A stretch of DNA of 64,000 bases from Nitrospira sp. GTDB lineage: Bacteria > Nitrospirota > Nitrospiria > Nitrospirales > Nitrospiraceae. Under the pieces are notes generated by a model. The model was not told where the DNA came from. It saw nothing but the letters and a program-made list of their open reading frames with translations, and did no database searches. This document shows, piece by piece, positions 1 through 64,000 of this stretch. How positions within the stretch are numbered: the stretch's first letter is position 1; each line of letters starts with the position of its first letter. The DNA lies in assembly GCA_018242665.1 (NCBI GenBank), contig JAFEBL010000011.1, positions 1 to 64,000 of the forward strand, written 5' to 3'. The position numbers and the translations under genes were made by a program.

Positions 1-247
1 CTCGATTTGCGGGGAGCTTACACTCCGACTAGGTCGCGACCATTTATGACCAAATTCGACTTGGAACCGTGACCAAGAAACTACTTATATCAGGAAGACG
101 ATTTCTAATTCGAAGTACGGAATGGCTCCGCGCCCTTTATCCGAATAGGACGAATGAGTTTGCCTTACAACGGCAGGAAAATCTCAAGCACTAACCTGCA
201 TAAGGTCGAGTATCTTCAGTCGCAAACAATGAAGCACTGGGATCCTG
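1..247. other. Left-edge stretch with no identified gene
   Basis: On the plus strand, frame 1 is open from the window edge to a stop at 70-72. It could be the last 23 codons of a gene that begins outside the window. A second short frame (GTG at 68 to about 195) follows. Neither gives a recognisable protein. Base composition is lower in G+C than the bulk of the window, as in the next 2 kb. No RNA gene or repeat was seen. Confidence 0.3.
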
Positions 248-973
248 TTATCGAGACGGATTTGCTGCATTAAGCCGCATCAGGCGTTCGGTAAGCTTTC
301 CCCCAAAATCGGCTATTGCCACTTTCTTCGCTTCATCGATAGAAGCGGTATCTTCCAGAATTAGTGCCGGTCCCATCTTTTGGGCCACACCCTCCGCATC
401 TTGCGTCGCATAAAGATACCCATTTCGAACATCCCATAGTGAGGCCCTAAGCATAACCAGCGCGTCGCTATGGGTGCCGGGGGCTACATAGGCGCCAACA
501 ATGGTCCAGTACAACAATGCTGCAGGATTGTTATAACGATCGACAGCAGAAACATCCGTGATAAGAAGAACGGCGTCGGCCCCATACCGAGCTGCAGCTA
601 AACGCAGATCTTTGAGCTCCCGATTTGCTGTGCTGCTAAAAGTCCAGTGATTGCTCCCTGGTACCGTGTGTTCGGATATCAAGTAAATATCTGAAATGAC
701 CCCTGCAGCCTTAAGTTGACTTCCGAATGCCAATAGTTGGTTTTGCTCCTCATCGGTCCAGAAGCGTTTCTTGTAGTTCGATGAATGGCTGTTCAGGTAC
801 ACCCCTAGTTTGAATGGAGCTGGCAACTGAGGTTTAAGAGCTAACACGTCTTGGATCATTTGATCTGTTGTGACCGGCCCCGCCGAGTCTCTGAGCGCAC
901 CGCGATCAAATCCTTTACTCGCCGCACATCCGGTTAGGACCGTGAGCGCTAATACCATTAACAGAGCCTTCAC
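248..973 (-). CDS. Lipoprotein, possibly of the rhombotarget-lipoprotein family
   Basis: The protein has 241 residues. The start is GTG at 973, decided by a strong AGGAGG Shine-Dalgarno eight bases upstream. It begins with a lipoprotein signal peptide ending in the lipobox LTGC (Cys16), so it should be lipid-anchored. The rest is a soluble mixed alpha/beta domain with the stretch YWTIVGAYVAPG near residues 155-167, which recalls proteins annotated as rhombotarget lipoprotein. That assignment is from memory. The C-terminus has no GlyGly-CTERM tail, so a rhombosortase target role is not supported. It is a single minus-strand gene with 187 bp upstream, and base composition is lower in G+C than the core of the window. 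Function is unknown. Confidence 0.7.
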   Translation of the reverse strand: MKALLMVLALTVLTGCAASKGFDRGALRDSAGPVTTDQMIQDVLALKPQLPAPFKLGVYLNSHSSNYKKRFWTDEEQNQLLAFGSQLKAAGVISDIYLISEHTVPGSNHWTFSSTANRELKDLRLAAARYGADAVLLITDVSAVDRYNNPAALLYWTIVGAYVAPGTHSDALVMLRASLWDVRNGYLYATQDAEGVAQKMGPALILEDTASIDEAKKVAIADFGGKLTERLMRLNAANPSR

Positions 974-1160
974 TTTAAACCTCCTAGACGCAGTTGTGAC
1001 GAAATCGATAGTAGAGGAAACGATAATTTTCGTGCAATCCTACAGGAAAGACTAGCCCAAGAAAGATTGTCCGTCAAAGAAACAGCAGCTTGGATACGAT
1101 CGTGACTTGAAATTGATTTCCACGGGCTGTTTCCACTTCGGGCCTTAAAATTTGAACTGC

Positions 1161-1931
1161 CTAAAACCGTCTGAGATGCGGCATGGCAGATTGATCTTCA
1201 TTAACATCTTGGAAGCTCAACATCTGCCAGAAGCGTTGTTCACGATCTTCGCTGAAGCCACACGCCAGAGAAAAGGTGTCGAGATCTCTGAACGTACCAA
1301 AAAATCGGTCCCACCAGGTGATGTCTCCATAGTTGAAATCGTGGACATCCAATTGATGATGGATGGAATGCAGCTCAGGGCGTTGAAGAAAATACCCAGT
1401 CCAGTGTGGTGTCCTAAGATTTGAGTGGTAATAGCACTCACCCAACGCCGCAAAGAAACTATACCAAGGAGCCGCTCCTACCGACGCGCCCAACAGGCTA
1501 AAGATGATGGCAGTCGAGAGAATGGAATTAGCCGTAATTTCTAATGGGTGCTTATAAAACGACGTGAGGGTCTCAATTCGGCTCGCGCTGTGGTGAACCT
1601 GATGAAAGACTCGCCAGAAGAGATTGACCGAATGACGTCCCCGATGCCACCAGTAGAAAAAGAATGTGCCGACAAACCAACATACGAACCCTTGGACAAT
1701 CTCCGGCAGTACGCCTTTGAGATGAATGAGAGAATAGCTCGCAAACCAATGGCTCCAGGTAAGGCCGCCCAGGTATACGATGCCCAGTTGCACGGTGTTT
1801 AGAAAGATGGCCCGAAGATACCAGCCGGTTGATTTCGGGAGTTCGCGACCTGGAAACATCCGCTCCAGGACCATGAACACCGCCATGAAAGCAAAGATGC
1901 CTGCGAAGGCCGGCATATACGGGTCTGACAT
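1161..1931 (-). CDS. Sterol desaturase / fatty acid hydroxylase superfamily membrane protein
   Basis: The protein has 256 residues from ATG at 1931. A longer in-frame TTG start at 1958 lies inside a 14-bp palindrome and is less likely. It is an integral membrane di-iron oxygenase by family. Hydrophobic segments lie near 8-22, 42-60, 78-95 and 135-160. His clusters match the family: H96 and H100 (WWHRGRH), H110/H113/H114 (FHQVHH), H188/H191/H192 (LHSIHH) and H197. Such enzymes hydroxylate or desaturate lipids or sterols; the substrate here cannot be read from sequence. The gene stands alone between the lipoprotein gene and a 400-bp gap, in the lower-G+C end of the window. No strong ribosome binding site precedes the ATG. 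Confidence 0.82.
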   Translation of the reverse strand: MSDPYMPAFAGIFAFMAVFMVLERMFPGRELPKSTGWYLRAIFLNTVQLGIVYLGGLTWSHWFASYSLIHLKGVLPEIVQGFVCWFVGTFFFYWWHRGRHSVNLFWRVFHQVHHSASRIETLTSFYKHPLEITANSILSTAIIFSLLGASVGAAPWYSFFAALGECYYHSNLRTPHWTGYFLQRPELHSIHHQLDVHDFNYGDITWWDRFFGTFRDLDTFSLACGFSEDREQRFWQMLSFQDVNEDQSAMPHLRRF

Positions 1932-1951
1932 TTTTTCGCAATTTAAAAGGA

Positions 1952-1965
1952 ATGACAATTGTCAT
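1952..1965. promoter_or_regulatory. Perfect 14-bp palindrome, candidate operator
   Basis: ATGACAATTGTCAT is a perfect self-complementary 14-mer. It ends 20 bp upstream of the ATG of the fatty-acid-hydroxylase-like gene (minus strand). Position and symmetry suggest a dimeric regulator site. The cognate regulator is not identifiable, and a 14-mer palindrome can occur by chance. Confidence 0.35.
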
Positions 1966-2345
1966 ACCGGCTAATCGAGCCTACCATAGGTCCTTTGAAC
2001 GCCCTAGAGAATGCGTTCCTTAGAAGCCGGGTAGGATTCCACCAATGCAGCCATTGCCCTACAAGTATGAGGACGAGAAGTCCCTCCTACTCCGACCATC
2101 TAGATCAAGTGAAGCGGGGGCTGCGCCCCCGATCCCCCCGGGCGTATAGAGCGCCTGATCTTGAACGGGCGGCAGATTTTGAGAGAGATGCTGTGTGTGA
2201 AGAGAACGGGAGAATTGATCTCTGCAGGAAGAATCGCGGCGAGCAGGCTACGGTCATGTTGTCATAGTAATGGGGAACACGAGCGCATTTCGCATCACAG
2301 CGAATGCCCCCGCCCGTGCAGCGTGACCGGAAACGGAGAGCCCGC
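1966..2345. other. 380-bp gap with one GC-rich hairpin
   Basis: No credible gene is seen. The only structure is a strong hairpin at 2115-2131 (stem CGGGGGC / GCCCCCG, loop TGC), which has no T tract on either side. It could stop or stabilise the 3' end of the small minus-strand gene ending at 2346. Short frames here have no ribosome binding site or family resemblance. Confidence 0.4.
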
Positions 2346-2540
2346 CTACCCTTTCGCCTTCTGCGCAAACACGGTCGCATCACAGGCGATGTACTTAATC
2401 TGCTTCATCGGCACAATGATAACTTCTTTGGCCGTATCCACTTCGAGCACTTCCATGTCCTCGCTGATGGTGTGTCGAATCGCATCTTTCACCATCAGTT
2501 CCTGATTGTCGGCAAACACGACTTTCACCCAATATTGCAC
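2346..2540 (-). CDS. Small protein of unknown function (64 residues)
   Basis: The start is GTG at 2540, supported by AAGGAG eight bases upstream. The product is a compact, mostly beta-predicted 64-residue protein with alternating hydrophobic residues (for example VLEVDTAKEVIIVPMKQIKYI). It has no signal peptide or membrane segment. It ends with a polar KAKG tail. The gene lies 15 bp downstream of the proC stop on the same strand, so it may be co-transcribed with proC. I recognise no family. Confidence 0.65.
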   Translation of the reverse strand: MQYWVKVVFADNQELMVKDAIRHTISEDMEVLEVDTAKEVIIVPMKQIKYIACDATVFAQKAKG

Positions 2541-2555
2541 GAGACGCGCTCCTTG

Positions 2556-3386
2556 TTAGAGATGATGGTTTTCCGCCTTGCCCAATTCCTGTGATCGCCG
2601 CGTGGCCGCTTCAACGGCCGAGATCAACGTCGCCCGTAACCGCCCCTGCTCCAATCGAGACAATCCGGCGATCGTGGTCCCGCCGGGTGAGGCCACGCGA
2701 TCTTTCAACACCGCCGGATGCTCCCCATGCTCCAACACCATGCGAGCCGCGCCCGCTACGGTTTGCGCCGCCAACTGTTGCGCGGTGGCTCTCGGCAACC
2801 CAGCCAAGACCCCGCCGTCCGCAAGCGCCTCGACCATGGCGAACACATAGGCCGGGCCACTCCCGCTCAAACCGGTGACCGCATCCATCAGCCGCTCTTC
2901 CACCACGACGACTGAACCGACCGATGCAAACAACTGCTCGGCAGCCTGACGATCGGACGCTGACAATCCCGCCGTCAGACTCAACGCCGTGACGCCGTCC
3001 CCAATGGCCGATGGCGTATTCGGCATGGCCCGCACCAATCTGGTTGCGCCCGCGAGCTTGGCCTGAATGCGTGACAAGGGATACCCGGCCGCGACCGAGA
3101 TCAACAGTGGCTGCGACTGCAGCGATGGCGCGAGTTCGGTGAGCACGTCATCGAGCACCTGCGGTTCGACACAGAGCACCACGATGTCCGCCCCCCGGAC
3201 CGCTGCCTGATTGTCGGCCGTCACGACCACACCAAAGTGACGGCCCAACCATTCGCGTCTGGAAGCTAGCGGGTCGCTGACAACCAGACGGTCCGGCGTG
3301 GTCAGGCCCTTTCGCAACAGGCCCGCCAACAAAGCCTCGGCCATATTGCCGCCGCCGACGAAGCCGATCTGCCGTCCAGTCAACAT
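2556..3386 (-). CDS. proC: Pyrroline-5-carboxylate reductase
   Basis: The protein has 276 residues from ATG at 3386. The frame is open further upstream but that part has no family resemblance. The enzyme catalyses the NAD(P)H-dependent last step of proline synthesis in the cytoplasm. The N-terminal Rossmann motif is clear (FVGGGNMAEALLAGLL, about residues 7-22). The C-terminal half has the family signature region around GLSGSGPAYVFAMVEAL and ends in the typical SPGGTTIAGL segment. The length is normal. A sigma70-like promoter sits so close to the ATG that the mRNA may be nearly leaderless, and no Shine-Dalgarno is visible. The gene is divergent from the HEAT-repeat gene at 3503. Confidence 0.95.
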   Translation of the reverse strand: MLTGRQIGFVGGGNMAEALLAGLLRKGLTTPDRLVVSDPLASRREWLGRHFGVVVTADNQAAVRGADIVVLCVEPQVLDDVLTELAPSLQSQPLLISVAAGYPLSRIQAKLAGATRLVRAMPNTPSAIGDGVTALSLTAGLSASDRQAAEQLFASVGSVVVVEERLMDAVTGLSGSGPAYVFAMVEALADGGVLAGLPRATAQQLAAQTVAGAARMVLEHGEHPAVLKDRVASPGGTTIAGLSRLEQGRLRATLISAVEAATRRSQELGKAENHHL

Positions 3387-3392
3387 GGCGCG

Positions 3393-3422
3393 ATTATACG
3401 GAGGGCTCTCCAGCCGGCGCAA
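3393..3422 (-). promoter_or_regulatory. Predicted sigma70 promoter of proC
   Basis: On the minus strand there is a -35 box TTGCGC (3417-3422), an 18-base spacer and a perfect -10 box TATAAT (3393-3398). The ATG of proC (3386) is only six bases past the -10, so transcription would start at or next to the start codon. Confidence 0.55.
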
Positions 3423-3423
3423 C

Positions 3424-3452
3424 TTGCAACCGCCGGACGGGGTTGTTATAGA
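3424..3452 (+). promoter_or_regulatory. Predicted sigma70 promoter of the HEAT-repeat gene
   Basis: A plus-strand -35 box TTGCAA (3424-3429), a 17-base spacer and a -10 box TATAGA (3447-3452) lie 50 bp upstream of the ATG at 3503. The -35 box is next to that of the divergent proC promoter, so the two promoters are back to back. Confidence 0.5.
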
Positions 3453-3502
3453 GTGATCTATCGTCGTGCCATCATCTTCTTTTTCAGCAGATCGGAGCCG
3501 AC

Positions 3503-4579
3503 ATGAGATGTCTCTTCTCGCTTGTCTTGTTGGGATTCCTGCTGTTTCTGAGCGATCCAAGCTGGGCCCGCCGCGAGGCCCTGACCGCCGAACAAAAGAG
3601 CCAGATGGAACGGATTGATCGCGTGTTGATCACCGTCCTGGCCCTCTCGGATAAGGGCAACATCGACGCCGGTCCGCTGGTGGACGTGGTGGCCACGCGC
3701 ATGAAAGAGTTCGACTACACGCCGGTGACGGATGCCACGCAGCCCTATGACGTCGAGCTCAAGATCAAATGCGAGCAGAAAAAAACCTGGGAAGGCACCA
3801 CAACCATGGGCAGTGATGCTGATCTCCCCGATGCGCCGTCGCGCATCTGGAAGGGACCGGCCTGCCAACTGGGCTATCTGCTCAATGGCAAAAAAATGGC
3901 CTGGCGGAAAGAAGTCCGGACGGACTTCGACGATGCCCAGGCCGCGGCGACGCTGGCCAAGGCTGGCGACCCGAGTGCATTTGCCATGGCCAAGTTGCAG
4001 GCCCGCCTGGAGGACTACGATTTCCCGGCGCTTATCACGGCTGAATGGGGACAGGAGGCGCGGCTGTTTCGGCTCTACGATGATCTGAAAACTCCGGTCG
4101 CGCGTAAGGTCAAGCTGGTGTCCCTGTTCGGTGAGCTCTTCTCCGTGAAAGCCATCCCGCGCCTCTTGGACGGCCTGAACGGGACTGATCGCAGCATTGC
4201 CAAAGCGTCGGCCTTGGCGCTGGGCAACATCGGGCAGAAAGACACGATCCCGGTGTTGATCAAAACGATGAAGAACGGCGCGCCGGACTTGCGGGCACAG
4301 GCGGCGAAGGCGCTGGGCATCGTCGGGGCCCTTCACGGCGATTTCACGATCGTGGATCCGTTGCTGGAAACCTTGAACACCGACGATATCGTAGTGAAGA
4401 CGGAAGTGGCCTGGGCTCTAGGAAAGTTGCCGGACATGAAGTCCTATGAACCGCTCTTTGCCCTTCAGAAATCGCTGTATCGAGTCCATGAGAACGACTC
4501 CGATCCGAACCTGGTGAAGTTGAAGGAAGCCGTCAATTGGAGCATCAAGCAAATCGACACATGGGAACACGTGCAGTAG
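3503..4579 (+). CDS. Secreted HEAT-repeat protein
   Basis: The protein has 358 residues. A signal peptide (about residues 1-22, ending WARREA) predicts export to the periplasm. The middle (about 30-180) is an unassigned domain with several charged segments and two Cys. From about residue 195 to 345 there are HEAT-like helical repeats, for example ALALGNIGQKDTIPVLIKTM, QAAKALGIVGALH and EVAWALGKLPD, as in PBS-lyase HEAT domains that act as protein-interaction scaffolds. It overlaps the next gene by 19 bp if that gene starts at 4561, so the two are probably translated together. Specific function is unknown. Confidence 0.8.
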   Translation: MRCLFSLVLLGFLLFLSDPSWARREALTAEQKSQMERIDRVLITVLALSDKGNIDAGPLVDVVATRMKEFDYTPVTDATQPYDVELKIKCEQKKTWEGTTTMGSDADLPDAPSRIWKGPACQLGYLLNGKKMAWRKEVRTDFDDAQAAATLAKAGDPSAFAMAKLQARLEDYDFPALITAEWGQEARLFRLYDDLKTPVARKVKLVSLFGELFSVKAIPRLLDGLNGTDRSIAKASALALGNIGQKDTIPVLIKTMKNGAPDLRAQAAKALGIVGALHGDFTIVDPLLETLNTDDIVVKTEVAWALGKLPDMKSYEPLFALQKSLYRVHENDSDPNLVKLKEAVNWSIKQIDTWEHVQ

Positions 4580-5118
4580 GTCACATCGCAACGACGACTG
4601 AGCTCGGACGGTTCATCGCCGCACAGGTCTTCGCGACGATCTTCCTGCTATCCGTCGTTGGTTTGGGGCAGGCGCAGGTCTTGGGGGAAGAGGCGGAACT
4701 CGACCGCTTGCGAGCCAAGGCGGAAGATGCGATGGGGAATGACGACGCGGAAACTGCGGCGATGAGCATGGGGCGCGCAGCCTTGATGGCGGCGCAACTG
4801 GCCAAACGCCAAACGGACGCCGGACTGCAGCACACATTCAAGACCGCGGAACATTTGTACCGCTCGCAAGAACATGGCTATCGCGCCATTGCCCTATTCA
4901 GGCGGGCCGGCGGGGAACTCCCGGCCTCGGCAGGCGTCTGCGGGAGCCTTCAACTTGCGCGGCTCGAACTGCAACATGCGCAAGAGGGGCTCACCCAGCC
5001 GGCTCAAGCTCCCGCCACGAAATCGGACGCGGCTCGCCTAGCGACCGTACGCCAGACAACAGACGATTGGGGGACCTTGTTGGAATCGATGGGTGGGGAT
5101 TTTCGCTGCACGGATTAG
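4561..5118 (+). CDS. Secreted helical protein of unknown function
   Basis: The protein has 185 residues from ATG at 4561, which overlaps the end of the HEAT-repeat gene. An ATG at 4537 would add eight residues. A hydrophobic stretch (about residues 16-38, VFATIFLLSVVGLGQAQ) looks like a signal peptide. The mature part is Ala/Glu/Arg-rich and helical, with two Cys (in GVCGSL and FRCTD). I recognise no family. The overlap with the upstream gene suggests a functional pair. Confidence 0.65.
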   Translation: MGTRAVGHIATTTELGRFIAAQVFATIFLLSVVGLGQAQVLGEEAELDRLRAKAEDAMGNDDAETAAMSMGRAALMAAQLAKRQTDAGLQHTFKTAEHLYRSQEHGYRAIALFRRAGGELPASAGVCGSLQLARLELQHAQEGLTQPAQAPATKSDAARLATVRQTTDDWGTLLESMGGDFRCTD

Positions 5119-5161
5119 CCCGGACTATTCATGAATACCGGCTACGTCGTCCAATCCTCTC

Positions 5162-5177
5162 GCCCGGCGGGGCTTTT
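5162..5177 (+). terminator. Possible weak intrinsic terminator
   Basis: A short GC hairpin (GCCC, loop GGCG, GGGC) is followed by TTTT, 44 bp after the stop at 5118. The stem is only four base pairs, so this is weak. It may instead be part of the larger inverted repeat spanning about 5160-5250. Confidence 0.3.
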
Positions 5178-5420
5178 CTCGTTCGGCCTCCTCGACGGAC
5201 TGCAAGTACGCCTGCGTCGGCCTTACATGCGAGAAGCCCCGGCGGGCTTCGGTCTCAAACGCCTCGCGATGGCATTCATAAATAATCCGGGCTCCCAGCC
5301 GTTGAAACAGACCGTCAGCGGCAACCTACCTAGCCTTCACACGCTCACAGCCGCGGAGGTGCTCGTGTTAGCCACCATCAGTCGGGATGAACTCAGACCG
5401 TTTTACCGCACGATTCTCTA

Positions 5421-5544
5421 CAGGATGCGCAAACGGGCCGTCCGGCAAGGCCGCAGCAATGCGAGGAGGCAAGGCGTACCCTTGCGGTACGTTGAGCCTC
5501 GGAGCGATGCGAGAACGCCGTCGGCGGCCCGTTTCCGCATCCTG
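5421..5544. repeat. Nested palindromic intergenic element, copy A (124 bp)
   Basis: The outer arms pair almost perfectly: CAGGATGCGCAAACGGGCCG at the left and CGGCCCGTTTCCGCATCCTG at the right. The inner core contains CAAGGCCGCAGCAATGCGA, a central hairpin (GAGGC ... CGTAC ... GTACG ... GCCTC) and GCGAGAACGCCG. The same core occurs in copy B at 59637-59826 with different outer arms. The element ends six bases before the stop codon of the PIN-domain gene. It could be a transposable REP/MITE-like unit, a bidirectional terminator or a structured RNA. Confidence 0.75.
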
Positions 5545-5550
5545 CATCCG

Positions 5551-5994
5551 CTAGTCGTCTTCGGGATTCACAATATGCAACCCGGCGGGCCGACAGGCGG
5601 CTAAGAGCTGCTTGTCCGCGCTGACAACCGTTAGCCGGAGCGGCTTCAATTCCAGCGCCAATGCCAGATGCAACAGCTGCGGGGAGCGCAGAGCCGGGTA
5701 GTCTAGAATCAATTCCCTTGCTGCCAGATAGGTCTCCATCGTCGGGGAAATGAACTGAAAGAGACCTTGCGCGGCTTCCATCTCAAACTTGTACAGGACG
5801 GAATAACAATCATCCCGCGTGATTTCCCCCTGCTGTGCGCGAACGGATAACACCGAATACAACTCCGTCACACTCCACATGGGCAGAATCGCCACCTTGC
5901 CGCGCTTCACCATGAGCTTGTTGACGACCCGCGTCCCACGTTCCATGCTGTAGCGTTTTACCAGCGCCGTCGAGTCAAAATAGTAATACGGCAT
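5551..5994 (-). CDS. PIN-domain protein, VapC-like toxin
   Basis: The protein has 147 residues, normal for VapC-type RNases, which cut RNA with Mg2+ bound by conserved acidic residues. Asp7 (YYFDSTALVKRY) and Glu44 (SVTELYSV) fit the first acidic positions, and Asp127 (VVSADKQLL) fits the C-terminal one. The third canonical Asp, normally in a pattern like L.a.DalHLA, is Gln106 (ALRSPQLLHLA), which may weaken catalysis. It starts one base after the stop of an 82-residue upstream protein that may be its partner antitoxin. The gene ends next to palindromic element A. Confidence 0.82.
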   Translation of the reverse strand: MPYYYFDSTALVKRYSMERGTRVVNKLMVKRGKVAILPMWSVTELYSVLSVRAQQGEITRDDCYSVLYKFEMEAAQGLFQFISPTMETYLAARELILDYPALRSPQLLHLALALELKPLRLTVVSADKQLLAACRPAGLHIVNPEDD

Positions 5995-5995
5995 C

Positions 5996-6244
5996 CTAGA
6001 CCCTCCCCTTCAAGAGACTCTCTGCCAGCGGCGACTGGAGCTTGGAAAGGCGATCTTGCAACTCATCCAGCGGCAGTTCCTCGTAGTAGCCCTGTTTGCG
6101 GAAAATACTCACCAGGTCACTCTTGAGCACTTGTTGCGTATCGGCGTTCAACCGTTCGCGCAGACGTTTCTTCATGGCCTGGCTCGACAACCGGCGTCCG
6201 CCGGTCGCTTGTTCCCCCGCTTTTCGGGTTCCTGTTTTACGCAT
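5996..6244 (-). CDS. Small basic protein, candidate antitoxin partner of the PIN protein
   Basis: The protein has 82 residues from ATG at 6244, chosen because GGAG lies just upstream. The longer open frame only shadows the neighbouring lipoprotein gene. The first 30 residues are Lys/Arg-rich and probably disordered. The rest is helical (MKKRLRERLNADTQQVLKSD, then LDELQDRLSKLQSPLAESLL). It lies one base upstream of the PIN gene on the same strand, the usual antitoxin-toxin order. It does not look like AbrB, RHH or Phd antitoxins, so the antitoxin role is inferred from position only. Confidence 0.55.
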   Translation of the reverse strand: MRKTGTRKAGEQATGGRRLSSQAMKKRLRERLNADTQQVLKSDLVSIFRKQGYYEELPLDELQDRLSKLQSPLAESLLKGRV

Positions 6245-6279
6245 CCCCTCTCCTCTCTGCTGTGGTGAATGCACCGCCC

Positions 6280-7419
6280 CTATCGAGCGACGGGCGGCGC
6301 CCCTGTTTCCTTCGGACAACCGGAGGGCGCGGTGGCCGCAACCGGAAGATCCGTCTCCCCATAGACATGCGCAGCCACGGAGTGGGCCAGGTCCGAGGAA
6401 AACTCCTGCTGCATGACACGCACGGCTTTCGCCGCCGCCTCGCGCTCCGTGACATGTCCTTCCTTCCCGCCTTTCGACACGGCCCCGATCACACGATGCG
6501 TCGCGACTTCTTCGATCACGGCATCCGTGCACCAGCGGACATAGCGGAACTGGGGATCATGAACCTCAATCGGCCACACCCGCACCGTCCCCTTGATCAA
6601 CAACTCCACCGCCATGGTTGCTGAAGCAGCGCCCTGTCCGGCGACGGAAAATCCCTCCTGCGCGAGGCCCTCAATCAGCGCGCGTTCGAGCGGCTCAGCT
6701 TGCTCGCCGGAAACGTCCACGGCCATCCCGTAATGGGCAGACAGAAACTGCTCCAGCTCGGACGTGAGCTCGGCCACTCGATAGGCGGCCGGACTGCCCT
6801 GCCCGCTCGAGCGAATGGTGCGAAGATCGGTGTTGTAGGCTTCGCGCAAGACCAGATTCTTGGCGGCTCGTTTGAGGTTGCGCACGCGCGAGAGTTTATC
6901 CTGGGTGTGACGCGCTTCAGTGACCTGGGTCTGAATCGTGCGATCGAGCTCAGCGAGGCGTTCCATCATCGCTGATTCCGCCTGCGCCCGATTCATGCCT
7001 GCCAGAGCATAGTACTGTCGCGCCTTTTGGTCAAACCAGATATCGAGAATCTGCACGTTCTCCAACACCTTGTCCGTCGTCACCTTGGTCACGTTGTCCA
7101 ACGTCAGGCGACGCTCGGTGTTGGTTTGGCCGCGGGATTCCACCACCAAATACGATTCCCAATCCTTGGCCTGGGCCGTGATCTCGGCCTTAAAAATCCG
7201 CGAGACCGCGGCATAGGCCTGCTCTGTGGCTTGCGAGCGGGAATCGGCCTGCCCGACGCCCACCAGATACTGCGAGGCAGGATACTGCGGACTGTTTCCG
7301 TCGACCCACGCGGGGCGGGACGGTCCTCCCATCCATCCGCATCCGGCAGAGAGGATGAGCACGATGGCCAGGCAAGTTCCACTTCCACACGTAAGCCAGC
7401 GCGGCCAGGACGACGTCAT
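6280..7419 (-). CDS. LPP20-like lipoprotein (379 residues)
   Basis: The lipoprotein signal has a Cys at about residue 27 (LSAGCGWMGG). After it comes an LPP20-type domain starting PAWVDG...YLVGVGQADSRSQATEQAYA, which recurs in outer-membrane lipoproteins that handle SPOR/peptidoglycan contacts. A helical middle (about 150-200) follows, then a second alpha/beta domain with VELLIKGTVRVWPIEV near residue 275. The start overlaps the stop of the upstream COG3014-like gene by four bases (ATGA), so translation is coupled. It is the last gene of a four-lipoprotein operon. Role in envelope maintenance is inferred from family and context. Confidence 0.75.
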   Translation of the reverse strand: MTSSWPRWLTCGSGTCLAIVLILSAGCGWMGGPSRPAWVDGNSPQYPASQYLVGVGQADSRSQATEQAYAAVSRIFKAEITAQAKDWESYLVVESRGQTNTERRLTLDNVTKVTTDKVLENVQILDIWFDQKARQYYALAGMNRAQAESAMMERLAELDRTIQTQVTEARHTQDKLSRVRNLKRAAKNLVLREAYNTDLRTIRSSGQGSPAAYRVAELTSELEQFLSAHYGMAVDVSGEQAEPLERALIEGLAQEGFSVAGQGAASATMAVELLIKGTVRVWPIEVHDPQFRYVRWCTDAVIEEVATHRVIGAVSKGGKEGHVTEREAAAKAVRVMQQEFSSDLAHSVAAHVYGETDLPVAATAPSGCPKETGAPPVAR

Positions 7420-8912
7420 AACATCTCCCGTTCAATCAGGAAGACCGTTTCTCCCACTCGAAGCGTCAACGAACGTGACGCACCGGCCTGAGACGCTCCT
7501 CCAGCTCGCATCACGGCTTGAATCCGGCTTTCGTACTCACCAGCCGGCACCCACAGGCGGGAAATTTGAATCTCATCCGGCAGCGTGCGCCAACTCCTGG
7601 TATCGGCGGCCTCGGAGGCCACCGCCAGGCCGTGTGCAAGTACTCCCACCAGCAAACCGACCCAAGGGGCATCACCTTTGTTCACCGCATGCTGCGATCC
7701 GCGTGTAGCGGCTTCCGCTGCGGCGAATTTGACGGCGGCGCGCGCGAGAGCCTTGGTCGTGATGCCGGGCATGCGATCGGAGAGGGCCCGCTCCGCCAGC
7801 GCCGTGCCGTTGTAGACCAACTCCGATGTCGCGGAAATCGGTGCACCACTTTTCGGCAGCAGCGTCACGGATTCCTGCATCACCTGCGTTTTCTGCGGCA
7901 CCAACCTGGGCAACGCCACTCGCACGACGCGGCCGTTCAGGCCATACAGTATACTGTCCGCCGCACGACGCTCCTGACGATTCGACGCATGCACGACGCC
8001 GCGGTTCAGCAACACCAATTGAAGCGCGCTCAGGCTGATGGGAATATCGAGAAACGCCTCTTCCTTGCGCGGTGCGCGGCCATTATAGCTGATCACCACC
8101 ACCTGGGCGAGATCGGGATGCTCTCCCCGCGAGACCCACTGCGTACCGGGAAACTGCTGCCGATACTCCTGAAACTCGGTCGTCATATGCAACGCATCGG
8201 TGGTCCTGAGCAAGTCGGCCCGCAGCATCAGCGGCATCGGCGTGCGCGACCAGCCTTTGGTGGCTTCATAGATGTCATACGCCTTGCGATAGGCGATAAA
8301 CGCATTGTTCAGATCACCCGTGGCCTCGTACAACACTCCGGTCAAATAGCGGGCAAAGGGATCTTCCCGATAGCCGTCCTTTTCCTTTGCACTGTCCGAG
8401 AGCACGTTCAATCGATGATCGATCTGCCGCGCTTCAACGACGGCTTCCATCAACTGCCCCATCGCCGCATAGTTGAGCGCCTTGACGACATTGATCATCA
8501 CATGTTCATACGGATCGCCTTCGAACGGCAGCACGTTGTCGTTCGTCAGGAAGGCTGCGGTCTCGGTGCGGATCGTTCTCGTGTAGAGCCGTTCGACTTC
8601 GGTCGCCGCCTGTTCGAGGAGGCTGTTGCTCTGAACGTAGTCGCCGGCGAGATGCAGCGTCATGCCTCGATCCATGCTGTAGAGCAGCCGATTGCGCGGC
8701 CCATATTCGGACTCCGCCTGGGCCATGATGGCATCGGCACGACGAGGGTCATGGACCGCAAGACTTTGGTCGATGAGGAGATAGTGATTGTCGGCCAGAC
8801 CGCAACCGGACACCATCCACAGCAGGACCCAGCAGAGTACCGACCAGCGCAGGCATGAAATGAAACGGCCTCCCAGAAGGGAGGCCGTGGTCGATGGAGG
8901 GTAAGGTCTCAA
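7416..8912 (-). CDS. COG3014-like lipoprotein with TPR-like helices
   Basis: The protein has 498 residues. It begins with a hydrophobic signal and lipobox ending at the Cys in VSGCGLADNHY (about residue 37). The N-terminal half is built of paired helices resembling TPRs (AMGQLMEAVVEARQIDHRL, ATGDLNNAFIAYRKAYDI). The C-terminal half is an unassigned domain with a beta-rich end (ESRIQAVMRAGG...LTLRVGETVFLI). The order with LpoB-like and LPP20-like genes matches a lipoprotein cluster known in several proteobacteria under COG3014/COG3417. No enzymatic motif is seen. It overlaps the downstream LPP20-like gene by four bases. Confidence 0.7.
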   Translation of the reverse strand: MRPYPPSTTASLLGGRFISCLRWSVLCWVLLWMVSGCGLADNHYLLIDQSLAVHDPRRADAIMAQAESEYGPRNRLLYSMDRGMTLHLAGDYVQSNSLLEQAATEVERLYTRTIRTETAAFLTNDNVLPFEGDPYEHVMINVVKALNYAAMGQLMEAVVEARQIDHRLNVLSDSAKEKDGYREDPFARYLTGVLYEATGDLNNAFIAYRKAYDIYEATKGWSRTPMPLMLRADLLRTTDALHMTTEFQEYRQQFPGTQWVSRGEHPDLAQVVVISYNGRAPRKEEAFLDIPISLSALQLVLLNRGVVHASNRQERRAADSILYGLNGRVVRVALPRLVPQKTQVMQESVTLLPKSGAPISATSELVYNGTALAERALSDRMPGITTKALARAAVKFAAAEAATRGSQHAVNKGDAPWVGLLVGVLAHGLAVASEAADTRSWRTLPDEIQISRLWVPAGEYESRIQAVMRAGGASQAGASRSLTLRVGETVFLIEREML

Positions 8913-8926
8913 CAGTCTACGTCGGG

Positions 8927-9556
8927 CTAGAAAATGGTGCGTTTCTTCTCAACCACTTTCTTGATTTTCTTCTGTCCGAACCAGGACTTCACATTGTTCT
9001 CCAGATCCACCATTTCCAGATCGACCTGGTAGAATACGGCTTTCGTGCCGTCCTGTTCGTCGAGAATCGTCGCAATACTCCCGCGCATCATGTAGTCGGC
9101 GCCGATTTCCTTGCCGGGCGCCTTTTGCGTATCTTCGCGGGCATGCACGGCCTGTTCGCGCCGTTCCTCACGCACTTCTTCCCGTTCGCCTTTCGCGGCG
9201 ACAAAGGTCACCTTCTGCGAGTTCGTCAGTTCCCGTTCCAGGTCATTCACGAACGTCTGCACATTGATATGCTCGTGGCTCTTGTTCAGCACGGTCCCGA
9301 CAATGACGACGGGCTGCCGGTTCTTTCCCTTCGTGAAGTTACCAAGCCAGGGATTCGCCAGCGCTTCCTTGACCATGGCTTCGGCCACCATTTGGGAATC
9401 CGTATCGTTCCACCGCCCGCTGAGATCCGTCACCACGCCGGTCTCGACGCGCGTCACCGTGGTTTCATGTCCGCACCCGCCGGCCACCAGGGCCACACCG
9501 GCCAGCACCATTGCCGCGACTCTCCGTCCCCCTGCCGCCTCACACCACTCGATCAT
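8927..9556 (-). CDS. LpoB-like penicillin-binding protein activator lipoprotein
   Basis: The protein has 209 residues with a lipobox ending VAGGCGH (Cys28). The body matches the LpoB/COG3417 fold: DLSGRWNDTDSQMVAEAMV, then VVIVGTVLNKSHEHINVQTFVNDLERELTNS with each strand interrupted by charged loops. It ends in a beta region (YQVDLEMVDLENNVKSWFGQKKIKK). In enterobacteria LpoB is an outer-membrane lipoprotein that switches on the peptidoglycan synthase PBP1B. The same role is plausible here but the family is broad. A charged helical insertion (KGEREEVREERREQAV) lies near residues 120-136. Confidence 0.78.
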   Translation of the reverse strand: MIEWCEAAGGRRVAAMVLAGVALVAGGCGHETTVTRVETGVVTDLSGRWNDTDSQMVAEAMVKEALANPWLGNFTKGKNRQPVVIVGTVLNKSHEHINVQTFVNDLERELTNSQKVTFVAAKGEREEVREERREQAVHAREDTQKAPGKEIGADYMMRGSIATILDEQDGTKAVFYQVDLEMVDLENNVKSWFGQKKIKKVVEKKRTIF

Positions 9557-9599
9557 GCGCTCCCCTCCTGGATAACCGGCATCGCCCTCGCGAAGACCT

Positions 9600-10166
9600 C
9601 TACTGATTCGCGCGCTTATCTTCTTCCTTTTCTAGACGATCGAACAACCGGTCGGCATTCTTCCGGACGAAATCGCGGACCTGACCATTCAGCTCCTTCG
9701 CCTGCTCCAGATTGTTTTTCATGTCTTCGAGGCTGAGCTTGGTCAGCACATAATACGTGCCGGACTTTTCGTCTTTGTAGCGATCCATCGGCTTCACACC
9801 GTTCAGCGTGACTGCCGAGAAGGTTTTCACCGCCCGTTCGATGTTCTGTTCTTCACTGTTACGAGAAAAATCTCCTGCTGTGGTCGACGCCGCATAGTCG
9901 CGCATGAGATAGGCGGTGTACGTTTCAAAGGTCTTGGCGATTTCCGCGCGGCTGCGATTCTCGGCCGTATCCCAGGCGAGGGGTTCGTTCCTCACGCCGA
10001 CCACTGAACCGACGCCATAGAACGACTTGTCACTTTTTTCGTTGAACGCGCCGGAGCCCTTCTTGACCCAATTCGGCGGTCCACCGCAAGCCGTCAGCCC
10101 AATGAGGAGTACGAGCGCCAGCGCGCTCCCGGTGAACTTCGAGAAAGCTCCCACTTCTCTGCTCAT
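9600..10166 (-). CDS. LPP20-like lipoprotein (188 residues), first gene of lipoprotein operon
   Basis: The start is ATG at 10166, fixed by AAGGAGGA seven bases upstream. The frame is open further upstream without support. The lipobox is LTACGG (Cys at about 25). The mature protein begins PPNWVKKGSGAF, then SFYGVGSVVGVRNEPLAWDTAENRSRAEIAK, the LPP20-type pattern. It continues with a basic/acidic helical C-terminus. It is the promoter-proximal member of the operon running to 6280. The C-terminal end (RKNADRLFDRLEKEEDKRANQ region) is strongly charged. Confidence 0.75.
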   Translation of the reverse strand: MSREVGAFSKFTGSALALVLLIGLTACGGPPNWVKKGSGAFNEKSDKSFYGVGSVVGVRNEPLAWDTAENRSRAEIAKTFETYTAYLMRDYAASTTAGDFSRNSEEQNIERAVKTFSAVTLNGVKPMDRYKDEKSGTYYVLTKLSLEDMKNNLEQAKELNGQVRDFVRKNADRLFDRLEKEEDKRANQ

Positions 10167-10311
10167 ACGAATCCTCCTTGGTGTGACACCCATAAACGCT
10201 GATGGCTTGATACGACGCGGCAAGCTGGTGGAAGGTCGACGTGTGTGCGTCACGGGATGACAAGACACAATTGCGCGAAAAAACGAGTTTTTATGCTAAC
10301 ATGCACCCCTA

Positions 10312-10345
10312 AGACTGTCAACGCGGAACCAGTCTGGCGGTTGAC
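10312..10345 (+). promoter_or_regulatory. Two overlapping, mutually exclusive stem-loops upstream of a small gene
   Basis: AGACTG (10312-10317) pairs with CAGTCT (10330-10335), while GTCAAC (10317-10322) pairs with GTTGAC (10340-10345). Both cannot form at once. They lie 57-90 bases upstream of the ATG at 10402. This could be a leader switch or chance; no known riboswitch class is recognised. Confidence 0.25.
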
Positions 10346-10401
10346 GAGATCGCTCACAACATGACTACACAACCCCGCATTGCATGAAGGAGACGGAACA
10401 G

Positions 10402-10572
10402 ATGGCTGACGTGCAGATTGAAGACGGTATTATTCGGGTCGTCCAGCTCGATATTCAAGACCCCAAGGCCGCCGCCGTGCTCGCGGAATATCCGCAGGTG
10501 CGTTGGCCGGAAATTACCAGACGCGCATTGAAGATCGGGCTGGGGTATCTGAAGGGCGGAGGGAAGGACTAG
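10402..10572 (+). CDS. Small protein of unknown function (56 residues)
   Basis: The start is ATG at 10402, nine bases after a GGAG motif. An ATG at 10384 would add six residues but lacks a ribosome binding site. The protein is soluble, with a beta strand (GIIRVVQLDI) followed by helices (PKAAAVLAEYPQ, ITRRALKIGLGYL) and a GGGKD tail. I recognise no family. It lies alone between two minus-strand operons, preceded by possible leader structures at 10312-10345. Confidence 0.55.
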   Translation: MADVQIEDGIIRVVQLDIQDPKAAAVLAEYPQVRWPEITRRALKIGLGYLKGGGKD

Positions 10573-10662
10573 CGGTCGATTCAACAGGCGTTGCCCCCTG
10601 CGGCCGCAACCATTGGCCAGCGCGCATGATCGAAGTGAATACATGCGGGCTGGTCAAACCGT

Positions 10663-12051
10663 CTACTGCGGGGCAGGTTTCTCCGGCGGAGGAACACTGC
10701 CTTGAACGGCACGGAGCGCGCGTTCGCTTTGCCCGCCCAACTCCAGGTACCGGCGGAATGCATCGACTGATTTCTGCGGCTCGTTCAAGTAGTCGGCATA
10801 GAGGGTGCCGAGGGAAAAATAGACATCCGTGTAGGCGGGATTGACGACCAACGCTTGCTGCATGGCCTGCTCGGCTTCCTTCGGTTGCCCCTTCTTTTCA
10901 AGCGCCATTCCTAACGAGTAGTGCGAATCGGGATTCTGCGGCGCGTGCTGGACCGCGGCGCGCGCCGCCGCCAGCGATTCCTCCAGGTTGGGCAACACCT
11001 CCAACCGGATGTAACTCTTCAGTACGTAGGCATCGCCGAAGGACGGATCATACGTGATCGCACGATTGAGCCGTTCCAGCGCCTCTTCTGCCGATTTTTG
11101 CTGCTGAAGGAGTGCGAACGCCTGCTCATATTGCACACGGGCTTCTTTTATCCGATCAGCCTCAGTGCTCGGTTCCTTACCGAGTGCGAAGGTTTCTTTT
11201 CGGCCTTCGACGAGGATGACGTCGCCGTCCCCTTCCAGTTGGACGAACTGCGGATGTTGCGCGCCGTTCGTGTCGCGCTCCACCTCCTGCCTCACTTGGC
11301 TTGCGAGTTCACTGGCCATGACCCAGCCGTTCTTATTGAGGTCGGCCGCTCCCTTCAACCCCGACACCAGTGCCGTGGCAAAGGGGCTTGGCCCAGCGCC
11401 GTGGGCCACCGTTTCTTCTTTCTCAGCCGCGGTGATCACCTGAACGGACCGTTTTTCCGTATCATCTTCCGGCGAGAGGCGGCCTTCCAATGACAGCGGT
11501 TGCGGGGCGGTGACATCCCATCCGCGAAGATTGGCGTCAAACAGGAAGAGCACATGCTTGGAGGCGGATCGACGGCTGAACTCTTTGAATTGATCGAGCG
11601 TGATCGCTTTCCCAGGGTTGTTCACCTGCGCGTCCCAGGGCACGACGTAGCCAAGATCCTTCGACTGAGCATCCTGGATCACACCGGCATGGCCGGAGAA
11701 AAAGATCACGACCCGATCCTGCCGTCCCACCTTGCGTGGAAGATAATCGTTCAAAATCTGGAGGAGCCGCCGTGAACTCGCCTCCTTGTCTTGCAATTCG
11801 ATGACTTCGTCGAAGCCGAGTTCCCGCAACGCCGCCGCGACCGCATGGGCACTTTCCAACGCTCCGGGTACTTTCGGCGCCACGAGGTAATTCTCCACGC
11901 CGACGACCACCGCCCAGGACTTATAGTAGAGGCCTTCAGGCTTGCCAACTTGGGCTTGGGCAGAGGAGATATCAGCGAAGATTTCGGCAGCACACAAGAC
12001 TGCCAAGGCGGCAACGATCCGAGAAAAACGAGGTGATATCGGCGAACGCAT
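10663..12051 (-). CDS. Secreted caspase-fold (C14-like) and TPR protein lacking the catalytic Cys
   Basis: The protein has 462 residues from ATG at 12051 (a GTG three bases upstream is an alternative). A signal peptide (about 1-34, ending SAQAQ) is followed by a caspase/metacaspase-like domain at about 42-260. It contains WAVVVGVENY, VVIFFSGHAG with the catalytic His (121) and VLFLFDANLRG. In active members the last motif reads DAC.SG, but here Asn174 replaces the Cys, so a peptidase activity is unlikely. The C-terminal part (about 290-445) has three or four TPRs (YEQAFALLQQQKSAEEALE, NPDSHYSLGMALEKKG, YTDVYFSLGTLY). It probably works as a binding scaffold. It is divergent from acsA, and both have predicted promoters between them. 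Confidence 0.8.
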   Translation of the reverse strand: MRSPISPRFSRIVAALAVLCAAEIFADISSAQAQVGKPEGLYYKSWAVVVGVENYLVAPKVPGALESAHAVAAALRELGFDEVIELQDKEASSRRLLQILNDYLPRKVGRQDRVVIFFSGHAGVIQDAQSKDLGYVVPWDAQVNNPGKAITLDQFKEFSRRSASKHVLFLFDANLRGWDVTAPQPLSLEGRLSPEDDTEKRSVQVITAAEKEETVAHGAGPSPFATALVSGLKGAADLNKNGWVMASELASQVRQEVERDTNGAQHPQFVQLEGDGDVILVEGRKETFALGKEPSTEADRIKEARVQYEQAFALLQQQKSAEEALERLNRAITYDPSFGDAYVLKSYIRLEVLPNLEESLAAARAAVQHAPQNPDSHYSLGMALEKKGQPKEAEQAMQQALVVNPAYTDVYFSLGTLYADYLNEPQKSVDAFRRYLELGGQSERALRAVQGSVPPPEKPAPQ

Positions 12052-12084
12052 CACGGAGCTGTTTCCAAAAGAGACAACGCGCCC

Positions 12085-12114
12085 AGCCTACCCTCGCTCC
12101 GTCTCGACTGTCAA
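12085..12114 (-). promoter_or_regulatory. Predicted promoter of the caspase-like gene
   Basis: On the minus strand there is a perfect -35 TTGACA (12109-12114), an 18-base spacer and a weak -10 TAGGCT (12085-12090), about 34 bp upstream of the ATG at 12051. Confidence 0.35.
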
Positions 12115-12191
12115 GAAAGGCCGCTCGCATCAAGGCGCGGCTCATGCGGCGTTTCCCGCATGGCCACTGGGTTGTGCCGCAGCGTCCAGGG

Positions 12192-12220
12192 TTGCAGTTC
12201 CCTCCTCCCATCCGCATAAT
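12192..12220 (+). promoter_or_regulatory. Predicted promoter of acsA
   Basis: A plus-strand -35 TTGCAG (12192-12197), a 17-base spacer and a -10 CATAAT (12215-12220) lie 60 bp upstream of the acsA ATG. Confidence 0.45.
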
Positions 12221-12280
12221 GCCGGAGATGAGAAAAGCGCGCGCCAAACCAGCCCGCGATTTGTGGAGGTTAGGGAACCC

Positions 12281-14170
12281 ATGAGCGACAAAATCGATAC
12301 GCTACTCAAAGAAGGACGCGTCATTCAGCCGTCCGCCCGGACCAAAGCTGCGGCGCATATCCCGGATTATGACCAGGCCTATAAGGCCTCCATCGCCGAC
12401 CCGGAAGCCTTCTGGGGCAGCGTGGCCAAGGAGCTGGAGTGGTTTTCCCCGTGGAGCCGGGTCTTGGAGTGGAACTACCCCTGGGCGAAATGGTTCGTCG
12501 GCGCGACCTGCAACATCGCCTACAACTGTCTCGATCGCCACGCCAATAGCTGGCGACGGAACAAGGTCGCCATCATCTGGGTGGGCGAGAACGGGGAAGA
12601 ACGCATCTTTACGTATGGCGAACTCCTGCGCCAGGTTAACCGTTGCGCCAATGCGCTCAAGGCGCTCGGCTTGAAACCAGGCGACCGCGTCACCATCTAT
12701 CTCCCCAAAATTCCCGAACAGGTCGTCGCCATGCTGGCCTGCGCGCGCATCGGCGTCATTCACAGTGTGGTGTATTCCGGATTCAGCGCACCGGCCCTCG
12801 CCAGCCGTATCCAGGATGCCGAAGCACGGCTGGTCATTACCGCGGATGTCGGCTACGACCGCGGAAAGACCATTCCACTCAAGCCCGTGGTGGACGCGGC
12901 CGTGCAATCCTGCCCCTCCGTGGAAAAAGTCGTGGTGGTCCGCAGGGACGCCCTCGGCGTCGCACTCACCGCGCCGAAAGAAATCGATTGGGCCGATTGG
13001 TTGAAAGAACAGAGCGCCACCTGCGCAGCAGAACCGTTGGATGCCGAAACTCCGCTCTACATCCTGTACACGTCCGGGACCACCGGAAAACCCAAAGGGG
13101 TCGTCCATGTGCACGGCGGCTACATGGTCGGCACCTATATCACCACGAAGTATGTGTTCGACTTGAAGGAAGACGACGTCTACTTCTGCGTGGCCGATCC
13201 AGGCTGGGTGACAGGACACAGTTACATCGTGTACGGCCCGCTGTTGAACGGCGCCACGATTCTCATGGCCGAGGGCAAGCCCGACTATCCGAATCCCGGC
13301 CGCTGGTGGGATCTCATCGCCCGGTACGGCGTGTCCATTTTCTACACCACGCCGACGGCCGTGCGATTGCTGATGAAATATGGCGAGGACTGGCCCAAGA
13401 AATACGACCTGTCCACCTTACGCGTACTCGGCAGCGTCGGCGAACCGATCAACCCGGAAGCCTGGGAATGGTTCTACCGCGTCACCGGCAGCAACAAACC
13501 CATCATGGACACCTGGTGGCAAACGGAAACCGGCGCCATTCTGGTCACGCCGCTCCCCTCCGTCCCGCTGAAACCCGGTTCGGCCACAAGGCCATTTCTG
13601 GGAATTGAAGCCGACGTGGTGGACAAGGAAGGCCACAGTCTCCCCAGCAATGCCGGTGGATTTGCCGTCATCAAAAAACCCTGGCCGGCCATGATGCGCA
13701 CGATCTACAAAGATCCCGACCGCTACAAGGTCTACTGGAATACGATCCCCAATTGTTATACGGCGGGCGACGTCTGCCGCAAGGATCAGGACGGCTACAT
13801 GTGGTTCATGGGCCGCGCCGACGACGTGATCAAAGTGGCGGGCAATCGCATTGGCACGGCGGAAGTCGAAAGCGCGCTGGTCAGTCACGAGGCTGTGGCC
13901 GAAGCCGCGGTCATCGGCAAGCCGCATCGCACCGCCGGAGAAGCGATCAAGGCGTTCGTCATCTTGAAGCAGGGCTATCAGGATTCGAAAGAGTTGATTC
14001 AGTCGCTCAAGGACCACGTGTTAAAGGAATTGGGGAAAATCGCGGTGCCGCAGGAAATCGATATCGTACAGTCACTGCCGAAGACACGGTCCGGAAAGAT
14101 TATGCGGCGCGTGCTCAAAGCCAAGGAGCTCGGACAAGACGTGGGGGACATTTCCACCATCGAAGACTAA
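12281..14170 (+). CDS. acsA: Acetyl-CoA synthetase
   Basis: The protein has 629 residues, slightly under the usual 645-655. The start is ATG at 12281 with GGAGG upstream, giving MSDKIDTLLKEGRV. It activates acetate to acetyl-CoA using ATP, via acetyl-AMP. The AMP-binding signature is clear (YTSGTTGKPKGVVH, about residue 265). So are the VGEPINPEAWEW and DTWWQTETG regions. The C-terminal hinge and catalytic Lys occur in PKTRSGKIMRRVLKA, where the Lys is the usual site of reversible acetylation. In an autotroph this would allow use of acetate. It has its own predicted promoter and is followed by a small secreted IPT-domain gene. Confidence 0.95.
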   Translation: MSDKIDTLLKEGRVIQPSARTKAAAHIPDYDQAYKASIADPEAFWGSVAKELEWFSPWSRVLEWNYPWAKWFVGATCNIAYNCLDRHANSWRRNKVAIIWVGENGEERIFTYGELLRQVNRCANALKALGLKPGDRVTIYLPKIPEQVVAMLACARIGVIHSVVYSGFSAPALASRIQDAEARLVITADVGYDRGKTIPLKPVVDAAVQSCPSVEKVVVVRRDALGVALTAPKEIDWADWLKEQSATCAAEPLDAETPLYILYTSGTTGKPKGVVHVHGGYMVGTYITTKYVFDLKEDDVYFCVADPGWVTGHSYIVYGPLLNGATILMAEGKPDYPNPGRWWDLIARYGVSIFYTTPTAVRLLMKYGEDWPKKYDLSTLRVLGSVGEPINPEAWEWFYRVTGSNKPIMDTWWQTETGAILVTPLPSVPLKPGSATRPFLGIEADVVDKEGHSLPSNAGGFAVIKKPWPAMMRTIYKDPDRYKVYWNTIPNCYTAGDVCRKDQDGYMWFMGRADDVIKVAGNRIGTAEVESALVSHEAVAEAAVIGKPHRTAGEAIKAFVILKQGYQDSKELIQSLKDHVLKELGKIAVPQEIDIVQSLPKTRSGKIMRRVLKAKELGQDVGDISTIED

Positions 14171-14171
14171 A

Positions 14172-14190
14172 CCGATTCGCATTCAATCGG
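14172..14190 (+). terminator. Hairpin just after the acsA stop, possible terminator
   Basis: CCGATT (14172-14177) pairs with AATCGG (14185-14190) around a seven-base loop, immediately after TAA. There is no T tract, so it may only stabilise the 3' end. Confidence 0.25.
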
Positions 14191-14225
14191 AACAGGATCG
14201 TTCACTGTCTGCATGGAGGCCGGTC

Positions 14226-14741
14226 ATGCAAAGGCAATGCTCTCGAGAATTGCTCCTCTATTCCGTGATCGTCGGACTCCTGCTCTGTGGAAGCGGGACA
14301 TCCGTGAGTGCGACTGAGGAGCCCGCGAAAGGCCCAACCAACCAAGCCCCTCACAGCAAGCCGGCCACGGCTACCAAGCCAGCGGCCAAGGGAAAAAGCC
14401 AGAAGGCAGCCGCCGGTCCATCCACAGGACCGTCATCCAAATATGCATCGGCGGAAACGGCCGCCAAGGCTCCGGCCTGTTTCGGCGAAGCGCCTAAGAT
14501 CCATTCGGTCAAACCCGACGAAGGGAAACCGGGTGACCGCGTGACGATTCTCGGAAAAGGCTTCGGCCCGGCTGCCTGCCTGCGCTCGGTATCGTTCGGT
14601 CCCGGCTATCCTGCGTCGTTCACGTTCGTCAACGAGACGCAGGTTACCGCCGTCGTCCCGAGAGGGCGACGAAACGGCATGGCCATGATGACCCTCACCA
14701 CGGCTTCGGGGGAAGATTCCAAGGCCTTTCTCGTGAAGTAG
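14226..14741 (+). CDS. Secreted protein with a C-terminal IPT/TIG domain
   Basis: The protein has 171 residues. The signal peptide is at about 1-29. A low-complexity Ala/Lys/Pro/Thr/Ser linker (about 30-90) follows. A single Ig-like IPT/TIG domain covers about 97-171: PKIHSVKPDEGKPGDRVTI, LGKGFGPAACLRSVSFG, TQVTAVVPRG. Two Cys may form a disulfide (PACFGE and AACLRS). Such domains usually bind other proteins or sugars at the cell surface. The partner is unknown. It lies 55 bp after acsA on the same strand but may be unrelated to it. Confidence 0.75.
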   Translation: MQRQCSRELLLYSVIVGLLLCGSGTSVSATEEPAKGPTNQAPHSKPATATKPAAKGKSQKAAAGPSTGPSSKYASAETAAKAPACFGEAPKIHSVKPDEGKPGDRVTILGKGFGPAACLRSVSFGPGYPASFTFVNETQVTAVVPRGRRNGMAMMTLTTASGEDSKAFLVK

Positions 14742-14777
14742 AACGCTGACACGCTCGCGCGCTGTGAGCCCGCCGCG

Positions 14778-16559
14778 TTACATCCGCTCGGGAACTTCGA
14801 TGCCCAGCATGCCCAGTCCCTCACGCAAAAGACGCCCGGTGAGATGACACAGCGCCAGGCGCGATGAACGGACCGGCTCATCGGATTTGAGCACGGGACA
14901 GGATTCGAAGAAGTTGTGAAAACAGCCGGCCAGATCGAACAAATACGTCGCCACATTGCTCGGTTTATAGTCCACCAACACGCCGGGCAGAATTTCCCCG
15001 AATTGATTCAGCCGTTTGGCCAATAGGATCTCCGCCTCTTCCGTCAAGGTTAAGGGTTGATCGGCAGAGGGAGGCTCCACTGGTCGCCCGCTTTCTGCCG
15101 CCTTTCGGAAGATACTCTGAATCCGCACATAACTGTATTGCAGATACGGCGCGGTGTTGCCGTGGAAACTGAGCATCTTGTCCCAGTTGAATACGTAGTC
15201 GCCCTGCCTATTGGGAGACAGGTCGGCATATTTCACGGCGCCGAGTCCAATGATGCGAGCTGTCGTGGCGCGTTCCGCAGCGCCCAGTTCCGAATTGCGC
15301 TCGGCGATGAGCCGGTCCGCCCGCTCGACCGCCTCATCGAGGAGATCGGCTAATTTGACGGTCTCCCCGCTGCGCGTTTTGAACGGTTTGTTATCCTCGC
15401 CCAAAATGCTGCCGAACCAGACATGGCTGAGCGTCACTCGTCCCGCCGCCTCGGGCCGCCACCGGCGAAACACCGTGAACAGTTGGCGAAAGTGCTGCTG
15501 TTGCCGCCCATCCGTGACATAGACGATATCGTCCGGCGAGAACTCGCGCAGACGATAGTCCAAGGTGGCGAGATCGGTGGTCATGTAGTTGGCGGCGCCA
15601 TCGGCCTTCTGGACGATGGCCGGCACATCGACCCATTGGCCGTCGCGCTGGATCAAAAAAGGATCGTCTTTCTCAGGAACGCTATGGTCGCTGAAGACAC
15701 ACACAGCACCCTGACTTTCCCGCGCGACTCCCCGTTGCAACAAGTCCTCGACCACGCCTTTCAGCGCTGGATTGTAAAAGGACTCTCCATGCGTGTGATC
15801 GAACCGCACTCCCAAGCGGGCGTACAGCGCATCGAACTGGACTTGAGACAGCCGAATCATGTCCTGCCAGCTTGCCAGGTTCTCCGGATCGCCGCCTTGC
15901 AGTTTCACCAATTCCTGCTTGGCTTGCGCGCGTAGCGCGGGATCGTAGCCGGGCTTGTCGGGATCGCACTGCGCGCTCACGGTTTTATAGATTCGTTCCA
16001 ACTCGGCGATCGGTTCCTTGGCCAATGCGTCTCGGTTCAACAACGTCTTCCAGCCGACCAGCAAAATTCCAAACTGTGTCCCCCAATCGCCGATATGATT
16101 GTCGGCGATGACGCGATGCCCCAAAAACCGGCCGATCCGGCAGAGACAATCACCCAGAATCGTCGAACGAATGTGGCCGACGTGCATGGACTTGGCGACG
16201 TTCGGAGAGGAAAAATCCACCACCAGTGTCCGCGGGGCAAGCGGCGGGCAGCCCAATCGGGCATCTGCCGCCAGGACGGCGGTGCGGGCGGCGAGCCAGG
16301 AGGGATCGAGCCGGAAATTGATGAAGCCGGCGCCGGCAATTTCAGGCGGTGGCCCCATCGGCTCCATAGTGATTCGGGAGGCGATCTCCTGTGCCAATGC
16401 CCGGGGATTGACCCGCCGTTGCTTCGCCATGTGCATGGCCACGGGAGTCTGGTAATCGCCGAACCGACTGTCGCCGGCCGGCGTCACATGGATAGGGACA
16501 GAGTCATCTCCCAATGCCTGTCGGATCTTGGAGATCAGAAGTGAGGGAATCGTTTCCAT
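14778..16559 (-). CDS. argS: Arginyl-tRNA synthetase
   Basis: The protein has 593 residues from ATG at 16559, which has GAAAGGTG just upstream. An ATG at 16574 has no ribosome binding site. It charges tRNA-Arg with arginine. The N-terminal additional domain is at about 1-90. The class I HIGH signature appears as FSSPNVAKSMHVGHIRST near residue 120. The KMSKS-equivalent is FKTRSGETVKL near 360. The C-terminal DALR anticodon-binding domain ends ...LREGLGMLGIEVPERM. It is the last gene of the block starting at glyQ, 108 bp after ribE. An 8-bp inverted repeat (GGTGTGGC at 16575 with GCCACACC at 16612) lies in that gap. Confidence 0.96.
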   Translation of the reverse strand: METIPSLLISKIRQALGDDSVPIHVTPAGDSRFGDYQTPVAMHMAKQRRVNPRALAQEIASRITMEPMGPPPEIAGAGFINFRLDPSWLAARTAVLAADARLGCPPLAPRTLVVDFSSPNVAKSMHVGHIRSTILGDCLCRIGRFLGHRVIADNHIGDWGTQFGILLVGWKTLLNRDALAKEPIAELERIYKTVSAQCDPDKPGYDPALRAQAKQELVKLQGGDPENLASWQDMIRLSQVQFDALYARLGVRFDHTHGESFYNPALKGVVEDLLQRGVARESQGAVCVFSDHSVPEKDDPFLIQRDGQWVDVPAIVQKADGAANYMTTDLATLDYRLREFSPDDIVYVTDGRQQQHFRQLFTVFRRWRPEAAGRVTLSHVWFGSILGEDNKPFKTRSGETVKLADLLDEAVERADRLIAERNSELGAAERATTARIIGLGAVKYADLSPNRQGDYVFNWDKMLSFHGNTAPYLQYSYVRIQSIFRKAAESGRPVEPPSADQPLTLTEEAEILLAKRLNQFGEILPGVLVDYKPSNVATYLFDLAGCFHNFFESCPVLKSDEPVRSSRLALCHLTGRLLREGLGMLGIEVPERM

Positions 16560-16667
16560 TGCACCTTTCTTCATGGTGTGGCCGACATAGCCAAATCAGA
16601 CATCGTGAACAGCCACACCGCTGGCGTCGCGAGCCTTGGCCGACAGACAGACGAGGGTTCCCTCCAT

Positions 16668-17324
16668 TCAGAGCAGTCCCCGCTTCTTCAAATAGTCCGT
16701 GTCGATGACGGGAGCCGGTTTGGACGGCAGGAGGCCTCGTTCCTGCAGCAATCGCTCGACATATTTTCCGATCAGGTCCGATTCCAAATTGACCCCATCA
16801 CCCACCTGCTTCAGGCCCAGTGTCGTCACCTTCGCCGTGTGGGGAATAATAGCCACCAGAAACGAGCGTTCGGCCACTTCGTTGATGGTCAGGCTGATCC
16901 CATCCACCGTGATCGAGCCCTTCTGCACGCAGAGGCGCAGCACCTCTTTGGGTGCCTCGATCTCCAGAATCAGCGCGTTGCCGTCCTGACGCCGGCTGCG
17001 AAGGGCACCGATGCCGTCGACATGGCCGGAGACCATGTGGCCGCCAATGCGTTCATTCAGTTTCATGGCGCGCTCGAGATTCACCGGCGAACCAGACGTG
17101 AGACTGCCGAGGGTCGTAACGTTGAGCGTCTCCGGAGACACGTCGACGGAGAAGTCGTGCTCGCTGCGCGCGACCGCCGTCAGACAGACACCGTTCACAC
17201 TCACGCTGGCGCCGATCATGAGGTCACCCATGACGGTTGAGGCCATGATGGTCAGACGCGTGCCCGCCAAACTTCGATTCAGCGCCGATACGGCGCCCAT
17301 TTCTTCCACGATGCCGCTGAACAT
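16668..17324 (-). CDS. ribE: Riboflavin synthase, alpha chain
   Basis: The protein has 218 residues. It converts two 6,7-dimethyl-8-ribityllumazine to riboflavin. It shows the two tandem lumazine-binding repeats: MFSGIVEEMGAVSAL at the start, and a second copy beginning HMVSGHVDGIGALRSR at about 95-110. The SVNGVCLTAV and TVDGISLTIN motifs sit at equivalent positions in the two halves. The start lies three bases after the stop of a 35-residue membrane peptide gene, implying translational coupling. ribD of the same pathway lies in the same block, about 3.5 kb upstream. Confidence 0.95.
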   Translation of the reverse strand: MFSGIVEEMGAVSALNRSLAGTRLTIMASTVMGDLMIGASVSVNGVCLTAVARSEHDFSVDVSPETLNVTTLGSLTSGSPVNLERAMKLNERIGGHMVSGHVDGIGALRSRRQDGNALILEIEAPKEVLRLCVQKGSITVDGISLTINEVAERSFLVAIIPHTAKVTTLGLKQVGDGVNLESDLIGKYVERLLQERGLLPSKPAPVIDTDYLKKRGLL

Positions 17325-17327
17325 ATC

Positions 17328-17435
17328 CTAGGCTCCCTTGCGTGTCTTCAAGAGATACACACAGAATCCCACCAATCCGATGCCCCCAATCACCGCAATG
17401 CCGCGCTGCAACGTTTCGATCAAGTCGGTATCCAT
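17328..17435 (-). CDS. Short single-pass membrane peptide (35 residues) coupled to ribE
   Basis: The frame runs from ATG at 17435 to TAG at 17328. AGGA lies seven bases upstream. The predicted product begins MDTDLIETLQRG, then has one transmembrane segment (IAVIGGIGLVGFCVYLL) and a basic end KTRKGA, giving an N-out/C-in topology by the positive-inside rule. It ends three bases before the ribE start. Standard gene finders would miss it by length. The evidence is ribosome binding site, topology and tight spacing. I know of no named family, and a regulatory leader peptide is the alternative. Confidence 0.6.
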   Translation of the reverse strand: MDTDLIETLQRGIAVIGGIGLVGFCVYLLKTRKGA

Positions 17436-17502
17436 CACGCTTCCTGCTTCCTGGTCAAAAGATTCTGTCACCATCCCAGAAAAATGCGGCCGGATTATAC
17501 CA

Positions 17503-18681
17503 CTACCGGGTGAGCGATCTCATCGTCGCCCAGAACGCAACGGCCGCGAGGATCTGGATCCCGGCGATCACGGCAAAGGCTCCCTGGTAGCTGGCGTGGG
17601 CAATCAAAAGCCCGGCCAGGAGCGGGCCGCTGGCATGCCCGATATCCATCACCGTTCCCTGCATCCCCATTCCCGCCCCTAGTCGTTTGAATTCCGAACT
17701 GTCGGCCACCAGCGCGGCAGAAGATGACGACACCACGGCTTCTCCGAACCCGAAGCCCGATGACAGCATCAGCAGCACGGCAAATGATCCGACATGGGGA
17801 ATGCTGATGAACGTCGCCGCGCAAATGACCAGGCCCAGCACGATCAACGGCTGTCGCCCCACTCGATCCGATATCCGGCCCATCACCGGCTTGGACAAAA
17901 ACGATGTCACCGCCTGCACACTGAACATCAGGCCCACCTCACCGGCGTTCAGTCCGACCGAGAGGCCATAGAGCGGCAGAAACGCCATGAGCGCGCCATT
18001 GGCGATCATCTTGGCCGCATCGGTGGAGCTGGTGATCAAGACTTTCCGGTTGCGGGCCACCGCGAGAAAGCCTTTCCCCATCTCCGCGATCACCGGAGCC
18101 AGCCCCTTCTCGCGTACGCGCGGGGGCGGCTCATCCAAATGCAGACTGAAGAAGATGAGGATGGCGATGCAGCCGAAGACTCCAGCCGTCACAAATGCCG
18201 TTGGAAACCCTGTCGTGTGGGCCAACCATCCGCCGAGAAACGGGCCCAGGAGGGAACCGGACTGGGTGCAGGCCGTGTAGGTGCCCATCGCCGCCCCCCG
18301 CCGCTCTTTGTAAAGATCCGCCACCGTGGCCAGGGCGCTCGGCGCGAAGATGGCCGTCGCCAATCCGTGAACAAATCGCAACGCGGTCAGGGCGTTGAGA
18401 TCGGAAATGAACGGATAGATGAACGGCGGCAACCCGAACGCCACGACCCCGATGCGGAGCAGCATCTTCCGCCCATAAATATCGGACAGGGCACCGGAGG
18501 GCAGTTTCAACAGCACTCCGGTAATCGTCGACACCGAGACGATCAATCCAATCCGTTCCGGCCCGGCACCAAGCGACTCTGCAAAGAGCGACAGCACCGG
18601 CATGCGAACGAGGTTATAGCTGATGAAACAAAACACGCCGAGGGTACAGAGGTAGAAAAAGCTGCGGGACGTGGTCATCAC
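17503..18681 (-). CDS. MFS transporter, drug-efflux type
   Basis: The protein has 392 residues with about 12 hydrophobic segments, the normal length for MFS antiporters. The conserved loop 2-3 motif is visible as GALSDIYGRKMLLRIG (about 62-77), and its repeat in the second half as GRISDRVGRQPLIVLG. The N-terminus has no signal peptide, as expected. It probably exports a small molecule using the proton gradient; the substrate is unknown. It starts four bases after the stop of the secreted protein gene and belongs to the glyQ-argS block. Its place between ribD and ribE makes a flavin or precursor substrate an idea only. Confidence 0.87.
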   Translation of the reverse strand: MMTTSRSFFYLCTLGVFCFISYNLVRMPVLSLFAESLGAGPERIGLIVSVSTITGVLLKLPSGALSDIYGRKMLLRIGVVAFGLPPFIYPFISDLNALTALRFVHGLATAIFAPSALATVADLYKERRGAAMGTYTACTQSGSLLGPFLGGWLAHTTGFPTAFVTAGVFGCIAILIFFSLHLDEPPPRVREKGLAPVIAEMGKGFLAVARNRKVLITSSTDAAKMIANGALMAFLPLYGLSVGLNAGEVGLMFSVQAVTSFLSKPVMGRISDRVGRQPLIVLGLVICAATFISIPHVGSFAVLLMLSSGFGFGEAVVSSSSAALVADSSEFKRLGAGMGMQGTVMDIGHASGPLLAGLLIAHASYQGAFAVIAGIQILAAVAFWATMRSLTR

Positions 18682-18685
18682 AATC

Positions 18686-19495
18686 TCATGGTGGAGGAAG
18701 CGCCGGTCTCTGCACAGGATTCTGCAAGGCAGCCAGGGCGGTTTTCAAGAAGGCGACCTGCTCATCTGGAAGGCCTGGCGGATCCGTCGCTTCGAACAGG
18801 ACCTGCTCAGGATGTTCACGCATGGCTCCAGCCAACCGACGGGCGGCATCAAACGCCTTGACGACCTGCCGATTGACCACCGTGCCGATGAGCGGACGCA
18901 GCAACGACAGCAGCCCGGAGTACAATCGGTTATCCAACCGAAGGTAGGCCACCATCGTATTGTCCATCGATTCGGTCCCCTGCCCGTCCTTCACCGGCTG
19001 CAATTTGAACAACACCAGGGCTTTGCCGCTGACTCGAGGCAGGAACCGTCCGTCATGCGTGCCTTCGATGTAGTACACCCGCGTGCCCCGATCCTGATAC
19101 AGCGGATGCACAATGCCTTCCGAGCCTTCGCCGTCCGTCGCCCAGAATGTCTCCTGACCGCGCCACTCCGCCTTGTAGAGTCCGAGATCGAGGCGATTCG
19201 CGAGGGCCGCGGCCATGACCGGATGCTCCAGCAAATAGAGGTAGGCATCTTCCGGCAACGGGGTACGGATCGGGCCGACCTTATTGGCCGTGGTGTAGTG
19301 CGTGACGATTGGCTCGATCCGGCAAGTCCAGGCCGCATCGATCCGATCGAGGGGAAACAACACCCCAGCATGGAGCGACGGGAGCGCGCAACGGCTCGAT
19401 TCGGCATGTCCGGCGGAAAGGAATGCGACGTATCCGGCCACGAAGAGGGTCGCTGCTACGCCAGTGCGTCGAGCGGCCAGGCCGGCCCTGCTCAT
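18686..19495 (-). CDS. Secreted protein of unknown function
   Basis: The protein has 269 residues. The signal peptide (about 1-31) ends SAGHAES. The mature part has a beta-rich centre: GLYKAEWRGQETFWATDGEG, TRVYYIEGTHDGRF, KALVLFKLQPV, TMVAYLRLDN. A helical C-terminus with a Pro-rich tail follows. Two Cys near the mature N-terminus (RCALPS and WTCRIEP) could form a disulfide. The beta pattern could be a lipid-binding or START-like sheet, but I cannot assign it. The start overlaps the stop of the upstream hydrolase gene by four bases, so the two are coupled. Confidence 0.65.
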   Translation of the reverse strand: MSRAGLAARRTGVAATLFVAGYVAFLSAGHAESSRCALPSLHAGVLFPLDRIDAAWTCRIEPIVTHYTTANKVGPIRTPLPEDAYLYLLEHPVMAAALANRLDLGLYKAEWRGQETFWATDGEGSEGIVHPLYQDRGTRVYYIEGTHDGRFLPRVSGKALVLFKLQPVKDGQGTESMDNTMVAYLRLDNRLYSGLLSLLRPLIGTVVNRQVVKAFDAARRLAGAMREHPEQVLFEATDPPGLPDEQVAFLKTALAALQNPVQRPALPPP

Positions 19496-20823
19496 GATGA
19501 CCGATGCGGCACAGAGATCGTGACCTGAGCGGGAAACAGCTGCGCAGGGTCGTGCCTGAGACGTGCCTGTCGCAGCAATGTGTCCACCTGGGGCGTGAGG
19601 ACGCCGTCGAACGACGGCTGCCCGTCGGTGATGATAGTCAGCGACTTGGACAGATCGATCAGATCGTCATTGAGGGACAACGTATACTGCCGGACGTGAT
19701 TGGTGCGCACCTCGATCCGATTGGGACCGGTGACCTGCGCGGTCAGCCTCGCATAGGTCCGCTGCCGGATGCTGTCATCACGCTTGTCGATGAGATCTTC
19801 AGAAAAGGAGGCGATCTGATCGGTCGCATCGATCCGCACCCACCCGAACGGCAAGAGATGGCTCGCATCGCGCACGACGGTCAGAGTCTTTGGCACTGGT
19901 GTTCGACGTTGCTGATCGAACCATGTGACCAGGTCAGGCAACTCCTCCCGCGGGAAAAAATGTCCACCGGCCATGGCATGGGTGCGGTCATGTTCACGAT
20001 AGATATACGGAGAGCCGAGATGCTTCAGCTCACCGGCGAGCTTCCGGCTCAATTCCACGGGCATGACCTGGTCCTGTGAGCCATGGATGATATAGACCGG
20101 CGTCGTGCGGAGATTTTCCAGAAATGGAAATAAGACATCGTCGATCCCGCTCGCCATCGGCGCCAGACCGGCGAACAGCGGGGCATGGTGCATGCCGATT
20201 AACCAGGCGCCAATACCGCCGTTGGACATACCGCTCAGAAATATCCTGTTTGGATCGATGCGATACCGTTCCCGCACGAGTTGCACGGTCGCCAACACGA
20301 GATCTTCGGCCCGCCGCGTGAACCAGGCGCCGGCTGGATAGGTCGGACAGGCCAGGATGTATTGTTCCCCCAATCGCGATTTCCATCGATCCAGGTAAGC
20401 TTCACCGGTGAACCCCGCGCCATGGAGACATACCACCAGCGCATAGTCTTTCGTCGGCTCATAACTCTGAGGAATGGACAGGCTCACCCGATACGGCCGG
20501 TCACGAACCACGACCTGTTCATCCGCCAACACCCCGACAGGCTGAAGGCCATGGGGTTGGCCCTTGCGCAGGATATCTTGCACGGCCTGAAGCGTCGCGT
20601 CAGGTCGCTGCACAATGGACGCCAATGTCGAGTTGGCCTGCTCGCTCTCCTGCGTCGTGAGGTATTGCCAAATTTGCGCAGCCAGATCCGTCGAGGATGA
20701 TTCTTCGGCTGCAGGGGTGAGAGAGACCAGCAGCGGCGCCAACCACATGCAGGTGAGAGACAGGAGGAGTAGCCCGCGACGCCGTAGATGAACCTGGTGA
20801 GCAGGGCGGAGTGAAGATCGCAC
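19492..20823 (-). CDS. Exported alpha/beta-hydrolase, esterase/depolymerase type
   Basis: The protein has 443 residues. An Arg-rich n-region and hydrophobic core (about 15-38) form a signal peptide. The alpha/beta-hydrolase fold has its oxyanion motif at HGAG (134-137), the nucleophile Ser200 in GMSNGG, Asp251 in IHGSQDQVMP and His288 in MAGGHFF. The triad is complete. The pattern resembles PHB-depolymerase/feruloyl-esterase-like peptidase S9 relatives. A C-terminal domain of about 120 residues, beta-rich (LPFGWVRIDATDQIASF...), may bind substrate. The natural ester or peptide substrate is unknown. It is tightly linked to ribD upstream (7 bp) and a secreted protein downstream. Confidence 0.82.
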   Translation of the reverse strand: MRSSLRPAHQVHLRRRGLLLLSLTCMWLAPLLVSLTPAAEESSSTDLAAQIWQYLTTQESEQANSTLASIVQRPDATLQAVQDILRKGQPHGLQPVGVLADEQVVVRDRPYRVSLSIPQSYEPTKDYALVVCLHGAGFTGEAYLDRWKSRLGEQYILACPTYPAGAWFTRRAEDLVLATVQLVRERYRIDPNRIFLSGMSNGGIGAWLIGMHHAPLFAGLAPMASGIDDVLFPFLENLRTTPVYIIHGSQDQVMPVELSRKLAGELKHLGSPYIYREHDRTHAMAGGHFFPREELPDLVTWFDQQRRTPVPKTLTVVRDASHLLPFGWVRIDATDQIASFSEDLIDKRDDSIRQRTYARLTAQVTGPNRIEVRTNHVRQYTLSLNDDLIDLSKSLTIITDGQPSFDGVLTPQVDTLLRQARLRHDPAQLFPAQVTISVPHRSS

Positions 20824-20830
20824 GATACTC

Positions 20831-21958
20831 CTATCGAGTCGGGAAATCAGCCTGGATCAGCATATCACGCCCGACAAGCTCCATGCGGAGATTCTTGAGC
20901 GGCACGGCCTCGCGTAGGTGGCGCGGTGAGAGACCTCCCAACAACCCCTTCGCATCCTGCCCACCCAGCAGGAGCGGGGCGATAAAACACATCAACCGCT
21001 GAGGCAGTCCCGCTCGAAGCACGGCCGCATTCACATCGCTTCCGCCTTCGACTAACAGACTCGTGACGCCGAGCTGTCCAAGCCTCGTCCACAATGCCAT
21101 GAGATCGACGTGCCCGCTGGCTTTGGGCAGCACCAAGACATCAATGCCGCAATCTCGCAAGCGCTCGATCTTTGTTGCCGCAGCCGCGCGTGTGGTGGCA
21201 ATCACGGTATGGGCTTCGTCCTGTCGTTGCAGCACGGCTGCCCCCGACGGAATACGTAGTCGGCTGTCGACCACCACCCGGAGCGGCTGCCGCGGAGCGA
21301 GTCGCGCGGGATCAACACCCGTCCTGGCGGTGAGCTGCGGATCGTCGCGTAGTACCGTACCGATCCCGACCAGCACGGCATCGACGTCGGCGCGCAACCG
21401 ATGGGCCTGCATCCGGGCTGCCTCATCGGTGATCCACTGCGATTCGCCGGCAGCCGTCGCGATCTGGCCATCCAACGTCATCCCGGCTTTCAGGATGGTG
21501 AAGGGCCGACCGGTCTGCACCCAATGGATATAGGCCTCGTTGAGTTGCCTCGCCTCGCTTTCGCAGCAACCGACGTCGACCTGAATCCCTGCCCGCTTGA
21601 GTTGAGTCACGCCCCGTCCCTGCACCTGCGGATTCGGATCGACCATGCCCACGACGACGCGGCGGACGCCGGAGCCGATGACCAGGGGAACACAGGGTGG
21701 GGTGCGTTTTTTGAGATGACTGCAGGGTTCGAGGGTCACGTAGAGGGTGCCGCCTTTGGCGCGAGACCCAGCCTGACTCAAGGCGATCACTTCGGCATGG
21801 GGGCCGCCGACTTTGCGATGGGAACCCTGTCCGACAATAGTCCCGCGGTGGACGACGACCGCGCCGACCATGGGATTGGGGCTGGTGTGCCCCCGGCCCT
21901 TCGCGGCAAGGCGAAGCGCCAGGGCCATCAACTCAAGATCGCGGGGAGACGATCTCAC
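20831..21958 (-). CDS. ribD: Bifunctional riboflavin biosynthesis protein RibD
   Basis: The protein has 375 residues if GTG at 21958 is used. That start overlaps the ppdK stop (GTGA) and keeps the usual N-terminal helix before LMALALRLAAKGRG. An ATG at 21928 would give 365 residues. The deaminase domain (about 10-150) has the Zn ligands in GPHAEVIAL and LEPCSHLKKRTPPC. The reductase domain (about 155-370) begins FTILKAGMTLDGQIATA and contains LLVEGGSDVNAAVL. It deaminates the pyrimidine of the GTP cyclohydrolase II product and then reduces the ribose. It shares the block with ribE. Confidence 0.94.
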   Translation of the reverse strand: MRSSPRDLELMALALRLAAKGRGHTSPNPMVGAVVVHRGTIVGQGSHRKVGGPHAEVIALSQAGSRAKGGTLYVTLEPCSHLKKRTPPCVPLVIGSGVRRVVVGMVDPNPQVQGRGVTQLKRAGIQVDVGCCESEARQLNEAYIHWVQTGRPFTILKAGMTLDGQIATAAGESQWITDEAARMQAHRLRADVDAVLVGIGTVLRDDPQLTARTGVDPARLAPRQPLRVVVDSRLRIPSGAAVLQRQDEAHTVIATTRAAAATKIERLRDCGIDVLVLPKASGHVDLMALWTRLGQLGVTSLLVEGGSDVNAAVLRAGLPQRLMCFIAPLLLGGQDAKGLLGGLSPRHLREAVPLKNLRMELVGRDMLIQADFPTR

Positions 21959-24804
21959 CGTTTCGTACGCTTGGGGCTCCGCACCGTGCGCTTGGCGGCA
22001 GGCCGCTTCTTGGCCGGCACAGGCTTTGCAGCCTTCATGGCAGACTTGACCGCCCTCGGCTTCGCGGCCTTCGGCTTGCTCTTCGCCGCCTTCGGCTTCT
22101 CGTTCTCGGCTTCCGCCAACGCCGCCTGTGCAGCAGCCAACCGTGCAATACCGACCCGATAGGGCGAGCAACTCACGTAATCCAACCCCAGGAGATGACA
22201 GAACTCGACGGAGCTAGGGTCACCTCCGTGCTCACCGCAAATGCCCAGCTTGATCGTGGGTCTGGTCTTGCGGCCGCCGGTGATCGCGGTACGCATGAGG
22301 GACCCGACGCCTTCCCGATCCAACACCGCGAACGGGTCGCTCTCGAGAATATTGGCCGTCTTGTAGAAATCGATAAACTTGGCCGCGTCATCGCGGGAGA
22401 AACCGAACGTGGTTTGGGTCAGGTCGTTGGTGCCGAAGGAGAAGAACTCCGCCTCCTCCGCGATACGATCGGCCGTCACAGCAGCGCGCGGCAGCTCGAT
22501 CATGGTGCCGACGAGATAAGACAACTTCACGCCATACTGCTTCATCGTGTCCGTGGCGACTTCACGCACAAGATCCTTCTGCGCCTTCATTTCCGAGACC
22601 ATGCCGACGAGGGGAATCATGATCTCCGGCACGATCTTGGTGCCTTCTTTTGCCAATTCACACGCCGCTTCGATGATCGCACGCGCCTGCATCTTGGTGA
22701 TTTCCGGCATCGTGATACCAAGGCGACAGCCGCGCAGACCCAGCATGGGGTTGAACTCATGCAGTTCTTCCACACGGGCCAGCAACCGCTTCTTCTCTTC
22801 AAGCACGGTCGGTGAACCGCTGGTCAATTCGAGTTGCGCGATTTCGACCATCAGCTCCTCACGCTTCGGGAGAAACTCATGCAGCGGCGGATCGAGCAAC
22901 CGGATTGTGACCGGGTACCCTTTCATCTCGCGATACAGCCCAATGAAGTCTTGCTTCTGCAATGGCAGCAGCTGATCCAGGTACATCTCCCGCTCTTCGC
23001 GTTTCCGCGCGAGGATCATCTTCTGCATGATCTGGATACGATCCTCGGCAAAGAACATGTGCTCGGTCCGGCACAGCCCGATACCTTCAGCGCCGAAGCT
23101 CCGCGCAATGCGAGCTTGATCCGGCACATCCGCATTTGCCCGGACCTTCAGCTTGCGCACGCCGTCGGCCCACTTCAGGACCGATTCAAACATCTGATAT
23201 TTCTCCGAGGCCGACGCCTCCATTTTCCCCTGCAGTACCTGGATGACCTCGGACTCCACCACGGGGATGTCGCCGCCGTATACGTTGCCGGTCGAGCCGT
23301 TGACGGACAGATAGTCTCCTTCGCGAAACGTCTGGCTGCCGATACGCACCGTCTGACTGTCCACCACCTCAATGGCCTCGCAACCGGCCACACAGACTTT
23401 GCCCATCTGCCGGGCCACGACGGCCGCGTGAGACGTCATGCCGCCACGCGCGGTCAGGAATCCCAAGGCGGCGTTCATGCCGTGAATATCATCCGGACTA
23501 GTTTCCTGCCGTACCAGCACGACGCGGTTGCCGGCAGCTTTCATTTCAACCGCACGATCGGCCGTCAACGCGATTTTTCCGGCCGCGGCGCCAGGTCCCG
23601 CGGGCAAGCCTTTCCCGAGCGGCGTACACTGCGATTCTTCCTTCGCATCGAAAATCGGATAGAGGTACTGCGCCAACTGATCGGGCCCGATCCGCTGGAG
23701 GGCTTCTTTTTTCGAGATCAGCCCTTCCTTCACCATATCAACCGCAATCCGGACCGCAGCCACGCCGGTCCGTTTCCCGACGCGGGTTTGCAACATGTAC
23801 AACTTGCCCTCCTGAATGGTGAACTCCAGGTCGAGCATGTCGCGGTAGTGCCGTTCCAGTTTCTTATAGGTCGTTTCCAAATCTTTGTAGGCCTGCGGCA
23901 TGAACTTTTCGAGCTGATTGACCGGCAACGGAGTCCGGATGCCGGCGACGACATCCTCTCCCTGCGCGTTCGTCAAACATTCGCCGAAGAATTGCCGCTG
24001 ACCGGTCGCCGGATCGCGCGTAAAGGCCACGCCGGTGCCGCTGGTCTCGCCCATGTTGCCGAACACCATGGCGACCACGTTCACCGCCGTGCCCCAGGTT
24101 TCAGGAATATTGTAGAGGCGACGATAGGTCACCGCCCGAGCGCCGTACCAGGAGGAGAACACTGCATTGATCGCCATACGCAGTTGTTCGAGCGGGTCAT
24201 CCGGAAAATCGCGCTTGGTTTCCTCTTTAACGAGTTCCTTGAAACTGACGACGAGTTCCTTGAGTGCCTTCGCATCGAGATGCGTATCCTGCGTCACCCC
24301 GAGATCGCGCTTTTTATGTTTGAGGATGTCCTCGAAATGTTCTCGATTGATGCCCATGACGATGCTGCCGAACATGCCGATGAAGCGGCGATAACTGTCC
24401 TGCGCGAACCGTTCGTTCTTGGTCTTGAGCGCCAAGCCATGCACGGTCTTGGTGGTCAATCCCACGTTCAACACGGTATCCATCATGCCAGGCATGGAGG
24501 CACGCGCGCCTGAGCGAACAGAAACCAAGAGGGGGCTGTCAGGATCGCCGAAGCCGGCCTTCATCGACCGCTCGATCTTCTTGAGGGCGTGCAACGCCTC
24601 GTCCATCATGCCGGGAGGATAGGCTTTGCCCCGCTTGTAGTATTCAACGCAGGCCTCGGTGGAGATCGTAAACCCGGGAGGCACGGATACCTTGAGATTG
24701 GTCATCTCGGCGAGGCCGGCGCCCTTGCCGCCGAGCAATTCCTTCATGTTGCCTTTGCCCTCGGCTTTTCCATCTCCGAAGTAATAGACGTATTTCTTGG
24801 CCAC
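21955..24804 (-). CDS. ppdK: Pyruvate, phosphate dikinase with a basic C-terminal tail
   Basis: The protein has 949 residues, against the usual 875-900. It interconverts PEP, AMP and PPi with pyruvate, ATP and Pi. In an autotroph it would feed gluconeogenesis from pyruvate. The N-terminal ATP-grasp domain starts KYVYYFGDGKAEGKGNMKELLGGKG. The swivelling phosphohistidine domain has GGMTSHAAVVAR near residue 455. The PEP/pyruvate TIM barrel has RTEHMFF, GTNDLTQTTFGFSRDD and the catalytic Cys in GICGEHGGDP. After residue about 898 there is a 51-residue Lys/Ala/Pro/Arg-rich tail with 20 basic residues, like a histone H1 C-terminus. This tail is not part of the usual enzyme. Confidence 0.96.
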   Translation of the reverse strand: MAKKYVYYFGDGKAEGKGNMKELLGGKGAGLAEMTNLKVSVPPGFTISTEACVEYYKRGKAYPPGMMDEALHALKKIERSMKAGFGDPDSPLLVSVRSGARASMPGMMDTVLNVGLTTKTVHGLALKTKNERFAQDSYRRFIGMFGSIVMGINREHFEDILKHKKRDLGVTQDTHLDAKALKELVVSFKELVKEETKRDFPDDPLEQLRMAINAVFSSWYGARAVTYRRLYNIPETWGTAVNVVAMVFGNMGETSGTGVAFTRDPATGQRQFFGECLTNAQGEDVVAGIRTPLPVNQLEKFMPQAYKDLETTYKKLERHYRDMLDLEFTIQEGKLYMLQTRVGKRTGVAAVRIAVDMVKEGLISKKEALQRIGPDQLAQYLYPIFDAKEESQCTPLGKGLPAGPGAAAGKIALTADRAVEMKAAGNRVVLVRQETSPDDIHGMNAALGFLTARGGMTSHAAVVARQMGKVCVAGCEAIEVVDSQTVRIGSQTFREGDYLSVNGSTGNVYGGDIPVVESEVIQVLQGKMEASASEKYQMFESVLKWADGVRKLKVRANADVPDQARIARSFGAEGIGLCRTEHMFFAEDRIQIMQKMILARKREEREMYLDQLLPLQKQDFIGLYREMKGYPVTIRLLDPPLHEFLPKREELMVEIAQLELTSGSPTVLEEKKRLLARVEELHEFNPMLGLRGCRLGITMPEITKMQARAIIEAACELAKEGTKIVPEIMIPLVGMVSEMKAQKDLVREVATDTMKQYGVKLSYLVGTMIELPRAAVTADRIAEEAEFFSFGTNDLTQTTFGFSRDDAAKFIDFYKTANILESDPFAVLDREGVGSLMRTAITGGRKTRPTIKLGICGEHGGDPSSVEFCHLLGLDYVSCSPYRVGIARLAAAQAALAEAENEKPKAAKSKPKAAKPRAVKSAMKAAKPVPAKKRPAAKRTVRSPKRTKR

Positions 24805-24829
24805 GCGACGCTCTCCTTCTGCTATGAGG

Positions 24830-25348
24830 TCAATGAGTCGGAACCGAATGGCGGGCGGCGGCTTCTAGTCGCAGACGATAGCGGTTGACGACGTGCCTGG
24901 TCACGCGAATGCCACACACGATGATCCCCACCACGAACGCGCCGACCGCGAACAGCCGGTAATCCACGAACGGTCCATAGTCGAAATAGTACGTTCCGTC
25001 TGCACCTTGCTTAAGCTGCGCGTCTTTCTGAAACGTATGGATCTTTCCGGTCGGGTCGGCGAGGTTAAGCCACTCCGAACAGAACTGTACGGGGTTTTCC
25101 GAGCCTGGCGCGTGCTGGTAGGCCAGGCGCAAACAAATGTCTTGTCTGGAGTCATAGATATCCGGTGTCCGCACCAGCCGCTCAAAATTCAGGCCGGTCA
25201 CCCAGATGCCGAAGAGAAACACGGCGTTGCACACCACCATCATGACGACGCTGATGCCGGACGCAAATCGCCGAACTTTGGTCGCCCTTACGTGGGCCGC
25301 GGCACGTGCCTCGGGTGACTCAGGGAGGCTCTCTGACGTAGCGTCCAA
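24830..25348 (-). CDS. Membrane protein with two transmembrane segments
   Basis: The protein has 172 residues. A basic cytoplasmic N-terminus of about 30 residues leads to a first membrane span (about 31-52, GISVVMMVVCNAVFLFGIWV). An approximately 80-residue external loop with two Cys follows (ICLRLAYQHAPG, QFCSEWLNL). A second span is at about 133-152 (LFAVGAFVVGIIVCGIRV), then a basic C-terminus. I recognise no family. It lies between glyS (14 bp) and ppdK (25 bp) and is likely co-transcribed with them. Confidence 0.7.
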   Translation of the reverse strand: MDATSESLPESPEARAAAHVRATKVRRFASGISVVMMVVCNAVFLFGIWVTGLNFERLVRTPDIYDSRQDICLRLAYQHAPGSENPVQFCSEWLNLADPTGKIHTFQKDAQLKQGADGTYYFDYGPFVDYRLFAVGAFVVGIIVCGIRVTRHVVNRYRLRLEAAARHSVPTH

Positions 25349-25362
25349 ACCTTCACCATCCG

Positions 25363-27570
25363 CTACGTCCCTTGTACCATAATCTGGGAGAAATCAGCGA
25401 ATGACATGAACAAATCATCGACCGCTTTCAAGAGCGACAGCCGGTTTCCGCGCACGGCGGGGTCGTCGGCATTGACCATCACCGCATTGAAAAAGTCGTC
25501 GATCGGACCCTTCATCCGAACCAGCACATCCAAGGCCTGCCCGTATTCTCCGCTGCGCATGGCCGCCGCATAGGCCGCATGACTCGTTTGCACCGTCTCA
25601 TGTAACGCAGACTCGGCAGGTTCCCGAAATAACCCGGATTCCACCGGCTTACGATCCCACTGCTCCTTTTCGGTCAACCGATGCGCCCGTTTAAACCCAA
25701 CGATGAGCGGATCAAATTCGGCGCGCGCGGTGATTTGCTGGAGCGCCTTCATCTTGTCGAAGAGGTCGGTGAGATCGATGGACTGGCGGTCAGCCGATTT
25801 CAGGACGGCCTCCATCACATCGTCCCGCAGTTGGTGCGCACTTTTTCCGTAGAAGCGGACCCGTTCAAAGAGAAAGCCAATCACGTCCGGCGCCCCGCCT
25901 TTGGCCGGCGGAGGCGCAGCGGTCACATGCTGATCGGCCAACCCTTGTTGTGCCGCCCGCACGGCTTGCGCGAGATTGAGCCGCAACCGGCTCTCGATGA
26001 GAATACGCACAATCGCCGTGGCGTGGCGTCTGAGAGCGAAGGGATCTTCGGAGCCGCTCGGAACCAGGCCGACCAGGAAGAATCCGGCGATACTGTCTAA
26101 TCGATCGGCAAGGGAGAGCACCTTCCCAGCCAGCGACTCCGGCAGTTCGCCTTCCATGGCGCGAGGCAGGTACTGCTCGCGAATCGCTGCGCTGACCGTC
26201 GCCGACTCCCCGTCATGCTTCGCATACTCCCCGCCCATGATTCCCTGCAACGTCGGAAACTCGCCGACGATGCCCGTCAATAGATCAGCCTTGCTGAGTT
26301 CCGCCGCGCGCCGGCAGTCGTGAACCAATTGATCAGCACCAAGCTGCCCGGCGAGATGCGCCGCCATCGCCACCACGCGCTGCGTCTTCTGATGGAGACT
26401 GCCGAGTTTTTGATGGAATGTGACCGCGAGTTGTTTCGCCACGCGATCTGCCAACGAGGTCTTGCGATCCTCGTCGAAGAAAAACTTCGCATCGGCCAAG
26501 CGCGCAGCCAGGACCCGCTCGTTGCCCTCACGGATCAACTGCATATTCGCCAACTTCATATTCGTGACCGCCAGGAAGTTCGGCAACAACGCGCCCTTGG
26601 AGTCCACGAGAGAGAAATACCCCTGGTGCTCTTTCATGGAGGTCATCAGAATTTCTTTCGGGAGCGCGAGGTAGTGCGGCTTAAAGGCGCCGAGAATCGT
26701 CAGCGGGCATTCCACCATGTAGACCGCCTGCTCGAGCAGCTCATCGTCCTGATGCACATGCCCGCGAGCGGACTTGGCCATTGCGGCCAGTTGCTCGAGG
26801 ATCATGGCCCGCCGGCGATCCTGATCGACAATGACGCTGTGGCGTTCGGTCTCTTTGAAATAGTGCGCGATGGATGTGACGGCAAAGCCCTTGGGGCTGG
26901 ACACCTTCGCACCCAGTACTCGATGCCCCTGGCTGAAATTGCCGACCTTGATCGTTGCGAACTGAATCGGCAGGACCTTACCGCCGCACAGCGCCACCAG
27001 CCAACGCACCGGCCGGGCAAAGCGCACCCCAGTTTGGTTCCAATGCATGGCCTTAGGGAACGACAACTTGGCCAACAACTGCGGCAAGGCCTGCGTCAGG
27101 ACCGCAGCCACCGCCTGCCCTTTCTCCTGCTTCACCGCAAACAGATAGTCGCCTTTGGGCGTCTGCCGCACTTCCAGCGACTCAACCGGCACACCCTGGC
27201 CAGCTGCAAACCCGATAGCCGCTCTCGTCGGCTGCCCCGACTGATCGAAAGCCACGGCCTTTGACGGCCCCATGGCTTCTTTCACGGCGGAGGCCTGCTG
27301 CGCCGCCAGTCCTTCGACCAACAACACGAGCCGCCGCGGTGTCCCCATCGTGCGGACAGCCGCATAGGTGAGACGCGAATCTTTCAACAACGTCTCCGCC
27401 CCCTGCTGCAAGGCGCGCAAGGCCGGGGCGACGAACTGATAGGGCAACTCCTCCGTCCCGATTTCGAGCAGCAATTCCGTCGTGGCCGGAGTCTTGGCGC
27501 GTGAGGCAGAGGCAGGCTTTTTCGTGCGTGAAACGGTCTTGGTCTTGGTCTTGGTTTTTTTGGATGGCAT
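25363..27570 (-). CDS. glyS: Glycyl-tRNA synthetase, beta subunit
   Basis: The protein has 735 residues, somewhat longer than the usual 690. The alpha2beta2 enzyme charges tRNA-Gly; the beta subunit binds tRNA. The family start is TTELLLEIGTEELPYQFVAPAL at about residue 30. An HD-like central region and a C-terminal DALR anticodon-binding part (about 600-720, ALDVLVRMKGPIDDFFNAVMVNADDPAVRGNRL) follow. The extra length is a Lys/Thr/Ala-rich leader of about 30 residues encoded by repeated ACCAAG units after an A7 run. The start is ATG at 27570. It lies 20 bp after glyQ. Confidence 0.96.
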   Translation of the reverse strand: MPSKKTKTKTKTVSRTKKPASASRAKTPATTELLLEIGTEELPYQFVAPALRALQQGAETLLKDSRLTYAAVRTMGTPRRLVLLVEGLAAQQASAVKEAMGPSKAVAFDQSGQPTRAAIGFAAGQGVPVESLEVRQTPKGDYLFAVKQEKGQAVAAVLTQALPQLLAKLSFPKAMHWNQTGVRFARPVRWLVALCGGKVLPIQFATIKVGNFSQGHRVLGAKVSSPKGFAVTSIAHYFKETERHSVIVDQDRRRAMILEQLAAMAKSARGHVHQDDELLEQAVYMVECPLTILGAFKPHYLALPKEILMTSMKEHQGYFSLVDSKGALLPNFLAVTNMKLANMQLIREGNERVLAARLADAKFFFDEDRKTSLADRVAKQLAVTFHQKLGSLHQKTQRVVAMAAHLAGQLGADQLVHDCRRAAELSKADLLTGIVGEFPTLQGIMGGEYAKHDGESATVSAAIREQYLPRAMEGELPESLAGKVLSLADRLDSIAGFFLVGLVPSGSEDPFALRRHATAIVRILIESRLRLNLAQAVRAAQQGLADQHVTAAPPPAKGGAPDVIGFLFERVRFYGKSAHQLRDDVMEAVLKSADRQSIDLTDLFDKMKALQQITARAEFDPLIVGFKRAHRLTEKEQWDRKPVESGLFREPAESALHETVQTSHAAYAAAMRSGEYGQALDVLVRMKGPIDDFFNAVMVNADDPAVRGNRLSLLKAVDDLFMSFADFSQIMVQGT

Positions 27571-27590
27571 CGTGGAATAGGGTCCGCAGG

Positions 27591-28511
27591 CTACTTGGTG
27601 GTGACCGGTGAACGGTTGGTGGCTCCCTTACCTGTCCGAGCCGGTTGCTTGATCAACGGATGGCCCATGGCCTCCCGGTCGGCCACATACGATTCCGCAC
27701 AGCGCCGCGCCAGCGCCCGCACCCTGGCGATGTAGGACGTTCGCTCGGTGACGCTGATCGCCCCGCGCGCATCCAACAGATTAAACATGTGCGAGGTCTT
27801 GATGCAGTAATCGTAGGCTGGCAAGGTCAACTTCTTGTCCAGCAGACGCTGACATTCCCCTTCGAAGGCCTGGAAGGTGGCCATCAGCATGGGCACCTCG
27901 CCCTCTTCAAAGTTGTAGCGCGAAAACTCCACTTCGCTCCGGTGGTGCACGTCGCCGTAGGTCACGCCGTCGGTCCACTGCAGGTCATACACATTGTCCA
28001 CCTGCTGCAGATACATGGCGATGCGCTCGGTCCCATAGGTGATTTCGCCGGTGATCGGATTGAGCGGGATCCCGCCGATCTCCTGGAAATACGTAAATTG
28101 GGTAATCTCCATGCCGTCGAGCCGGACTTCCCAGCCCAATCCCCAAGCGCCCAGCGTGGGCGATTCCCAATCGTCCTGCACAAACCGGATATCGTGCTTT
28201 TTTGGATCGATGCCGAGCTGCTTGAGACTTTCAAGATAGAGGCCTTGAATGTCATCCGGCGCCGGCTTCAGCACCACCTGGTACTGGTAGTAATGCTGCA
28301 TGCGGTTGGGGTTTTCACCGTAGCGGCCATCGGTCGGGCGGCGGCAGGCTTGCGGATAGGCCGCGCGCCAGGGCTCCGGACCGAGCGAACGAAGGAAGGT
28401 GGCGGGATGAAATGTGCCCGCGCCCATTTCCAAGTCATACGGTTGATGAACAACACAGCCCCGGTCGGCCCAGAAGCGATGCAGAGTCAGAATGAGGTCT
28501 TGGAAATTCAC
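27591..28511 (-). CDS. glyQ: Glycyl-tRNA synthetase, alpha subunit
   Basis: The protein has 306 residues with a GTG start at 28511, giving the family N-terminus [13 protein letters not shown]. This is the catalytic class II subunit. The motif region [26 protein letters not shown] (shown in part) is nearly invariant in the family, and [14 protein letters not shown] and [13 protein letters not shown] are present. The C-terminal end ([17 protein letters not shown]) is a short basic tail beyond the usual end. It is the first gene of the minus-strand block running to argS, with a predicted promoter about 58 bp upstream. Confidence 0.96.
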
Positions 28512-28568
28512 CGGATGTCCAGATCTAGCCGCTGGCTGCTCGTGGTGACGGATGAAAAAGAAGGCCTG

Positions 28569-28598
28569 AAGCTAGCAAGAACGGTTACAGGGTGTCAA
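28569..28598 (-). promoter_or_regulatory. Predicted promoter of the glyQ block
   Basis: On the minus strand there is a perfect -35 TTGACA (28593-28598), an 18-base spacer and a weak -10 TAGCTT (28569-28574). The -10 lies about 58 bp upstream of the glyQ GTG. The weak -10 keeps confidence low. Confidence 0.4.
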
Positions 28599-28689
28599 GA
28601 AACTGGAGCTCGGTTTTCAATAGGTTGCAATGTAGAACCGCTCGACAGGATGTACGGATTTCTTCTTGGCCATCTCGTGGTCGAATCGC

Positions 28690-28718
28690 TTGAATCGCGG
28701 CACGCGCTGGTTTATTCT
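28690..28718 (+). promoter_or_regulatory. Predicted promoter of the sulfate import operon
   Basis: There is a -35 TTGAAT (28690-28695), a 17-base spacer and a -10 TATTCT (28713-28718), 40 bp upstream of the Rrf2-regulator ATG. The regulator may bind near here to control itself, which is usual in the Rrf2 family. Confidence 0.45.
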
Positions 28719-28758
28719 CCCAATATCTTGAGCAACTCACTAGACAACTGACTCGACC

Positions 28759-29199
28759 ATGAAGTTCTCCAAGAAGAGTGAATACGGGCTTCGGGCGCTC
28801 CTCGAGCTCTGCGAGACCTATGGAGGCCGCGTGCTTCAGCGCCATGAGATTGCCGAGCGGCAGAACATCCCCGTGGAGTTTCTCGAGCAGATTCTGCTGG
28901 CACTCAAACGCGCCGGGCTGCTGGCGAGCCGGCGCGGCATTCGCGGCGGGTATTCGCTGATCAAGTCTCCGGAAGAGATCACGCTCGGTCAGGTCATCCG
29001 TATCCTGGACGGCCCGCTGGCGCCGATCAGCTGTGTGAGCAAAACCGCCTATCAAAAATGTGCCGACTGTCCCTATGCCGCCAAACCCTCCTGCCCGTTA
29101 CAGCAGGCCATGGGGGAAGTGCGCGATGCCATTGCCAATATTCTCGACCATTACACCTTAAGTCGCTTTGCCCATACCAAACTGGCGGAAGGATCCTGA
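28759..29199 (+). CDS. Rrf2-family regulator with four Cys, heading a sulfate transport operon
   Basis: The protein has 146 residues. The N-terminal winged helix-turn-helix (about 1-80) begins MKFSKKSEYGLRALLELC and contains EIAERQNIPVEFLEQIL and SRRGIRGGYSL, the Rrf2 signature. After the dimerisation helix there are C92, C101, C104 and C112 (SCVS, KCADCP, SCPL). The positions around 92-104 correspond to where IscR and NsrR bind an Fe-S cluster, so this may sense Fe-S, redox or thiol status. CymR-type Rrf2 regulators of sulfur uptake usually lack such Cys. The stop TGA overlaps the sbp ATG by one base. Confidence 0.88.
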   Translation: MKFSKKSEYGLRALLELCETYGGRVLQRHEIAERQNIPVEFLEQILLALKRAGLLASRRGIRGGYSLIKSPEEITLGQVIRILDGPLAPISCVSKTAYQKCADCPYAAKPSCPLQQAMGEVRDAIANILDHYTLSRFAHTKLAEGS

Positions 29200-30263
29200 T
29201 GCGTACCATCGCCCAGACACTCACCACATTGATGCTGACCGTCATCGCGTCCTCGGGTCTGTTCACGTTCCCGCCTGCATCAAGCCACGCAGCCGAGACG
29301 CGTGACCTGATTCTGGCGGCCTATAGCGTGCCCAAGGAAGCCTATGAGCGGCACATCATTCCCGCCTTCCAACGGTATTGGAAACAGAAGACGGGGCAGG
29401 ATGTCCGCGTGCGCAGTTCCTACGGTGCCTCCGGCGCACAGGCCCGCGCTATCATCGGCGGATTCGATGCGGATGTTGCCGTACTCTCGCTGGAAGGCGA
29501 TGTCGATCAAATCACCAAAGCCGGCCTGATTACGCATGACTGGCGGAAAGCCCCGCACGGGGGCATGATCTCCGCCTCGGTCGTCGCGCTTGGCGTCCGG
29601 AAAGGCAACCCCAAAGGCGTGAAGGGCTGGGAAGACGCGGCGCGGCCCGGCGTTGAAGTTTTGTATCCCAATCCCAAAACCTCCGGCGGCGCGATGTGGG
29701 ATGTGATCGCGATTTATGGCGCAGGGCTGAAACTGGCCGAACAACGGGCGGGAAAACCGGTGGCTCCGGAAGCGGCGGCGTCGCAAGCAGTCGACTTGCT
29801 CACGCGCATTCAACGCAACGTGAAGGTGATGGACAAAAGCGGCCGGGAATCGGTCACGACGTTCGAGCGCGGCGTCGGCGATGTAATCGTGACCTATGAA
29901 AACGAATTGTTGCCGCGCGTGAAGGGCGGACGCCCCTACGAACTCATCGTGCCGGCTGAAACCGTGTGGATCGAAAACCCGGCAGCGGTGGTCGATGCCT
30001 ATGCCGATCGGCACAAGGCCAAGGATCTGGCCGAGGCATTTGTCGCCTTCCTGCATGGACCGGAGGCGCAGGCCGCGTTCATCGAGTTGGGGTTCCGCCC
30101 CTTGGATCGAACCGCACAGGCTCCGGCCGCCGCAACCGGGCTCCCGCAACCGGCTAGACTCTTTACGATCGCGGATCTCGGCGGATGGGAGCAGGTCAGC
30201 ACCAAGCTCTTCGGTGCACAGGGCGTGTGGACGAAGATTGTCGAAGACGTGTCAAAGAAATAG
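29199..30263 (+). CDS. sbp: Periplasmic sulfate-binding protein
   Basis: The protein has 354 residues from ATG at 29199, which overlaps the regulator stop (TGATG), with AAGGA upstream. A signal peptide (about 1-33, SSHAAETRD) directs it to the periplasm. The family features are clear: LAAYSVPKEAYERHIIPAFQ, SYGASGAQARAIIGGFDADV, LYPNPKTSGGAMWD and VTYENELL. It hands sulfate (or thiosulfate) to the CysTWA importer encoded downstream. The length is normal for Sbp/CysP. Confidence 0.94.
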   Translation: MRTIAQTLTTLMLTVIASSGLFTFPPASSHAAETRDLILAAYSVPKEAYERHIIPAFQRYWKQKTGQDVRVRSSYGASGAQARAIIGGFDADVAVLSLEGDVDQITKAGLITHDWRKAPHGGMISASVVALGVRKGNPKGVKGWEDAARPGVEVLYPNPKTSGGAMWDVIAIYGAGLKLAEQRAGKPVAPEAAASQAVDLLTRIQRNVKVMDKSGRESVTTFERGVGDVIVTYENELLPRVKGGRPYELIVPAETVWIENPAAVVDAYADRHKAKDLAEAFVAFLHGPEAQAAFIELGFRPLDRTAQAPAAATGLPQPARLFTIADLGGWEQVSTKLFGAQGVWTKIVEDVSKK

Positions 30264-30278
30264 GACAAGGAACGATCG

Positions 30279-31160
30279 TTGACCTCGCATCTCTTAGTCC
30301 GTGTGGCACTGCGGTCCGCAGCAGTGGGATATGTCCTGCTGCTGATTTTTCTTCCGCTAGCCACCCTGACGCAGCAATCCATTACCTCGGGATGGGACCG
30401 CTTCATTCAGGATCTATCCGCCCCTCAAGCGTCGGCCGCGCTCTGGCTCACCATTGAGACATCCGCGATTGCCACCGCCATCAATGCGGTCTTCGGCACC
30501 CTCTCGGCGCTTGTCTTGGTCCGTTATGAATTCCCCGGCCGCTGGCTCTTGAATGCATTGGTCGATCTGCCGTTCGCCATCCCGACCCTCGTCGCGGGAT
30601 TGATGATTGCCGCCATCTATGGCCCGACCAGCGTGATCGGAACCTGGCTTCAACAGGGTGGCCTGACAGTGCTGTATAACCAGCCCGGCATCATTCTGGC
30701 CATGCTGTTTGTCACCATGCCGTTTACGATTCGCTCGCTCCAGCCGGTGTTGATGGGGCTGGAGCGCGATCAGGAGGAAGCGGCATTCACCCTCGGAGCG
30801 AGTCCCTGGACGACTTTCTGGAAGGTGACGGTTCCCTCGGTCCTGCCAGGCTTGCTGACCGGCGTGTTCCTCACCTTCGTGCGCGCACTCGGCGAATTCG
30901 GCTCCATCGTGATCGTGGCGGGCAATATCCCGATGAAGACCCAGGTGGCGTCGGTGTACGTCTACGGAGAAATCGAAAGCTACAATCCCCAGGCGGCGAC
31001 CTCCGTCTCGGTGTTGATTCTGCTCATTTCGTTTGTCGTGCTGCTGCTCTTGGAACGGTTGACCCGGCGTCCCGGTGAACGGTTACCCAAACTGTTTCGC
31101 TGGTCGAACCAATATGACCAGCCGGACCACGATTCGGCACCGGCGACGGCTGCGCGCTAA
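30279..31160 (+). CDS. cysT: Sulfate ABC transporter permease CysT (CysU)
   Basis: The protein has 293 residues. The start is TTG at 30279 with AAGGA eight bases upstream, giving MTSHLLVRVALRSA. Six hydrophobic segments are seen. The permease EAA loop is DQEEAAFTLGASPWTTFWKV, followed by the LPGLLTG segment, where it contacts the ATPase. GEFGSIVIVAGNIPMKTQVA is typical of the CysT family. The C-terminus has a polar tail of about 30 residues. It is part of the operon with sbp, cysW and cysA. Confidence 0.93.
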   Translation: MTSHLLVRVALRSAAVGYVLLLIFLPLATLTQQSITSGWDRFIQDLSAPQASAALWLTIETSAIATAINAVFGTLSALVLVRYEFPGRWLLNALVDLPFAIPTLVAGLMIAAIYGPTSVIGTWLQQGGLTVLYNQPGIILAMLFVTMPFTIRSLQPVLMGLERDQEEAAFTLGASPWTTFWKVTVPSVLPGLLTGVFLTFVRALGEFGSIVIVAGNIPMKTQVASVYVYGEIESYNPQAATSVSVLILLISFVVLLLLERLTRRPGERLPKLFRWSNQYDQPDHDSAPATAAR

Positions 31161-31208
31161 ATGGCAAACCGGGTTTGAGATCGTGTTACGTGTAACGGGA
31201 GTGCGGGC

Positions 31209-32018
31209 ATGCGTTGGCTGTTGATCGGGATCGTCTGGCTCTATTTTCTGGTCCTCCTGGTGGGCCCGATCCTCTACATGGCCAGCCAGAGTTTCAGCGA
31301 AGGGCTGGCGGCGTTCTGGACGGAGATCTCTCGGCCCGAAGCGATACACGGCTTTACCCTCACCGCGGAAATCACGCTGATCGTGCTCGCGCTGAACCTG
31401 ATCTTCGGCACACTCACGGCGCTCGTGTTGGCACGCCAACAGTTCTGGGGCCGCAGCCTGATCAGCGGCGTGATCGATTTGCCCTTTGCCGTGTCGCCCG
31501 TGATCGCAGGATTCATGCTGATTTTGCTTTTTGGACCGGACACCTTGCTGGGCGCATTTTTCGGCCAGGCGCATATCAAAATCCTCTTCGCGCTGCCCGC
31601 CATGATTCTCGCCACCCTGTTCGTCACCTTTCCGTTCATGGTACGGGAACTTACGCCACTGCTGCAGACATTGGGCACGGAAGAAGAAGAGGCGGCACGG
31701 ACATTGGGCGCCGGCGAGTGGCAGGTGTTTCTCAAGGTGACCCTCCCTGCCTTACGCTGGGGGCTGGTCTATGGCGCTACCCTCACCGTCGCGCGGGCGA
31801 TCGGCGAATTCGGCGCCGTACTGGTCGTGTCCGGCAATATCCTGTTGCTGACGCAAACGGCGACCTTGCATATCTATCAAAGTTATGTCGATTTCAATTA
31901 CGTGGCGGCCAATGCCGTGGCCTTGACGCTGCTCGCCGTCTCCTTCGCAATTCTCACGGTGCTGGAGATCGCCAAGGCCAGAGCGGAAACGACCGTTGCG
32001 GAAGCGGGAGCGCAGTAA
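31209..32018 (+). CDS. cysW: Sulfate ABC transporter permease CysW
   Basis: The protein has 269 residues with six membrane segments, the first at about 3-25 (LLIGIVWLYFLVLLVGPILY). The EAA loop reads EEEEAARTLGAGEWQVFLKV, with the GEFGAVLVVSGNI stretch downstream. It pairs with CysT to form the membrane channel. The gene lies 48 bp after cysT and is followed four bases later by cysA. The C-terminal end is charged (KARAETTVAEAGAQ). Confidence 0.93.
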   Translation: MRWLLIGIVWLYFLVLLVGPILYMASQSFSEGLAAFWTEISRPEAIHGFTLTAEITLIVLALNLIFGTLTALVLARQQFWGRSLISGVIDLPFAVSPVIAGFMLILLFGPDTLLGAFFGQAHIKILFALPAMILATLFVTFPFMVRELTPLLQTLGTEEEEAARTLGAGEWQVFLKVTLPALRWGLVYGATLTVARAIGEFGAVLVVSGNILLLTQTATLHIYQSYVDFNYVAANAVALTLLAVSFAILTVLEIAKARAETTVAEAGAQ

Positions 32019-32022
32019 ACCG

Positions 32023-33120
32023 GTGAAAATCGAAGTACGTGGGCTCACCAAAAAATTCGGATCCGGAACAGCCGTCGGCAATGTCTCGTTCGTGGTGCAT
32101 GAAGGCGAACTGCTCGGCTTGCTCGGGCCCAGCGGCAGCGGAAAGACCACGGTGTTGCGGTTGATTGCCGGTCTGGAAGTGCCGACTTCGGGCGACATCT
32201 TCATCGACGGGAAGCGCGTCAACGACCTCACCGTGCAGGAACGGAACATCGGCTTCGTGTTCCAACATTACGCCCTCTTCAAACACCTGACCGTTTTCGA
32301 CAATATTGCTTTCGGGCTCAAGATCAAAAAGTGGAACCGGAAAGAGATCGAACAACGGGTGCTGGAACTCCTCTCCTTGATGAGCTTGGACGGACTGGGC
32401 GGCCGCTACCCGCACCAGCTCTCCGGCGGGCAACGGCAGCGCGTCGCCATCGCCCGTGCTCTCGCGCCACGCCCCTCCGTGTTGTTGATGGATGAACCGT
32501 TCGGCGCGGTCGATGCGAAGGTCCGGCAGGAGTTGCGCGAGTGGCTCATCCGCCTGCATACGGACTTGAACGTCACCAGTCTCTTCGTGACCCACGATCA
32601 GGAAGAGGCGATGGAAGTCTCCGGGCGTATCATCGTCTTCTCCAAAGGCAAGCTGGAGCAAGCCGGCTCACCCGCAGATGTGTACGAGGAACCGGCCACG
32701 GAATTCGTGGCGCGTTTTATCGGGTCGATGAACATCGTGGAAGGGATTGTGCGGCGCAATCAGGTGCAGGTGGGCTCACTCGAATTCCCCGCGCCGGGAT
32801 TTTCCGAAGGCCAGAAGCTCCAGGTGGGCTTCCGCCCCTACTACGTCAAGGTGGCCGAAGATGCGACCCGCTACCGTCAGCAGGCCAAACTCCGCCACAT
32901 TTATTTTCTCGGTGTCGCGTATCGGTTGGAGATCGAAACCGCGGATGGACTGATTCTTCGCTCGCGCATGAACAAAGAAGAGTTTCGTCGTTGCAATTTT
33001 ACGGTGGGGCAAGCCGTCTCGTTCGCCGTCACCCACTTCCGCATCCTCCCGCAAGAAGGCGCCGGACCATCGATCGAGGCCACACCCGGCAGCCCCATCA
33101 CCGGACCGCTGACGCCGTAA
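32023..33120 (+). CDS. cysA: Sulfate ABC transporter ATP-binding protein CysA
   Basis: The protein has 365 residues from GTG at 32023, four bases after the cysW stop, which matches the family start KIEVRGLTKKFG. Upstream codons in this frame lie inside cysW. The ABC domain (about 1-230) has Walker A GPSGSGKTT (35-43), the signature LSGGQRQRVAIARAL and Walker B VLLMDEPFGAVD, then the His loop LFVTHDQEEA. The C-terminal part (about 240-350) is a TOBE-like domain. It hydrolyses ATP to drive sulfate import. It is the last gene of the operon. Confidence 0.94.
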   Translation: MKIEVRGLTKKFGSGTAVGNVSFVVHEGELLGLLGPSGSGKTTVLRLIAGLEVPTSGDIFIDGKRVNDLTVQERNIGFVFQHYALFKHLTVFDNIAFGLKIKKWNRKEIEQRVLELLSLMSLDGLGGRYPHQLSGGQRQRVAIARALAPRPSVLLMDEPFGAVDAKVRQELREWLIRLHTDLNVTSLFVTHDQEEAMEVSGRIIVFSKGKLEQAGSPADVYEEPATEFVARFIGSMNIVEGIVRRNQVQVGSLEFPAPGFSEGQKLQVGFRPYYVKVAEDATRYRQQAKLRHIYFLGVAYRLEIETADGLILRSRMNKEEFRRCNFTVGQAVSFAVTHFRILPQEGAGPSIEATPGSPITGPLTP

Positions 33121-33185
33121 GGCAACATCTTCAGCTAGAGCAATCCGATTCAGGGTAGGAGCTCTCGGCAGACCCAGGGGACTAC

Positions 33186-33608
33186 ATGGCCCGGAAAGCA
33201 TTCATCTACCTTGTATTGATCGCAGCCTTTTCCAGCACCTTGTCGTCATGCGTGCGAGGTTTCATTGTCAAAGCAGACGGCAGATACGGCGATGCAATCT
33301 ATTTTCGATTCTACGAGTTGGGAGAAGCTACGCCCGTAATGTGCACCATCACCGAGCTCATCGTTCAGAGAAAGACAGGGGATCATCAGTGGGAAACGGT
33401 GTGGGCACTCAGTGGCAATCGATCGATGAACGAGGTCGAGTATGGAAAGAACTACGAGGGCCTCAACGAGACGACTCGCGCATTGCCCCTCTCATTACAA
33501 GGGGCATACCGTGTGCACGTCACGGATACGTCATTGTTCGACCCTCCTGGTTACGGATATGCCCAATTCATATTCAATAACACCGGAGAAATAGTCATGC
33601 TGAAATAA
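33186..33608 (+). CDS. Small lipoprotein of unknown function
   Basis: The protein has 140 residues. The signal sequence ends in a lipobox-like LSSCVRG (Cys22), so lipid anchoring is likely. The mature part is beta-rich with many aromatic residues (YGDAIYFRFYELG, HQWETVWAL, GYGYAQFIFNN), like a small beta-sandwich. One further Cys lies in VMCTITEL. The region is lower in G+C than its neighbours, which may reflect transfer. I recognise no family. It is 65 bp after cysA but its content gives no link to sulfate. Confidence 0.65.
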   Translation: MARKAFIYLVLIAAFSSTLSSCVRGFIVKADGRYGDAIYFRFYELGEATPVMCTITELIVQRKTGDHQWETVWALSGNRSMNEVEYGKNYEGLNETTRALPLSLQGAYRVHVTDTSLFDPPGYGYAQFIFNNTGEIVMLK

Positions 33609-33730
33609 TGGGGATCACCGGGGGGTGGAAAAGGGGATGGAAGCTTCTGAGCAGATTCAGGAGCCTATCCCTGGTTCATCTTCCCACAACGAACCTGCCA
33701 GCTCTTTCCAAGGCTAGCAATATCAGCGTC

Positions 33731-35191
33731 CTAACGTATCTTCAGGAGATACAGCAGCACGCTCTGTGGGAAAGGTACGGTGAGCATGCGTTCGCCCCCG
33801 CCGACCAGCATGTCCTCTTGTTTCGTTCGTCCGGTTTCCAGTTCTATCCATTCAATGGTGAAGAGACCGCTCTCGCCAGCCAGGTTGACCGTCACCGGGC
33901 GAGTCGCCTTCCCATCGCCGGTTTCACCCGTGGCCCCGCTGGCAGGAATGTAGATCAGATACTCGCCACCTTGATCAGCGAGGCAGTACCCGGTCGATGC
34001 CAGTTCGCCTTGCGGAGTGACGTGCTTCAAGTTCAGCCTGTCCGCCCAACGACGTGCCTGCCCCATCGCCACTCGCGCACGCTCATGCTGCGGCTCGTTG
34101 AGCACCGGCTCGCCGATCGTCAACTCATGGACCGCGTCGAAGGGATCCATGTAGATGGGGTTATAGCCACGCATGAAGCTTTCCCAGACGTACTCCTGAT
34201 CCCCGCCGATTCCGTGAATATGATCGGTGTCCAGCACCTGCACGTGACGTCCGTCGGTCGCCGGGGGATTCCGTGCATACTTCGTGTACCCGCCGGGTGA
34301 AATCCAGTCGGCTTCGCTGTCGAACAGAGTGCGGTTGTCGCCACCGCCGAATTCGCCGAGCTGAAAGAAGGTCATGCCAACCGGATGCACCATGAAGCCC
34401 CGCTCACGCTCAAAGCGTTTGATGAAACGAATGAAATGGTATTGCCAGTCGACCGACTCGGGCCTGGCCTCGTTCACCACCTCGTACAAGACGTTGTCCA
34501 GGTCGTGCAGCGTCTCCAGCACCTGCCGCACATAGGCTTCTTGAATCTGTAGCACCGAAGGTCCAGGCGTTCGATGCACTTCCAAACCCAGCCCGTCGCC
34601 GTTGGCATCGCCGTCGATGCCGTTCACATTGTTTCCGCCGTTCAACGGGTGCGCCTTCCAGCCGCCCGGTGTCACCACACTGAACCCCTGGAAGAACATC
34701 ACCGAGACATAGATACCGCGTTCCCCCGCTTGCTTCACCCTCGCGCGAAGCCGCTCGAAATACGCCGGGTTGAAGCGGGACAGATCCAATCGTGGCCGGC
34801 CGTCCAGAGCCAGGCCGGGTCCTGTCCGCAGATACGGAAGCGGAGCGACCCCGTTCGTATTGGGTACGGGATTCATGAGCCACCCGCCGTCTGAATGGAT
34901 CGATTCCGTGACCCACAGGCGAATGAAATTATGATGCAGGGAGGTCAGACGATCGAGATAGGCCGGATAGTCGAACGTCTGCGTGACATCTTGAAAGTTT
35001 TCCCAGGTGTGGGACCCGGTGACATAGACGATTCGGTTGTCGGCATCGGCAAAATACCTGGGATTTTCGGTGGATTGACGCAACGGGCCATGTGTCCTCG
35101 GTATCGGGATGTCCTCTCCCGCCCAGGCGAAGTCGACCATCATGAGTGTGAACGCGAGCAGACAGAGCATCCGACAACAGGCCCTTCCCAT
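33731..35191 (-). CDS. Exported glycoside-hydrolase-like protein with C-terminal collagen-binding-like domain
   Basis: Starting from ATG at 35191, the protein has 486 residues with a good signal peptide (MGRACCRMLCLLAFTLMM, ending FAWAGED). An in-frame ATG at 35275 would add 28 residues. The centre is a TIM-barrel pattern of the GH5/clan A type: FADADNRIVYVTGSHTWENF, FNPAYFERLRARVKQAGERGIYVSVMFFQ. A probable acid/base Glu lies in NVLYEVVNEARPE. The C-terminal approximately 85 residues are a beta domain like the putative collagen-binding domain of a collagenase found in such hydrolases (GEYLIYIPASG, VTVNLAGESGLFTIEWIELETG). The sugar substrate is unknown. No ribosome binding site is clear. Confidence 0.72.
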   Translation of the reverse strand: MGRACCRMLCLLAFTLMMVDFAWAGEDIPIPRTHGPLRQSTENPRYFADADNRIVYVTGSHTWENFQDVTQTFDYPAYLDRLTSLHHNFIRLWVTESIHSDGGWLMNPVPNTNGVAPLPYLRTGPGLALDGRPRLDLSRFNPAYFERLRARVKQAGERGIYVSVMFFQGFSVVTPGGWKAHPLNGGNNVNGIDGDANGDGLGLEVHRTPGPSVLQIQEAYVRQVLETLHDLDNVLYEVVNEARPESVDWQYHFIRFIKRFERERGFMVHPVGMTFFQLGEFGGGDNRTLFDSEADWISPGGYTKYARNPPATDGRHVQVLDTDHIHGIGGDQEYVWESFMRGYNPIYMDPFDAVHELTIGEPVLNEPQHERARVAMGQARRWADRLNLKHVTPQGELASTGYCLADQGGEYLIYIPASGATGETGDGKATRPVTVNLAGESGLFTIEWIELETGRTKQEDMLVGGGERMLTVPFPQSVLLYLLKIR

Positions 35192-35396
35192 CCAGAGAGT
35201 GTACCCCTGTGGGAGACGACGAGATGCGTCCTTCACGACAACACCTGTAACCCGACCGTTCATGGAATCAGACATGCTCTATTGATACAACCGATGGGCC
35301 GGCCTCGGCCATTCACGACGCGCTGCGCACACTCGGAGCACAACTCGACACCTCAGCACGACCCAGCTTGCGGGAGAAAGACAGCCGCGGCAGGCG

Positions 35397-36341
35397 TCAA
35401 TGATAGGAAATGGTCCGCTCGCGCACGTGCGACTGTTTCAACGTCTCACGACCATTGATGATATCCCACCAGTGGAATGTTTCCTTAGTCCAATTTCCGA
35501 CCGCATCATATTCGTATTCGTAAGTCTTTCGGTCGGTGACGCGGTCACCGGCATCGTAGCTACGTTCTTCGATCTGAGTCCCGCGTTCGTCATAGCGAAA
35601 CTCCGAACGGCTTTGCTTCCGTCCCTTGAGGTCAGACACGCTCTTTTCCCGTATGTGCCCCTGCGCATCATAGACCAGTGCGACTTCGTACCCGACGTCA
35701 AAACGATCCAGCCGCACCACCTGGCTGCCGGCCGCGTCAAAGTGATAATTGCGCTCAAACCGTTCCCGCGACAGACGTCCCGCCTCATCGTAGCCATACA
35801 GATTTCGATTGACCACTTGAACGGCATTGTAATGCAGCGCGCGTATCAGGCGATGCGCGTCGTCATATTCATACAGGGAGACGTTTTCGAACGTGCCATC
35901 CGCCCACACCGCCAGCTCGGCGGATCGATTGCCTCGATCGTCGTACACCGTGCGAGTTTCCTTTACGAGGTCGCCATGGGCATCCCGTATCACCTCGGCA
36001 ATCCGTCTCCCGGCTGGATCATACGTATAGGTAAAGCGTAGTGGCCATAAGCTCTGGGAGGTTTCTCTGCCCCCTTGTACACGCTCAAGGACGCGTCCCT
36101 GCTGATCATATCGATCGGTTTGTATGAGGAGGCTTTCCCTGGTTTCGACGAATTGGACAGCCCCCTTCAGGCCGTCCTCTTCCCGATCGGACGGTTCCGC
36201 GGAGTAGGCAAGACTGCCGAGATCGGCAAGGAACGAGAGGGTCAGGAATAATGCGGCCACGCGCCGTCTCCAGCCGGGCCGAGATCCGGATGGAGCGGAC
36301 TGGACGGCGGGAGAGAATTGAGCGGACAGGTCTTCCGCCAC
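35397..36341 (-). CDS. Secreted YD-repeat (RHS-like) protein
   Basis: The protein has 314 residues from GTG at 36341, one base after the fabI stop, with GAGTAGG upstream. A longer frame to 36386 overlaps fabI. A hydrophobic stretch (ALFLTLSFLADLGSLAYSAEP) is the signal peptide. The body has about eight YD/RHS-type repeats, for example RYDQQGRVLERV, YTYDPAGRRIAEV, VYDDRGNRSAEL, YGYDEAGRLSRER and YDERGTQIEERSY. There is no RHS core/toxin domain, so it is not a polymorphic toxin. It is more like small YD-repeat envelope proteins that bind carbohydrates. It may be co-transcribed with fabI. Confidence 0.75.
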   Translation of the reverse strand: MAEDLSAQFSPAVQSAPSGSRPGWRRRVAALFLTLSFLADLGSLAYSAEPSDREEDGLKGAVQFVETRESLLIQTDRYDQQGRVLERVQGGRETSQSLWPLRFTYTYDPAGRRIAEVIRDAHGDLVKETRTVYDDRGNRSAELAVWADGTFENVSLYEYDDAHRLIRALHYNAVQVVNRNLYGYDEAGRLSRERFERNYHFDAAGSQVVRLDRFDVGYEVALVYDAQGHIREKSVSDLKGRKQSRSEFRYDERGTQIEERSYDAGDRVTDRKTYEYEYDAVGNWTKETFHWWDIINGRETLKQSHVRERTISYH

Positions 36342-36342
36342 C

Positions 36343-37122
36343 CTACTCGACGGACGCCAAGGAACCAAGAATATGGTATCCCCCATCGACGTAGATCACC
36401 TCTCCGGTGATGCCGCGGCCTAACGGACTCACGAGGAACAGCGCCGTGTCGCCCACTTCGCCCTGCTCAGTCGCCCGACGAAGCGGTGCGAATGCGCGAT
36501 GGTGGTCGACCATTTTGCTGATGCCGGACACGCCACGCGCCGCCAGCGTCTTGATGGGCCCCGCGGACACGGCATTCACGCGGATGTTCTTCGGTCCAAG
36601 ATCGTGGGCAAGATACCGCACCGTGGCCTCCAGCGCAGCTTTGGCGACGCCCATGACATTGTAGTGCGGGACGACCCGCTCGCTGCCGAGATAGGTCAGC
36701 GTGACGACGGAACCGCCTTCCGTCATCAACGGCATCGCCGCCCGCGTGACGGCGACGAGGGAATAGGCGCTCACGTCGAGGGCCGTCGCAAATCCCTGAC
36801 GGGTGGTATTCACAAATTCCCCGGTGAGTTCCTCGCGCGGCGCAAAAGCCAGTGAATGGACGACAAAATCCAACCGGCCGAGTTTCTCTGCGGCCGCTTT
36901 CATCATCGCGGTGATCTGACTGTCATCTCCGACATCACACACGCAAGCTGATGCGCCCGGCAGGGTCTGGACCAATTCTTCGACGTTTTCGCGCAACCGT
37001 TCATTCTGATAGCTGAACAGCATCTGCGCGCCTTCACGCGCGGCAGCCTGCGCGATGGCCCAGGCGATGCTATGTTTGTTGGCCACCCCGATGATCAGTC
37101 CCTTTTTGCCTTCTAACAACAT
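36343..37122 (-). CDS. fabI: Enoyl-[acyl-carrier-protein] reductase (NADH)
   Basis: The protein has 259 residues. It is an SDR-fold enzyme of the last step of each fatty acid elongation round. The N-terminus MLLEGKKGLIIGVANKHSIAWAIA (shown in part) matches FabI, with the modified glycine-rich motif. The catalytic Tyr and Lys appear in VVPHYNVMGVAKAALE (Y-x6-K). The TLAARGVSGISKMVDHH and GEVIYVDGGYHILG segments are typical. It has its own predicted promoter. FabI is the usual target of triclosan-type inhibitors. Confidence 0.95.
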   Translation of the reverse strand: MLLEGKKGLIIGVANKHSIAWAIAQAAAREGAQMLFSYQNERLRENVEELVQTLPGASACVCDVGDDSQITAMMKAAAEKLGRLDFVVHSLAFAPREELTGEFVNTTRQGFATALDVSAYSLVAVTRAAMPLMTEGGSVVTLTYLGSERVVPHYNVMGVAKAALEATVRYLAHDLGPKNIRVNAVSAGPIKTLAARGVSGISKMVDHHRAFAPLRRATEQGEVGDTALFLVSPLGRGITGEVIYVDGGYHILGSLASVE

Positions 37123-37167
37123 ACCGGCTTGTGCTCCTTCAATGAGATGACGCCTGTTTGGGCGCTG

Positions 37168-37196
37168 AACATATCACGATTCGCCCGTAGAGTGAA
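37168..37196 (-). promoter_or_regulatory. Predicted promoter of fabI
   Basis: On the minus strand there is a -35 TTCACT (37191-37196), a 17-base spacer and a -10 TATGTT (37168-37173), about 45 bp upstream of the fabI start. Confidence 0.4.
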
Positions 37197-37313
37197 TTGC
37201 CACTTCATGCTTCACGGTGAGCAGGAGGGAGCGTCCCTTTCAACTGCGCGCGTCCAACGAGGGCTTTCGGAAGCCGCGCGTTGCGCGAGCAAGAAAGGGC
37301 CAGTCCATCGGGC

Positions 37314-38204
37314 TCACAATCTCTTTCGCACCTCTTTCCAATCCTTCGCGCCCTTGGCTTTGCGAGGCAATTGGCCCTTGGGCAGTTCCGGAACCACCAC
37401 GACGTCCATGCGATGCTCCAACAGCATGTCGGCAAATCCTTTCGATCGGCCGATGCCGGTCTTCAGTGTCGTCCATCCTTCCTGCTTGAAGCGATCCAAC
37501 GTCGCACCCAGCCCCCCGACCTCCGAGACCGCGACGAACCCTGGGGGAAACTTGTGCGTCTCCAGCCACCGGCGGACCGTCTCACCCTTCGCCCCCGTCG
37601 AAGACAATATGTCCCCCGGCACATACACCACGTTGTAGTAGTACTGCGTCAACCTGGACAGTTCTTCCGCGGCATCAGGCACCGGCTCAGCTGGAAGCGT
37701 CGTGCCGTTTCGCGTGCCATCAGACGGCGTGGAGGCAGGCCCCGCCTGCATGAGAGACTCCAGTTCCACCAGGACGATCGGCCTCCGGCGCTCCCAGACG
37801 CAGAGGGTAGCTTCTCGCGTCTCTGCCGAGACGGACGCCGCCGGATCAACCGATAGGCTGATGACATTGGTTCCGCGCATTTTCGGCAAATAGTCGAACG
37901 AGACCTGCCCGGCCTCGTTGGTCGTCCCGGCCGCGATGTCTTTCCCATCGATGCGCAGATGGAGGAGCACTCCGCCCAGCGGCCGCTTGTCGGCCTGACC
38001 CGCAGCGTTCACTCGAGCCTCGATTCGCACCGGATGGTTCGGCAACGTCAAGACATCCCGAACGGTCAACAGGCCGGCAATCTTGTCTGCAGCTTCGCTA
38101 TTCCTTCCCACGCATGCCCACAGGAGCAAGGCCGCGAGCATCATGTACAGACCGTAACGGAACGATACGACTCCGGCACAGTGGGTTGGTTGGTGGCGGC
38201 CCAT
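37314..38204 (-). CDS. Secreted Ig-like protein with a HAD/LNS2-like C-terminal part
   Basis: The protein has 296 residues. The hydrophobic n-terminal region (about 17-35, YMMLAALLLWACVG) is a signal peptide or anchor. Residues about 45-135 form an Ig-like beta domain with NEAGQVSFDYLPKMRGTNVI, as in bacterial Ig repeats that flag load-bearing proteins. From about 140 there is an alpha/beta domain (RPIVLVELESL ... YYYNVVYVPGDIL ... PPGFVAVSEVGGLGATLDRF ... GIGRSKGFADMLLEHRMDVVVVP). This resembles HAD-like/LNS2 phosphatase folds but has no catalytic Asp pair. The assignment is tentative. The downstream end is basic. Confidence 0.6.
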   Translation of the reverse strand: MGRHQPTHCAGVVSFRYGLYMMLAALLLWACVGRNSEAADKIAGLLTVRDVLTLPNHPVRIEARVNAAGQADKRPLGGVLLHLRIDGKDIAAGTTNEAGQVSFDYLPKMRGTNVISLSVDPAASVSAETREATLCVWERRRPIVLVELESLMQAGPASTPSDGTRNGTTLPAEPVPDAAEELSRLTQYYYNVVYVPGDILSSTGAKGETVRRWLETHKFPPGFVAVSEVGGLGATLDRFKQEGWTTLKTGIGRSKGFADMLLEHRMDVVVVPELPKGQLPRKAKGAKDWKEVRKRL

Positions 38205-38213
38205 GATGCGTCG

Positions 38214-38456
38214 TTAGGAAAGGAGTCCGCGGTCGCGGCTCACGGTGAGATAGGTATCGCCCATACAAAACAGGATCAGGCCTATTAGTGGCAGGAGGGC
38301 AAATGAAAATAGCCCTATCCAGAGCGCGATCAACACCAGCCCCGCCAGGAGCAACGGTCCGCCGCGCTTTTCCCCGATATAGAGATGGCCCAATCCCGGG
38401 ACAACGGACAGCGCGGCGGCGCGGCAAGCATGGGACGTTTTTTCCAGCGGATCCAT
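38214..38456 (-). CDS. Small membrane protein
   Basis: The protein has 80 residues from ATG at 38456; a GTG at 38480 would add eight. Two or three hydrophobic segments follow a short polar start: AAALSVVPGLGHLYIG, then GGPLLLAGLVLIALWIGLFSF and LPLIGLILFCMGDTYLTV. The PGLGHLYIG motif resembles TM2-domain-like small proteins (GLGQ-hY-G patterns). It ends RDRGLLS. Function unknown. It lies 9 bp upstream of the preceding gene on the same strand. Confidence 0.6.
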   Translation of the reverse strand: MDPLEKTSHACRAAALSVVPGLGHLYIGEKRGGPLLLAGLVLIALWIGLFSFALLPLIGLILFCMGDTYLTVSRDRGLLS

Positions 38457-38499
38457 ACGTACACGCGCGCCGAACGGCACGGCTCCCGCGCTTTTCCCG

Positions 38500-38967
38500 T
38501 TAGGCCTTCACTGCCGCTAATACTTCATCCACATGCCCCGGAACCTTGACCTTACGGAACAGCGCCTTAATACGTCCGGTGGCATCGATGACAAACGTGG
38601 TCCGCTCGATGCCCATGTACTTCCGCCCGTACATGCTCTTTTCTTTATAGACGCCGTAGGCCGTGCAGACCGCCGCGTCTTCATCACTGAGCAATGCAAA
38701 CGGCAGTCCGTACTTGGCGATAAATTTCTGGTGCGCAGCCTGTCCATCTTTGCTCACGCCGATGACTACCGCTCCGGCCTTCTTGATCGCGGCCAGTGAA
38801 TCGCGAAAATCACAGGCTTCCTTGGTGCAGCCTGATGTATCGTCCTTAGGATAGAAATACAACACGACCTGCTTGCCCTTGAAGCTTTTCAAGGTGACAG
38901 GTTTGCCATCCTGATCGGGCAACGAAAAATCCGGGGCTGTTGTCCCGACTTCCAACTCAGTCGCCAT
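38500..38967 (-). CDS. bcp: Thioredoxin-dependent peroxiredoxin, BCP/PrxQ type
   Basis: The protein has 155 residues, normal for the family. It reduces hydroperoxides with thioredoxin as donor. The peroxidatic and resolving Cys are in DTSGCTKEACDFRD, five residues apart as in the PrxQ class with an intra-helix disulfide. The N-terminus APDFSLPDQDGKPVTL and VIDATGRI segments are typical. trxA lies in the same window at 54733. Confidence 0.95.
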   Translation of the reverse strand: MATELEVGTTAPDFSLPDQDGKPVTLKSFKGKQVVLYFYPKDDTSGCTKEACDFRDSLAAIKKAGAVVIGVSKDGQAAHQKFIAKYGLPFALLSDEDAAVCTAYGVYKEKSMYGRKYMGIERTTFVIDATGRIKALFRKVKVPGHVDEVLAAVKA

Positions 38968-39008
38968 CTGGGTGTGATCTCCTTCCCAACAAAAATACTG
39001 CGGCTCGA

Positions 39009-39449
39009 TTAACGCGGGCCGCTTCCGATCGTGGGCCGGCTGGTGCCGTACGGATGTTCCCGCGGCGGCCCCTTGGGCGCTTCAGGGTTCCCGAACGGGC
39101 GTAGTGCCGGCGAATCCCAAATGACCTTGTCGCCCGGGGCAAGGTTCGCCGCCGTAATGAATTCCTGACGCGCTTGATCGGTCTGACCCAATGCGTTCAA
39201 TGAGAGCGCGAAATTATAGTGGGCCTGCCCGGAATCAGGCACAGCCGCGACGACCTGGGCAAACAAATTCTTAGCCTCGGCCATTTGGCCGCCCAAAAAC
39301 GCCTGGGTCGCTTGGCTATTTATCGCGATCGTCTCAGCTTTGACGCCAAAGCCCAATTCCAATGGGACGAGCGGTTTCGGCTTGGAATGGCTGCAGGCTC
39401 CCACCGACAACACGAGCACAGACAGGGCTATCCAGAGACTGACTCTCAT
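39009..39449 (-). CDS. TPR-containing lipoprotein
   Basis: The protein has 146 residues. A lipoprotein signal ends at VGACSHS (Cys19). Residues about 40-105 form two TPRs (ATQAFLGGQMAEAKNLFAQVVAAVP and AHYNFALSLNALGQTDQAR). The tail (about 110-146) is Pro/Gly-rich and disordered. It probably serves as an envelope scaffold. No enzymatic motif is seen. Confidence 0.72.
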   Translation of the reverse strand: MRVSLWIALSVLVLSVGACSHSKPKPLVPLELGFGVKAETIAINSQATQAFLGGQMAEAKNLFAQVVAAVPDSGQAHYNFALSLNALGQTDQARQEFITAANLAPGDKVIWDSPALRPFGNPEAPKGPPREHPYGTSRPTIGSGPR

Positions 39450-39476
39450 GCGTGAACCTCATAGACCATGACGCGC

Positions 39477-39752
39477 TTACGGCTTCGCACGTTTCTTCTG
39501 TTCTTCTTCGGACGTTTTACGATACATCACGTCCCACTCCGCACTGCCCTCCACAATCTGCTTCGTGTAAGACGCCAATTTCGCGCGAACCTTTCTATCG
39601 ATCTCTTCCTCAAGCGCGAGTTCAGCCGCAACCACGCGTTTGATTTCGCGCAAGACCTTGCCGTCATCCTCAGTCAGCCGGCACAGCGGGCTCTTCTTCA
39701 ACGCACCGAGCACCAGATGGGCGAGGTGGCTGGCTTTGTCGTCGCTGATCAT
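39477..39752 (-). CDS. DUF507-family protein, copy 1
   Basis: The protein has 91 residues from ATG at 39752, which matches the family start (MISDDKASHLAHLVLGAL); an ATG at 39764 adds four. It is a small, charged helical protein with the DUF507 pattern: LREIKRVVAAELALEEEIDRKVRAKLASY near the centre. A second DUF507 gene lies directly upstream. In several deep-branching phyla DUF507 occurs as one longer protein or as adjacent short genes. Function is unknown; the tandem form suggests a heterodimer. Confidence 0.75.
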   Translation of the reverse strand: MISDDKASHLAHLVLGALKKSPLCRLTEDDGKVLREIKRVVAAELALEEEIDRKVRAKLASYTKQIVEGSAEWDVMYRKTSEEEQKKRAKP

Positions 39753-39801
39753 CTTGCACACCATTTCCTGGTAGGACGCGGATCGAGACCCGACATGGAG
39801 G

Positions 39802-40083
39802 TCATAAAATGATGCCCCGTTCCCGCACCAGCTTTTGTTTGATCATCGTGAACATCTTCTGGTAGTCGACCTGCCCCTGCTCGATCTGTCGTTCGTAGGG
39901 CTGCATCATCCGGCGCACTTCGGCGTTCAGTCGATCTTCCACCAGCAGCTCTTCCGTCATCGTGTGTTCCAACGATTCCCGAAGGGCTTTCCGATCACCA
40001 CTGATCTCCAGATATTGCAATTCCTGCAACCGGGCGATCAGTGAATCTGCCATATGGTGCACTCGTTCTTTCGCCAATCTCAT
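39802..40083 (-). CDS. DUF507-family protein, copy 2
   Basis: The protein has 93 residues from ATG at 40083; an ATG at 40089 adds two. It starts MRLAKERVHHMADSLIARLQ and contains LRESLEHTMTEELLVEDRLNAEVRRMM, the same layout as copy 1 (helix, acidic turn, long helix). It ends in KLVRERGIIL, a hydrophobic C-terminal signature of the family. It lies 49 bp upstream of copy 1 on the same strand, so the two are likely co-expressed. Confidence 0.75.
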   Translation of the reverse strand: MRLAKERVHHMADSLIARLQELQYLEISGDRKALRESLEHTMTEELLVEDRLNAEVRRMMQPYERQIEQGQVDYQKMFTMIKQKLVRERGIIL

Positions 40084-40119
40084 GGCCATCGTTCTCCACT
40101 CAACGTCGCCGCCGATACC

Positions 40120-40530
40120 TTACCCAACCGGTTGCGCCGATTCGATTCGTTCCACCCGAATCGTGCTGGCATTCATGGCTTGCCGCAGTGTCGCGGCATC
40201 ACCCACAACACGCCCGACGACATTGACTCGATCAGCGGGCACCGGGTCTGCGCCCATGCTCATCGGCGTGCGCCCGAAGAAGATCGCCAGGACCTGGCCC
40301 GCTCCCCACAACGCCACGTCCCCCACCTTCACCTGGGTGGTCGCCGTTTCACGGTGGTCCTTGATCCCGGGAATCTTAAAGTAAAACTCTTCGCCCCATA
40401 CGTTCAAGGGCCCCTCGGCGGGCAACGCCCGATAGAGTTCTTCGGCTGTTTTGTTGCCTTTCAGTTCGGCTTCCAACTGTATCCCGCCCACAGTGATTCG
40501 TATCCGTTTTGCTGTCCCGTTCGTGTTCAT
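40120..40530 (-). CDS. Cyclophilin-like-fold protein (COG2164 type)
   Basis: The protein has 136 residues. The pattern KRIRITVGGIQLEAELKGN, then TAEELYRALPAEGPLNVWGEEFYFKIP and VKVGDVALWGAGQVLAIFFGRTP fits the small family with a cyclophilin-like beta barrel. These proteins lack known prolyl-isomerase residues. The cellular role is unknown. The C-terminal region (about 95-136) is an extension containing VNVVGRVVGDAATLRQA. It is 36 bp upstream of the DUF507 genes on the same strand. Confidence 0.75.
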   Translation of the reverse strand: MNTNGTAKRIRITVGGIQLEAELKGNKTAEELYRALPAEGPLNVWGEEFYFKIPGIKDHRETATTQVKVGDVALWGAGQVLAIFFGRTPMSMGADPVPADRVNVVGRVVGDAATLRQAMNASTIRVERIESAQPVG

Positions 40531-40604
40531 GAATCCTCACCTACCCCGTCATGCCGCGCGCGGCACTGGAATGACGAAACTCCGCACCAGTCGCGGACTC
40601 TAAC

Positions 40605-40634
40605 TTGTTTATCCCTTGAAATCAAGGCTACAAT
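40605..40634 (+). promoter_or_regulatory. Predicted promoter with an embedded inverted repeat
   Basis: There is a -35 TTGTTT (40605-40610), an 18-base spacer and a -10 TACAAT (40629-40634) upstream of the ATG at 40662. The spacer contains CCTTGA-AA-TCAAGG (40614-40627), a perfect inverted repeat of 6-bp arms. A protein bound there would block RNA polymerase. Confidence 0.45.
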
Positions 40635-40661
40635 CCCACGCGCCGCACGTGTGGAGCGACT

Positions 40662-41435
40662 ATGCTGACTTCGACATTTGTCCATTTGAACGGCATCGGC
40701 CCCGCGACGGAACGGCGACTGTGGGAAGGCGGCATCGCCGACTGGAACACCTTTCGACGGGAGACGCAGGTGCCGGGCATTTCCCCCTCCCGCAAGGTCG
40801 CGTACGACGCGGACTTGACCCTTGCCCAAACACATCTGGATCAACACAACGCTCGCTTCTTTGCCCATTGCCTGCACACCCGCGACCACTGGCGGCTGTT
40901 TCCCACCTTCGGCGCACGGGCGCTCTATCTGGACATTGAAACCACCGGACTGTCCGCTCGCGAAGGACAGGTCACCATCGTGGGGCTGTACCGCCAGGGA
41001 TCGATGCGCACCTTGATCCACGGAGACAGCCTCACTCAGGCAGCCATTCAAGAAGAACTGGATCAAGCCGATCTGTTAATCACATTTTTCGGCTCCGTCT
41101 TCGACGTGCCCTACCTCCAAAGCTGCTTCACCGGCTTGCGAGTCGGGATTCCGCACTTCGACCTCTGCTTTTCCGCCAGGCGTGTCGGACTACAAGGCGG
41201 GCTGAAATCGATCGAGCGCCAGTTGGATATCTCACGAGAAGCCGACCTGCTGCAGCTGGACGGACTGGAAGCCGTGAGGCTCTGGCATCAGTACCGCGCC
41301 GGACAGGACGCCGCGCTGGATCAACTCGTCCGCTACAATGCCGCCGACACCAGAAATCTGGAGCCCTTGGCAGCATGCCTCTATGAACAACTCGCCTTGC
41401 AATATGGACCTCCCACTCCATTCTCCCACGGATAA
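40662..41435 (+). CDS. RNase H-fold 3'-5' exonuclease-like protein
   Basis: The protein has 257 residues. It belongs to the RNase_H_2 (DEDD-like) class: LYLDIETTGLS holds the first Asp/Glu pair, LLITFFGSVFDVPYL a second Asp, and VRYNAADTRNLEPL the last Asp. An N-terminal helix-hairpin-like segment (about 1-60, HLNGIGPATERRLWEGGI) could bind DNA or act as a guide. Such proteins are linked to DNA or RNA trimming, but no substrate is known. Its stop lies one base before the ATG of the PP2C gene, so they form an operon. Confidence 0.8.
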   Translation: MLTSTFVHLNGIGPATERRLWEGGIADWNTFRRETQVPGISPSRKVAYDADLTLAQTHLDQHNARFFAHCLHTRDHWRLFPTFGARALYLDIETTGLSAREGQVTIVGLYRQGSMRTLIHGDSLTQAAIQEELDQADLLITFFGSVFDVPYLQSCFTGLRVGIPHFDLCFSARRVGLQGGLKSIERQLDISREADLLQLDGLEAVRLWHQYRAGQDAALDQLVRYNAADTRNLEPLAACLYEQLALQYGPPTPFSHG

Positions 41436-41436
41436 T

Positions 41437-42243
41437 ATGGAGAGTCGCCTGAACAACTGGGAGTGGACAGGGTACGGACAGACGGATCAAGGCTTGGTCC
41501 GGACCAGCAACCAGGATGCGTTCTTGGTCGACAACCGCCGCCGGCTGTGGGCCGTCGCCGACGGCATGGGCGGCCATCCCGGGGGAGATGTCGCGAGCCG
41601 CATAGTCATGGATACCCTCGCGGATTTCGCCCACACCCTCAGCCGTGGCCCCACGTCCGACACTGCCCACGACGACGAACAGAAAACATTTTTACTCACC
41701 ACCATGGCGGAGCAGGCCCATACGACCATCCGGGCGCATGCGGAGCGAAACCCGTCGCTCTCCGGTATGGGCACCACACTTGTGATGGCTCACCTGCTTC
41801 CCCTGAATCCTCCCCGCCTCCTCATCCTCAACGTCGGCGATAGTCGTGCGTATCTGATCCGCGGGAAAACCATCATACAACTCACGCGAGACCACACGCT
41901 GGTTGATCACCTTGTCCGGGAGGGACGCCTGTCGCCCAGCCAGGCCGCCCGACACCCGGAACGGCATATGTTGACCCATGCCATAGGACTTGGCTCAGCA
42001 TTGAACAGCGACGTGTTTGCGCGCGACCTGCAGCACGGCGATCTGCTCCTGCTCTGCTCGGACGGCCTCACGACCATGCTGACCGACGAGGATATTCTCC
42101 AAACGGTTCTTCGTCACCCTCACGATCCGCATGAGTCCGCTCAAGCCTTGATTCAAGAGGCGCTCGGCTGGGGAGGCCTCGACAACGTCACAGTCGTCGC
42201 CTGCGCCGTGAAGGAGGCGATGGGGCAGGCAAATACCCATTGA
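41437..42243 (+). CDS. PP2C-type serine/threonine protein phosphatase
   Basis: The protein has 268 residues from ATG at 41437, just after the upstream stop. The frame is open for 33 more codons upstream, inside the RNase H-like gene. All PP2C motifs are visible: TSNQDAFLVD, VADGMGGHPGGDVAS, GTTLVMAHL, NVGDSRAYLIR, LLLCSDGLT and GWGGLDNVTVV. The metal-binding Asp residues are intact. It would dephosphorylate Ser/Thr proteins in the cytoplasm. No Ser/Thr kinase is encoded next to it. Confidence 0.92.
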   Translation: MESRLNNWEWTGYGQTDQGLVRTSNQDAFLVDNRRRLWAVADGMGGHPGGDVASRIVMDTLADFAHTLSRGPTSDTAHDDEQKTFLLTTMAEQAHTTIRAHAERNPSLSGMGTTLVMAHLLPLNPPRLLILNVGDSRAYLIRGKTIIQLTRDHTLVDHLVREGRLSPSQAARHPERHMLTHAIGLGSALNSDVFARDLQHGDLLLLCSDGLTTMLTDEDILQTVLRHPHDPHESAQALIQEALGWGGLDNVTVVACAVKEAMGQANTH

Positions 42244-42369
42244 CACCACCTTAAAGCAGCAGGTAGCCTCACAGCATCGTGCCCCGTAAACTCACGAGTT
42301 TCTGACCCTCCGTCCTACATGCGAATGAACATTCATCCATCCAATTCTCGAGTCATTCTTCGATCGCTC

Positions 42370-43227
42370 ATGAATCGCCTGTTGCTGGGGTCGCTCTCGA
42401 GCCTGCTTTGCCTGTCCCTCGTGTCGGCGGCGGAACTCATCGGGCCAGAGGCCACCCTGCGTGCCCTGGTGCAAGCCAATGCCGAACGTGATCTTGCGAC
42501 GATGTCGAAATACATGTCCCATGATGCCGATGCCATCGGGTACACGTTGGATGGACGCAAATACGTCGGTTGGCCGGACTTAGCCAGCGACATGCGCAGT
42601 GAATTCGATTCCGTCACGAAACTGGAGATTCCCATCACCAGCCTCCGCATGTGGACAAAGGGTGAGATCGCCTGGTTCGCCATGGAATTGAACTATATCC
42701 GCTACGCGGATCAGGCGGATCCCTCGCAACGGATGGTGCTGCCTCTGCGTGAAACAGGCGTATTAGAGCGGCGAGACGGCCGCTGGATCCTTGTGACCTG
42801 GCACGAATCCACGCGTCATCATGATATCGACAATGCACCGGCCGCCGAGAGCGACGCGCTCCTTCATCGCGCGTCGGACACTCAGCCGGCCGTGCCGAGC
42901 GGCGTGGATCTCAGCGGGCAATGGGAAGTCACAGAGATCGAGGACAATAAGAAGTACGTCGCGACCCTCGATGCTCAGGGCAACGGCCCCTATACCTGGC
43001 AGGAGGGACAGTTCACGACCACCAGTTTTGACGACCGTCGCTGGCAAGGCACCTGGAAACAGACCGGGAACGACCGGGAAGGCGCCTTTGACGTGGTGCT
43101 CTCGGAGGACGCGAGCGAAGCGAAGGGCATCTGGTGGTATGTGCGAGTCGGCAGCAGGAATAATATACCGCCCAGACAGCATGGCGGCACCTATCAGTGG
43201 AAACGACTCACCCCGCCGACGCCGTAG
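42370..43227 (+). CDS. Secreted protein with a SnoaL/NTF2-like domain
   Basis: The protein has 285 residues from ATG at 42370; an ATG at 42319 would add 17 Arg-containing residues. A signal peptide (NRLLLGSLSSLLCLSLVSAAE) precedes a SnoaL_3/DUF4440-like domain at about 25-150 (LRALVQANAERDLATMSKYM ... GRKYVGWPDL ... ETGVLERRDGRWILVTWHES). The C-terminal part (about 175-285) is a beta domain, SGQWEVTEIEDNKKYVATLDA and FTTTSFDDRRWQGTW, like a lipocalin-type sheet. The role is unknown. It lies 126 bp downstream of the PP2C gene. Confidence 0.7.
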   Translation: MNRLLLGSLSSLLCLSLVSAAELIGPEATLRALVQANAERDLATMSKYMSHDADAIGYTLDGRKYVGWPDLASDMRSEFDSVTKLEIPITSLRMWTKGEIAWFAMELNYIRYADQADPSQRMVLPLRETGVLERRDGRWILVTWHESTRHHDIDNAPAAESDALLHRASDTQPAVPSGVDLSGQWEVTEIEDNKKYVATLDAQGNGPYTWQEGQFTTTSFDDRRWQGTWKQTGNDREGAFDVVLSEDASEAKGIWWYVRVGSRNNIPPRQHGGTYQWKRLTPPTP

Positions 43228-43298
43228 CGGACCAGTGACGCTTACCTGCATCGTTTTCCAATATTCACCACGGCCGGGAGTCACAACGAGGAGGAGCT

Positions 43299-44300
43299 AT
43301 GAATCGTGCGCTTGTAGTAATGGGCTTGCTCTTGGGTCTGACCGGTCCAGCATACGCCGATGGTGGGCACGCGCATCACGTTATCCCGACCATGCCGAGC
43401 CTGGGTCAAACCACACTGGCGATTGACGACCACACGGTCACCTTGACCTTCGGCCCCGTCGATCTCCCGACCGGCCATGATGGTGACTTGGCCTCCAGCA
43501 TGCCGAAAAAAGTGTTTCAGCTGCCTGAAGACACCTACATGATCGGATACAAGTCCGAAGTCTTCACAAAAGACGGCACACCGCTCCCCAAGAACTATCT
43601 GCATCACATCCTCATGTTGAACAATGACAAACCCAGCGTCTCGTGCGACGGCGAACCGCTTTTTTTCGCTGGAGCTGGCTTGGAAATGACTGAAGCGCGA
43701 TTCCCTGAGGGCTACGCCGTCAAGCTCGGGAAAGGGCAAAACCTCATGTCAGTCGTGGCCTTTTATCACAAGGCGCCTCCCACGAAAGACGTGATGGCTC
43801 GGTTCACGATCTTCGTGGCCCCGAAAGGCGCGAAGGTGCAGGAAATGGACGTCTACCAGGTGGGCGTCAACATCGTGTGTTACAGCAAATTCGCTCAACG
43901 GGGCCCAGAGCAGACGGACGAAGGCATCGAAATCAATCCTGGCGTATCGGTTCTCTCAGCGCCCCTGAAATTCAACATGGATGGCTGCGTGAAGTTTGCG
44001 TATCCCCATGGCCACGACGAACTCCTCATGGTCGCGCTTGAAAACAAAACCTCGCAACAGACACTGCTCCGCACCGTTCCCGAGGTCGATGCAGACGGCA
44101 CCTTCCGTGACTTCCTGCCTCATCAAGTCTATCGGAACGGAACAGGATTCACCGTTACCAAGCAGGATGACTATGAAATGGTGATGGTGCACCACCACCC
44201 CCTGCACAATCACAACATTCAGCATGGGATGGGAAATTATCTGCTGTACATGACGCCAGGCGCCTGCCCTCAAGGGGCAAATACCGCCTCAGCACGCTAA
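43299..44300 (+). CDS. Secreted copper type II monooxygenase-like (PHM/SURNod19-like) protein
   Basis: The protein has 333 residues, with GAGGAG upstream of the ATG. The signal peptide (about 1-20) ends PAYADGG. The ligand set of peptidylglycine hydroxylating monooxygenase is matched: H102-H103 in YLHHILML and H157 in FYHKAP (first copper), H237-x-H239 in YPHGHDEL with a later Met (second copper). Three Cys (C116, C194, C230) may form a disulfide. A C-terminal His-rich stretch (H298-300, H303, H305, H309) may bind more metal. It would be a periplasmic oxygenase or copper-binding protein. Assignment is by fold pattern and the SURNod19/DBM family similarity from memory. Confidence 0.72.
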   Translation: MNRALVVMGLLLGLTGPAYADGGHAHHVIPTMPSLGQTTLAIDDHTVTLTFGPVDLPTGHDGDLASSMPKKVFQLPEDTYMIGYKSEVFTKDGTPLPKNYLHHILMLNNDKPSVSCDGEPLFFAGAGLEMTEARFPEGYAVKLGKGQNLMSVVAFYHKAPPTKDVMARFTIFVAPKGAKVQEMDVYQVGVNIVCYSKFAQRGPEQTDEGIEINPGVSVLSAPLKFNMDGCVKFAYPHGHDELLMVALENKTSQQTLLRTVPEVDADGTFRDFLPHQVYRNGTGFTVTKQDDYEMVMVHHHPLHNHNIQHGMGNYLLYMTPGACPQGANTASAR

Positions 44301-44313
44301 ATCGAGCAGTTAG

Positions 44314-44343
44314 GGCCACCGCGCACACTGCGCCGCGGTGGCC
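44314..44343 (+). terminator. Strong hairpin after the copper-protein gene, possible terminator
   Basis: GGCCACCGCG (44314-44323) pairs perfectly with CGCGGTGGCC (44334-44343) around a ten-base loop, starting 14 bases after the stop. There is no T tract, so it may be Rho-dependent or only stabilising. Confidence 0.45.
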
Positions 44344-44579
44344 GCCTCGGCACCGTTCCCCACTCGATTGTTCTCTCCGCTGCCTGTTTTCCTCTCACCA
44401 AGCGATTCCCGGCACCGGGAGGCTCACGGCCGTTCACTCCACATTCGCTCGACCCTACGGAAGTAAAGCGGCCCCCTCGGGGAGCGGACTGGGATTCTCA
44501 AGAAGGTGTATGATATTGAACCATCCATGCCGGTTGCCCTGCTTTCCATGCACACAGGTTCCCCTTCCCATGGGAGAGC

Positions 44580-47500
44580 ATGTTCAGTATTGTACGACGG
44601 TGCAGGGTCCACCCCATGCCCAGCAACGGCCGGGCTGTTCATTTGCATCCCCGCTTGACGAGCATGAGATCTTCCATGTCCCTGCCGGACGCTTCCCTCA
44701 ACATCCTTCTCATCAACGAACATCCCGAAGAAATCAAACTGGTGACCACCAGCCTGCGCAATTTTTTCTCAGGATGCCGCATCGAAGCCGGCTACACATC
44801 CGAGGACGCATTGGCCTTCAGCCAACAGGGTGACTGGCACATCATTCTCATCGACCAGGAGTTGGCTCCGGAACGCGGCATGGATGTGATCGCCCGCCTG
44901 CGCCGACATGCCCCCTATGCAGCCATCCTTCTCCAGACGAACGAGAATGATTCGCATGCTGCGATTCAAGCCCTGCAACACGGTGCGGACTTTCTCCTCT
45001 TCAAACAGTCGCCCGGATTCATCACCGAACTCCTGTTCTCTGTGCAGGAAGCGGTGGAAAAGCGGGAATTGCAAATGAAGTTGGATCATACCTTCCAACG
45101 CCATTTGCGTTTCATCGAGACACTCAGCGACTTGTCCTACGAGCTCGATGCGGAAGGTCGATTCGTATATGTCAGCCCCACCGTCACCTCCATGCTCGGG
45201 TACGGCCCGGAGGAACTTGCAGGGCGCCACTATTCGATCCTTCTCGCGCCGCATCAGGAGCAAAGCGGGCGGTTTCGATTAAACGAACGACGGGCGGGAA
45301 GCCGATCGACACGCAAATTTGAACTCACCCTCCACGGCAAGCCCCTTCCAGATACCCCGACCCTCCCCGTCACGGTCGAGGTCACGGCAAAGGGGCTGTT
45401 TGATTCCGCCAACCGCTATCTGGGCACCATCGGGTTGCTCCACGACCTCTCGCAGGAAAAGGCTCAACGGGATCGCCTGACAGAATTGGAATCGCGTCTT
45501 CAGGAAACCCATCGACAGCTGACACTCACTCGTGAAGCCGCTCGAGTCTCCCGCCAGTTGCAGCAGCCCCTCGCCACCCTACTGCAGGACTCTCAGCGAT
45601 TGCTGACGTCCATCCAGGACAGCAGGATAGAGCAGCATGCGGAAACCATGGTCGCCAAAGCCTCCCACGCAAACCGATTGAGCCATCAGCTCACGCAAGT
45701 CGTGTATGACCAGCCTGCCGGATTTACCCCCCTCAACCTGAACGACGTTCTCCAGACCGTCGCGCAGGCAGTCCAGCCGCGCGCGGACGAGGCAGGGATT
45801 CAGATGGCGATCCGATTGGGGGATCATGTTCCGACGATTGTCGGTTCGCGCATGGACCTCGACCACTTAGCACACATCCTCCTTGAGTATGCGCAACACT
45901 GTCTCGCGAACGCCTCCGCCCCGGTCCGCCTCATCCTGGAATCAGGAACCATAGATCTGGCAAGCCGATCGATTGCCCAGGATGGCGTCACAGACCCGGC
46001 TGATCCCGCGCGCACCTTCGCCAGCTTTACCATCCGTGCCACAGTCGCTGCCGTGGGCCGGCCGTGGAACAAGGAGTCACCTAACACCGTGCCGGAAGAG
46101 CAGCTGCTCCTGGCCCATCGAATCGTTCAAGTGCATAACGGCGGGATTGAGATCGAACATACTGGCGATCAGGGCGTCACTATTTCGGTACGTCTTCCTG
46201 CAATAGCGGACAACTCCCAGACGGTTTCCACATTCGAACATCAACCTACGTCATCAAACGTTCCCTCCCGCGGTGACAGGAGAATGTGGCAACGCGCGAC
46301 ACAGGCGGCCCGCATGCAGCCTGATCGACGACGGTCCGAGCGTAAGTCCTTTTCCCTTCCTGTTCAATTGTCGATCGGCGGGACCACACTTCGTGGCGTC
46401 TTGCGCAACATGAGCACCGGAGGAGCACTCTTCACGATAGGCGATATCTCAGCCTCCATTCATCGCCAACCAGCCTATCTCGTGATCAAGACACCAGTAA
46501 GTTTTCTTGAGGTGCACGGCGTTGTTCACGAACGCGCCTCGGAAGCAGATGATGTTCCGTTTCATGGGATGCGTGAATTCGCCATTTCCTTTGCACCCAC
46601 CGTCGAACGGGACCGCAATGTGCTTCGCTCCCTGCTCGATGGCCTGCACGATGGCTCCACCACTGTCACGTTCGAAGGCTTGATCCTTCCAAACGACACG
46701 ACCGATGGAGCTAGCCGCGAATTGCATGCGGCCTCCGCGGAACCGGCAATGGAGCGCCGCGAGACCACCCGTTTGCCGCTCCGCCAGCCTGTTCGAATTG
46801 CCGAACCAGACAACCTTGCGAACCAACTGCTCGGCCACATCGTCAATCTCAGCCTGGATGGTGCGTGCCTTGAGCTGCCCTCTGGCCTCGAGCCCTTGGC
46901 AATTCAATCACAGCTGTATGTGCGACCTCTCGAAGCACGCGAGGCGGCCAACCCTGACTCGAACGCGGCGGAGGAACCTTGGTCGATGCGTCTCGCCTGG
47001 AATAGTTCTCGAGAAAGAGTCTCACGCGTTCAGGCAGGTGACAGGATAAGCAAGCTGGTCCATGTGGGGGTGCGCTTTGACCATCTCTCCCCTGCACAGG
47101 AGCATGGACTCCGACGCCTCATCGCCGACCGCACCAGCCTCTTTGAGGATCGGTTCGCACCCATGCTGGACGCCGCCATCGTCACGGATTCAACGACGAT
47201 TCACAATCATGACGGACAGCGGCTGTTGTTGTCCCATGACTATCCCAGGCAGCCCGTGACAAGACAGGCCCCCTTGGTTCTGCTCTGTCCCGGATACGGA
47301 ACGACCCAGCAGCACTACGTAGCAATTGCCTATGCCTTGGCGGGGGCCGGCCTTCACGTGGTGCGATATGATCACAGTCGGCACATCGGTGGAAGCGCCG
47401 GAGATCCTTCCCACACGACCTTCACATCACTGGAAGACGATCTCGACACGATCCTTACCTATGCTCACAGGGAATGGCCGGAGGCGCCACTCACGCTCCT

Positions 47501-48878
47501 GGCGCCAGACCTGATCGGACGGATTGCCCTGCGGCGACACGATTGGCAGAGGCAGCTCCATCGACTGATCCTGTTCAACCCAACCCTCGACCTGCAGACC
47601 TGTCTGTTGACCCTCCATCAAAGAGATCTGGTCCAGGAGCATATGGAAGGGAGCAGGCTGGGATTGGGCAACCTCCTCGGACTTCCCCTCGACATCGACC
47701 ACTTCCTGGCCGATGCGATCTCCGCGCAATATACCAACATTGCGGTACTCCACGAGGAGCTTACCCATTGCGCCACAGATGTGGTGATCCTCACGACAGA
47801 AGACGCCACGTTGGATGGTGCTCTTCCAGCCCCAACACCTTCCGCATTGAACGCGACGATGGATCGATTGGGATCAAGGGCTAGGAAGGTATGTCTCGCT
47901 CCTCCGATCACACCGACCAATGGATTGACACCGTCGCTGCTCGCCGCCTGTGCGCAACAACTTCTGCAACTTTGCCAACCGGGCCTGCCTTCGCAAGAGG
48001 CTGCCACTGTTCCCTCTTCCCTGCTCTCGCACCTCACCTCCACTCGAACCCGCCTGGAATCGGATCGAATGCGCGTCACCTACGCCCTTGGTACCGCGGG
48101 ACGCGAACGCCTCTGGACCACCTACTCCGATCTGACCCGTATCTTCGATGAACTTCCTGCGCACTGGCATGCTATTGATCAAATGTACCAACTACTCCAA
48201 CCGCTCGACGGGAGTGTGAGGCTCCTCGATGTGGGGTGTGGCCAGCATTCGTTCGCCCGATTGCTGTTGTTGAATCTCTCTTACCGGCTTCGCGCCCAAA
48301 GCTGGAAGCCCGCAGCGCGGCTGCACTATGTCGGGGTGGACTTCACGCCCTCGGCGCTGCACCAGGCACGAGAGGCGACCGGAATCGCGCTGCAACATGT
48401 CGATCAATTGTTCTCCGGCCGCCTGCCCGACGCAACGCCCCTCACTCGCCAGTGGGTGTTGAGTCGCTCCGCAGAGGTACTGCCTTTTGCCGACCATTCA
48501 TTCGACCGTATTGCGGCCACTCTCTCGCTCAGCTTCGCACATTCCCCGCTCCACACGTTGCGTGAACTATTCCGTGTACTCAAGCCCGGAGGAAGACTCG
48601 TCATCAGTGCGTTCACGCCGGCGGCGGACATGTCGCGCCTCTATCGGCCGGCTGTGGCGGAACTCAGATTGAATGCCTTCGCGGGAGAGGCTCGGATGAG
48701 CTTGAATCGAATGGCCCAATGTTGCATGGGGCTCCGCATCGGCCAAGTACACAGCTTCGAAGAAAGCACCCTGAACCACTACCTCGCACAAGTCACTCCT
48801 CTTCCACCAAGGCTTCTCCGTGCGCTTTCCGGTCAGCTGCTTCTCGCCGCCGCTGAAAAACCTGATTCCGCTGGCTGA
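44580..48878 (+). CDS. Multidomain signalling protein: REC, PAS, degenerate kinase core, 2 x PilZ, LuxD-like hydrolase, SAM methyltransferase
   Basis: The protein has 1432 residues from ATG at 44580 (GGAG upstream); ATGs at 44664 and 44676 would cut 28 or 32 residues. In order: receiver (about 40-155, Asp92, Lys142); PAS (175-300); coiled coil and a kinase-like core (315-545) lacking the phospho-His (VSRQLQQPLATLL) and ATP-lid Gly boxes. Two PilZ domains follow, each with its c-di-GMP motifs: RRSER and NMSTGG (584-615), then RETTR and NLSLDG (727-761). Next is a LuxD-type alpha/beta-hydrolase (895-1150) with YDHSRHIGGSAG, Asp977 where LuxD has Ser, and no visible His. Last is a class I methyltransferase (1200-1432) with RLLDVGCG, SAEVLPFADHSFD and VLKPGGRLVIS. 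It probably converts c-di-GMP and phosphorylation inputs into methyltransferase output. It heads a signalling cluster. Confidence 0.85.
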   Translation: MFSIVRRCRVHPMPSNGRAVHLHPRLTSMRSSMSLPDASLNILLINEHPEEIKLVTTSLRNFFSGCRIEAGYTSEDALAFSQQGDWHIILIDQELAPERGMDVIARLRRHAPYAAILLQTNENDSHAAIQALQHGADFLLFKQSPGFITELLFSVQEAVEKRELQMKLDHTFQRHLRFIETLSDLSYELDAEGRFVYVSPTVTSMLGYGPEELAGRHYSILLAPHQEQSGRFRLNERRAGSRSTRKFELTLHGKPLPDTPTLPVTVEVTAKGLFDSANRYLGTIGLLHDLSQEKAQRDRLTELESRLQETHRQLTLTREAARVSRQLQQPLATLLQDSQRLLTSIQDSRIEQHAETMVAKASHANRLSHQLTQVVYDQPAGFTPLNLNDVLQTVAQAVQPRADEAGIQMAIRLGDHVPTIVGSRMDLDHLAHILLEYAQHCLANASAPVRLILESGTIDLASRSIAQDGVTDPADPARTFASFTIRATVAAVGRPWNKESPNTVPEEQLLLAHRIVQVHNGGIEIEHTGDQGVTISVRLPAIADNSQTVSTFEHQPTSSNVPSRGDRRMWQRATQAARMQPDRRRSERKSFSLPVQLSIGGTTLRGVLRNMSTGGALFTIGDISASIHRQPAYLVIKTPVSFLEVHGVVHERASEADDVPFHGMREFAISFAPTVERDRNVLRSLLDGLHDGSTTVTFEGLILPNDTTDGASRELHAASAEPAMERRETTRLPLRQPVRIAEPDNLANQLLGHIVNLSLDGACLELPSGLEPLAIQSQLYVRPLEAREAANPDSNAAEEPWSMRLAWNSSRERVSRVQAGDRISKLVHVGVRFDHLSPAQEHGLRRLIADRTSLFEDRFAPMLDAAIVTDSTTIHNHDGQRLLLSHDYPRQPVTRQAPLVLLCPGYGTTQQHYVAIAYALAGAGLHVVRYDHSRHIGGSAGDPSHTTFTSLEDDLDTILTYAHREWPEAPLTLLAPDLIGRIALRRHDWQRQLHRLILFNPTLDLQTCLLTLHQRDLVQEHMEGSRLGLGNLLGLPLDIDHFLADAISAQYTNIAVLHEELTHCATDVVILTTEDATLDGALPAPTPSALNATMDRLGSRARKVCLAPPITPTNGLTPSLLAACAQQLLQLCQPGLPSQEAATVPSSLLSHLTSTRTRLESDRMRVTYALGTAGRERLWTTYSDLTRIFDELPAHWHAIDQMYQLLQPLDGSVRLLDVGCGQHSFARLLLLNLSYRLRAQSWKPAARLHYVGVDFTPSALHQAREATGIALQHVDQLFSGRLPDATPLTRQWVLSRSAEVLPFADHSFDRIAATLSLSFAHSPLHTLRELFRVLKPGGRLVISAFTPAADMSRLYRPAVAELRLNAFAGEARMSLNRMAQCCMGLRIGQVHSFEESTLNHYLAQVTPLPPRLLRALSGQLLLAAAEKPDSAG

Positions 48879-48985
48879 ATTCATACCTCGCATATATACT
48901 TCAGTCACTAGCACACAACGTGCAAATGGGTGCGACGACACCGTGAGCAGCCAGGTGTGTGGCCTGGCATTTTCTGTGCAGGACT

Positions 48986-50278
48986 ATGACATTCCACCCG
49001 TCCAGCCGGCGGATCTCCACGCTGCAAAGCTCTGTGGAACTACTTAAAGTCATCAGTGAATTTTCCGAACGTCTCGGTGGCGCGCCCGATCTCGGGCAGC
49101 TCGGCGAGGCCATTGTGACGAACTTCTCTCGCCAGGCGCGCCTGCCGCAGGCGGCTCTGTGGGTATGCGAGGCCGAGGGTGATCACTACCGCTTGATTGC
49201 CTCGCACGGACAGGACAACCCGTCCACCATGCTGCCTCTTTTAACCGGGGATCACCCGCTCGTTCACAGCCTTGCAGGCAAGGGATCGGTGCTCCATCCA
49301 TTTCAATCCGCCGTAGCACTGGGTGGACAGACGTTGACCGCCACCCAGGCGGTGCTCTGCCTCGCATTCAGAAAGGGGACGACACTTCTTGGAGTGTGCA
49401 TCCTCGGGCCCATCGACCGAGGCTGTGAGAACAGTGAGATGGATGAAGACCAGAAAGCCCTGATCGAAACCATGGCGCGAATCGCGAGTGTGAACTTAGA
49501 CCACTCGCTATCTCAGGATCATCTCCGCCGATCCTCTACGTTAATGAGGCGAACTGATCGATTGCGTTCGTTGGAAATCATGGCCGGCGGCTTTGCCCAT
49601 GAAATCCGTAACCCCCTGACTTCGATCAAAACCTTTGTCCAGCTGGCCCCCCAACGTCAGCAGGATCCAGTGTTCATCAAGGAATTTAGCAAACTGGCGC
49701 TCGAAGACATTCACCGCATCGAACGGCTGCTCCACGAGATTCTCGATTACGCCAGCTACATGACGCCCAAGCCCGTGGAAGTGGACCTGAACGAAGTCGT
49801 GGCCTCCTGCATCGGCTTCGTGTCCGCCACCGCTGCACGGCGCAACATTGACCTACAGACCCTGCTGTCACCCCAGTTGCCCCTTCTCCTCCTCGACCGG
49901 CAACAGATCAAGCAGGTCCTGCTGAATCTCCTCTTGAATGCACTCGACGCCATGCCCACGGGCACCGGCACCATTCGTATTCATACACGCCTGTTGCCCC
50001 AGACCGGCCGCACCCCCTGGGTCCAACTCCAGGTCGCAGACGAAGGCTGCGGCATCACGCCCAACCACCTGGAACACATTTTCGACCCCTTCTTCACCAC
50101 CAAACATTCAAACAGTGCCGGGGATGGGGCGGGGCTTGGTCTCACCACCGCGCATCAGATCGTCCGCGAGCATGGTGGAACCTTGACTGTCGAAAGCCGG
50201 GTGGGAGCAGGCTCCACGTTTTCCGTTAATCTTCCGGTGCCGGATGGAGGCGCCACAGGTTCAGCAGTACGGGAGTAA
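48986..50278 (+). CDS. GAF-domain sensor histidine kinase (NtrB-like)
   Basis: The protein has 430 residues from ATG at 48986; a GTG at 48959 would add nine. The N-terminal half (about 20-180) is a GAF-type sensor domain. The kinase core has the phospho-His H205 in GGFAHEIRNPLTSIKTF. It also has the N box LLNLLLNALDAM, G1 VADEGCGI, F box DPFFTTKHS and G2 GAGLGLTTAHQIV. There is no membrane span, so it senses a cytoplasmic signal. It ends one base before the ATG of the NtrC-type regulator, which is its likely partner. Confidence 0.92.
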   Translation: MTFHPSSRRISTLQSSVELLKVISEFSERLGGAPDLGQLGEAIVTNFSRQARLPQAALWVCEAEGDHYRLIASHGQDNPSTMLPLLTGDHPLVHSLAGKGSVLHPFQSAVALGGQTLTATQAVLCLAFRKGTTLLGVCILGPIDRGCENSEMDEDQKALIETMARIASVNLDHSLSQDHLRRSSTLMRRTDRLRSLEIMAGGFAHEIRNPLTSIKTFVQLAPQRQQDPVFIKEFSKLALEDIHRIERLLHEILDYASYMTPKPVEVDLNEVVASCIGFVSATAARRNIDLQTLLSPQLPLLLLDRQQIKQVLLNLLLNALDAMPTGTGTIRIHTRLLPQTGRTPWVQLQVADEGCGITPNHLEHIFDPFFTTKHSNSAGDGAGLGLTTAHQIVREHGGTLTVESRVGAGSTFSVNLPVPDGGATGSAVRE

Positions 50279-50279
50279 C

Positions 50280-51692
50280 ATGAAGAAACGAGTCCTACTT
50301 GTCGATGATGAGCCGCGTGTACGCGCCTCGCTCAGAACGGTGCTGGAACCGACCTATGACATCCTGGAAGCGGTGGATGCCGCCGAGGGAATCCGCAGCT
50401 TCAAGCACGATGCCCCTGATCTCGTGCTGCTGGATGTGATTCTGCCTGGAGCCGACGGTCTGTCTGCATTGCAGACCATGAGAACAGACAATCATGCCGT
50501 CCCGGTCATCATGCTGACCGGGACAAAGGCGGTGAAAACGGCCGTGGACGCCATGAAGCTCGGAGCGGCTGACTACCTTTCCAAGCCGTTCGATGTGGAA
50601 GAACTGCAAATCGTGATCGAGCGGACCCTCGGCAAACAGCAATTGGAACAGGAAGTCCGCCAATTGCGCGCCCAGGTCGTGCAGCGCTACGCGTTCCACA
50701 ACCTGATCGGCAAAAGCTCGGCGATGCAGGAAATCTACGCGAAGATCGAACAAGTGGCCGACAGCCGCACCACGGTGCTGGTCACCGGCGAGAGCGGAAC
50801 CGGCAAAGAACTCGTAGCCAAAGCTATTCATTACAACAGCTCACGTCGCGAGCGTCCCTTCGTGGCGTTGAACTGCGCGGCCTTGCCAGAAACGCTCATC
50901 GAAAGTGAACTGTTTGGCCACGAAAAAGGGTCCTTCACCGATGCCACAGCCAGACGGGTGGGACAGTTTGAATTGGCCAATACCGGCACGCTGTTCCTTG
51001 ACGAAATCGGGGACCTGAGTCCGGCCACCCAAGCCAAGTTGCTCCGCGTCCTGCAGGAACGGGAATTCACGAGAGTGGGCGGGGTCCAATCTATCAAAGT
51101 CGATGTCCGCATCGTCGCCGCGACCAATAAACATCTCGATGAGATGGTGCGAAAAAACCAATTCCGGGAAGACCTGTACTATCGCATCAACGTCATCGCG
51201 CTCTACCTTCCTCCGCTGCGCGAACGCGGGGAAGACATCGCCCTGCTGGCGAAACATTTTCTCGCCAAACGCATCGAGGAAGAAAAACGGCCGCCACAGG
51301 AGTTCACGAAAGATGCGCTGGAGCTGGTTTCACACTATCCCTGGCCGGGCAACGTCCGCGAGATGGAAAACATCATCGAGCAGGCGTTCATCTGGTCGAA
51401 AGGATCGCCGGTCATCACGCCCGAGCATCTGCCGAACATCTTGCGCACCGATACCCGCTCAAGTTCTCTGCGGGACGATACCCTTGCCGGCCGCATGTCT
51501 CTGGAAAAGGCGGTGATGGAGTTCGAGCGCGAGATCATTCTGGACGCGTTGAAGCGAACCACCTATGTCCAAACGCATGCGGCGACGATGCTGGGCATCA
51601 GCCGCCGCATGTTGAAATATCGCATGGATACGTTGGGAATCAGCAGGCCTGACAACGGTGGGCACCACGAGCCCCCAACGCCTCAGGAGTGA
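50280..51692 (+). CDS. NtrC-family sigma54-dependent response regulator
   Basis: The protein has 470 residues from ATG at 50280 with GGGAG upstream. The receiver has Asp52 (LVLLDVILP). The AAA+ domain (about 140-375) has Walker A GESGTGKE (170-177) and Walker B LFLDEIGDLS. Its sigma54 loop reads GSFTDA (217-222) instead of GAFTGA. The C-terminal Fis-type helix-turn-helix (about 425-460) contains ALKRTTYVQTHAATMLGISRR. It should activate sigma54 promoters after phosphorylation by the adjacent kinase. The Asp in the loop is a known natural variant, so sigma54 contact may be retained. Confidence 0.94.
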   Translation: MKKRVLLVDDEPRVRASLRTVLEPTYDILEAVDAAEGIRSFKHDAPDLVLLDVILPGADGLSALQTMRTDNHAVPVIMLTGTKAVKTAVDAMKLGAADYLSKPFDVEELQIVIERTLGKQQLEQEVRQLRAQVVQRYAFHNLIGKSSAMQEIYAKIEQVADSRTTVLVTGESGTGKELVAKAIHYNSSRRERPFVALNCAALPETLIESELFGHEKGSFTDATARRVGQFELANTGTLFLDEIGDLSPATQAKLLRVLQEREFTRVGGVQSIKVDVRIVAATNKHLDEMVRKNQFREDLYYRINVIALYLPPLRERGEDIALLAKHFLAKRIEEEKRPPQEFTKDALELVSHYPWPGNVREMENIIEQAFIWSKGSPVITPEHLPNILRTDTRSSSLRDDTLAGRMSLEKAVMEFEREIILDALKRTTYVQTHAATMLGISRRMLKYRMDTLGISRPDNGGHHEPPTPQE

Positions 51693-51880
51693 CACAGCCT
51701 GGCACAACCGTGTCGGACGGTCCGTCTCACTTCCTTTGCGGCGGATACCCTACGGCAAATATCTAGTAGCCTCAGGTAATCGGACCTGCTATATATTGCC
51801 CGATCAGGGTGGACCTGTCCGGTATAAGTTTTGCGCTTTGCGGTCCGTGATAGCTTGCAACGCACTCGGGAGCACTCTGC
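51693..51880. other. 188-bp gap between the NtrC-type gene and the receiver-HD gene
   Basis: No gene is seen. It has an AT-rich patch (CTATATATTGCCCG) and a TATAAG box at 51823-51828. The nearest -35-like box, TTGCCC (51796), is 21 bases away, too far for a good sigma70 promoter. GGACCTG occurs twice, at 51782 and 51811. No clear sigma54 (GG/GC -24/-12) promoter is found. Confidence 0.3.
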
Positions 51881-53023
51881 ATGGGGACTCAGTCAACGAG
51901 CGAACGCGTAGCGGTGAAACCATCGGTTCTCGTGGTTGATGATGAGACCGGACCACGCGACGCGCTGAAAGTTATCCTTCGCCCCTTCTTCACGATCCAC
52001 TCCGCCGACAACGCCAAATCCGCTCTTCGGGTGCTCAAAGATCAGCATATCGACCTCATCACCCTCGACCAGAAGCTTCCCGATCGCCAGGGCATCGACC
52101 TGCTGCAGGATATCAAGCAGGATTATGCGGACATTGAAGTCATCATCATCACCGGCTATGGCAGTTTGAAATCGGCAATGGAAGGCATTCGGCACGGAGC
52201 GGCGGGATATCTGCTCAAGCCCTTCAACGTCACGGAATTGATCACCCTGATCAATCAAACGTTGGAGAAGAAGCAGCGCTTGGATTACCTTCGGTCGTTT
52301 TTGAAAACCTCGACGGCCTTGTGGGGAAGTGAACAGGACGCCGCGCAGGCCTGGAAGGATCTGCAAATCAACTATTTCGCCATCGGCAATGCGACGAACG
52401 AAGCAGTCGGCGGTGGGACGGATGTCACGGCGTTGATCCCCTTGTTATCCGACCTGCTCGAAGCCAAAGACCGTCAATTGTTGAACCACTGCAGCCGGGT
52501 CAGCTTTTATGCCTCGCTTCTGGCCAATCAGTTGAACCTTCCCCTTCCAGACCAGAAAGCCTTGGCACTGGGGGCCTTCTTGCACGATATCGGCAAGATC
52601 AGCCTGCCACACTACAAGTATGCTGCCGATGACGACGATGGCCCAGGCGCCGGTGGACGGGGGAGAGATTACTCAGAAGCCGGGGCGCGCATGTTGTTGC
52701 CGCTGGGATTCCAAGCCGAGGTGGGACAAATCGTCTCCTACCACCATGAACGGTTCGACGGGCTCAACAATCCCCATGGACTGGAAAAAGAGGGCATTCC
52801 CCTTTTGGCTCGCATTGTCGCGATCGCCCAGGCGTTCGACAACCTGACGGTCGACATGCCCGGACATCAACCGACATCCATCGAGGACGCAATCCGGCAA
52901 ATTCTGCTGGAGGCGGAGACACGGTTCGATCCGAAACTGACGGAGCTGTTTGCGCAAGTGGTGCGGGAGTGCAAGTCCTCACTGCCGGCGCTGGCCATCG
53001 CGAAAACCTCACCGGCAAACTGA
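51881..53023 (+). CDS. Receiver protein with a degenerate HD-GYP domain
   Basis: The protein has 380 residues, with GGGAG 13 bases upstream. The receiver (about 14-130) has Asp63 (ITLDQKLP) and Lys113. A linker leads to an HD domain at about 185-370 with H203 (NHCSRVSFYA), H235-D236 (FLHDIGKISLP), H288-H289 (YHHERFDG) and D321. HD-GYP phosphodiesterases have HHExxDGxGYP, but here it reads HHERFDGLNNPHG. A further metal His, normally in an H-x3-G pattern, is Ser265 (DYSEAG). So c-di-GMP hydrolysis is doubtful and c-di-GMP binding remains possible. The gene ends five bases before recN, on the opposite strand. Confidence 0.88.
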   Translation: MGTQSTSERVAVKPSVLVVDDETGPRDALKVILRPFFTIHSADNAKSALRVLKDQHIDLITLDQKLPDRQGIDLLQDIKQDYADIEVIIITGYGSLKSAMEGIRHGAAGYLLKPFNVTELITLINQTLEKKQRLDYLRSFLKTSTALWGSEQDAAQAWKDLQINYFAIGNATNEAVGGGTDVTALIPLLSDLLEAKDRQLLNHCSRVSFYASLLANQLNLPLPDQKALALGAFLHDIGKISLPHYKYAADDDDGPGAGGRGRDYSEAGARMLLPLGFQAEVGQIVSYHHERFDGLNNPHGLEKEGIPLLARIVAIAQAFDNLTVDMPGHQPTSIEDAIRQILLEAETRFDPKLTELFAQVVRECKSSLPALAIAKTSPAN

Positions 53024-53028
53024 TTCGA

Positions 53029-54714
53029 CTACGACCGGTCTTTCGCGCTTTCAATCATCTCAGCGGCTGCTGCCCGAGCCGTCTTGGTCACCGTCACCCC
53101 CGCCAGCATCCGCGCAATCTCTTCTTCGCGTTCCCCAAGCGTCAGCTGCCGAACGTGCGTCATCGTGCGCTTCTGCCGAATCTGCTTTTCTACGAGAAAA
53201 TGAGCATGCGCCTGGGAGCCGACTTGCGGCAGATGTGTGACGCACAACACCTGATGATGCCGGCTGAGGTTTCGAAGACGCGCGCCCATCACTTCGGCGA
53301 CTGCCCCACCGACTCCCGCATCAACCTCGTCAAAAATCAACACCGGCACCCGATCACTCTCCGCTAAGATCGTCTTTAAGGCCAGCATGACCCGAGAAAG
53401 CTCTCCCCCTGACGCCACCTTGGCTAACGACTTCAGCGGCTCCCCTGGATTCGCCGAGAACAGAAACTCGACGGCATCCTGTCCGGTCTGACCATAGGGA
53501 TGATCCCCGGCCACAGGCGACACCTCCACCGCGAAACGGGTCCGCTCCATGCGAAGGGCACCCAGCTCTCGGCTCACCGCTACCGTAAGTTTTTTGGCTG
53601 CCTCGCCCCGCTTCCGTGTCAACCGGTCGGCCGCTTCAGCAAGGCTCTGTCGTCCCTCTTCCACGGCTCTGGTCAACTCCTGGAGGCGCGTCTCAGCCGT
53701 ATCCAGCTGATCCAGTTGAGCCTTCAGGGACTCGTGCAAGGTCAGCACAGCATCCAGCGATCCCCCGTATTTTTTGCTGAGACGCTGCAACCGGTCGAGC
53801 CGCTGCTCAACCTCCGCCAATCGCGCCGGGTTGGCCTCGACTTGGTCACGATAGTGGCGGACCTGCGCGGCTAATTCTCTCACGATCACGACGGCATCAT
53901 CGATGCTTTTCCCCCAGTCGCCCGCAGCGCCGTCGAATGTTTCCATTCGAGACACCAGCTTGCGCGCGGCCGCCAATTGCGTCAACACACTCTGCTCTCC
54001 GGCATAGAGCATCTCGTGGACGTGGTCAGACAATTCCCCGAGTTGCTGGCTGTGCATCAACCGAGGCCGCTCCTGTTCGAGCCGCACATCCTCGCCGGCT
54101 TCGAGTCCCGCATCGGTGATCTCCTGACATTGAAACCGTAACAGATCTTCCCGCTCCCGACGGCGGGCGATCTGGCCCGTCACCGTTTCGAGCTCGGCCA
54201 CCCGTTCGACCCACCGGGCATGGGCGGCGTGGTACTCCTGACGAAGCGTCTGAAGTCGGCCGTAGTTATCCAGCGCGTCCAATTGTACGGAGGAGGAGAG
54301 CAACGATTGTTGTTCGTGTTGCCCATGCACATCCACCAACGCCCCACCCAGCTCCTCCAACAGATGCACCGGGCACAGGCTACCATTGAGATACGTGCGA
54401 TTGCGGCCGGATCGGGAGATAACGCGCCGGATGACGATGTCCGCCTCGCCGGGATGCGCGAAACCTTTACTCTGGAGCAATTGAAGGACGGGGTGGTCAG
54501 GGGATAGCTGAAACGCGGCCTGTAAGTCGGCCTCGTCGGCCTGGGCGCGGATCTGTTCGACGGAAGCGCGGCCTCCGACCAACAGCGTGACGGCATCAAT
54601 GAGGAGAGATTTTCCGGCTCCGGTTTCACCGGTGAACACGATGAAACCGGAACCGAAGGTGACGGCCAGCTGCTCGATTACGCCAAAATTTGAAATGCGT
54701 AGCTCGGTCAGCAT
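53029..54714 (-). CDS. recN: DNA repair protein RecN
   Basis: The protein has 561 residues, normal length. It is an SMC-like ATPase for double-strand-break repair. The N-terminal half has LTELRISNFGVIEQLAVTFG and Walker A GETGAGKSLLIDAV. Coiled-coil arms cover about 150-370. The C-terminal half has ASGGELSRVMLALK (signature) and Walker B VPVLIFDEVDAGVGG. It follows trxA at 18 bp on the same strand and both probably use the trxA promoter. It converges with the receiver-HD gene. Confidence 0.95.
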   Translation of the reverse strand: MLTELRISNFGVIEQLAVTFGSGFIVFTGETGAGKSLLIDAVTLLVGGRASVEQIRAQADEADLQAAFQLSPDHPVLQLLQSKGFAHPGEADIVIRRVISRSGRNRTYLNGSLCPVHLLEELGGALVDVHGQHEQQSLLSSSVQLDALDNYGRLQTLRQEYHAAHARWVERVAELETVTGQIARRREREDLLRFQCQEITDAGLEAGEDVRLEQERPRLMHSQQLGELSDHVHEMLYAGEQSVLTQLAAARKLVSRMETFDGAAGDWGKSIDDAVVIVRELAAQVRHYRDQVEANPARLAEVEQRLDRLQRLSKKYGGSLDAVLTLHESLKAQLDQLDTAETRLQELTRAVEEGRQSLAEAADRLTRKRGEAAKKLTVAVSRELGALRMERTRFAVEVSPVAGDHPYGQTGQDAVEFLFSANPGEPLKSLAKVASGGELSRVMLALKTILAESDRVPVLIFDEVDAGVGGAVAEVMGARLRNLSRHHQVLCVTHLPQVGSQAHAHFLVEKQIRQKRTMTHVRQLTLGEREEEIARMLAGVTVTKTARAAAAEMIESAKDRS

Positions 54715-54732
54715 GCCGCTGATAGTCGAGCG

Positions 54733-55080
54733 CTAGGCAGCGCCGGAATGTTGCGCCAGCAACGAATCGATCAATTCCTTGAACTGGCGTTTGGGACGCG
54801 CGCCCACCAACCGTTCCACAGCTTGACCATTCTTGAAAAACAAAATGGTCGGAATGCTCATCACTTGATAGCGACCGGCGATTTCAGGATTTTCATCGGT
54901 ATTGAGCTTGCGGACTTTCACTTTGCCCGCATATTCGGTCGCAAGTTCATCGACAATCGGAGCCACCATCTGGCAGGGTCCGCACCACACCGCCCAAAAG
55001 TCCACCATGACCAATTCCGATGCCTTCATGACATCCTGGTCCCACGTCGCATCCGTCACTTTCAACGCATCGCCTGCCAC
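54733..55080 (-). CDS. trxA: Thioredoxin
   Basis: The protein has 115 residues with a GTG start at 55080 and GGAGG seven bases upstream. The active site is WCGPC in VDFWAVWCGPCQMVAP. The cis-Pro is in MSIPTILFFKNG. It donates electrons to peroxiredoxins such as the bcp product in this window. The N-terminal MAGDALKVTDATWDQDV is normal. It is the first gene of a trxA-recN pair. Confidence 0.96.
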   Translation of the reverse strand: MAGDALKVTDATWDQDVMKASELVMVDFWAVWCGPCQMVAPIVDELATEYAGKVKVRKLNTDENPEIAGRYQVMSIPTILFFKNGQAVERLVGARPKRQFKELIDSLLAQHSGAA

Positions 55081-55159
55081 AGTACGCCTCCTTCTCCCAA
55101 CGAACTCACCCTGCTATCACTGATCGCGGCCCAAATCGGCTTCGGGCCGCTTCGGTCAT

Positions 55160-55187
55160 CCTATACTAGGGTTTTGCGGAGAGTCAA
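55160..55187 (-). promoter_or_regulatory. Predicted promoter of trxA-recN
   Basis: On the minus strand there is a -35 TTGACT (55182-55187), a 16-base spacer and a -10 TATAGG (55160-55165), about 80 bp upstream of the trxA start. It abuts the stop of the upstream gene. Confidence 0.45.
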
Positions 55188-55188
55188 A

Positions 55189-55737
55189 TTATGGGCGATC
55201 CCATTGCCACTCCGGCGGGGCACCGGCCCACCAGTCGGTCGGCCTCGCCTGTCGCCAGGCGGTCTGCTCCTGCCACAACCGCGTCACAAGCGCGTGGTCC
55301 AACCGGTTCGCCATGGCGGCGGACACATCCGCCTGGCGTTGCACCGCCTGCTGAATCATTTCTTTGGCAATCCGCGCCAACACATCCGGCGGATCCAGGA
55401 GGTCTTCGGTTCGCGCGGCAACCAGATTCAGATAGAGTTGTTCAACACGTACCCATTGATCGGTGCCAGCCAGGTGCTCAAGATATCCATCGAGCGCATG
55501 GTACACGTACGTCAGAAACGTGTAGCTGCGCGCTGACGGGAATTCCCGCACCTCGGCCTGGCAAGCCTCCAAGGCCTGACGATAGTCCCCCGCCAGCATG
55601 AACACTGCCGCCCGTTGCAGATGCGTGCGAGGCTCTGCCGCCTGAGATTCCTGAAGGACCGTCGATGACGCCAAGAGCGAACAGAACAACGCCGCCGCGA
55701 GAAGACCGACCCTTGCCCTCAGCATCAGCAGGTTCAC
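55189..55737 (-). CDS. Secreted TPR-like protein of unknown function
   Basis: The protein has 182 residues from GTG at 55737, which has AGAGGTG upstream; an ATG at 55725 is an alternative. A signal peptide (LRARVGLLAAALFCSLLASS) precedes a helical part: RAAVFMLAGDYRQALEACQAEVREFP, like one or two TPRs, then YTFLTYVYHALDGYLEHL and a long helix. The C-terminus is Trp-rich (WWAGAPPEWQW). The gene lies 55 bp after lptD on the same strand, so it may be co-transcribed and have an envelope role. Function is unknown. Confidence 0.65.
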   Translation of the reverse strand: MNLLMLRARVGLLAAALFCSLLASSTVLQESQAAEPRTHLQRAAVFMLAGDYRQALEACQAEVREFPSARSYTFLTYVYHALDGYLEHLAGTDQWVRVEQLYLNLVAARTEDLLDPPDVLARIAKEMIQQAVQRQADVSAAMANRLDHALVTRLWQEQTAWRQARPTDWWAGAPPEWQWDRP

Positions 55738-55792
55738 GCGCACCTCTTCGCCGGTGATCCGTTTGCATCCTGCCGCAGCGACGGCATTCACA

Positions 55793-58276
55793 CTAATATC
55801 GCCCCATCGGCATCGACTGGACCGGCAAGGGATTCGGCACGCGGCCATAGGGCCCTCCCGGAGCCGCCCAGGGTAAACCTCGATCTCCCACCAGCAACGG
55901 TCCCAAGATGGTCTTGGCGACGATCGTTCCGAAATTCTCCGTCCACCCGATCCCGGTCATGCTGAACATGAAGGAATAACTCTGCCGATCCGGGAACTGC
56001 AGGTAATACAGACCGAGCGACCAGCACTTACAGGGATTCTGGTACAAGGCCACCACGTCATATTCCGGGCTGCGCCCGTTTTTGACATCGTAATAACCCT
56101 TCGCGCCGATCGTCCACCCCCACGGCGTCCTGAATCCGCCGCCGATCGTCGCGAATTGAATTTCCTTGGTCGGCGCATATACTTCGTTGAACGAAATCGG
56201 GTTCCAAATATCCCCACGCCGGACGCGATTCCCGTCGTGGCTGAACCGCTGCCCGACTTCGAAATACCAGTAGTTCGATTGTTGAATCCGCAGATCGGTG
56301 TTCCACTGGCTGAACGTCCCGCGATAGGGGTCCACAAACGCATCGACCGAGAGATACGAATTCATCGGCGGCAGAATCTGACCCGCCGTAATATTCCTTC
56401 CCAGGGCTTCGGTTTGTCCCGGCGGACGCAGGAACTCCGGTGCGGTATTGCCGATCACCGCCCGCAGCCACACGTCGGACATCTTACGCCCCTGCACATC
56501 CACCGTGGCCGGCTGGAGCGGCTGCGTCAACGAACCCAGAAACGGCAAGACGCCGGGCGTAAATTCGCGCGCCCGCGTCTGCACCGCCCCCACGTGGTAG
56601 CTCTGCGCCACCGTCAAATCCAGCCAATTAAAACTCTGCCCGTTCACCTTTTGTTCAAGGAACTTGGTGCGGAGCGAATAGGTCAGCAGGTTTTTCTTCG
56701 GGATATCGTCGATCTGGTCAATCTGCGCAATTTGGGTCTGGTCACTCCCCGGGACATATTCATACATCACGCTGGGCTCAATCGTGTGCAGGAAACTCGT
56801 ACCTTCTGCGCCGGTGAACCGGCGGCTCAATTTGGACGACGCATCCATGGCGGCCCAAAACGTTTCACGATGCAGCGGGCTGGCCTCCTGGATTCCGCGC
56901 GTATAATAGACCTCCTTGAACTTGAAATGGGGGATCAGGCCGACCACATGCCCGATGTCCATGACGTCCGTGGTGAGCCCCGGCATGAGATCCATGCGAT
57001 TCACCGCGAACCCCTGCTCACGATAAAAATTCACAAAGTTAGTATCGAGGTTCAGGAGAAACGGCAGACCGAACGGCGACGTATTCGGCAACACATAGCC
57101 GACTTCCGGAAGGCGCTGGAAGGTGTCGGGTCCGCCGGAGTTCAACGGCTGCAGATACTGGCCTAAAAAGTAGGCGCTCCCATATGGGAGCCGCTGTGTA
57201 GCGAGCAACGTAGATTCACCGCTGGGGGACGCCCGCTGCGCGCCTGAATTGCTCAGTTGTTGCAGATACTGCCGGTCCGACACGAAGGAAGCCTGCCCGC
57301 GCACCAGCAACGTTTCCGTCACCTGTTGCACATGCTGCCCGCTGATTAATCCGCGCAACCGCCGCTCATCCGAGCTGACCTGCTCCACCCCCGACACGTT
57401 CGGCAATTGGGTTTGCTGCAGAAAGCTCGCAAACCATTGGCCGCTAGACCGCCGGTCAAGATAGTAGCGATACGTGAAATCGCTGCCGTACCCGAGCTTG
57501 TTGTAGTACGACGGCGCGATGGTCAAATCTTGGCTGGGGTTGATCGCCCAGAAATAGCCCTGCTGATAATGCAGACCAAACCGGTTGTCATAGCCCGGCG
57601 TCGGAATTAAAAACCCGCTGTGCCGGTTACTCAACGGGTAGGTCAACGTCGGCACGGGAATGATCGGGGTGTCCTGCACGCACAGCCAGGCTCGTTTCAT
57701 GCCGATACTTTCCCCGGTATTCACATCGAGATCGTCGAACTGGAATCGCCAAGCCGGCTTCTCCCCATCCTTGGCATCGCAATTGGTAAAGGTTCCGTCC
57801 TTGATGCGGTAGTGATCTTCGGAAAGGCGCCTGATGCTGCGCCCCGTGAAAAACGAATTGCTCGGACGGACATACATCGAGCCGTTCGCCACCACGCCGG
57901 CTTCCGTATTGACGTTCAATTCTAAGCGCTCAGACTTCAGATCGGAGCTCGGATCACGAAAATGCACGTGCCCGGTCGCCACCAATGTGCCCGGCAGTGA
58001 ATTGACTGTCACATGGTCAGCGGTCAGACGCAGCGCCCCCTGCGTCACCACCACGGACCCATCAGCCTCGTAGACTTCCTGCTCTTGAAGATGATCGATA
58101 CGCTCAGCGTGAATGGTAAGGGGCTGATTCGCAGCTGACGGTGTGGTCACCGTCGATTGCGCCCAGGCGGAACCAAACAAGAAGACGGCGAAGAACAGCA
58201 GGGCGAGCATCAACCCTACCGCAGAGCAACCGGTCGGAGAGCAGGGCCTGGAGGCGGGGTAACGGTCTGGCCCCAT
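55793..58276 (-). CDS. lptD: LPS-assembly outer membrane protein LptD
   Basis: The protein has 827 residues from ATG at 58276, two bases after the folC stop; a GTG at 58285 is an alternative. The signal peptide ends at about SAWAQS. The OstA/LptA-like beta-taco domain (about 50-180) has IHAERIDHLQEQEVYEADGSVVV (shown in part) and GTLVATGHVHF. The rest is a 26-strand beta barrel with repeated aromatic alternations, such as HYQQGYFWAINPSQDLTIAP. It inserts lipopolysaccharide into the outer leaflet with LptE. Its presence indicates a diderm with LPS. Confidence 0.9.
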   Translation of the reverse strand: MGPDRYPASRPCSPTGCSAVGLMLALLFFAVFLFGSAWAQSTVTTPSAANQPLTIHAERIDHLQEQEVYEADGSVVVTQGALRLTADHVTVNSLPGTLVATGHVHFRDPSSDLKSERLELNVNTEAGVVANGSMYVRPSNSFFTGRSIRRLSEDHYRIKDGTFTNCDAKDGEKPAWRFQFDDLDVNTGESIGMKRAWLCVQDTPIIPVPTLTYPLSNRHSGFLIPTPGYDNRFGLHYQQGYFWAINPSQDLTIAPSYYNKLGYGSDFTYRYYLDRRSSGQWFASFLQQTQLPNVSGVEQVSSDERRLRGLISGQHVQQVTETLLVRGQASFVSDRQYLQQLSNSGAQRASPSGESTLLATQRLPYGSAYFLGQYLQPLNSGGPDTFQRLPEVGYVLPNTSPFGLPFLLNLDTNFVNFYREQGFAVNRMDLMPGLTTDVMDIGHVVGLIPHFKFKEVYYTRGIQEASPLHRETFWAAMDASSKLSRRFTGAEGTSFLHTIEPSVMYEYVPGSDQTQIAQIDQIDDIPKKNLLTYSLRTKFLEQKVNGQSFNWLDLTVAQSYHVGAVQTRAREFTPGVLPFLGSLTQPLQPATVDVQGRKMSDVWLRAVIGNTAPEFLRPPGQTEALGRNITAGQILPPMNSYLSVDAFVDPYRGTFSQWNTDLRIQQSNYWYFEVGQRFSHDGNRVRRGDIWNPISFNEVYAPTKEIQFATIGGGFRTPWGWTIGAKGYYDVKNGRSPEYDVVALYQNPCKCWSLGLYYLQFPDRQSYSFMFSMTGIGWTENFGTIVAKTILGPLLVGDRGLPWAAPGGPYGRVPNPLPVQSMPMGRY

Positions 58277-58277
58277 C

Positions 58278-59582
58278 TCAACCACGAACAGGTGAGAGGG
58301 AACACCCTCGAAAAAGGGCCTTGATCTCGCCGACCAGCATCAAGGAGCCCGTGACACAAATCAAATCGGACGCCGCGGCCGAGCGTGTGGCCATAGCCAT
58401 GGCATCCGCGGGCGTCGGCGCCACGCGTGCCGCAGGAGCCGCCCCCGTGAGTAACGCGTGGAGTTCTGAACCGGAGGACGCGCGCGGGAGATCGGCCTGT
58501 GTGAGAATCAGCTCATCAACAATCGGCAACAGCGGAGCCAGAAATTCCCGCGGATGTTTGTCGCGCATCATTCCCACAATGAGCGTGATACGGCCGGCCG
58601 GCCTGGTGCGGCGCCATTCGGCCAGATATTCGGCCAGCACCGTCGCCGCGGCGGGATTGTGTGCTCCGTCGACCATCACTGTCGGCGCCTGACCAATCAC
58701 ATCCAACCGGCCTTCCCACGCGACCTGCCGCAGGCCAGCTCGTATTGCCGGCTCAGATACCGCCACCCCCTTTTCCTGAGCGAGTTCGATCAGAGCCAGA
58801 GAGCAGGCCAGGTTGTCGAGTTGAAACCGTCCTTGCAACGGGCACTCCAGGTGAGCATAGCGGTGGAGTAGGCCCTCATACGCGCAATCCGCGGTTGATT
58901 CTCCGATCCAGCGAAAATCTCGGTCAAGGCCATAAACCGGCGCAGCCTCCGCCGAGGCACGCTCCTCCATGACCCGCATCGCCGCTGCTTCCATCCGACC
59001 CAGCACCACCGGCACTCCCGGCTTGATGATGCCGGCCTTTTCAAACGCGATCGCCTCAATGGTCGAACCCAGGTAGGCCTCATGATCAAGCCCGATGCTG
59101 ATAATGGCCGAAGCCAGGGGCTCCACAACGTTGGTGGCGTCGAATCGCCCTCCCAAGCCCACTTCGAGCACAGCAATATCGACCTGACATTCGGCAAAAT
59201 ACTGGAACGCGAGCGCCGTCGTAAATTCGAAAAAGGTCGGCGCCAGATCTGGCGCCGCCGCCGCGCGCAAGCTTTCCACCAACTCGCTCACACGCGTTTC
59301 CGGAATCATGTCCCCGTCGACACGAATGCGCTCGCGAAAATCGATCAGATGCGGCGAGGTATAGAGCCCGACCCGATGGCCGGCAGCCTTCAGCATCGAG
59401 GCCGTCATGGCCGCCGTCGAGCCCTTTCCATTGGTGCCGCCGATGTGCAACACAGGATAGCGACGATGGGGATCGCCGACACGGGCAAGCAGCGTACGGA
59501 TCGTCTCCAGCCCCAGCTTGATGCCGTGCTGTTGCAGGCTATAGAGGAACTGCACTGTGGCAGGATACGTCATCGTGGGCAT
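58278..59582 (-). CDS. folC: Folylpolyglutamate synthase / dihydrofolate synthase
   Basis: The protein has 434 residues. It adds Glu to folate, and often makes dihydrofolate. The ATP-binding motif is HIGGTNGKGSTAAM near residue 45, and the YTSPHLIDFRERIRVDG and LEVGLGGRFDATNVV segments are typical. The C-terminal ligase domain contains VMVDGAHNPAAATVLAEYL. The start is ATG at 59582; an ATG at 59573 is also possible. It overlaps no gene upstream but is coupled to lptD downstream (TGA then ATG two bases later). Confidence 0.95.
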   Translation of the reverse strand: MPTMTYPATVQFLYSLQQHGIKLGLETIRTLLARVGDPHRRYPVLHIGGTNGKGSTAAMTASMLKAAGHRVGLYTSPHLIDFRERIRVDGDMIPETRVSELVESLRAAAAPDLAPTFFEFTTALAFQYFAECQVDIAVLEVGLGGRFDATNVVEPLASAIISIGLDHEAYLGSTIEAIAFEKAGIIKPGVPVVLGRMEAAAMRVMEERASAEAAPVYGLDRDFRWIGESTADCAYEGLLHRYAHLECPLQGRFQLDNLACSLALIELAQEKGVAVSEPAIRAGLRQVAWEGRLDVIGQAPTVMVDGAHNPAAATVLAEYLAEWRRTRPAGRITLIVGMMRDKHPREFLAPLLPIVDELILTQADLPRASSGSELHALLTGAAPAARVAPTPADAMAMATRSAAASDLICVTGSLMLVGEIKALFRGCSLSPVRG

Positions 59583-59636
59583 ACGAAATACTTACCTATG
59601 CAATATGACCGGTCCTGTGGCAGGTTCGAATACCAG

Positions 59637-59826
59637 CCGGACGCGTACAACGTTCGGCGAGCAAGGCCGCAGCAAGCGAAGAGGCGAATCGTACTGTAGC
59701 CGTACGGTGAGCCTCTGAGGTTCACGACGCGCGGAATAACGCGCGTCACGCTTGTGAACGCCGCCGAGCCGGTGAGGCGGCCGTGCCTCGCGAGAACGCC
59801 GCTGGCCGGACTTTGTGCGCGTCCGG
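59637..59826. repeat. Nested palindromic intergenic element, copy B (190 bp)
   Basis: Outer arms pair imperfectly: CCGGACGCGTACAA... at the left with ...TTGTGCGCGTCCGG at the right. The core repeats that of copy A (GCAAGGCCGCAGCAAGCGA, then GAGGC...CGTAC...GTACG...GCCTC, and CGCGAGAACGCCG). An extra segment has its own hairpin: GACGCGCG, loop GAATAA, CGCGCGTC (59726-59747), within GTTCAC/GTGAAC. The element ends exactly at the accD stop. The arms differ from copy A yet pair within the copy. Confidence 0.75.
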
Positions 59827-60663
59827 TTAGAAATGGCCGACCAGCGTACTGACCGCTTCCTTCAGCTGCTTGCGTTCAACAATCATGTCGATCATGCCGT
59901 GATCGAGCAAGAATTCAGCCCGCTGAAACTGATCCGGCAATTGCTGCTTGATCGTTTGTTCGATCACCCGCGGTCCGGCAAATCCGATCAACGCTTTGGG
60001 CTCGGCAATGATCACGTCCCCCAGCATGGCAATGCTCGCCGTCACACCGCCGAATGTCGGGTCGGCCAGGATGCAAATGAAGGGAAGCTTTGCTTCACCG
60101 AGCTTCGCCACGGCTGCCGAGGTTTTCGCCATTTGCATGAGCGAGAGAATCCCCTCCTGCATGCGTGCGCCACCTGAAGCCGTCACAAGAATCAACGGCA
60201 TGCGCCCTTCCAGCGCGCGATCGACCGCACGGCAGATTTTTTCGCCGACAACCGAGCCCATGCTCCCGCCCATAAACCCGAAATCAAACACACAGAGCGC
60301 GACCTTGCGCCCGTTGATCGCGCCCTGACCAATAACCATCGCGTCTTTGCGACCGGTCTTTTCCTGCTGCGCCTTGATCCGGTCCTTGTAGGTGCGCGTG
60401 TCTTGAAACTGTAGCGGGTCTTGCGGCTCTAACTCAGGATCCCACTCCTTGAACGTGCCGAGATCGACCAGCAAGTTGATGCGCTCGATCACCGAGATCG
60501 GAAAGTGATAATCGCACTTCGGGCAGACCTTGTTGTTGCGGTCCACCTCTTTGCGGTACACGATCTCCCGGCAGTGATTGCACTTCAGCCACATCCCCTC
60601 CGCGACTTTAGAGCGCTTGGGGGGCTCTGCCTCTTCGGTTTTACCTTTTTTAAACCACGCCAT
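59827..60663 (-). CDS. accD: Acetyl-CoA carboxylase, carboxyltransferase beta subunit
   Basis: The protein has 278 residues from ATG at 60663; a GTG at 60672 would add three. It transfers CO2 from biotin to acetyl-CoA for fatty acid synthesis. The N-terminal Zn finger has Cys pairs in CNHCREIV and CPKCDYHF. The crotonase-like core contains [20 protein letters not shown] and [18 protein letters not shown]. The length is normal. The stop abuts palindromic element B. It starts nine bases after the upstream MBL gene, so the two are an operon. Confidence 0.95.
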
Positions 60664-60672
60664 CCTGCTCAC

Positions 60673-61461
60673 CTATAGTACAAGGGTTTGGCCCTCTTCA
60701 AGCGCGGTCAACTGCCGAATGCCCAGTTGCCCGAGTTCCTGTCGAATCCGCTCGCGAAATCGCGGTTTGAGATGATAGGCGAAGACGGGCAATGCGGGTC
60801 GCGCCATTTTGGCGAATTCCTCCGCTAGCATGTCCGGCGTCAGATGCTTGGCCACTCTCGCCAATTCACTCATCTCGTTGGGAAACGAACTTTCAATAAA
60901 CGCAGCCGTCAAGCCGGACACCCCTTTCGCCACCTGCCAGAGTTCCTCGGTGTGATAGGTATCACCGCTATAGAGCACCGTCCGATCTCCTTCTCGCAGA
61001 AGAAACCCGACGGTCGGTACCACGTGATTCACTCGAATGGGGGTCACACCCACTCCGCACAACTCGGTCTCCCGCCCGGGGCGGAGTTCGCAGGGCACGA
61101 AGACCGGCTTGGCGGGATCGGGCAATCGGAAGAAATCGGGATAGACTGCTCCGTTGAAAATATGCCGACGCAAGCCATCGAGCACTTCAGGAATCGCCGC
61201 GATGACCACCGGCTCGTCAATCTCGCCGACCAGATTGTCCGCCAGCGTCGGCAACTCGCGAATATGATCAAAATGCAGGTGCGTCAGCAGGACCACCCGA
61301 ATCCGCCGCTGCTCATCGAGAAACAACCGGGAACCGACCGTGCCGGCATCCACGACCAACCGATCATTGAGCAGAAAACCGCAGGTGCCGCACTGCACCG
61401 GACCGTTGTCACCCTGGACCAGTTGCCCGGACCCGTGACAGCCCAGCACCCGAAGATTCAT
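60673..61461 (-). CDS. MBL-fold metallo-hydrolase, cyclic-nucleotide phosphodiesterase-like
   Basis: The protein has 262 residues from ATG at 61461, which matches the domain start MNLRVLGCHGSGQ; an ATG-less longer frame reaches 61485. The metal motif HxHxDH is LLTHLHFDHIREL. Further ligands lie in VNHVVPTVG, LYSGDTYHTEE and AFIESSFPNEM. The layout resembles cAMP class-II phosphodiesterase or RNase Z-type MBL proteins, which hydrolyse phosphodiesters. The substrate is unknown. A Cys pair (VQCGTCGF) near residue 30 is unusual for this class. Confidence 0.82.
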   Translation of the reverse strand: MNLRVLGCHGSGQLVQGDNGPVQCGTCGFLLNDRLVVDAGTVGSRLFLDEQRRIRVVLLTHLHFDHIRELPTLADNLVGEIDEPVVIAAIPEVLDGLRRHIFNGAVYPDFFRLPDPAKPVFVPCELRPGRETELCGVGVTPIRVNHVVPTVGFLLREGDRTVLYSGDTYHTEELWQVAKGVSGLTAAFIESSFPNEMSELARVAKHLTPDMLAEEFAKMARPALPVFAYHLKPRFRERIRQELGQLGIRQLTALEEGQTLVL

Positions 61462-61671
61462 GGCCGTGGCCTTCCGGCTCGGCACCGGGATTCCGGCGAG
61501 ACCTCAACTCCTAATGGATGCATGCTCCGCACTGCGCGGCAGAATACCATACCTCAGACAAAGGCGCACACAGATTTGCAGGCCGTGGAAGGAGCCGGTG
61601 CATCCCGCCGGGAGAGTTGGCAGACACTCGCGTCCGAATGCTGTGAGGAAATGGAAGACTATCGGTCCACG

Positions 61672-62379
61672 CTACGACCAGCCGCTGCCCAGGCCGATCC
61701 GCACCATCATCAAGAGGCCCAATCCGATGCTAGCCACGCAGGCGAGTCCTTGCACCATCCAATAGGCTCGAGGTCCGGCGGTCACGGAATATATCACCGG
61801 CACACTCAAGATCGCGCCGACCGCCACCATCCCCAAAATCGAGCCGATCCCGAACACCACGATATAGGCAATGCCTTGCCCAATCCCGGTCACCGTCGAG
61901 AGCACGATCAACATCAGCGCGGCAGAGCCGGCCAGTCCATGAGCCATGCCGATCAACAGGGGCCGCAGCGACCCCTGGTACCAATGTCCATGCGCATGAT
62001 CCGCCTGCACATGGTGACTGTGCAAATGCACATGCGCGCGGCCGCCATGCTCATGGACATGGAGGTGCCAGCGCTCGATGTAAATACGGCGCGCCAGCGA
62101 CAGACCGAGCACGACCAGCATCACGCCGACCGCAAACTCAAATAGGCTGGCGACCGATTCGGGGATCGTGAGGTTGAGCGCCAGCAACGCCGTCCCCACG
62201 CCGAGCAGCATCAGGGTATGCCCCAGCCCCCAAAACAATCCGATGGCCGTTGAGGCCTGAACCGTGGGGCGTTCAGCGAGCACGGTCGAGAGCGCGGCCA
62301 GATGATCCGCATCCAGGGCATGGCGAAGCCCTAGCACGAATCCTAGGCTCAAGATAGTCAAGGTCTGCGAATCAAACAT
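61672..62379 (-). CDS. Nickel/cobalt transporter-like membrane protein (NiCoT/UreH-like)
   Basis: The protein has 235 residues with about six hydrophobic segments. The metal signature is LGLRHALDADHLAA at about 17-30 (H-x4-DH), followed by GLFWGLGHTLMLLGVG (shown in part), both typical of NiCoT/RcnA/UreH proteins. A cytoplasmic His-rich loop (HVHEHGGRAHVHLHSHHVQ region, about 105-132) probably binds metal. It may import or export nickel or cobalt, which urease, hydrogenase or cobalamin enzymes would need. None of those is in this window, so direction and purpose are inferred. The 210-bp gap before it holds no gene. Confidence 0.83.
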   Translation of the reverse strand: MFDSQTLTILSLGFVLGLRHALDADHLAALSTVLAERPTVQASTAIGLFWGLGHTLMLLGVGTALLALNLTIPESVASLFEFAVGVMLVVLGLSLARRIYIERWHLHVHEHGGRAHVHLHSHHVQADHAHGHWYQGSLRPLLIGMAHGLAGSAALMLIVLSTVTGIGQGIAYIVVFGIGSILGMVAVGAILSVPVIYSVTAGPRAYWMVQGLACVASIGLGLLMMVRIGLGSGWS

Positions 62380-62436
62380 GTGCGGTTCCGAAAGCGGCGA
62401 GTCGGCCGGACCGGTGTCGGGAGCAGGAACAGGCGA

Positions 62437-63501
62437 TCATCCCCCGCGTGCGTGCATTTCGAGATGGGGATCTTCACGGAGCCGATTGATTTCGATGAGA
62501 CGCTGCTCTCGCAACCCCAAGGCTTCCAGGGCCTTGCGTTCTTCAGCGCCTCGATCCGCCCGCCCTTCCCAGGCGGCAGTGATCAAGGCTTTCAACTCAT
62601 CACGCGTGCGCCCCTGCCGCAACGGCGCGCGGAGATCCAAACCGTCTTTGGCGTATAAGCAGAGATACCACATGCCGTCGGCCGTGAGCCGGCTTCGATC
62701 GCAGGAGCGGCAAAACGGCGTCGTCGTAGAAGGAATGATGCCGAACACGGTGCCGTCCGGTAACAGGAACCGCTCAGCCGGCGCCACACTGTTCTCCACC
62801 ACCGGCGTCACGCCGCCGTAGTGTCCGCCGATGCGATCCAGCATCTCCGCCCGCGACAGCACTTGGCTCATGGACCAATCCGTGGCGCCGCCGACATCCA
62901 TATATTCGATGAACCGCACCTCGCCCCCCACCGACTTGCCGTATTCAATGAGGTCGATGAGTTCGTCATCGTTGTAGCCCTTGATGATGACCGTGTCGAA
63001 TTTCAGGGAAGGAAACCCGGCCTGAATCACCGCCTTGATTCCTTCGAACACTTGATGATGCAGATCCCGCTTGGTCAATGTGCGGAACCGGTCCGCCCGC
63101 AGCGTATCCAAGCTGATCGTGACACGGTTCAACCCGGCAAACGACAGATCAGCGGCCTGATCCGCCATGAGCACGCCGTTGCTAGTCAGTGCGATTTCGG
63201 TGATGCGGCGATTTTCCGACAGCTGCCGGACAAATCGCGGCAGATCGCGTCGCAGCAGCGGCTCGCCGCCCGTCAGCCGAACCTTGTCGACGCCTAGCTC
63301 AGTGAAGATCGCCGTGAGTTCGGCCATCTCCTCAAAGGTCAGAATCGTGTCGCGCGGCAACCAGGCGTAGTCATCCTCGGGCATACAATACTTGCACCGA
63401 AGATTGCAGCGGTCGGTCACCGAGAGGCGCAAGCTGCGAAGCGGACGCCCCAAGCGGTCGTAGATGGAAGGGACTGGTGTATCGAGCGTGTTCTGGTCCA
63501 T
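62437..63501 (-). CDS. moaA: GTP 3',8-cyclase (molybdenum cofactor biosynthesis MoaA)
   Basis: The protein has 354 residues. It is a radical SAM enzyme of the first step of molybdopterin synthesis. The N-terminal 4Fe-4S cluster is bound by C32, C36 and C39 (DRCNLRCKYCMPEDD). The C-terminal cluster lies in FCRSCDRSRLTADGMWYLC (shown in part). The protein ends in a GG-terminated tail (HARGG), as in MoaA, where that end is needed for function. The start is at 63501, with the LRSLRLSVTD segment directly before the cluster. moaE follows upstream in the same orientation. Confidence 0.95.
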   Translation of the reverse strand: MDQNTLDTPVPSIYDRLGRPLRSLRLSVTDRCNLRCKYCMPEDDYAWLPRDTILTFEEMAELTAIFTELGVDKVRLTGGEPLLRRDLPRFVRQLSENRRITEIALTSNGVLMADQAADLSFAGLNRVTISLDTLRADRFRTLTKRDLHHQVFEGIKAVIQAGFPSLKFDTVIIKGYNDDELIDLIEYGKSVGGEVRFIEYMDVGGATDWSMSQVLSRAEMLDRIGGHYGGVTPVVENSVAPAERFLLPDGTVFGIIPSTTTPFCRSCDRSRLTADGMWYLCLYAKDGLDLRAPLRQGRTRDELKALITAAWEGRADRGAEERKALEALGLREQRLIEINRLREDPHLEMHARGG

Positions 63502-63549
63502 CGAAACTCGAAGGCGCGGGCCTCTCCTCTCACGACATGACTGGGAGGG

Positions 63550-63969
63550 CTAGGGATGTTCCTCGACCCACACCTCTCCCTCGGGAGTGTGCTCGAGTTT
63601 CCAAATCGGTGTAATTTGTTTCAGTTCGTCGATGGCCCACTTACAGGCCTGAAAGGCCTCCGCTCGATGCTCGGCGCCGGCAATGATCAGCACGATATTG
63701 TCGCCGATGCCGATCTCCCCGTATCGGTGCAGGATCAGCAGTTCGATCACGCCGAAGTCTTTGAGCGCGCGCTCGCGGATCTCCCGCAGCTTTTTCTGGG
63801 CCATGCCTTCGTAATGTTCGAAGGTGATGCCGTCCACATCCTTGCCCTTGGAACGGTCCCTGGCCGTCCCCAAAAAGATCGCAATGCCGCCGATACGCTT
63901 GGATCGCGCGCGCACGCGACGGAGTTCTTCGTCGATGGAGAAATCCTCTCGCTGCACGCGGACCAACAT
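63550..63969 (-). CDS. moaE: Molybdopterin synthase catalytic subunit (MoaE), possibly 5'-partial
   Basis: The protein has 139 residues from ATG at 63969, a normal MoaE length. It transfers sulfur from MoaD thiocarboxylate to make molybdopterin. Family signatures include VQREDFSIDEEL at the start, FEHYEGMAQKKLREI, LHRYGEIGIGDNIVL and CKWAIDELKQITPIWKLE. The reading frame stays open upstream to the window edge (residues ADQPVTDDEA before the Met). No good ribosome binding site precedes the ATG, so the gene may begin outside the window, for example fused to moaD. Confidence 0.92.
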   Translation of the reverse strand: MLVRVQREDFSIDEELRRVRARSKRIGGIAIFLGTARDRSKGKDVDGITFEHYEGMAQKKLREIRERALKDFGVIELLILHRYGEIGIGDNIVLIIAGAEHRAEAFQACKWAIDELKQITPIWKLEHTPEGEVWVEEHP

Positions 63970-64000
63970 GGCTTCATCGTCGGTAACCGGCTGGTCGGCT

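Follow-up and report, generated by a model that had tools for sequence, protein, structure and literature searches.

The window, a stretch of 64,000 nucleotides from a Nitrospira sp. contig (JAFEBL010000011.1), contains a gene for a giant multidomain signalling protein which is preceded by a conserved gene of no known family and followed by genes for a soluble histidine kinase and two response regulators (Table 1). As the first-pass annotation had stated, the giant gene is a single uninterrupted frame of 1432 codons on the forward strand with zero internal stops, and its orthologues within the genus measure 1403-1453 aa with 46-70% identity. The true start is probably located near codon 29-33, because the orthologues have stops within the first ~20-30 codons. 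All 28 congeners that were sampled have the protein at approximately full length, in two of them on split contigs; presence counts refer to these 28 and counts of residue invariance to 24 congeners. In 26 of the 28 other congeners an independent orthologue agrees in length and in the order of its domains, and in the remaining two the gene is divided over contigs. This refutes a sequencing frameshift or misjoined frames, for which no support was found and which can be regarded as practically negligible.

Table 1. Features of the giant-protein locus, with coordinates counted from the first nucleotide of the window
Feature	Position	Strand	Residues	Remarks
Upstream neighbour of no known family, conserved	43299..44300	+		Marks syntenic slot
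Giant protein, REC-PAS-pseudoHK-PilZ-PilZ-pseudoLuxD-methyltransferase	44580..48878	+	1432 as listed	Likely start ATG 44664 or 44676
Receiver domain	44703..45008	+	42-143	Pfam above curated cut-off
PAS domain	45108..45446	+	177-289	Pfam above curated cut-off
Degenerate histidine-kinase module	45465..46214	+	~296-545	Profile comparison
PilZ domain 1	46311..46679	+		RxxxR, NxSxxG; Pfam above curated cut-off
PilZ domain 2	46752..47126	+	725-849	RxxxR, NxSxxG; Pfam above curated cut-off
LuxD-like alpha/beta-hydrolase, predicted pseudoenzyme	47181..48059	+	~868-1160	Profiles, 1THT alignment
Class I SAM methyltransferase	48060..48854	+	~1161-1425	Motif I LDVGCGQH; acidic loop altered (SRSAE)
Soluble GAF-type HisKA-HATPase histidine kinase	48959..50278	+	439 in total	H/N/G boxes intact; no transmembrane segment
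NtrC/AtoC-type response regulator, sigma-54 AAA+ domain	50244..51692	+		L1 loop GSFTDA
RpfG-like REC-HD response regulator	51881..53023	+		GYP motif degenerate; conserved neighbour

Profile searches matched the receiver, PAS, two PilZ, LuxD-like and methyltransferase domains, all above the Pfam curated cut-offs, so that neither a missing match nor a faulty frame, the two grounds on which the first-pass annotation could have fallen, was found. The order it gave was right, and no account of it was found in the literature searched on PilZ and methyltransferases in Nitrospira, but a degenerate kinase module between PAS and PilZ had been missed. This region is not a linker, as its profile matches ZraS (9jfj, E 2.7e-14) and RetS (E 1e-6), which makes it a degenerate HisKA/HATPase module. 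Its phospho-acceptor His is replaced by Arg at residue 325 in 24/24 congeners, N and G1 boxes were not recognisable in it, and the C-terminal HATPase strand motif is still present; on these residues the module is catalytically dead. The receiver has an acidic pair of N46-E47, and its phospho-acceptor D92 is invariant together with T120 and K142 (24/24 congeners). The RxxxR and (D/N)xSxxG motif sets are complete in both PilZ domains, as had been noted, with R, R, N and G invariant in all 24 congeners and the second Ser present in 20 of them, and by motif both domains are predicted to be c-di-GMP receptors.

The hydrolase domain shares sequence and fold family with LuxD, an acyl transferase and myristoyl-ACP thioesterase (PF02273, 1THT). 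Spans above the curated cut-offs cover residues 899-1007 (Hydrolase_4) and 874-984 (Acyl_transf_2/LuxD; 27.8 bits against a PF02273 cut-off of 20.3), and a score of 29.8 bits falls below the threshold of 420 of the LuxD equivalog NF052253, so the domain is not an equivalog. When the profile of window-type proteins is compared with 1THT (E 8e-18), an Asp is aligned at the position of the catalytic Ser. Unlike LuxD, the giant protein thus has Asp977 (nt 47508-47510) in place of the nucleophile and, like its orthologues, is missing the acid and the His too; moreover the domain is fused to PilZ and methyltransferase domains, and luxC and luxE are absent nearby. The change from Ser to Asp is found in 24/24 congeners, Asp occupies this position in all but two of the window-type proteins tabulated, and the Ser-Asp-His triad is gone from every one examined. 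Judged by its residues, the giant protein's hydrolase domain is a pseudoenzyme.

The methyltransferase domain matches Methyltransf_11 (residues 1216-1342, 47.6 bits, cut-off 21.2). Motif I, LD(V/I)GCGxH, and the Asp of motif II are invariant across the genus, with the third Gly of motif I changed to His and the acidic loop after motif II changed as well. In sister genera which retain the whole protein the SAM motifs are degraded (for example VDIDGSN and LIGLGR), and methyl transfer is therefore not a conserved function of the window-type protein, although the domain may still be active in Nitrospira. The earlier description of the C-terminal domains as output enzymes was consequently mostly wrong, and what stands of it is that most SAM motifs are kept, in Nitrospira only. 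An active enzyme in which c-di-GMP and phosphorylation control methyl transfer (and hydrolysis) would fit the intact PilZ motif sets, the genus-wide conservation of the two SAM motifs and a dN/dS of 0.18 for this domain, yet it is unlikely given the absent triad, the altered loop and the decay in sister genera.

The loss of catalytic or motif residues in four domains, together with fast evolution of the pHATPase and PilZ2 regions, would also be expected of a decaying protein without function. Such a neutral remnant is very improbable because it is contradicted by purifying selection: overall dN/dS among congeners is ~0.23, with 0.09 for the receiver, 0.24 for the dead hydrolase and 0.50 for PilZ2, the receiver, PAS and PilZ1 are strongly conserved, the Ser to Asp change is invariant, and all sampled congeners carry the protein at full or near-full coverage. 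An AlphaFold2 model of the C-terminal core, made from five sequences, reached a pLDDT of 36 and was discarded, and no structural claims are made.

Relatives with an intact LuxD triad exist both in this genome, as a paralogue (G000:C38; L033), and in other genera, as orthologues that occupy the same syntenic slot. One intact relative shows Ser, Asp and His in register with 1THT in an alignment of 250 aa (E 3e-22). These genes are followed by a histidine kinase, homologous to that at 48959, which carries one or two 7TM sensors; three such loci with two 7TM copies in the kinase (L109, L110 and L037) have the flanking genes of the window locus, SnoaL/unknown and NtrC/RpfG/RecN. An intact triad occurs with a 7TM kinase at 24 loci and with a soluble kinase at none, and a dead triad occurs with a soluble kinase at 42 loci. 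The two exceptions to this association both have an added PilZ-KASIII gene, and at the genome level most genomes with only a dead copy lack strong matches to N-terminal 7TM receptors. The outgroup genomes (L053-L056) have an intact triad with 7TM, and the intact state is therefore likely to be ancestral. In the core tree all dead proteins are located on one side of a single branch (SH-aLRT 85) and the soluble kinases are explained by only one or two changes, which means that very few events may underlie the association. The tree is compatible with as few as one co-loss event, with long branches adding uncertainty, and it does not require several independent triad losses, which are not claimed despite the different replacements (D, N, G and deletion). 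Fusion to REC-PAS is rejected as the cause of catalytic loss because loci L103-L105 and L109-L110 combine it with an intact triad. Gating by c-di-GMP is not universal, since a complete PilZ motif set is missing from several of the intact relatives, L033 (the paralogue) among them.

The pairing of an intact synthase with a membrane receptor kinase looks like an undescribed lipid-signalling system, and in this sense the proposal of such a system in the first-pass annotation holds for the catalytically intact relatives with 7TM kinases and fails for the giant protein as an enzyme. The closest parallel is Phc quorum sensing in Ralstonia, which comprises the methyltransferase PhcB, the sensor kinase PhcS and PhcR (PMC11960443, PMC6989110). 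The intact relatives share its operon logic of a methyltransferase synthase, then a sensor kinase, then a regulator, and the methyltransferase gene directly precedes the kinase gene in both the window and the relatives. The likeness is one of gene order; the Nitrospirota cassettes have an additional LuxD-like domain and PilZ, their kinases are of a 7TM-GAF type and the regulator at the window locus is NtrC-type. A membrane sensor on the kinase, as in Phc, is present in the intact-triad relatives, whereas the window copy has neither sensor nor active hydrolase. A plasmid search for the LuxD-methyltransferase fusion gave no full-length match, and literature searched on PilZ with methyl-ester signalling yielded nothing.

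It is proposed that the ancestral cassette, which persists intact elsewhere in Nitrospirota and as the second copy in the window genome, consisted of a gene for a PilZ-LuxD-like acyl transferase/thioesterase-methyltransferase and, after it, one for a 7TM-GAF histidine kinase, to which this locus adds an NtrC-type regulator. PilZ would bind c-di-GMP and gate the enzyme, acyl-ACP or acyl-CoA would donate an acyl chain to the LuxD-like Ser, the methyltransferase would methylate the product, and the 7TM kinase would sense the small lipid and phosphorylate the regulator, so that a c-di-GMP-gated acyl-signal synthase and its receptor kinase operate like Phc. Both the production of a diffusible acyl signal and its sensing by the kinase are inferred. 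The window copy has lost its catalytic triad of Ser, Asp and His and has gained REC-PAS and a dead kinase module by fusion, and its partner kinase no longer has a membrane sensor, which makes the giant protein most likely a cytosolic regulator. On balance, it is best regarded as a retired signal synthase that persists in the cytosol in a regulatory role, next to a soluble kinase. It could integrate phosphorylation through REC, c-di-GMP through the two PilZ domains and a further input through PAS. The LuxD fold, though dead, and perhaps also the SAM domain could serve as ligand-binding or scaffolding modules, and the protein's presumed targets would be the adjacent kinase and the NtrC regulator. 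The giant protein would thus be a clear example of a synthase that lost its activity and was retained by selection in a regulatory role, for which intact relatives at the same locus allow comparison.

The kinases beside intact synthases contain the domain of N-terminal 7TM histidine kinases (HisKA_7TM, PF16927) and differ from these in often having two 7TM copies plus GAF and in having an enzyme gene as partner; from the window kinase the domain has been lost. Elsewhere the same receptor family is found beside KASIII, HMG-CoA reductase, UndA-like, acyl-ACP-reductase-like, PilZ-methyltransferase, KAS II and aldehyde dehydrogenase genes, in a survey of this family. The partners are mostly lipid or acyl enzymes and frequently PilZ-fused, and they differ from their families (UndA, acyl-ACP reductase/PigE-N, FabH, HMG-CoA reductase) in that many begin with a PilZ or PilZ-like domain and lie immediately upstream of the kinase. 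Those not clearly acyl enzymes include a carotenoid-desaturase-like protein (L147) and the aldehyde dehydrogenase (L141). The methyltransferase at L144 is not claimed as a PhcB homologue, as the plasmid search returned generic methyltransferases only. Five second 7TM kinases of one family (L133-L137) adjoin hybrid kinases and not enzymes, and those at L148 and L149 have no enzyme partner.

The intact relatives could instead modify a membrane or matrix lipid whose state in the membrane is read by the 7TM kinase, with the window protein a degenerate regulator of this homeostasis loop. KASIII, acyl-ACP reductase and HMG-CoA reductase would fit equally as partners here, and lipid genes could be under NtrC regulators, but such dissimilar chemistries fit different signals better than one task, a point which is not decisive; homeostasis is possible though rather doubtful. 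Less firmly than for the retired synthase, it is suggested that Nitrospirota may possess a modular family of cassettes for lipid signalling, each of which combines a product-sensing 7TM-GAF kinase with one of several interchangeable enzymes of acyl or lipid chemistry, often PilZ-gated. On this view, the pair at the window locus lost both the activity of its synthase and the sensor of its receptor and was remade into an internal integrator of c-di-GMP and phosphorylation. One receptor family beside several enzymes predicts a set of individually testable lipid signals and, if true, a c-di-GMP-gated synthase with a 7TM receptor kinase would link biofilm state to signalling between cells or by membrane lipids. 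Members of Nitrospira are major oxidisers of nitrite, some of them also complete ammonia oxidisers, and to our knowledge few signalling systems have been characterised in the phylum.

The NtrC-type regulator has GSFTDA in its L1 loop, for which no match was found in the literature searched. A missing rpoN is excluded as the reason, with rpoN present in 41/41 genomes.

The giant protein is encoded by a single open reading frame, and Pfam matches to REC, PAS, two PilZ, Hydrolase_4/Acyl_transf_2 and Methyltransf_11 bear out the domains (REC, PAS, two PilZ, LuxD-like and methyltransferase) named in the first-pass annotation. The protein is found in all 28 other sampled congeners (split over contigs in two), where stops within the first 20-30 or so codons of orthologues suggest that the true start is codon 29 or 33. 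The window's assembly comprises 4.06 Mb in 57 contigs. Sampling beyond Nitrospirota is slight, consisting of plasmid searches and a single scan of named genomes for the window protein, which gave full-length matches of 59-70% identity to contigs named Nitrospira and none beyond that genus. Residues ~296-545 are a histidine-kinase remnant, recognised by NCBIfam and by a profile search of the PDB (ZraS, FixL, RetS), in which Arg replaces the His in 24 of 24 congeners and neither an N nor a G1 box can be recognised; the His is still present in a few other genera. When close pairs are pooled, dN/dS is 0.09 for REC, 0.12 for PAS, 0.11 for the coil and HisKA remnant, 0.32 for the HATPase remnant, 0.14 for PilZ1, 0.50 for PilZ2, 0.24 for the hydrolase and 0.18 for the methyltransferase, and the whole protein is therefore under purifying selection, PilZ2 being its loosest part.

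The LuxD-like hydrolase is very probably catalytically dead, judging from its residues. An intact relative (L045) aligns with Vibrio LuxD (1THT) over 250 residues (E 3e-22), its three triad residues (Ser, Asp, His) falling in register, whereas the window-type family matches 1THT (E 8e-18) with Asp at the Ser position. In an alignment of 102 core sequences the nucleophile position of window-type proteins is Asp, or Gly in two (L059, L112), and no window-type protein retains the acid and His at the aligned positions. This Asp is invariant in 24/24 congeners and in the 21/21 proteins of alignment A4, a constancy that points to selection for a new role and not to drift; the substrate-side motif YDHSxHxGxSDG is retained. 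In the methyltransferase of Nitrospira, motif I (LDVGCGxH) and the Asp of motif II never vary, and Ser takes the acidic position in the loop that follows. Sister genera with the giant protein have often lost motif I and the acid of motif II (VDIDGSNTD, LIGLGR). Methyl transfer is thus possible in Nitrospira, but by this motif pattern is not the function for which the protein type is conserved.

Shortly after the intact paralogue in the window's genome comes a 1002-aa kinase, which comprises two HisKA_7TM regions as well as GAF, HisKA and HATPase. The window's own slot is marked by SnoaL and an unknown gene upstream and by NtrC, RpfG and RecN downstream. In genera G324 and G329 it is occupied by REC-PAS-PilZ-PilZ-LuxD(intact)-methyltransferase and, after that, a 2x7TM kinase, and in G032 REC-PAS still has a gene of its own. 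The window's kinase is a homologue of the 7TM kinases minus the membrane part. Among loci with an adjacent kinase in view, an intact triad accompanies a multi-transmembrane kinase in 24 and a soluble kinase in none, and a dead triad accompanies a soluble kinase in 42. Two exceptions have a 7TM kinase without an active LuxD, the Ser being Asn in L041 and the domain absent from L058; in both a PilZ-KASIII gene retaining Cys, His and Asn is inserted between. This association needs caution because the dead proteins all fall to one side of a single branch of the core tree (SH-aLRT 85), and one or two changes suffice to account for the soluble kinases. The distant outgroup loci L053-L056 combine an intact triad with 7TM, so that the intact triad is the likely starting state. 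At the scale of whole genomes, the first 7TM region is matched strongly where there is an intact synthase or a different enzyme partner, and most genomes with only a dead copy lack such matches.

The most telling result comes from following the receptor instead of the enzyme. A range of enzymes lies directly upstream of the 7TM kinases (table), most of them with acyl thioesters, fatty acids or isoprenoid precursors as substrates. G326, G328 and G279 at first looked like exceptions to the association, but their receptor adjoins one of these other enzymes. Against an enzyme-partner rule, the 7TM kinases of L133-L137 pair with PAS-kinase-REC hybrids and those of L148-L149 lack any enzyme partner. 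The full set of PilZ c-di-GMP motifs occurs in the KASIII, HMG-CoA reductase and methyltransferase forms and in several of the LuxD forms. The UndA and reductase forms lack complete motifs, as do the LuxD forms of L044 and L045 (second family); in the Nitrospira paralogue they are incomplete on a strict reading.

Features of the window, the intact paralogue and enzymes beside the 7TM kinases
Feature	Location	Remarks
Giant protein	44580-48878 (+)	1432 codons
Kinase	48959-50278	GAF-like N-terminus, HisKA, HATPase; no transmembrane segment
NtrC-type regulator	50244-51692	GSFTDA in place of sigma-54 contact motif GAFTGA
RpfG-like REC-HD protein	51881-53023	HD kept; GYP motif reads LNNPHG
Intact paralogue, PilZ-PilZ-LuxD-methyltransferase	G000:C38:5000-7723	Full triad; second copy, same genome
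LuxD-methyltransferase		Directly upstream of 7TM kinases
PilZ-KASIII	L041, L058, L076, L077	Directly upstream of 7TM kinase
PilZ-HMG-CoA reductase	L131:8825-10657	Complete PilZ motifs; PF00368 E 1e-110; upstream of 2x7TM kinase
HMG-CoA reductase alone	L153	Directly upstream of 7TM kinase
PilZ-like-UndA	L130:4995-6278	4wwj E 2.5e-28; directly upstream of 7TM kinase
UndA-like alone (fatty acid decarboxylase relatives)	L151:6611-7411, L152:4065-4949	Directly upstream of 7TM kinases
PilZ-like + acyl-ACP reductase/PigE-type reductase	L132, L138-L140, L154, L155	Upstream of 7TM kinase; TIGR04058 E 1e-21 to 1e-24 (those scanned); 6jzu E 1e-19
Acyl-ACP reductase/PigE-type reductase alone	L146	Directly upstream of 7TM kinase
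PilZ-methyltransferase	L144	Directly upstream of 7TM kinase
KAS II	L150	Directly upstream of 7TM kinase
Aldehyde dehydrogenase	L141	Directly upstream of 7TM kinase
Carotenoid-desaturase-like enzyme	L147	Directly upstream of 7TM kinase

The simplest model would be a synthase-receptor pair acting like PhcB-PhcS of Ralstonia, in which the methyltransferase product, a hydroxy fatty acid methyl ester, is perceived by the kinase next to it (PMC11960443, PMC6989110). In the Nitrospirota pairs the LuxD-like Ser, or another acyl enzyme, would unload the acyl chain. The window protein very probably descends from an intact synthase-type ancestor; that this ancestor makes the sensed lipid product is somewhat favoured. 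In the window lineage the synthase would have lost its triad and gained REC-PAS and the kinase remnant, and the kinase would have lost its sensor. The resulting protein would act in the cytosol to regulate the adjacent kinase and the NtrC regulator, presumably in response to c-di-GMP and phosphorylation, although the case for regulation of this two-component pair is evenly balanced.

GSFTDA is common to most NtrC-type orthologues checked, with GAFTDA in L058 and L110 and GAFTGA in L041, and rpoN is present in 41/41 genomes. Phosphodiesterase activity of the RpfG-like protein on c-di-GMP is doubtful because of its altered GYP motif. Two single frames are odd: one of 1666 aa (L060:6308-11305) joins PilZ-LuxD-methyltransferase directly to the 7TM kinase, as a true fusion or an assembly effect, and one of 1714 aa (L120:6719-11860) runs from the giant protein straight into the NtrC-type regulator, the kinase gene being missing. 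Both may be assembly effects since the genomes are partly metagenome assemblies. The intact paralogue cassette (L033:9741-14791) lies near a Pup-proteasome-like gene set, as judged by eye, and the same neighbour also adjoins the PilZ-UndA cassette of L130, a pattern that resembles replacement of the enzyme in situ. The window's genome has 31 PilZ matches in all, and runs of at least three adjacent PilZ genes are found at C11:113642-115964 and C7:209287-210521.
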